A DNA stretch of 32,900 bases, from assembly GCA_024220525.1 (NCBI GenBank), contig JAMYWO010000066.1, positions 145,523 to 178,422 of the forward strand, read 5' to 3'. Under the pieces are notes generated by a model that worked only from the letters and a program-made list of their open reading frames with translations, ran no database searches and was not told the DNA's origin. Of the stretch, positions 1 through 32,900 are shown one piece after another. Positions within the stretch are counted from its first letter, which is position 1, and each line of letters opens with the position of its first letter. The position numbers were made by a program, and so were the translations under genes. This DNA comes from Cochliopodium minus. Taxonomy: Eukaryota; Discosea; Himatismenida; Cochliopodiidae.

Positions 1-3000
1 CCTGAGGAATATATTTCCAAATACATACAACTTTTCCATAATCATGATATCACTTATAATATTCTTTCAGATATTGATCATGATATATTGAAAGAGATGG
101 GAATAGATAAGATTGGTCACAGAATAAAAATTTTAAAAAATATCAGTGAAAAGTATCCATCCAAATTGGCAAATTTGGCTCCATCTATTGATCTGAATAT
201 TGAAAATAATATCAATGAAAAAGATCAAAACATAGCAATAGATATAACGGAAGATCCTAAAGATGTTCCAAAAATCATTGAATTTTTGGATAATACTTGC
301 AAAGTTTTTGAAATCAAAAAATATGTCAAAGAAAATATGAAAAAGGGAGCGAAAATCAAACCAAGGCCACATCAATGGGAAGCAGTTGTAAAAATTATAG
401 AAGATATGAAGAGTATTGTCAACATGAGGAATTATTTGATACAACATGGTAAAAATTAATCCTAATCTTCACTCTTCATTAATTTAATTCTTTTTAGCCG
501 CTGGATCAGGCAAAGCCATCACAATAGCCTCTTTGGCTCATAGTTTATGGAATTACAAGGTAAATTCGATGAACCAGATTGGATTTAATCAATTTATATC
601 AAATAATCTTTCCGAAGGAAAATGGCAAAGAGAAATTTCAATATATTATCGTTATAAGTGATAGAAAACAACTAGATGAACAATTGAGCAAAACAATAAT
701 TAATTTCTTTTCGAATCATGGAATAGAAGATGGATATATAAGAACCAAAAATTCCATGGATCTCAAGAATTTGATCAAAGAAAAACAATATAGAGTGATA
801 ATCACGACAATACAAAAATTCTCAAAACTTGCCAACAATGATATGAACAATATCTTTAGGGATCAAGTTGCACTTATTGCAGATGAAGCACACAGATCAC
901 ATGGAAGAGTTTTCACAAAGAGTTTGCACAGTAAAGAATTTTTTTTTGTTTCTTTCTTTTTCCAGGCCCAATTAAACATTGCAATTTTTAAATTAAAAGG
1001 TTTTTTGAGTGGAACATCAAGGCAGAGTTCTTTTATTACTTACTTTAGTTTCACAGCAACTCCCAACATTCCTACATTAAATCTTTTTGGTTTAGAAACG
1101 AAAAAGGACAAGATGGTTCCTTTTCATACTTTCACAATGAGAGAATCCATTTCCAAGGGATATACTTTGGACGTTTTAGCAAACTATATGAGTGTCACCA
1201 CGCAGATAGACTCAATAACACCTGTGTTGAATGATGTGGATCAAAACATGACAATAAAGGGAGGAATATCAGCTAAAAAGCATCTCCTCTCTTCCACAAT
1301 GAATTCGGAGGAAATAATTTTGAATAAAGCAGAGTACATTGTGAAACACCTTGTCTCTTTCTTGGAAGTCAAAAACAAAGAAAATCCTTTTAAGGGGAAG
1401 GCAATGTTGGTGGTAAAGTCTAAAAGGAATGTCGTGGTTTACAAAAAATTCATCGATGATCTGGTTAAAGAGCTCCCAAAAGAAGAGAAATTTGATGTTG
1501 TTTCTCTTTTCACCTCTTTTACTCGAGATGATACATTGTACAAAGAAGATGATCCGAATTTAAATGGAATTTACGCAAAATGCTTGCTTGATTCTATCAA
1601 TGATGAAAATAATAATCTCAAACTTATTATTGTTGCAGAGAAGCTTCAAACTGGTTTTGATCAACCTCTACTTCAGCTCATCTACGTCGATAAAATCTTG
1701 CACGGATCTAACGCTGTACAAACTCTTTGCCGCATAAATCGTCCTCATCCCAACAAATCCAAAATATTGGTTGTTGATTTCCACAACCAGCAAGAAAGTT
1801 TACAAAAGTATTTTTCTCACTACATGGACGAAACTTATTGTACCAAATACGACATCAAGAGTATCCAGGAGAGTCTTGCAAACTATTCCAACTTTTTACT
1901 TTCTCACTCTTTTATTGAGAACCAGTCTTTGGATGAAGCCGAAAACTATTTTTCCAATTTGTTCTATTCTGATAAAGACCCTTCTGTCATCACCATCAAG
2001 CACTTTGAGAAAATCCTCAAGAACTTCTTGGATGCCTCAAACAAAATTCTCTTCATCGACACCAAGCTTCCTGAAAGTTTTTTGAACAAAGTCCACAGGT
2101 TGATTTTGAAGATTAAAGGAGAAAAAGAGGTTCCATACAAAGAACTTATTGACAAGATCAAAATAACAACCGAATGTAAATATTTCTATTATTCTCAAAA
2201 GTATATTTTATTAAAGCATTTCTTCAGCCAATTTATTTGGTGATGATGTTGAATCTTTAAGGGTAGAAAAATACAAACCACATAGAAAGAACACATACAC
2301 CAAGAACCCTCATGCCCCTTCTTTTATTGATAGAGAAATGACCATTTCTCAAATCGTCAATTCTACATGTGAGTACATCAAAGAAACCCAAACGAAAATC
2401 AAAAAGAAGAATGACAAAAAGACCCAAAAAACAAAGGTGTTGCAACTAGACAAAAATATCAAATATGAAATCAACAAAAAGACCCAAAAAACAAAGGTGT
2501 TGCAACTAGACAAAACTAGTTCCACCACTAAAAACTCTACTGTCAATTTGAACGGCCTTAGGTATAATTTAACATCTTCTGTTGGTGAGGATGGTGGCGT
2601 GCCACTCGATATGAGAGATGACATTTTCCCGAAAGGTGATATAAAGAAAGAGAAAGATATCAACAAGAGGATAACCAACTTGATTCTTGACATTGACGGA
2701 TCTGCAGTTGAGGGAACCAACTCTAGCCTTTTTATTAGAGATGATGACAGTACTTATTCTGAATTTGAGGATGACAAGGTTTATCAAAAGTCTCCCGAGA
2801 TAACTATCCTCCAAAGCATAGACTTGTCCAATTACTTGAGCGAATTTTCAACTGTAAATTTAGATGATGAAAACAACAAAAACACCAAAAATAATGATAC
2901 ACCCATTTCCCTCTCTGACTTACTTTCTCAAATTGATAACTCACTAAACAAATCTTCAAATTCTACCTCCACTTCTCTGAAGAATAGTACAACTTCCAAA

Positions 3001-4320
3001 TCTTTGGATTTTATGCCTCAGATTGTCCCAAAGAAACAAAAGAATGACCAAAAGATCTTAAAGTTGATAGAAGATATTTATGTTGGTGTGAATAGGCTTA
3101 CCAATTTAAAGTCTCTTTATGTGATTTCCAATGACAATTCTAACATCAGCCTTCTGCAAGAGAAATCTATTCCCGCACTGGCTGACATTTTGAAAGACAA
3201 AGATGAGAACGTGGTCATTTTGGCTTGTTCAATCCTCAAGAAACTTGCAAATTCACGTAAACTCTTCTTTACGAAAAATTATTTTAAATAAAATTTTTTC
3301 TTCAGGGTTAATTGTCGAAAAAATGATACAAAACAAGGTTTTGGATATTCTCAAAGAAGAAGTCTCGATCATGGGATCTAGTGTTAGTTTTTCCAAAAAG
3401 AGTGAAGAAGTTTTTCTCTTGTACTCCAAGATCTTGCCCACTAGCAACCAATTTGGTTTTACCAAGGACTTTTTTTCATTGTGCCTCAACAAATTGATCA
3501 ACAATCAGAATAACGATGATTATGTAATTTTCTCTTCTTTAATAATTTAATTTCTCAAAATATTGTTTAATCATTAATCTTTACAAAAGATTCTCATCAT
3601 CATTGAAATCATCAACTCACTCTTGCAAGCATGCTCTGATCGCAACAGATTGGATGAAGTATGTTCATCTTTAACCGATAAACTTAACACCATTGTCAAC
3701 ATCTCCTCTTCCCTGCTTACCAGTTCGAATAATTCCAACGTGATCATTTGTATGGTCGAATTCATCAAAACAGTGTACAAAACGTTACGCAAAAAGAAAC
3801 TTGTTGCACCCAACAATAAGATCTCCATGGCCTTCAAGTTCCTCATCACCTACCGCAATAACAACAATTTTATGCAAAAACTCCTTGATATCACCAAGTT
3901 AAACCATTTTTTCCCTGCTGAAAAGGTTTTTGGGCAGACCAAATCTGCTGTCAACTCCCTCATGAGCCTCATCCCTCGTCAAGTATGCAGATTCACGATA
4001 ATGGGTCTTTTTTTTATTAAAAATATTTTTGTTAATTAATTATTTATTTTTGTTTTATAGGCAAAGAACACAACGAAATCAAGTGCAAGTTCTCTCACAA
4101 TTTCTGTACAAAGTGTTATGAAGAGTTTGAAAGCTTCAACTCCCACAAAAAAGTTTGCCCCAGTGTAATTAATGAAATTACTCCCACCAAGACCACCCCC
4201 AAAACTAAAACTACAACTAACATCAATTCTAATACTAAAACTAAAGACAAAAAACGAGTTTTAGAAAAAAAATCTGGAAAGCAGAACAAAAAGAAAGTTG
4301 TCAAAATTGAAAATAAATAA
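1..4320 (+). CDS. SAM domain / HsdR-like superfamily 2 helicase / armadillo-like / Cys-His finger protein (5' end outside window)
   Basis: Partial at the 5' end; about 1,300 residues are visible. Proposed exons: <1-448, 498-559, 633-930, 1000-2175, 2228-3256, 3306-3523, 3590-4004, 4061-4320, all in phase. Order: SAM domain (bases 1-160, ending with a GIDKIGHRIKIL motif); ATP-binding motif AAGSGKA (about 498-520); DEAH box in ADEAHRSHGR (about 880-910); FTATP (about 1050); QTLCRINRP motif VI (about 1720-1745); a helical C-terminal helicase extension; a charged low-complexity linker with an exact repeat; armadillo-like helices (3060-3950); and a finger with Cys/His spacing C-H-C-H-C-C-H-C (3985-4155). 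The helicase part most resembles the translocase of type I restriction R subunits and related EcoEI-type proteins. Spliceosomal introns show it is a resident eukaryotic gene. No nuclease domain is visible; one could lie upstream. The substrate is unknown. The 931-999 intron is inferred because removing it restores the family's LSG-(x)-RQ spacing before FTATP. Confidence 0.8.
2414..2515 (+). repeat. In-frame tandem duplication, 42-nt exact repeat at 60-nt period
   Basis: Bases 2414-2455 and 2474-2515 are identical. Both lie in the linker of the helicase gene and each encodes KKTQKTKVLQLDK in the same frame. The identity at the DNA level, including silent positions, points to a recent duplication or ongoing homogenisation. 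Confidence 0.9.
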
Positions 4321-4487
4321 ATTTGGTTTATTTTTAAAGACTTTTTTACCACTTGAGATATCAATAACCTTGACAAGGAGGATTCTTTCAGTGAAAAGAT
4401 ATATTCAAATTTCTTCAACAATCAAACAAAGATTAATATTTGATGAGTTCAAAGAAAAAAAAAAATTTTGAATTATTTTTATTGTTT

Positions 4488-4718
4488 ATGAGCCGACGTG
4501 AAATTACCAGACAAGGAACCAACAAACAAGGAAATGAATTCACCAGCTACAGTGATGGAGGTTACTACTACAAAAACGTAGATAATGATTCTGGAAAGAG
4601 TTCTTCCTATTATTATAATACAGGTAAGAATAGTTCTTTCTACAATAAAAGGGGAAATGGATCTGATGAAGGTTACAAATACTATCAAAATAAAGATGGC
4701 AATAAAAAATACTTCTAA
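4488..4718 (+). CDS. Small Gly/Tyr/Asn-rich protein
   Basis: Single-exon frame of 76 residues beginning MSRREITRQGTNKQGNEF and followed by a YSDGGYYY segment and repeated Tyr/Ser/Gly/Asn blocks. An in-frame ATG at 4443 would add a Lys-rich, hydrophobic 15-residue leader; I prefer 4488 because similarity to known small proteins begins there. From memory, the R-x-GTNxQGN ... DGGYxY pattern resembles a family of short Gly/Tyr-rich proteins of fungi and protists whose function is not established. No signal peptide, zinc site or catalytic motif is seen. It lies 167 bp after the helicase gene. The composition is low-complexity, so a spurious frame is not excluded. Confidence 0.55.
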   Translation: MSRREITRQGTNKQGNEFTSYSDGGYYYKNVDNDSGKSSSYYYNTGKNSSFYNKRGNGSDEGYKYYQNKDGNKKYF

Positions 4719-5014
4719 GCAGTGTCAAACTTTTAATATTCCTATCAACCATTGTTTCTGGAACGTTTTGAATTAAACTGTTTAAAGAATGATTTGAATA
4801 TCTTTATTGAATATCAAAATTAACCTAATTCCCATAATTCATATTGGGAATTTTTTATTTTTGAATATGTCCACACATATTTTTTAACACTATAAAAATC
4901 ATTCAATATATCTTCATTCAATATACAATTGTTACAATAAAAAATCTTACGTAAATATTGAAACCAAAAAAAAATAAAATTGAAAGAAACATTGTGGTTA
5001 TTTCATCATTCAAA
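4719..5014. other. Intergenic spacer carrying a repeated hairpin element
   Basis: No gene is seen. The spacer holds a small stem-loop (AATTCCCA at 4827-4834 with TGGGAATT at 4845-4852, followed by a T run) and copy A of the element described separately at 4820-4931. It ends with an A-rich leader before the MITD1 start. Confidence 0.5.
4820..4931 (+). repeat. Intergenic hairpin element, copy A
   Basis: Related to copy B at 16340-16480. Shared parts in the same order: ACCTAA; a GGG-AA block followed by T runs; a hairpin with base ATATGT / ACATAT (here 4865-4870 and 4875-4880 around a 4-nt loop); TTTTTAACAC; ATAAAAA; TCATTCA; and the 12-mer AATATACAATTG. This copy also has a direct repeat of CATTCAATATA (about 4900-4910 and 4915-4925). 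It ends 84 nt before the MITD1 ATG. It could be a promoter module, a small non-coding RNA or a short mobile-element remnant; the sequence alone does not decide. Confidence 0.6.
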
Positions 5015-6261
5015 ATGAGCCAGAATATATTCAATTATGCTACCTCCACCCTTAGGGAGGCAGTAAAATATGATGAAGAAGAAAATTATGAATTAGCTCT
5101 AAATAAATATAAATTGGCATTGGAAGCACTTATCAAGGTCTTGAATTGTAAATTTTATCGGCCATTATTTCATTATTTTAACTTATCTAATTAAATTTAA
5201 AGATGAGAAGGGTATTCAAAAAATCATGTTATCATAAAATTTATTTCATTTCTCCTTAGTTCCAAGTCAAAAACAAATCATAGTAAAGAATCAATTACAT
5301 ATATGCAATTTTTAAATAAATTTTATTTTTAAATCTTGTCTCATAGGAATCGAAGATTAAAGGTATAAAGATAATTGCGTTTTGATAATTAAAATTAAAT
5401 TATAAATGAACAAAAAAAAAGAATATTTAACCAGGTAAATAAGAAACAAATAAATTAGTAAAGCAAAAATAATACTATATTTACTAAATAATTAAAAGAG
5501 CTGAAGAAATTCAAGAAATAATCAAAAAAGGAGAAAATTCCCAAATAGAAATGCCGAAAATTCCCACAACGGAAACCCCCAAGAAAAAAGAAACAAAAAA
5601 TAACGAAAATAATGATTTCAACAAAGAAGAAAAGATAAATTCAAACAAGAATGTCAATTTAGGTGATGACAAAAATTTTTATTTGGGTAGCAAAGTAATA
5701 GAAATCAAGGAAGATGAAACGGGTCATTCTTTTGATTCTTTGTTCAGAGTTTATTTGAAATCCTCAGAAAGAGTTGTTATAAAAGATCCATACATTAGGT
5801 TTCTATTTTTTATTGTCTGAAATTTATTTTTGTGTTTTGAATTTTTTTATTTCGTTATTATTTTGTCTTTAATTTGTAATTCTTCCAAAATAAGATTGCC
5901 ACACCAAATTTTGCTATTATTGCACTTCATAGAACTATGTGTAGAGGTTTCTGATGTTAGAGAAATTCTTCTCGTGACCAAATACAACGAAAATGATATA
6001 GAACAGAAAGAAAGGATGGACAATTCTTTTGAAGAAATCAAAAATTCTTTAAAGAGATTACAAGTGGGGTTCATGGTGGAATACAAAGACACTTTGCATG
6101 ACAGGGAAATTTGCTTATCTAATAATTTTGTAATCAGTTTAGGCAGAGGCTTGGACATTTTCAAAAAACCTGTCGATGATGGCAAATATTTCATTGGGAA
6201 AACCAATTACAGCCTGAGAAGATGTTATGAAAGTAAAATACATGTCTACAAAAAGAAATAA
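5015..6261 (+). CDS. MITD1: MITD1-like ESCRT-III-binding protein (MIT domain plus phospholipase D-like C-terminal domain)
   Basis: 286 residues. Exons: 5015-5147, 5203-5211 (9 nt), 5260-5282 (23), 5347-5362 (16), 5422-5434 (13), 5499-5798, 5895-6261; the total is 861 nt. The N-terminal MIT three-helix bundle starts MSQNIFNYATSTLREAV, and helix 3 reads ESKIKEYLTRAEEIQE once the microexons are joined. After a Lys/Asn-rich linker, the C-terminal MITD1 domain shows GHSFDSLF, KDPYIRLPHQ, TLHDREI and LGRGLDIFKK, all close to human MITD1 as I remember it. Human MITD1 binds ESCRT-III tails through its MIT domain and membranes through the PLD-like domain, and stabilises the midbody before abscission. 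The four microexons are inferred from phase and family length. The start at 5015 is the first ATG before the MIT helix. Confidence is high for identity and moderate for the small exons. Confidence 0.93.
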
Positions 6262-6466
6262 ATCAAAAATTTTTTTGAAAAACTATTTTAAAAATATAAA
6301 TGTTTTTTTGATAAAAAGCTCTTGTTCTGTATTTGACCCTTGTCAAACTATTTTCAAGTTGTTTCTAACAATTTGTTTTGGTTTGAATTAATTTTTAATT
6401 CCCAAGAACTTTTATTTGTCTCAAGCCAATATAGAAAAAGGTGTCAAAATTAAAAATAAAAAAAAA

Positions 6467-7980
6467 ATGAAAAAATTCAACAAATCATACTTTAGTTTAA
6501 TCAAATTGTTTTACCTCATCTTGATTTTATTTTCATTGGCAATATTTTTCACTTTGTATAAATCCTTCAAGAGGGATGATGAAGAGAAAAATAAAGATCA
6601 AGCAGCCGAAAATCAAATTATAGATCAGAAAATTAGAAACATGTCGTACGAAATCATCACAGATATGAAGAATCTCAAAGAATTATTCATATCAGAAATA
6701 ATTGCAAAGAAATTAGAATCATTTAAAGATATAACACTGAAAAGAAAAGATATAATCAGGGATTTGGAAAAAATCAAAGATAAAATTCTTTTGGAAATTG
6801 AGAATAACAAAGAGGAAATGAAAAGGGAAATTAATTCAAAGCAGGAAATAGAATGTGATTTTTTTTTTATTTTATTAAATTTTTTAAAAACTATATATAA
6901 TCTGATAGCAAAAAATACAAAAGGAACAGAATATCTTCCCAAAGAAAAAAAAGATTATCAGCAAAAAAAAGATGTAAAAAATGAAAGATATATAGATGAG
7001 TATAACTATGAATACGATGAATATAATCATTATGAGGACCCGAAAAAAAAAGAGGAGTATGAAAAGTTTAGGAAAAAAATGAATATTGATACTATGCAGG
7101 AAATCAAGACAAGAGGAAAAACTTTTGACAATTTGTTTGACGTCTATTTGATTAATAGATACAAAGATAAAAATAGGAGGAAACAAGCAATCACTACTTT
7201 GGATGAGAAAGAAATCAAATACACCATTGTGGAGGCTGTTAATGGAAGAGATATTGATCATGATCCTTTTGTTATTGAAGAGTATTTAAACAAAAATATC
7301 AAATTTCATGAAAATCTCATCACAAGAAAAACTGGTAAATAAATTAATTTATTATTTGAAAAACACGATTTTTTTCAAAAAAATTTACAACCACAACAAT
7401 TTTAAAAGGACACAGTGGGCTTATTTTTTCTAATTTGAAAGTGATGCATTTGTTTAAAGAAAAGCCAAAGAAGAAAAAATATTTAATGATTTTCGAAGAC
7501 GACTTAAAATTAAAAGTGACTTTCTTCAAAAACGAGGTGATTAAAAATTTATGTTGGGATATGAAATGTAACAAAATGAAAAATGAAACAGATTTATTTT
7601 TCTTTGATGTCAGATCAAGTAACAGTTTTAATTTTATATTAATGAATAACTCACCTATTATTTGAAAGGTCAATTTGTGGTTTGTTGGTAAAATTTATTA
7701 AATCAAAACATCAACTTTAAAATTTTATTTTATTTTAATAATCAGTACTGTGGGAATGGCCTATAAAGCAGACAAAATTGATGAGATTATCAAATATTTA
7801 TCTCCCTCTATCACAAACTCTTATTGGGTTGGTTACAATGAAAGGCGCAAGTTCATAGAAAGTTATGTTGTCTTTGACTTTTTGTTGAATGGCCTGGTTT
7901 ACGAAGACAAAATTTTTACTTATTCTTATTATCCTCTCGTAAGCCCTAATAACTTGGGAGAGAATTCAACCTTGACATGA
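6467..7980 (+). CDS. Type II membrane glycosyltransferase, family 25-like
   Basis: 425 residues if the 54-nt intron 6855-6908 is removed. Exons: 6467-6854, 6909-7334, 7409-7618, 7669-7687 (19 nt), 7746-7980. The start is the first ATG, in an A-rich context: MKKFNKSYFSLIKLF leads straight into a single signal-anchor helix (about residues 8-28), predicting a Golgi or ER lumenal enzyme. A long Lys/Glu coiled-coil stem follows. The catalytic part has VYLINRYKDKNRRKQA, a VEAVNGRDID block, SGLIFSNLKVMHLF and the acidic MIFEDDLKL motif, matching the GT25 pattern (INLDR..R / DG.D / SH.. / EDD). A GTVGMAYKADKIDEII segment fits the GT-A C-terminal half. The canonical SH of the acceptor region reads SN here. 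The sugar and acceptor cannot be told; animal relatives are collagen galactosyltransferases and bacterial ones act on LPS. Confidence 0.78.
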
Positions 7981-8015
7981 TTTATTTATTAAAATTAAAA
8001 AAAGTTATAAAAAAA

Positions 8016-11000
8016 ATGAGGCAGATTTTTCTTTTCTTTTCCTTTTTTCTGTTTGTTCATTCTTTTTCTAATTTTTATGCATTTTTGGATTCTAAAAATG
8101 GTATTGATCAAGGTCCATTTTCTTCTGATTTATCAATGTATGTAAAATAATCAAAAATAATTGATAATATTGAAAATATTATTTTATTAGAGCACCTATT
8201 TGGAAAACATTGCAATATTCACTTGATCAAATTCCAAATTTATCAAACACATCATCTTCCTTGGCTATCATCTATTTATATAATGGTTCTTTTTATTTGA
8301 ATCAAACAACCAATCTTATAAATGCCAATTTTCAATTGATTGCCAATACAACTAGAAGTGATGAATCAAAATTTTCTTCTCCAGATGTGTTTATTTCCGA
8401 AAATATAGGAGCCTATTTGAATATCTCAAAATCTTCCTCATTATCATTCAATGGGATACAATTTGAAAGGTTCAATTCAACCATCTCACCAATCATTATA
8501 AATAAATCAGAAAATATTCAATTCATAGGGTGTTCATTCATTAATAATACGAGCATAGATTTGTAAAATATTTTATTTTAAACATCTTAAATCTTTTATT
8601 CTTGTATTCTGAAAACAAAAGAGAAAATGCAACCTATACAGGATTTATAAATATAACAAATTCAAAAAATATAACCTTCTTCAATGTGAATCAAGAGAAC
8701 AATCTTTACCACAAGGGTAACATCTACATCTTTGCATCTCAAAACATCAATATTGAAAACTGCAACTTCTCATCGAACATAAACAAAGATGAAAACTACT
8801 ATGGAGGACCGCTGTTAGTTGTTGAGAACAGCACAAACACACAAATCGAGAATTGTTGGTTATATGAAAACGAGATATATGGGCGCTGTTTCTCTTTTAT
8901 CAATACTCCCAACATCTACTTTTCCAATGGTCATTTTTTTAACAATAGCATCGCTGGTGGGAACATTGTTTACTTATTCGACTGCCGCAATGCCACATTT
9001 GACAGCTTACAAGTGACAAATAACGATCTTTCATCTTACACAATTTACATTGAGAATTCTCCTCACTTTAATTTAAAAAATTTTAATATTTCGAACAACA
9101 GTTTCTCACAACATAGCGTCTATTTCAAAAACAGCGAGAATGCAAAGATCCAAAATGGGCTTTTCACTTTGAATGGTATCGAAGGAGTTGACTGTTTATA
9201 TTTCAGTTCATCTCCATTTTGCATCATTTCCGACATATCTTTTTACAGCAATAAAAAAAGTGGACCAAGTGTTTCTTTTTTCAATTCTCCCAATTTTTAT
9301 TTCTATGAGTCTTCTTTTTATGACTCTCCTACCCAAACAGGCAATTCTATTTATATTTTAAATTCCTCTAACTCCCTATTAGATTCCCTATCTTTCCACG
9401 AAATCACTTATAAAGGAGACAGCATTGATTTAACTTCTTCTTTGAACATGACTCTTTCTAACATTAGTTTTTACAACAATTTTTTCGATGGGTTTAGCAT
9501 TTGTGTGCGTGAGTCAAGTGGAATTAATCTATCCTATTTTTCTTTTTATTACAATATTCTCAGTGGATCCAATTTTCTCATTCATCAATCAACCAACACT
9601 TTTCTCTCCGACTCGATCATCTACAACAACATTTACAATGGAACCAGCTCTTTCCAAGGGAGTTATTCCATTTACTATTCTGATACTGTAACAATAACGA
9701 ATCACACCTTGTATAACAATCAGTACTTGGGTGATGGTGTTTCTATTTACTCTTCTGATAATTTTTCTTTTTCTTCTTCATCTTTTCAAACCTGCTCCTT
9801 TTACGAAGGAAATATTATTAATTCTCGACTTTCTTCTAATTTTTCTCTTTCTGATCTTTCTTTTACCAACAACACCTCCAATAACGGAGGTGTAGTTTCT
9901 CTTTCAAGATCTGATGACATATACCTCACAAACTTAACTTTTCTAAATAACGTCAACAACATCACCATTAAAAATGAAACTGTACAGTTAATTTCGGGGT
10001 ACATAACAATCACAAATTCTAAAGCAGCTGATCTCAAAAATTGTTTTTTCACATCAAATCAACAATCTATTTCTCTCACCTCATCCAAATTAGTAAATTC
10101 CTCCAACTCAATTATTTACTTTGAAAACACAACTTCTCTTATTTTTCAAAATCTTCTTTTTAACAAAAATATTAACAACAACTACATCTTGATCTCAAAT
10201 GTAGATCCAACCAACAATAATATCTTTGTCCAACAATATTCTTCCTCCTCAATATTTATAAATAATTTCCAGTCCTCTGATTTTTCTGGCTGTACTTTCT
10301 CCAACAACATAAACTCCAATTTGATACAGACTGATTGGTTAAACAGTTTGGCTTTCGAAAACATCGCTGTGTTTGGCTCAGGAGCATTACTGCAAAAAAA
10401 CTTTGGATCAACAAATATTTCGAACTCTCTTTTCCTCAATAATTCAAACAATAACAAATACATATCTCCAAAAACCTCAAATATTTATTTGAATTTTAAA
10501 GAAATGAGTGTTGATGCAATTCTCTTTGATACGTTGATTAATTATCAAGACTTTTCTCCTATTTATTTCGAGAGTCTCATCTTTTCGAACACCTCTCAGA
10601 TAATTAGCATAAACAACGTCCAAGGCCAAAACCTTTATTTCATTAACACTAATTTCTCAAATATCAACTCTTATCACTTTTTTAATTCTCCAGATTGCAT
10701 CAATAACTTTTTTTTTTATAAATGCAATTTTTTCAATTCAAATACTTCTATCTACTTCATAAATAGCATATCTAATTGCTCTTTCTTTGATAGTTTGTCA
10801 ATCAATTTAATGTTCAATCCCAATAATACCATCTCTAACAGTCTCTTTCACAATATTTCCAATTTGCATCTGTTTTCATCTGAGAGTATTTCTTCCTCTT
10901 TATTTACGAACATCTACAACTCTTTTTCTTTCAAAAATACTTCTTCAGTATTTATTGAAAACACATCTTTTCACTATAATCAACTCAACAGTGATCATGG

Positions 11001-14000
11001 AATCACCTTTAATTTAACTACTCTTCATTCAAACCAGCCCTCTCTTTTCATCAAAAACAGCTCTTTCATTTCTAATAAGAGTTTTAAAAAAGGAGGCAGT
11101 CTGTATATTTCTATTTATAACCCACAATCTGTCGTCCTAATAGAAAATTGCAACTTTGAGAATTCCTCTAGTTATCAAGGAGGTTTAAATTCAAGCATAT
11201 TTTTTTAATTTAATTCTTTTTAATTCAATTAGGATCTATTTATTTTGAGCTTCCTGTTTGGGTTGATCAAGACTACAAAATCACACAAATCTCAAATTGT
11301 ACATTCTTCAACTCAATATCGACAAGTTATGGAGGATCTATTTTTTTCGAAGATATCTCATCTCTGGGTTCAGCTAAAAGCAATATATCTTTAGATTTGA
11401 TTCAAAACAATTTTGAAAGGTGCCAATCACAAGCAGGAACCTTGTACCTTGATGGAGAAGTAAAAAACAAAACATCTCTTTCTCTCATTTTATCCAAAAA
11501 CAATTTTTCTGACAACGAAGCATCATACGGAGTAGATATTTCAACACCACCTTCCAATATAATCTCTCTCGACAATTCTCCCTTCATTTATCTCAACCAA
11601 CCCTTTTCCCTTTGCTTTGCTTTGACTGATTATTTCAACCAGACAATCATTTACAACACTACTGATTTCAAAGAACTTCCCTCCATGTTTCTTTCTCCTG
11701 GAATGTATAACGATCTCAATTTGTTTCAGTATCCTTATCAGATCCCTGTCTATTTCTCACCTCAAAACATTTCCTTCAATGACTTGCAACAATTCGGCTT
11801 CAAAAACAAAAATTATGGAATCGTGGCTAACTTGATCCAATCTTCTGATGGAATTGGAAAAAATATCAAAAACATTTCTACTCAAATCTTCGTGAAGCTG
11901 ATGGGATGTTCTCTAGGATACAGAATGTACTCTCAGTTTTCTTTGGAGAGTTGTATTGAGTGTAACTCAAACGAGTACTCATTTGATGGGATCAATTGCT
12001 TGGATTGCCCTTCTGATTCAGTTTGTGTTAACACTACAAAATCACAAGACACTGATATTAGCGAATATAAAATAGATCAAGGTTATTGGATGTTGCCATC
12101 TTTCATTAATGCGAGTGTCCTTATGCGCTGTCCTACTTTTACAAAGTGCTCCAACTTTAACTGTTTCAATAAATGGAACACTTCTTCTAATTCTACCTAT
12201 ACTTTTTGTTCGTCACTTAATCCTTCACATTGTGAAAGCAACAACGGATGCGGGTTGGTTTTTTCCTTTTAAAAAATTTTATTCTATTATATCAATTCTA
12301 AAATAAAATTAAAGTTTCTGTCAAGATGGTTACACAGGTGAAATTTATTGAATAGAAAAATTTTAATCTTTTACTGAAATTATCTTTCAAATAAAGGATT
12401 CCTTTGTAGTGATTGTTCTAATGGATACTTTAGGGATCCATCAAATGTTTGCCAAAAATGTGAAGATCACAAGTCAAAAGCCTTCATCATCATTATCTTT
12501 GTTGTCTGTCCCACCATTTTCATACTCTTGATCATTTCCCGAAATTCCTTCTTTCTTTTCCTTGTTCAAATCCTCTCCATTTTACTTTTTGCAGTGATTG
12601 GTTTGAAAGATATTGCACTAGAGATATTGTTGATGATATCTTTGCTAACTTTCATCTACAACAAAACAAGAGAAAAAGGAGGCAAGTCCCCATCTTCTGG
12701 AAGCTCGATCAAAATTTTCATCTACCACCTCCAAACAACTGCCCTCCTTGTATCTACCATTGTATGGCCACAAGAGTTTGAAGATATCCTGGATTACATC
12801 AACATCATCGACATTAATGTGCAAGGTATCGAATGTTTCGTCAACAAATCATCTTCGTACGAAATCATCAAATTTTTGGTGAAAATGTTTCTTCCTATCG
12901 CTTTGGTTGTCTCTTTGGTAGTCATTATTTTTCTCCAACATTTGCTTTCTCCTTGCTTGCAATCACTCTTTCTTAGAATTTTTAAGAACAAAATGTCAGT
13001 CGAAAAAGAAATGAAACCCAGCCTTATTTTCTTCCAAGATGATGACGAGAAAATTATTTCAAACTATTCTGTTAATGAAAACATTGACGGAGAAGAAGAA
13101 AGCAAGGAAGATGAAGAACAAGAGGAAAACCAAGATGTGAGGATGTATTTGAAAGTGAAATGGAAGATCATTTCATTGAACATTTTTCTTTTCATCATCT
13201 ACATTTCTCATTTTGAACTTTCCAAGTATATCTTTGAATTTTTCAACTGTGGATCTCAAAACGTCAATATCAACGGAAAATCCCCACATTACCTCATCAC
13301 TATGCCCTGGATTTTGTGCGATTCAAAACAGTATTATTCTCTGAGAATTTCTGCCATCATCTTTCTGTTTGTTTACGTCTTCGGCATCCCCCTTTTGTTC
13401 GGTTATTTGCTCTTTTCCAAAAAGAGAGGTATCTCTAATGACGAACCAATAGAATGGTTAGACTTTTATTTTTATAACTACAAAGTGGAATTCTTTTGGT
13501 ATGAACTCGTAAGAAAAAAATTTGTTTCAAATCCTTTTTTTCTTAATAATTTTTTTTTAAATACAAAGATTTGGATGCTGAGGAGAACTATCATTGCCTA
13601 TCTATTTTATCAATTCCCTACTAACATCCAAATCCAAAGAATCTCTATCATTTTTGTGATTTTGCTCTTTGTTGTCCTCAGTCAAGTTTTGAGACCCTTC
13701 AAGTCAAAAAGTGGGAATGTTTTAGACATGATCAGCTCCTTCATCATCATTCTCACCTACATTCTCCCAAATGTCGAAAACAAGCCAGGAATCGCTCTTT
13801 CCTTTTTTATCTTTTTCGCAAATTTCATTTTTGTGGTTGTTCTTATCTTTTTCTTTTTTGAAGATTCGATCATCTCTTTCTTTAAGAACAAAAAATACAC
13901 CAAAATTTTTTGCTGTTGTAAAAAAAAAGAGGATGATTATAACTCTTTGTTATTTGAAAATGATGACAACGATCCTAACAGATTTAATCTTAACAAAAAG

Positions 14001-14183
14001 AATGATGATTCTAACAAACTCGTTGAACTGGAAAAGCTTTGCAAGGAGCAGTTGAGGCAAAACAATGAACAAGAGAAACTGATGATAGAGCTCATTGAGA
14101 GGGATAAACAAAAAGAGAAAAAGATTAATGAGCAAGATTTAATTTTAAAAAAGTTGGCAGAAAAAGTTTTTCAAGATAATTGA
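8016..14183 (+). CDS. Giant secreted beta-helix ectodomain fused to a polytopic membrane domain
   Basis: 1,941 residues. Exons: 8016-8137, 8191-8562, 8622-11182, 11233-12253, 12315-12337 (23 nt), 12397-13508, 13569-14183; the sum is 5,826 nt. A signal peptide (MRQIFLFFSFFLFVHSFS) precedes about 1,250 residues of short Asn/Ser-rich repeats with periodic Phe and Cys (NCxF..N, N.SxxxF), typical of a right-handed parallel beta-helix and dense in N-glycosylation sequons. A Cys-rich neck follows (11910-12470) with ECNSNEYSFDGINCLDCP, FCQDGYTG, FLCSDCSNGYF and CQKCED. From about 12480 there are roughly nine hydrophobic helices, an acidic cytosolic loop (13030-13135), a PLLFGYLLFSKKR motif, and a coiled-coil tail (13960-14180). 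The architecture resembles uncharacterised protist and algal membrane proteins with Pmp-like ectodomains. Ligand and transport role are unknown. The 60-nt segment 13509-13568 is a stop-free intron; removing it brings FFWYEL next to IWMLRRT. Confidence 0.85.
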
Positions 14184-14278
14184 AATTGAGATGATCTATC
14201 TGTTTCTTTTGTAAAAATAAAAGATTTGAAAATCCATTTATGGAAATTTAATCTAAAAAAAAAAAAAAAAAACTTGAA

Positions 14279-16060
14279 ATGAATTTTTTTAAGAAGAAAG
14301 ACAAAAAAGACAAGAAAGATAAGAAAGAGGAAAAAGTAGAGGTTATTAATGAGAAGAGATTGAAGAGTATTCAAGATGGAAAAGTGAAGAAATTGTTGGT
14401 TATTGGTAGCCCTTCCAATAATTGGAGAAAAATCTTTGATGATGTAGAATTGGAGAATGATCATGTGATTGAGACTTATCAATCCGAATGGCATGAATTA
14501 GAAGTATCAGTGTAAAAAAAAATTTATCAAAGGAAATGATTAAATTTTTAAAAAATGTATAATAATACCTTCATATTATACTCTAGATATCTAGGTGGTA
14601 AAATCTTTCCAAAAAAAAAAAAATTAATTTTTTATATTTATTAATTTATTAATTTATTAATTTATTAATTTATTAATTTATTAATTTGATAACAAAAGGT
14701 ATTGGGGCTCAAGTTTTCATCAAGCCCAACAAAATCCACCCACAAGGAGCACAATTTACACCAGATTTCATATTGATAAGAAAATTGGTGAGAGGATACG
14801 ACAAAAAAGACGATTACAGAAACATACTCTACGGTTTTATGGTAAATTTATTTTTTACATTAAAAACAAAATATTAAAGCGACAAATTATAAAGGTCGCT
14901 GGTATTCCTGCAGTTAATAGTGTTCACAGCGTTTACAGTAAAAAAATAATATCCAAAATCGTTTTAGTTTTGAAAAAATTAATTTTACAAAAGTGTGCCT
15001 CGATAGGTAAATTTTATTTATTTTATTTATCAAATTTATTTTATTTATTTTATTCATCAAATTTACTTATCAAATTTATTTTATTAATCAAATTTATTTT
15101 TGTTATTAAAGACCTGCTTTGATTGGGGCACTTTACCAACTAAAAAAGAAACATGGAGAGAAGTTCCCTTTCATGGACATTTCTTATTACAGCTCCTTCA
15201 AAGTTTTGAGGTTCCCTGGTGACTTTCCTCTCGTTTTGGTAAAAAAAATTAAAAAAATTAAAAAAAATTAAAATATTTTTAAATTTATTTTAGAAATGTT
15301 CACACGCTGAAGCAGGATATGGGAAAATGAAAATAGATAATCAGCAACAGTTTGAAGACTGTAGGTCTTTGATTGCTTTGAACTCTGACTACTGCACCAC
15401 CGAGACTTTTGTTCCAAAAGAATATGATTTGCGTATCCAAAAAATAGGAAATCACTACAGAGCCTACAAAGTAATTATTAAAAATATATAAATACTTGGA
15501 TTATTCAAATTTTATTTTATTTTAAATTAAATTATTTTAAATTACTTTTAAAATTATTTTTTAAATTATTTAATCACATTTTTCAATTCTTTTAAAAAGA
15601 GACAAAGTAATAATTGGAAAACCAATGTTGGCTCTTCCATTTTGACAGAGATAGAAATGAATGACACTTTTAAGTTTTGGGCTGACGAAGGTAAAATAAA
15701 AAAAAAAAACTGCTGAAAATAAAAAAATCCTAAAAAAAAAATTTATTAGCTTCAAAGTTATTTGATGGAATGGACGTAATGCTTTATTTAATTTTTTCCA
15801 TTTTATTATTTAATTTTTTTTTTTTTAAATATAAAAAAGATTCTTACTGTGGATGCCATGTTTCACGATGGAAAATATTATATCATAGAAATTAATGATA
15901 CTGCTTCTGGATTACACAAAGACAACGTAATCCCTTTTTTTTTTCTTGGAATTCTTTATTTTTTTTAATTGTTTCAAAAAAATTTTAGGAGGAAGTCGAT
16001 ATGCAACACATCAAAGAGCTTGTTGTTGATGGAATTAAAATACTTCCACAGAAAAAATAA
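14279..16060 (+). CDS. Synapsin homologue (ATP-grasp fold)
   Basis: 339 residues in 11 exons: 14279-14511, 14587-14594 (8 nt), 14699-14841, 14895-14937, 14994-15006 (13 nt), 15112-15238, 15294-15470, 15600-15690, 15750-15775, 15840-15926, 15989-16060 (sum 1,020 nt). After a Lys/Asp tail (KKKDKKDKKDKK) comes the synapsin core: KKLLVIGSPSNNWRKIF, TPDFILIRK, AGIPAVNSVHSVYMCLDRP, FPLVLKCSHAEAGYGKMKI, YDLRIQKIGNHYRAYK, SNNWKTNVGSS, YYIIEINDTASG. From memory, animal synapsins read PDFVLIRQ, AGIPSVNSLHSVYNF.DKP, YPVVVKMGHAHSGMGKVKV, YDVRVQKIGQNYKAYM, NWKTNTGS and HIIEVVGSSMP. Synapsins bind ATP through domain C and synaptic-vesicle surfaces; here the vesicle-binding domain A, the Pro-rich linker and domain E are absent. 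It could instead be an ATP-dependent ligase of the same fold. Fit to synapsin is strong; its cell role is unknown. Confidence 0.92.
14639..14688. repeat. Intronic minisatellite, 8-nt unit TTAATTTA
   Basis: About six uninterrupted copies, inside synapsin intron 2 (14595-14698), between the 8-nt exon and exon 3. Confidence 0.9.
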
Positions 16061-16626
16061 TTTTAAAAATTATTAATTATTAAAAAGCAACTTTCATTAT
16101 CTTCTTTCGAATTATACAGAAATCACCATGATTTTAAGCATTATACTCAAATTTTTGATATTTATTTTTAAAGATATAACAGTTATTTCAATTTTGAAAG
16201 CAAAAATTCATATCAAGATAAAAAAAAAAATTGCTCTTAAAAATTTAGATCTATCTTCCTTTTTGGTATATCTTTAATAATAATTGTCATATCAAGATAT
16301 CATCAATCAATTCAAAATCATTTAACAATATAAAGATTATTCACCTAAATTGTCATCTACATAAGGGGAAATTTTTTTTTCTTTTTTAATATGTGTCTGG
16401 AACTCCAGACACATATTTTTAACACGATAAAAAAAATCATTCATCTCTATATTGGAGAGATATCTTTTAATATACAATTGATATTACATACAGTGTATGG
16501 TGATTCGCATAATTATGCAAATTATTTTTCCTCATGTATATCTTATAAATTTATATTTTGAATGGAATGCCCTCATATTCAAATCAATAAAATCAAAAAC
16601 TTTAAATTTTTTTTTTTGAAGATCGG
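16061..16626. other. Intergenic spacer between synapsin and SURF1 genes
   Basis: 566 bp without a convincing reading frame; the longest spacer in the window. It contains two copies of CATATCAAGATA (about 16210 and 16290), copy B of the hairpin element (16340-16480) and an A/T-rich SURF1 leader. Confidence 0.6.
16340..16480 (+). repeat. Intergenic hairpin element, copy B
   Basis: Counterpart of 4820-4931. The hairpin has perfect 12-bp arms, ATATGTGTCTGG at 16389-16400 and CCAGACACATAT at 16405-16416, around loop AACT. A second 6-bp stem follows (16443-16448 with 16456-16461). Shared flanks are TTTTTAACAC, ATAAAAA, TCATTCA and AATATACAATTG. It ends 147 nt before the SURF1 ATG. The arms beyond ATATGT/ACATAT differ from copy A, but pairing is kept. 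Confidence 0.62.
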
Positions 16627-17419
16627 ATGAAAAAATTATTAATAGTCTTCCCCATGATTACGTTTGGGTTGGGAACATGGCAAGTGTACAGATTACAATG
16701 GAAACTTGATTTAATAGAAAAACTTCAAGATAAAAAATTCCAAGAACCAATCGATTATCCCCTTGACTTGGACTACAAAAAAGCAGAGCAATATGAATTT
16801 ACGAACATTAAAGTTAAAGGTGAATTTCAAAATGATGAGGAGATGTTTCTTGGACCAAAGTCTAATAATGGCCAGCATGGTGTCCATTTGATTGTTCCCT
16901 TCAGAATTTTTGATAATGACCGATATATTCTTGTTAACAGAGGTTGGCTTCCCAATCACAAAAAAGATCCCAAAACTAGAGAAAATGGAATTGTGAAAGT
17001 AAATTTTTATATTTTAATTTTAAATTTTAAATTTTAATTTTTAATTTTAAATTTTAAATTTTACATCAAAAAAGGGTCCAACAGAATTGCAAGGATATAT
17101 TAGAAAAGAACCAAAGCAAGCAAAATTCATTCCAGACAACAAAAATTCAGAAAACACAAATTTTTACTATTTCATTGAGCCAAAAAAAATGCTCCCTGAT
17201 GTCGATTATGATGTGATTGTAGTTGAGGAAAAAGAAGTGGAGAAAGGAAACAAGAAAACTTTGTATCCCATTGGTGGTGCAACAAATTTCGAAATAAGAA
17301 ATACTCATTTGGAATATGCTGTAACTTGGTACGCTTCATCGTTGGCAATGTTCATCTTTATGTTTTCCAAAGACAAGGGAAACAGAGGAATGCAACTTTA
17401 TAAATATTTATCAAAATAA
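16627..17419 (+). CDS. SURF1: SURF1 family cytochrome c oxidase assembly protein
   Basis: 238 residues, exons 16627-16998 and 17075-17419. SURF1 acts in the mitochondrial inner membrane, assisting early assembly of complex IV. The N-terminal helix has the family signature GLGTWQVYRLQWKLDLIEKL. Further blocks are VKGEF, FLGPKSNNGQHGVHLIVPF, ILVNRGWLP, a GYIRKEP strand, and PIGGATNFEIRNTHLEYAVTWYASSLAMFIFMF, which contains the second membrane helix and the conserved N-x-H-x-x-Y-A-x-T-W-Y motif. Only three residues precede the first helix, so no conventional presequence is visible; an unseen upstream exon or internal targeting would explain this. Its presence argues for aerobic mitochondria. It is convergent with the next gene (126 bp between stops). 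Confidence 0.93.
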
Positions 17420-17545
17420 AACTATTCTTGTTCAAAAGATTTGATTAAATATTTTTAATAAACTTTCAAGATTTTTTAATCAAAGAAAAATTAAATATGT
17501 TTTAAGAATAATATTAGCAAAAAAAAATCAATAGAATGGGGAGAA

Positions 17546-18623
17546 CTAGTTCAAGACACAACCATGCTTTTCATCAATAACATGTTTAAAAACCTCTACG
17601 TTTTCTTTGTCATCTTTATTTTGTTCCTCTTCAATGACAGCAAAAGTGACATATTTGAAAGTATGAGGAAATCTTTAAAAAAAAATGAAAAAAATTAAAA
17701 AAAAAAAAAGAAAAAAATTGATATTTTTTTTACTCTGTTTGAATGATTTTCTTGCAAATTTTGAGAACAGCTTTGGGACTTCCTTTGGAATAACCACAGC
17801 CATAAGCTCCCAAAACAACACTGTCGTGCTTCTTCTCCAAAGCAACAGTGAGGATCGTTCTGATTTGTTTTTCGAGTCTCTCCACTTGGTCCTTTTCGGT
17901 CATGTGGCTACCATCAAGTTTTGGTTTGAGGATGGGACTGCAAAGAATAAAGTCAAGTTTATCAGGGATCATGTAAGCGAATCCGTCCGAGATATACTTT
18001 CTAAAAACGAAGACATTTGGGCAGTAGACGACCTTTAAAAAAGAAAATCATAAATTAAAATTATATATTCTTTTCACCGAAATTAACAAATTATGCTTTT
18101 TCTCTATAGGATTTATTATTTTTCATTTTGTTGATTTTTTTTTTTTACCTTTGAATCTTTGACACTATATTCAAATTTGTGAGTCGGAATGACAGATCTT
18201 GCCAATTCAGCATCCACATTGAATGCAATGGTAGTTCTTCTGAAGATATCTTCTTCTTGGCCATCTCCTCCCCTGGTACCATTTCCAGCCCTATATAATA
18301 ATGAAAATGTTAAAATATAAAGAAAAAGAAAAAATTTTTTACTTATTGGAGTTTGCAAATACCAAAACGAGGGGATTTCCCTTTTTTTCATTTTTGATAT
18401 ACAACCCTGCAGCGATGGAATCACCATGAACGAAATTGATGTTGGAAACTTCGACCAATTTTCTTGATTCCAAATCTTTTTCTTCTATTGCAGGCTTCTC
18501 TGTGAAACATTCGGTGCCAATGATTGATTTTTTCAACTCTGATTTTGGAAGTTTGATGTAGCCTTCTTTCTTGATGTTTTCTTTTCCAATTGTGAAGGAA
18601 ATATGGTAACAGAAATCCATCAT
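17546..18623 (-). CDS. Microbial-type poly(ADP-ribose) glycohydrolase-like macro-fold protein (TIGR02452/DUF2263)
   Basis: 282 residues; exons on the minus strand 18623-18343, 18290-18149, 18032-17734, 17672-17546 (849 nt). The family hydrolyses poly(ADP-ribose) or acts on ADP-ribose-type ligands. Visible motifs in order: N-terminal GYIKLPKSELKKSI with GTECFTEKP; VLVFANSNKAGNGTRGGDG immediately before QEE (residues 105-107); VVYCPNVFVFRK; ILCSPILKPKLDG; and VVLGAYGCGYSKGSPKAV, the C-terminal GAxGCG loop. The bacterial-type PARG signature is GGG-x(6-8)-QEE; here GNG-x6-QEE occurs, so the spacing and the catalytic Glu pair are kept while the middle Gly is Asn. The start is the first of two adjacent ATGs; the upstream frame stays open but has no ATG. 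Three introns of 53-116 nt. Probably cytosolic or nuclear, as no signal or helix is present. Confidence 0.87.
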
Positions 18624-18803
18624 ATTTTGTTTGGTTTCTCTTTCAACGTTGAAAACATTTTGTTGAGTTTTTATAAAAATAATTATATGGATATTTTGAA
18701 AGAGTAAAATAAAATAAAGATCCAACAAAAAAATAAAAGATTTTTAAGCTGAAATATGAATATTATGATAATGAAAAGAAGATAATTGTAAATTTGGTTT
18801 TTT

Positions 18804-19426
18804 TTACAATTGAACTAATAATCTCAAGAATCTTGATTTGTTTTTATCTTGAATACATGTTTTATAAACATCCAACCAACGATTATGATCGAATTCATAA
18901 GTTTTGAGAACTTGATCAACTTCTTCTTCATTATTAATATCAGAATATACAGATCTTGATTGAACCTTTTCTCTTTCAGGATATTTCAATGATTTATATA
19001 CTTTTTCCCATTTTCCTTCAAGAGAATAAACGAGGCAATTCCATTCTCTATTGCCATGTTCAACATCTTTAAAATCAGTATCTTCATGCCATATTTTTCT
19101 ATGAGCAGAATTATAAATAATAAAGGAAAATTTTTTAATATTAATTTTAGAAACCTATTTTGGAGTAGACCATGTGCAAGAACATTAATTACTTCTTCTT
19201 TTTTATCATCTTTTTTTTCTTCTTTTTTTTCCTCTTTCTCTTTCTTGTCTTCTTTTTCTCCCAAATCGATTTTTTCTTCAATCATCACAACTTGTTCCTT
19301 TTTCTTCTCTTCTTGTTTTTTATGTTCTTTATTATCTTGTTGTTTATTTTCTTTTTTATCATTTTCTTGTTCCTCTTCTTCATCGGTTGAGGATATCTCC
19401 TGTTGTTCAATATCTAAATCGTCCAT
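18804..19426 (-). CDS. Acidic Lys/Glu-rich protein of unknown function
   Basis: 188 residues, exons 19426-19155 and 19098-18804 (567 nt). The first ~85 residues are a highly charged Glu/Lys/Gln run beginning MDDLDIEQQEISSTDEEEE, probably disordered or coiled. The C-terminal ~100 residues look folded: NVLAHGLLQNRKIWHEDTD, an EWNCLVYSLEGKWEKVYKSL block, KYPEREKVQSRSVYSD, and a helical end rich in Trp, Tyr, Leu and Arg. I do not recognise the family. Splicing at 19099-19154 joins the two halves in frame, which supports a real gene. The upstream TTG-initiated extension was not used. It is followed 180 bp later by the PARG-like gene on the same strand. Confidence 0.7.
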
Positions 19427-19744
19427 GTTTTCTTGCTTTTGGGAACAATACAATTATTTTTTTTTTATTTATATTTTATTCTTTCCATTCTTTCAGTAAA
19501 AATTTGAGAAAAATAATAATTTCAAATAAAAGCGAGGAAGGAAGAATTATCTTGCAATATAAAATTCCTCTTTAGGGTATAAATAGAATTTTAGTTACAA
19601 AATATTTAATTTTGAGAAAAACATACACTAAATTTGATCTTATTTGAGTTGTATATTGAATTTAAAAATGGATTTAAAAGAAAATCGGGTTGTGGAGAAA
19701 GATACAAAAACAAATTTTCATTTCCAATCCATTATTAAACAATT
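19427..19744. other. Intergenic spacer
   Basis: 318 bp between the acidic gene start and the CHMP1 stop, both on the minus strand. It is AT-rich, with no convincing coding or RNA structure seen. Confidence 0.5.
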
Positions 19745-20815
19745 TTATTTTTGTTTTAATTTATCAAGTCTTGAAGATAAATCATCTTCTTGAACATGTT
19801 CTTGACTGTGATTGTGACAAGGTAAATTTCCCAACTCTTGTTTAAGTTCCAATCCATTTTCTTCGGCTACTTGTGATATAAGAGAGTCCACCTGGTCAAC
19901 TGGTGTCATTGAGGATGTGGTGGTAGACATTGCTCCCTTTTTTTATTTTAAAAATTAATAAAATTAATAAAAATAAATAAAATTAATAAAATTAATAAAA
20001 TTAATAAAATTAATAAAATTAATAAAATTGAATTTAATAATTCAGACTATTTCTTTTAATTCGTATGTTACCTCCATATAACTTGATTGTACATCCAAAT
20101 CATCAAATTGTTTTTCGAATTTATCCATTATTTGTGTAATCTTTTCTGTATCCATTGTTTTTAGTACTTGATCCTTTTTTTTAAAAAAAAAAAAAAGAGA
20201 TTTGATCAAGTTTCAAGAATTTTTCTAAAGTGTTTATTACCATCCCATTTACTATACCACTCATTGATTTTGTTACTTGGTTCATTCTAACTGCAGTTTC
20301 TACTCTATTGGCTACTGCGTCTATTCTTGAAGACAATCTGAGATAATTCAATGCTTGATTCTTACTTCTGATCGCATTCTCAGCATAAATTTTAGCTCCA
20401 TCAAGGTTTCCTTATTTACAAATTTTTTTATTAAATTCTTGTTAAATATTTGTTTGATTACCTTTTTTGATTGCCTTATTCACGAAAAAATAAAATATTA
20501 GAATAAAATATATATCAGAATAATGAAGAAAAATTAAAAAAAATCTCAACATATTAACAATTGGGTTTTATTATTATGATCAATTTTATTTCAAATTTAT
20601 ATTGTAATATTGCAATAATTAAACAAAATATGTTTTTTTTTTACCAATTTAATTTTGTTCTTTTCCACTTTTTCTTGCTTTTCCATCTTTGTTGATTCTC
20701 TCATTAATTGTTTGGAAGTGAATTTTAAGTTGAAAAGATGATCCTCTCTTTTAAATAATCAAATAAAAATCCAAAAAAAAGAAAGGTATTATTACATAGA
20801 TATTTGATTTCCCAT
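19745..20815 (-). CDS. CHMP1: CHMP1 (Vps46/Did2) ESCRT-III subunit
   Basis: 199 residues; exons 20815-20796 (20 nt), 20747-20645, 20474-20462 (13 nt), 20410-20241, 20173-20072, 19936-19745 (600 nt). CHMP1 assembles on endosomes and the midbody and recruits VPS4, spastin and other MIT proteins. Visible: MGNQISIEDHLFNLKFTSKQL, the basic helix ending KIKLAIKKGN (AIKKG comes from the 13-nt exon), YAENAIRSKNQALNYLRL, DAVANRVETAV, VTKSMSGIVNGM, MDKFEKQFDDLDVQ, and a C-terminal MIM1 motif in DDLSSRLDKLKQK. The length matches the family. MGNQIS fits an N-myristoylation signal (Gly2, Ser6), as plant CHMP1 also begins MGN. It sits only 60 bp downstream of the stop of the next minus-strand gene. Confidence 0.95.
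19952..20028. repeat. Intronic minisatellite, 9-nt unit ATTAATAAA
   Basis: Repeated units, with one interruption near 19970, inside the last CHMP1 intron (19937-20071). Confidence 0.88.
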
Positions 20816-20875
20816 ATTTGCCCAGTTTTTTTTTTTAATTTTTCATGCAAACAAGAAAATTGAAAATATGTTTTT

Positions 20876-21601
20876 TCAAAATTTAATAAAACTAGAATCA
20901 ATAATGGATGGATTTATCTCTCCAACAATATTCAGAAAATCTTGCAACTTATTTGAATCACCACCAATACGAACAAAGCTCATGGATAAAGTTTTATCCT
21001 TGTTATTTGAAAAGGAATTGATGAAATTAGTAATTGCCTTTTTCGTTTTAGCTTCATCAAGATCCCCATACAACAAGAAAACGATAACTTCATTTTTGGA
21101 ATTTCTCTTGCCAATCATTCTATTACAAGATTCCAATGTAACTTGAAGATTAATGACCCCATTGGGAATTTTATTCAAATGAGAGTTGATATCTTTGAGA
21201 GAAGGATTAGAAAGATAGATATATTCTTCAGAAGTGAAATACACATCAAATTTCCCTCCATCTAAACTATTGCTGATGTAGTTCAAGATATTTTTTGATT
21301 GATTCTCCAAATTCTTGTTATTGTATTTTGTTCTTTCCAAAATGACGGTGAAAGTGGTATTCTTTGATTTATTCGTTAGATGATCATGAAACTTTGATTT
21401 TTTGAAGGAATGATGTATGGTGAGAGATGGCTTTATTTCTTCCTCAACTTCAAAATCATCATATTCTTCCTCTTTGCTTTTTTTATTCACCTGATAATAA
21501 TAAATTGTGTAAATGAATACCCCAATCCATAATATAGATAACCAATTTGGAAAAATCGAAGTGATTGTATTTTGATATAAAAATATAATGTGAATAATCA
21601 T
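20876..21601 (-). CDS. Single-pass membrane protein with a vWA-like domain
   Basis: 241 residues, no intron. An N-terminal hydrophobic helix (about residues 10-36, ending FIYTIYYYQVNKKSK) is followed by an acidic linker and a domain of about 160 residues with a von Willebrand A-like alternation: TFTVILERTKYN, NILNYISNSLDGGKFDVYF, INSHLNKIPNGVINLQVTL, NEVIVFLLYGD, KTLSMSFVRIGGDSNKLQDF. The last block resembles the SFVRIGxDxxAxxFL segment of fungal vWA proteins as I recall them. The MIDAS DxSxS is not present (ERTKYN instead), so metal-dependent binding is unlikely. The ATG at 21601 is the first in frame. It is divergent from the next gene with only 112 bp between starts. The vWA call is moderate; the membrane anchor is clear. 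Confidence 0.68.
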   Translation of the reverse strand: MIIHIIFLYQNTITSIFPNWLSILWIGVFIYTIYYYQVNKKSKEEEYDDFEVEEEIKPSLTIHHSFKKSKFHDHLTNKSKNTTFTVILERTKYNNKNLENQSKNILNYISNSLDGGKFDVYFTSEEYIYLSNPSLKDINSHLNKIPNGVINLQVTLESCNRMIGKRNSKNEVIVFLLYGDLDEAKTKKAITNFINSFSNNKDKTLSMSFVRIGGDSNKLQDFLNIVGEINPSIIDSSFIKF

Positions 21602-21713
21602 CAATTTTTTTTAATTTTCGATTATGAATAAGTATTGTATCATAAAAAAGGATATAATTGCCTCCCATCCATTTTATTTCATCTCACTAATATAAAATAT
21701 TCAAAATAAAAAA
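21602..21713. promoter_or_regulatory. Compact divergent intergenic region
   Basis: 112 bp separate the ATGs of the vWA-like gene (-) and the SAP/zinc gene (+). Both promoters and 5' leaders must fit here unless they overlap coding sequence. No specific box is recognised. Confidence 0.45.
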
Positions 21714-23227
21714 ATGAATGAAAATAATACAAATATAAATGAACATAATAGGTATAATCCCTCCAATCCCAATCAAGAAAATCAGAACTATAACAATCAA
21801 CCCAAGATAAATGATCAAAATATTAAAGAAAAGAAGAAAAGAGGCAGGAAAAGGAAGAGCGATACGATGATGAATCATCCCACAGAAAAAGAAAAATTGA
21901 ATCAAGAAAAATCAGAGAGGAAGAGAAGGCAAATATTGATGCAAATATATGAAAAAGAGAAAATAAAGTATAAACTGGATAGTGAAGAGATCATTGAAAC
22001 TGAAAAAATTATTGAAGCGAAACATATAATGGATAGCTTGGATATAGATAGTGTATTGGGTACTAAAGATGAAAAAATATCCGATAGCAAAGAATATATC
22101 CCTGAATTCAAAGATCTCTTATACTTTTATGAAATAAAGGATTGCACTGTGAGTGTTTTCCTTTTATTTTTTTCTTGGATAAGTCATCTTAGGAATAATA
22201 TTTTAAAATAAATAATGAATTTTGTTTTATTCATTTGGTTGAAGAAAAAGTTTTATTATTAAATTTAACAAACATGTTTGTTTATAAATTAAACTAATCT
22301 TTTTTTTTTTTTGAATTTAGGAATTGACACAAGAAGAAAAAGAGTTTATGGAACAAGAAGAAAAGGAGCTGGAAGGAGACGAGCCACACAAAAATAATTT
22401 CTTGACTTTTGGAGAGTTAAGGGGTTTGGCAAAGTTGTTCGGATTAAGACTGAGTGGAAAGAAAGAGGACATTTTGGCGAGAATATATGACCCTGAGATT
22501 GACAATGAAAAGAGCACCACTCAAAAACCAAAAGTAGTAAACAAATCTATCGCAGAGGCTACTAGAATGCTTACTTCTATTGGTGTCAAATCAGCAAGCA
22601 AAAAGAGTAGGTGCTTAAGAAAGGCTTTGCAAAGGGGTCACATTCATCTGGATAACGGAATAAAAACAATTGTTTTTCAGGGTTTTTGTCTCTCTTGTAA
22701 TCATGATATCGTTTTACGTGTCGAAAATGTTTTGCTTCAGTCTGACATTTTTTCAAATGGTAGCACTCCTGCTTGCCGTTGTGGAAATTGTCACAAGTAT
22801 TGGTACCTTAGCTCTCTTTGCGAAGGTCTGCCTAAACTCAATGATGGTGTCAATCATCATCATTGTGAAAAGTGTAGGGGTTTGGGGATTTGTATTGGTA
22901 GTAGGAATGTTCATTGTACTGCGTGGTATCTTTAATTTTTTTTTCATTTTGTTTTTTTATTTTATTTGTCTGTTTGCAAGTGAAAGACATTATGATAGAG
23001 GTGATGATGGGAAAAACGTTTGTTCTTGTATTCAGCAAAAAAATGATCTTTTTAATGTTTCTTTTGATGAAATACCAAGAATCAAAAAAGATAATAATCC
23101 CCAATATCCTTTGCCTTCTCGATTCATACCCAACCAAAACGAAGATCAAATAAACACTCTACGCCAGTCAATCATAAGGCAAATAAGAACACCTCCCAAA
23201 GTTGAAAGAGAACAAGAAAATAAATAA
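21714..23227 (+). CDS. AT-hook / SAP-domain / Cys-rich zinc-binding nuclear protein
   Basis: 428 residues; exons 21714-22148, 22321-22925, 22981-23227 (1,287 nt). An Asn-rich N terminus is followed by an AT-hook-like KKKRGRKRKS (about residues 39-48), a charged coiled region, a SAP helix-extended-helix (LTFGELRGLAKLFGLRLSG, KKEDILARI), and a Cys-rich region: CLSCNHDI, CRCGNCHKYW, HHHCEKCRGLGICIG, HCTACERHY, NVCSC. The Cys pairs are spaced for at least three zinc sites. Splicing at 22926-22980 completes the CxxC pair in HCTACERHY, which supports that intron. The tail is basic and Pro-rich. AT-hook plus SAP implies binding to AT-rich DNA or chromatin. I do not recognise the zinc module as a named family. 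Confidence 0.8.
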
Positions 23228-23339
23228 TCTTTAGAATTTTATTTTTTTTTATAATTTGTATATTTTTTTTTTTTTCCAATTCGAAGATACAAAATTAATT
23301 TTTTAATTTGTAAAAGTCAATCTTTGTTTTCTTTTTAAT

Positions 23340-24857
23340 TTATTTTTTATCCTTGGTTTCGTTATTTGTGTAGCTGTTTCTGTTGGATCCCTCCTTATTT
23401 TTAGGCTTGGTGAATCTTTCCATGCCACCAGGGAGAATAACATCATCGAAGTAAGGATGCAACAAAGCATCAACGGCAGAAATACGCTTTTTAGGATCCA
23501 AAACGAGACATTTCTGCAACAAATCTAACCCTTGCTTGGAAAGACCCAAAACGAATTTGGCCAAAGGTTGGGGCTTTTCAAAATACTCTTTTCTGAATTC
23601 CTCCCTCCAATTAGGCAATTCAGAGACACCTTGCCAATTTTCATCAGTAGGTGTTCCAAGTATTTTAAAAATGCACAACAATTCGTCAATTTCGTTATCA
23701 TTTACAATTTCCTCCGCAACAAATAAGGGAGAATTTGTTGCCATTTCGGCGAATATACATCCTGCCGACCAAATATCTATTGCAGAGGTATATTGTTCTG
23801 ATCCAAGCAACAATTCGGGACATCTATACCTATAGGATGTTGCCGAATCAAAGATAAGATTAATAAAATCTTTAATTTTCATTTCTCAAAAGAAATATTA
23901 TATTTTGTGTAATTTTATATGATTATTCAAAAAAATATGTTGTAATTTTTGGGATTAATTTATTTTATATAAAGAGAATTTGCAATTACCATAATGTTAC
24001 GACTTGATGAGAATATTTTCTGTTGGTATTTCCAAAAGCCCTTGCTAATCCAAAATCTGCCAATTTCAAAGATCTGGCATTGATACTGACTTTGGAATCA
24101 GAAATCAATCTACAAAAAATTTATTAAAATTGAAATTTTGTTTTGATTGGTTGTATATTTTGACATGAGGGATTTTCAATAAGAATCCATAATATTAAAA
24201 AAGCTTCTATCAAAATGTGAAATGAAATGATATTTCATGAAACTCATATAATATGATGCAAAGGAGAAATTTAAATAAATATTTATAATCAGTATTTATA
24301 AAAAAAATAAATAATTAATTATAATTTCTTTAAAAGAGATATGAGCAATCAAATGATAGCAAATTGTGATTTGAATTTTTAAATATTTGAAGAAATTTTA
24401 TCATAATTTTTTTTTGAAGAAATATTTTTTCTTACAAATTTTGGGGTTTCAAATCACGATGCAAATATCTTTTTTGATGACAATGTGCCAAACCATTAAA
24501 CATTTGATAAGTGAAAGATTTGATTTGAGGTTCAGAAAGGGTTCCAACAGCATTCATAAATTTGTGTAAGTCATATTTTAAGTATTCAAAAACTAATGAA
24601 AGAGAATTTTCAACAGAAGCATCAACTTCCAACAATGCAACTATATTTGGATGATTTAATTCTTGAAGATAACTTATTTCTCTTATTGCTGTTGCTGGTA
24701 TCCCTTCTTGTTCATTTGGGAATTTAATTTTTTTTATTGCAACCACTTGCATTGTGTCTGTTTTGACTGCCTTATATACTGTACCATAAGTCCCCTTTCC
24801 CAATGTTTCCAGTATAGTATATCCTTCAATTGGTGATTCTATTTTATCTCTTCTCAT
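23340..24857 (-). CDS. Cyclin-dependent kinase, CDK1/2 type with PATAIRE helix
   Basis: 343 residues; exons 24857-24436, 24109-23990, 23829-23340 (1,032 nt). Canonical kinase features: glycine loop [10 protein letters not shown] with the inhibitory Thr23/Tyr24 pair kept; ATP lysine in VVAIKKI (Lys42); cyclin-binding helix GIPATAIRE (Glu60), a PSTAIRE variant; HRDLKPQN (Asp135); DFGLARAFG (Asp159); activation loop [21 protein letters not shown]; and the C-lobe [14 protein letters not shown]. The position of CDK1 Thr161 is Ser174, still phosphorylatable. APE is CPE. There is a short insertion before the DFG strand (SKVSINARS) and another after SPLF (VAEEIVND), plus a ~30-residue polar tail. The introns (326 and 160 nt) are longer than elsewhere. 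Likely a cell-cycle CDK; CDK5-like assignment is possible. Confidence 0.93.
24110..24435 (-). other. CDK intron 1 (326 nt)
   Basis: One of the longest introns in the window, AT-rich. No reading frame, RNA gene or repeat was recognised in it. Confidence 0.6.
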
Positions 24858-25124
24858 TTATATCGTTTGCGAATTTTGAGTAGAAAATTTCTTCACAATT
24901 TTTTTTTTTATATCAAAAGAGTCAAATTGGTTATGCAATTCACGAGTTACTTACTTCAATCTGAATTCAATAAAATCAGTTTGAAAATATGTTCTCTCAA
25001 ATAAATTTAAATTTTTGTTTCTCTTCAACATTTTAAATTAAAAAATATTCGATTTTTGTCTACTCAATCAAAATAAGTCAATCACAAAGATATCCGATAA
25101 AAATAAGACAACTTATATCAATAC
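24858..25124. promoter_or_regulatory. Divergent intergenic region, CDK / ArfGAP
   Basis: 267 bp between the two ATGs; both promoters are expected here. AT-rich; no recognised element. Confidence 0.4.
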
Positions 25125-27835
25125 ATGGACAAAAATATCAAAGAAAAGAATGATAACAAAGAAGAGAATGGAAATAAAGAAGAAGAAAAGAATTTAAATT
25201 TCTTGAAATTCATCTCTGAGAATGATCCTATATTATTCAGAACAAAATTGGGAATCTTAAAAATGGTAAATAAAATTAATTGGGTTATATAATTTATTAT
25301 ATAACATTCATTTCTTTTTTATTGCAAATCCAACAAATTTTAAAGGAAATAGAGAATTCAAATCAAAAAAAGACAAAGTTGATTGAAACAGGGAAAAAGT
25401 TTCGCTCAGCATTAAAAGAATTATCTGTAATATCTTCAACATTCAAAGATGATTTATTGATGTATAGCAATGATCAAAAAAATAAAGAAAGATCGGAAAT
25501 CTTTAATAGTATGGATAATAAATTGAGTGAAAAAATAAAGAAGGAGATGGAAGAATTATTCGAATTTTCTTGCCCATTCAAACAATTTTCTTTAATCTTC
25601 GATTCTATATCACATTCATTGGATTCACTTGAAAGAATGTTCGATCATCTTTTTGTTGTTCCTTTGGAGAAGTTGGATACATCAAATCAAGAATTAAAAG
25701 ATATAGAACAGAGATTAAATGAATGGAGGATAGATTATGAAAAAGCCAATCAACAATACAGACAACTTCTTGATAAAGGAAAGACCAATGAAAAATCTGA
25801 ACAATCCGTGATAAAATTGAAAGATAAATTCAAGGGGATAAATGCTACTTGGATGATTTTGCTTTCTGATACCTATTTCTCCAATTATATGCAAATTGTG
25901 GAACAATGTTTATTAATCACCCTATCCACTTACAAATCATTCAAAAGTAACAAAAATTTTTCTTACATAAAAGATATTGTCGATATACTTTCTTATTTAT
26001 CAAATTATATCATCAACATATTTCAACATTGATCAAAAAAATTAAAATAAGAAATCATTTGTAAATCAAAAACCAAGCTTTTTTGAGTATTAAATTTATC
26101 CTCAAAAAATGATATGTCATGATTCTTTTAATTAATCACTCTTTTGCCCTAGATTTCTCTTTTTTATCGAATAATGAAGAATTTAGCGAAACATCAAAGA
26201 AATTGAAAATAGAAATATCGGAAATCCTTTTTAAATTCCAAAAGGAAAAAAATTTGAGAAAAAAAAAGTTGATTCAAATCAATACTGCAATCGAATCTGA
26301 AAAAGAGGATTCTAAAACACAAGGAGACATTTTTTTTTGCGAAACAAACATAAAGGGTGAGATAATAGGGAAATGGACTGGTAAGATACAAAACTTTTTT
26401 TATTTTTATATTAAAATTAAAACGTAAAATTACTTTTCAAAAAGAGGGATACATGGTTGTATCAAGAGGAAATCTAGTTTTTTATGAAAGCTACATGAAC
26501 ATGAAGCCCATCTATTTTTTGGATCTTCTACTCTTCTCACTGAAGCCAGCCACCGACTCAGAGTTCAAGTATTCCATCATGTTAGTCTGCCCTACAAAGT
26601 CGCTTATGGTGGGGTTGTTCGACAAAGAAACACAAAAGAGTTGGATAGACGCAATAACAAGGGAGATCTCAAATCAACTCGACAACAAATACAAATACGA
26701 AGAGGGAGAATCAAAAGAGAACTTGGCAGAGTTGCCCATTTACAAAGTCAAAGAAGGAATAAGCGGAAATAATTTTTGTGCGGATTGTGGAAATAAAGAT
26801 CCTACTTGGGCTTCTGTCAATTTGGGAATCATCATTTGTATCGAATGTTCTGGTGTTCATAGAAGTTTGGGTGTTCACATTTCTCAGGTCAGAAGCTTGA
26901 CTTTGGATACCACCATTTGGGACAGCACCATGATTCGTTTGCACCGTGCAATTGGAAATGAAAACTCAAACAAGTTTTGGGAGGCTAAACTTCCTCAATC
27001 AAACACCAAGAAAATCAATTCTCAATCTTCAAAGACGGAGAGGACTGCTTTTATCAAAGATAAATACGAAAAGAGACTTTTTCTTTCGGATGACGTGATT
27101 GACCCAAAGAATCTCGATACTCTATTTTACAAAACTTTTGTTAGCTCTCTTCCTTCTTTTGAGCTTTATCAAGATCAAATAGGAAGTTTTCAGATTTTAC
27201 CTTTTCAAATTCTCCACATGCTTTTTTCTGGTGCTCATGTCGATTCAAAAGACCCTCTCACTTGTCAAACACTCCTTCATCATCTCTCAAAAACCAAACA
27301 CGTGTTAATCGCAGAGTTATTGATAAGAAATGGTGCAGATGTAAATATTTGTGATAAAAACGGTTTGACACCTCTCCTTATTGCCACTCATTCTTCGAAT
27401 GAAGAGTTTTCTAATTTTCTGTTGTCCAGAGGAGCCAAAGAAAACGTCGTAAATACAAATGTTGTCATTAACACGAACAACACAAACATTTTTGTGGATA
27501 ATAACGAGTCTTGGGTTACTGCTGTAAAGAATGCTCCCACAAAATTTGCCAAACCCATCATCTTTGGAACTAAAAAGAAGAAAGGATCACATATAGAGGG
27601 CTCACATGATGATGTAAAAGAAGATGGTAATCAAGAAGAATCAAAAAGTGATTCCGTTGAACACAATGAGAATATTCCTGAACCCACTACCCTTCCTGAA
27701 GTTGTAAAGTTTATTCCTCCCAAAAAGGTTGTGAAGGTCCCTTACAAGGTGAAGGTTAACAAAAATGCAACTGGATTACTTCCGATAAAAGTCAAAAACT
27801 TTAATCCTAAAACTCCCCAAAATCCTCAAAATTGA
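25125..27835 (+). CDS. ACAP-type ArfGAP: BAR, PH, ArfGAP, ankyrin repeats
   Basis: 786 residues; exons 25125-25265, 25346-25946, 26153-26380, 26445-27835 (2,361 nt). These proteins sense curved membranes through BAR, bind phosphoinositides through PH and switch off Arf GTPases. The BAR region (about 30-260) is helical: [39 protein letters not shown]-type helices and NYMQIVEQC. The PH domain (about 315-405) has [20 protein letters not shown] and ends with the invariant Trp in [10 protein letters not shown]. The ArfGAP zinc site is CADC (Cys435/438) and CIEC (Cys455/458), with x16 spacing, and the catalytic arginine in GVHRSLGVH (Arg463). Ankyrin units: [13 protein letters not shown] and [20 protein letters not shown]. 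The tail is basic and Pro-rich with no SH3. Domain order equals animal ACAPs, and all catalytic positions are intact. Exon 3 to PH spacing is inferred from phase. Confidence 0.93.
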
Positions 27836-27963
27836 AATCTTTTTTGTATTTTTTAACGTAATAAAATTATAAATCAAAAAATAACGACTTTCATTCTAAA
27901 AATAAAATTGAGCCAAAAATAATAATAAAAAAATTGTTGAAAAATTAATTCATACTATCTATC

Positions 27964-29077
27964 ATGAACAACTTTAAACAAAATTTGGAGAAGATAAATG
28001 AAATTTTGATTTGTGAAATATGTCATAATTATGTAGAAAACATCATCTTTTTGATTGATTGCAAACATTATGTGATTTTTTTTCCCTTTTTTTTATGAAT
28101 AAACATAATAGCCTTTTCAATAATGAGAAGTTCTGTTCGTATTGTATTAGGACCTCTTTAAATTACAAACAAAATTGCCCAAAATGCAGTAAGAGTTGTG
28201 TATCATCCTCTCTCTTCAAAATAGATGCAATCACAACAATTGTTGATCAATTTAAAGAAATAAGGTAAAGATTCAACCAGCTATTTGTATGTTGATTTAA
28301 TTATGATTTATAGCAAATATTTGGAATCTAATCAAGATATCAATTTAAATGGCAATGATACTGTCAATGTCAATCTGATAGATAAATCAAATAATAAAAA
28401 TAATAAAAATAATAAAAAAGAAATAAATAAAACAAAAAAAGATGACACCAACAACGAAAACAACAAAATAGATCTTATCAATGAAAAATCGGAAAAGAAA
28501 ATTAACTCTCCAAAAAAAACTGAGAAGAGATATGCCAAACTAGCCTACAACTTGATCTCTCTTACAAGTTTGAGAAAAACAGTGAAAGATCTGGGTCTAC
28601 ATTCAAAAGGAGTCAAAAATGACTTGATCAGAATTCACAAAGAGTTTGTCAACAAGTTTAATGCTAATACTGACGGAGACAAAAAATTGACATTAAAACA
28701 AATAGTAGAAGAAACTAACAAGGAACATCTGTAAAAATTTAATTTAATTTTTTTGATATTTTAAAATGATATTTTTAAATTTTTTAAATTTTTTTTTCAT
28801 TCAAATTTTATTTTCTAGACAAACAATAGAATACAGTAAGAAAAAGAGTTCTCTTAGAATTTCTGACAAAGAAATAGACAAGAAATTCAAAAAGTTAAAG
28901 AATGATGTCAAAAAAAGAGCTAACAAAAAATTAAGGGAACACGGTTCTGATTCACAACCTTTGTCTCCCCTTTCCAGTCCTTCTGAAAATAGCTCCCAAA
29001 AAAGATCTTCACCCAAACGGGACATTGGATCTCCTAACAAAAAGCCTAAATTGTCAAAAGATCTTCTTAAAAACTAA
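27964..29077 (+). CDS. RAD18: RAD18-like E3 ubiquitin ligase (RING plus SAP)
   Basis: 305 residues; exons 27964-28071, 28131-28264, 28314-28730, 28819-29077 (918 nt). RAD18 with RAD6 monoubiquitinates PCNA at stalled forks. The C3HC4 RING has Cys17, Cys20, Cys33, His35, Cys38, Cys41, Cys52, Cys55 (ICEICHNY, CKHYFCSYC, CPKC). The SAP block (about 155-195) reads LAYNLISLTSLRKTVKDLGL, then KNDLIRIHKEFVNKFNA, very like the RAD18 SAP (YNLLSDRDLKKKLKEHGL, HQEFVHMYNAQ, from memory). The QIVEE segment after it and the basic helix (KKFKKLKNDVKKRANKKL) fit the RAD6-binding tail. The stretch between RING and SAP is Asn/Lys-rich and holds no Cys-based UBZ finger, unlike human and yeast RAD18. The 28072-28130 intron separates the RING His from its next Cys. 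Confidence 0.9.
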
Positions 29078-29325
29078 ATTTTATTTTTAATTAAATCAAT
29101 ATGATGTCTTTGTACCTCTATTTCTTCTTTTTTTTAAAAATAAACAAATTTTTTGGTAAAAAGTAAACTTGAGATAAATAATAAATATTCTTTGGGTTGG
29201 TGATGGAAACATTCAAGAAAGTTCATTCAAATTGTCTCATAACAACTGTCACGTAACATTTTGATTGTTTCGAATCTATTAATTTTAAAATATAAAGTGA
29301 CCAAATAATAAAAAAAATAAAAAAA

Positions 29326-31141
29326 ATGACAACAGTTCTTCATGTGGCTGTAAATTTATTTTTATTGAAGAAAATTTTTTTCTCTTGATATTTAAAATTA
29401 TTTAGGAAAAACCAAATATCTCCATTGGATTGTAATATTACTTAATGATTGAAGCATCTATTTTTTTAATATATTTCTTTTTAAAGAGCCAAAATTCTAT
29501 CAAATGATACATTCCAAACACATCAAAGGAAAAGCAAAATGTGTAAGGTTCATGAATGGAATGGAACTTTCATGGTTTTTCATTTTAAAAATTGATTTAT
29601 ATGAGCTCTCATTAATGCTTATAAATTGTTCAAAAATATAGGACAGACCAGCATTTCACAAAGCAACAAGTACAGTGGGGCATATTTATGGATTAGATTT
29701 TTCATCAAAATATAATAATTGGGAATCAATAGGTACATTCGTTATTAAAAGAAAATTAGAGTATAATATGAAGAAACATCTACTTTAAAATTACATTTGA
29801 TAAATCATCGAGTTAAATTTTTTCTTAATTAAAATTAATAAATCAGATCCTGTTACATTGTTCGATGCAGAAACTAACAAAAATGTGACAGAAACTTCCC
29901 ACAAGGGAAACATCGTCAAACATCTCAAACACGAAGCTAAAGGAGTGGACTACATTGTTCTATGGCTTGATTGTGATCGTGAAGGTGAAAATATTTGTTT
30001 TGAAGGTAATTTTTCCAAATAAAAATTTTTATTTTTTTAATTTTTTATTTTAATTTTTATTTTCATTTTTTTTTTTTTAATTTTTAATTTTTTATTTTTG
30101 TTGTAATTATTTTTTTTATTCATTATTTTTAAAAAGTGTTGGACATCTGTGAGCCTTACATGAAAAAGTCCAACAAGCAAAACGTTTTTAGAGCAAAATT
30201 TTCAGCATTGACCAAACAAGAAATATTCGGAGCTCTCAAAAACTTGGGAAGGTAAAAAAAATAAACTTTATTCTTGTGATTTATTTTTATTTTTTCATTT
30301 TTTAACATTTTTATTTTTTTTTATTTTTCTCATAAATTATTTTTTTATTCTTTGTGGTTTATTTTAAAAAATTATCTTTTATTTTTTTATTTTTTTATTT
30401 TTATTTTTTATTTTTTATTTTTTATTTTTTATTTTTTATTTTTTATTTTTTGATTATTTTTTGATTTTTTATTTTTTGGTAGCCCAAACAAATATGAATC
30501 AATGGCTGTTGATGCAAGACAGATCATAGACTTGAAAGTTGGTGTTACGTTCACTCGTTTCCAAACTATTTTTTTTAGTGGGAAATATGGTGATCTCAAT
30601 TCTAACACTCTTTCTTGTACCTCTTTTTTTTTTTTAATTATTCACTTTTTTTTATTTTTATTTTTAAACATTTTTATATTTTTTTAAAAATATTTGATTT
30701 TTTTTCTTTTTTTTTTATTTTTATTTTTTATTTTTTATTTTTTATTTTTTGTTTTTTATTTTCATTTTATTTTCTTTTTTAATTTTATAATTTCATTTTT
30801 ATTTTTTATTTTCTTGATTTTCTTTTAGATGGTCCCTGTCAAACACCTGCTTTGCGTTTTTGCATTGAGAGATACGATCTTATCAACGTATTTTGACAAT
30901 TAATTCCTTTTTTTTTTAAAAAAATACCTAAAAACAATTATTTTTTTGCCAAAAGAAATTTGTACCTGAAGATTATTGGACCATCTGTAAATATTTTTAT
31001 TATTTTTATTTTTATTTTTTTATCACTTTTATTCAATATTTTGACATTAATATTAATGATGCAAAGTTTTTGTAAAAAATTATTTCATTTTATTTTTTAT
31101 TTTTATTATTTTTTATTATTTATTTTTATTATTTTTTATTT

Positions 31142-31175
<34 letters not shown>

Positions 31176-32900
31176 ATTATTTTTTTATTTTTTATTTTTT
31201 ATTTTTTATTTTTTTATTTTATTCATTATTTTTCAGTGTGTTCAATCACAGAACCAACTTATGGAGACCAGTTGAGATTAAAGTGGAAAAGGGGGTGTTT
31301 GTTTGATGAAAGGGTGGTAACTAACTTTAAAAACATGATTGGAGAGTCTTCTCAAGCAACCCTCTCTTCCTATGCTTTCGTTGAAAAATCCAGAAAGAGA
31401 CCCCTTCCTCTAAACACTGTAAAAAAAAAATACAAAAAAAATATTGAATAAAACTAAAATAAAAATGAAAAATAATAAATAAAAAATAGAAAATAGTAAA
31501 AATAAAAAATAATAAAAATAAATAATAATAAAAATAAATAATAAAAAATAATAAAAATAATAAAAAATAAAAAATAAAAAATAATTAAAATTAAAATAAT
31601 AAAATAGGAATTTCACAAATAAAAAATAAATAAAAAAATGAAAAATAAAGTTTTTTTTTGAGATTAAATTAAAATTAAAAATGATGAATCAAACAAAATT
31701 TTTTTTAAAATTATTAAAATTTCAAAAAGGTTGAGTATTTGAAACTTTGTTCCAAGCAATTGTCCATCGGGCCCCATGAGGCAATGAAGATTGCAGAAAA
31801 GCTTTACATTGGTAATCTTGATATATAGCCAAATAATTTAAAAAAATTAAATTTATTGTTATTTATTTTCTACCATTTTTTTTTTTGTAGCTGGATATGT
31901 TTCCTATCCTAGAACAGAAAGTACTTCGTGTAATTTTATTTTTTTCTGCATTTTTTGATTAACATTATTTTAATTTTTTATTTTAAATTTTGATTTTTGA
32001 ATTTTTAATTTTTTAATTTTAATTTTATATTTTAAATTTTGAATATTTATTTTTAAATTTTTAATTTTTAATTTTTAATTTTTAATTTTTAATTTTTAAT
32101 TTTTAATTTTTTATTTTTAATTTTTAATTTTTTATTTTTTAATTTTTTAATTTTTAATTTTAAAAGTTTTGAATTTTTTTTACTATCATTTTAAAAAAGA
32201 TCCAACAGGCTTTAATTTCAAGGAGATCATAAAAGAGCATGCATCGCATCCAGAATGGGGAACTTTGGTTGGGAAACTTTACAAGGAGGGACACAAAAAC
32301 CCCCGCAAGGGAGACGATAAAGGCGATCATCCTCCTATTTCCCCCACTTCTCGTTGTGCTCACCAGTTGGAAGGTTCTCTCTCTGTTGCTTATGACATCA
32401 TTTGCAGGTTTAAAAACAATAAAAAAAAATTAAAAAAAAATCAAAAATTAAAATAAATTAAAATAAATGTCGAAAATAAAATGTAAAAATTAAAAAAATT
32501 CACAAAAATAAATACAAAATGATAAAAAATAAAAATGAAAATAAAAATGTTATTCAATTAAAAATAAAAAAATAAAAACAAATTTTAAAAAAAATTTACT
32601 TGAAGCAGCATTTTCATCTTTGTTTCCTTTTTAAAATAAGTTTTTTTTTTAACAAAAAATAAAAAAATAAAAAAATAAAAAAATGAAACAAGTAAATATC
32701 AAAAATAAAAATAAAAAAAATAAAAAATAAAAAATAAAATATAAAAAATAAAAAATAAAAAATAAAAAATAAAAAATAAAAATAAACAAAAATTAGTAGA
32801 TAAAAAAATAAAAAAATAACAAATAAAAAAATAGAAAACAAAAAAATAAATATATAATAAAAAAAAAAATTTAATTAATGTCAATGTAATAAAAAAATAA
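29326..32900 (+). CDS. TOP3B: DNA/RNA topoisomerase III beta, 5' 412 codons (3' end outside window)
   Basis: Thirteen exons are placed: 29326-29349, 29406-29431, 29487-29574, 29642-29732, 29847-30005, 30137-30251, 30483-30616, 30829-30887, 30956-30986, 31237-31418, 31730-31811, 31891-31929, 32200-32407; the intron after 32407 runs beyond the window. Type IA topoisomerase. The Toprim domain has VLHVAEKPN and the acidic [14 protein letters not shown]; then [25 protein letters not shown] and [15 protein letters not shown]. The catalytic tyrosine lies in [15 protein letters not shown]; by my count it is residue 336, the same number as in human TOP3B. ICFEVLD, GKYGDL and [13 protein letters not shown] favour the beta over the alpha paralogue. 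TOP3B works with TDRD3 on RNA and R-loops in animals. The C-terminal RGG/zinc region is not visible. Introns here are longer and homopolymer-rich. Confidence 0.94.
30380..30470. repeat. Intronic T-rich satellite, 7-nt unit ATTTTTT
   Basis: Near-perfect period-7 tract in a TOP3B intron (30252-30482). Similar tracts occur at about 30715-30755 and 31130-31220. Confidence 0.85.
31440..31620. repeat. Intronic A-rich tract (AATAAAAAT-type)
   Basis: Simple A-rich sequence in the TOP3B intron 31419-31729. It is roughly the reverse complement of the T-rich tract at 31075-31230 on the other side of exon 31237-31418. Confidence 0.85.
32408..32900. other. TOP3B intron or downstream sequence, A-rich, no gene seen
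   Basis: 493 bp of A-rich simple sequence with AATAAAA-like tracts (32640-32860). A less repetitive island at 32590-32640 may hold part of the next exon but gives no convincing family match. Confidence 0.5.

Follow-up and report, generated by a model that had tools for sequence, protein, structure and literature searches.

A protist synapsin gene with an enzyme-type metal site and homologues in two Asgard archaea

The DNA analysed here, hereafter the window, is a stretch of 32,900 nucleotides from Cochliopodium minus, the genome assembly of which comprises 44.65 Mb in 598 contigs. A synapsin gene is situated on its forward strand, flanked on one side by a gene that includes a beta-helix part and on the other by a SURF1 gene, and has the following structure:

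14279..16060, + strand: synapsin gene, ATG to stop, 11 exons, 340 residues (spliced translation, spliced alignment)
14279..14511, + strand: exon 1, Lys-rich N-terminus and start of the Synapsin N-domain (PF02078, residues 34-135)
14587..14597, + strand: exon 2, an 11-nt microexon (splice model, spliced alignment)
14699..14841, + strand: exon 3, N-domain (splice model)
14895..14937, + strand: exon 4, AGIPAVNSVHSVY (splice model)
14994..15006, + strand: exon 5, a 13-nt microexon (splice model, spliced alignment)
15112..15238, + strand: exon 6 (splice model)
15294..15470, + strand: exon 7, ATP-binding K191 and E227, LRIQKIG motif (splice model, residue alignment)
15600..15690, + strand: exon 8, loop over ATP, SNNWKTNVGSS, with W255, K256 and N258 (splice model, residue alignment)
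15750..15775, + strand: exon 9 (splice model)
15840..15926, + strand: exon 10, triad D293 (15852-15854), E305 (15888-15890) and N307 (15894-15896) (residue alignment)
15989..16060, + strand: exon 11 and stop (splice model)

All ten introns have the form GTA..AG and measure 53-129 bp. The internal splice sites were reproduced by a spliced-alignment script run with the synapsin profile, which gave the gene a score of 600, where the reverse strand and three shuffled sequences reached 26-29. A previous, sequence-only reading had described a 339-residue protein covering the synapsin core; the gene and the core are borne out, and the four motifs that it quoted are all present in the spliced translation, but the 11-exon model gives a length of 340 residues. 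GC content at the gene is 0.24-0.26, within a range of 0.18-0.35 across steps of the window. Three other features of the window deserve mention. A frame resembling the R subunit of type I restriction enzymes (573-2243, + strand; SWI2_SNF2 6.7e-17, T1R_D3-like 1.3e-11) lies on this eukaryotic contig and is possibly of bacterial origin; a Beta_helix frame (5.8e-13) followed by frames with hydrophobic stretches (8548-14183, + strand) is perhaps a single large membrane protein gene; and a frame at 26369-27835 (+ strand) combines ArfGAP (ArfGap 8.8e-40) with ankyrin.

To judge from its sequence, the gene is a bona fide C-domain-only synapsin of a protist. Both Pfam domains exceed their curated cut-offs, Synapsin_C (PF02750) with 6.3e-50 and 170 bits against 22.5 (residues 137-331), and the N-domain (PF02078) with 3.2e-16 and 59.9 bits against 23 (residues 34-135). 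A search of the PDB at E <= 1 returned four distinct sequences, all of them synapsin I, II or III (2e-66 to 3e-62), and identity to synapsin I is 39%. In a phylogenetic tree, the window protein grouped with the synapsins, and a split with 100/100 support separated nine synapsins (seven eukaryotic, two Asgard) from five or two other Asgard ATP-grasp proteins. The sequence-only reading had proposed these Pfam and tree comparisons, naming as grounds for abandoning its view a closer fit to a different ATP-grasp family, such as RimK or glutathione synthetase, or a position inside animal sequences that would indicate contamination. There are weak secondary matches to RimK and CofF, but RimK reaches 18.9 bits in Pfam (0.0013; cut-off 21) compared with 170 for Synapsin_C, the general ATP-grasp match stands at 0.17, and no other ATP-grasp family in Pfam, the PDB or NCBIfam fits better than synapsin. 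The protein falls outside the mammalian clade, its gene lies in AT-rich, intron-bearing DNA with GC as low as its surroundings, and three diverged paralogues reside in the same genome. Given these scores, the tree split and the paralogues, membership of another ATP-grasp family and animal contamination are ruled out, with a vanishingly small chance of either.

These three further synapsin-like genes are found on contigs C118, C10 and C287, and the genome accordingly carries, as predicted from sequence, at least four synapsin-like genes. The spliced models are approximate, that of C118 most of all, and score 483-609, where reverse strands and shuffled sequences give 23-30; Synapsin_C reaches 177 bits in C287, 122 in C10 and 117 in C118 (8e-34 to 5e-52). 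The N-domain exceeds its cut-off in C287 and C118 and is slightly under it in C10, the model of which misses the first part of the gene; frames resembling a synapsin N-terminus lie upstream, outside that model. The C118 model has no ATP loop, which was either lost or lies in an exon that the model overlooked. The paralogues are 35-39% identical to the window protein, and intron position and phase are common to the window gene (C66) and C10 in one instance and to C118 and C287 in another, the others being different. Upstream of the C118 paralogue, on the reverse strand at about 1790-3330, are frames resembling a G-protein alpha subunit (L004, read from the frames).

Pfam matches fill residues 34-331 of 340, which leaves no room for domains A and E, situated before and after domain C in animal synapsins; neither was found, as the sequence-only reading had maintained. 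Domain A of animals contains a phosphorylated site of the R-x-x-S type. A minimal motif of this form, R27-L-K-S30 (14357-14368, + strand), directly precedes domain C here and may be due to chance. That the synapsin core is older than neurons and that A and E came later, as had been inferred from this DNA, is upheld, neither ground for doubt having materialised. The inference is supported but not new, since Candiani et al. 2010 (PMC2825198) already describe synapsins consisting of domain C alone in Naegleria gruberi and Entamoeba histolytica. In the scenario proposed there, protozoans already had C, E arose in basal metazoans, and the combination of A, C and E dates from protostomes; no synapsin was found in Monosiga, Trichoplax or a sponge. 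Among 13 eukaryotic species surveyed in 2021, comprising animals, their unicellular relatives and fungi, synapsin is reported from animals only (PMC7934909). As a protist synapsin, therefore, the window gene adds one more case to a type published in 2010; the Asgard homologues and the metal-triad contrast, which go beyond the 2010 proposal, are the findings that merit further work.

Of the synapsin I positions scored at the ATP site (K225, K269, E305 and the loop 330-343), the set is present by residue alignment, K269, E305, W335, K336 and N338 being retained as K191, E227, W255, K256 and N258, while K225, which adjoins the site, corresponds to R148. In synapsin I, Ca2+ is coordinated by E373 and E386, according to one study (PMC9678998). 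These residues align with D293, an acidic replacement, and E305, so that both putative Ca2+ ligands are acidic in the window protein, and position 388 aligns with N307; synapsins II and III have lysine at the position of D293. The metal ligands of active ATP-grasp ligases are D, E and N, in the pattern D-E-x-N, and the window protein carries this triad of carboxylate-amine ligases as D293, E305 and N307. It is complete in all four host genes, in both Asgard synapsins described below and in 5/5 other aligned Asgard ATP-grasp proteins (L018 left out), and in none of the three mammalian synapsins (E-E-V, K-E-M and K-E-M for I to III), the only animal sequences compared at the triad. Thus, where the window protein has D, E and N, mammals have E or K, then E, then V or M, and only the glutamate is kept.

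With a modest lean in its favour, we read the window protein as a putative ATP-grasp carboxylate-amine ligase, of the ancestral type from which animal synapsins would have become ATP- and Ca-sensing pseudoenzymes. Such a protein would bind metal-ATP in the manner of ATP-grasp ligases, activate a carboxylate as an acyl phosphate and then couple it with an amine. Among enzyme families, the alpha-L-glutamate ligases CofF, LysX and RimK come closest in sequence. Animal synapsins would derive from an enzyme of this sort through loss of two of the three ligands, as the mammalian sequences suggest, and may have retained ATP and Ca binding for oligomerisation and vesicle clustering. In favour of the ligase we count the Pfam and PDB matches, the three paralogues, the triad pattern, the alignment of Ca2+ ligands, the CofF and LysX models and an Asgard protein, L014. 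Against it stand R148 in place of K225, the C118 model that lacks the ATP loop, and weak scores: the nearest NCBIfam models, CofF (1.8e-9, 37.1 of 300 bits) and LysX (1.2e-5, 24.6 of 275.6 bits), are far below their cut-offs, so that with RimK also under its own in Pfam the protein belongs to none of these families by score, and the 3vpb chain gives a weak profile match (E 0.22). The E-values of L014 are similar for synapsin I (3e-10), the 3vpb chain (7e-9) and RimK (1e-8), so that it links the synapsin and ligase families.

Intact metal ligands alone are no proof of catalysis. The protein could have been, already in protists, a non-catalytic scaffold responsive to ATP and Ca, which binds ATP, oligomerises and tethers vesicles or membranes, the triad merely holding the metal of ATP. 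The 37-39% identity to mammalian synapsins, the conserved ATP residues and loop and the acidic D293 and E305 all accord with such a role, and the Lys-rich N-terminus could contact membranes; but D293 and N307 agree with active ligases and not with mammalian synapsins, and the same protein occurs in two prokaryotes that have no known vesicle cycle of this kind. We consider the scaffold less likely than the ligase.

Homologues in prokaryotes were sought in two ways. A scan of prokaryote contigs with a single strict motif gave nine stretches and one relative, in the Heimdallarchaeota MAG JAOUKW010000014.1 (G001); it missed a second genome, G158, and says nothing on absence from other prokaryotes. 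A Synapsin_C search of 227 Asgard genomes produced eight with E <= 0.001, of which two have a strong match over the whole domain (G001, 224.5 bits; G158, 177.5 bits), four a weaker match over the cut-off (23.7-39.5 bits) and two a match under it; none of 14 control genomes matched. Among the weaker matches are L014 and L015 (39.5 and 35.3 bits), ATP-grasp proteins that stand between synapsin and RimK/LysX and are possibly a sister family of synapsin. G001 and G158 belong to different orders. In that of G158, 35 of 79 genomes match the profile, strongly in G158 only (412 bits; others 21-36), and in that of G001 three of 35 match (366, 77 and 22 bits). Two pattern scans of viral contigs (125 and 55 matches) contained no relative, nor did the scans of phages and plasmids, and carriage by any of the three was set aside. 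Our literature search, mostly judged by title and with thin coverage of subscription journals, found no report of an Asgard or archaeal synapsin.

The G158 gene is an intronless frame of 296 residues within a 15-kb contig; its product exceeds the cut-offs of both Pfam synapsin domains (176.4 and 25.2 bits) and is matched best in the PDB by synapsins (E about 5e-53), while a single-sequence structure model of it was too poor to use (mean pLDDT 31.8). The G001 gene is split: its C-terminal 217 residues open contig C589, and a 73-codon frame, with 60 codons matching the N-domain, closes contig C280, so that the gene runs across a break between contigs. Over 212 residues, 50% of positions in the G001 protein are identical to synapsin II. 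Both genomes are fragmented, and the contig end that cuts the G001 gene might be expected if eukaryotic DNA had been misbinned into archaeal MAGs. The genes have no introns, however, and Pfam families were identified in 8/10 neighbouring genes tested: sulfatase, TPP enzyme, D-Ala-D-Ala-ligase-like, PIN and Roadblock/LC7 in G158, and PAS/histidine kinase, GNAT and penicillin amidase in G001. The GC content of the G158 contig (0.615) fits ten other sampled contigs of its bin (0.58-0.64). On the lack of introns, the prokaryote-type neighbours and this GC fit we rejected misbinning, which is very improbable. A protein closely related to eukaryotic actin (265 bits; E 2e-82) is also encoded in the G158 genome. 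The D-Ala-D-Ala-ligase-like ATP-grasp gene of G158 (L020, 10028-11155, - strand; 1.8e-14) lies about 2.3 kb from the synapsin gene and is a possible functional partner.

The tree, in which eukaryotes are represented by the four host genes and mammalian synapsins, unites the Asgard pair with support of 97/97 to 99/97 and the mammals with 100/100, and leaves the order of lineages without resolution. (L018 was kept out of tree and residue table since its frame as read is short; L044 and the weak order-level matches, G034 excepted, were not read.) Topology tests rejected none of three arrangements: eukaryotes as one clade (p 0.347), the Asgard proteins with the window gene (p 0.359), or the four host genes as one clade (p 0.268). 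The best tree places Asgard and mammalian sequences on one side of a branch, without support (49/22).

These results bear on the direction of the Asgard link. Synapsin could be a eukaryotic invention that the archaea acquired by transfer from a eukaryote, in which case their copies would be uninformative on its origin, and we judge this a substantial possibility, a little short of an even chance. Patchiness suits transfer, strong matches being confined to 2/227 Asgard genomes, and both the unrejected clade of Asgard proteins with the window gene and the 49/22 branch are compatible with it. On the other hand, the Asgard pair are 52% identical and grouped despite their different orders; the genes lack introns amid prokaryote-type genes; related triad-bearing ATP-grasp proteins are present in Asgards; and the G001 protein is about equally distant from mammals (45-50%) and the four host genes (36-47%), which argues against recent transfer from either. 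Another possibility is that synapsin is an enzyme family older than eukaryotes. It would have existed in Asgard archaea as an ATP-grasp ligase with its full catalytic equipment, reached eukaryotes through descent or an early transfer, expanded in protists such as this one and, in animals, been converted to a pseudoenzyme that clusters synaptic vesicles. We advance this full sequence of events tentatively, and with clearly less than even confidence.

The enzyme-type metal site in relatives from two Asgard archaea suggests an enzymatic beginning for synapsin well before nerves arose, and the intact triad and the Asgard homologues sharpen the former inference that it first served elsewhere than at synapses. 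The fold of synapsin is that of an enzyme and, to our knowledge, no reaction is known for it. With complete-triad synapsins in a protist and in Asgard archaea, the ancestral role of the ATP-grasp domain becomes testable on small soluble proteins. If these are ligases, a hallmark protein of the synapse would be a retired enzyme that kept its ATP site for regulation, and the synapsin gene would join the set common to Asgard archaea and eukaryotes.

Among known systems, the synapsins of Naegleria and Entamoeba resemble the window protein in being protist proteins with a single synapsin C domain, as described in PMC2825198. Mammalian synapsins I, II and III (1auv/1pk8, 1i7l and 2p0a) are 37-39% identical to it over 296-301 residues and share the ATP lysine, the ATP glutamate and the WKxN loop, but unlike it possess further domains. 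CofF, LysX and RimK, the alpha-L-glutamate ligases, are likewise ATP-grasp proteins, and three RimK-like Asgard proteins share D-E-x-N with the window protein at an identity of only 18-20%. The Asgard synapsins are intronless, in contrast to the 11 exons of the window gene; both have the full triad in common with the window protein, to which the G001 protein is 45% identical over 215 residues and the G158 protein 37% over 289.
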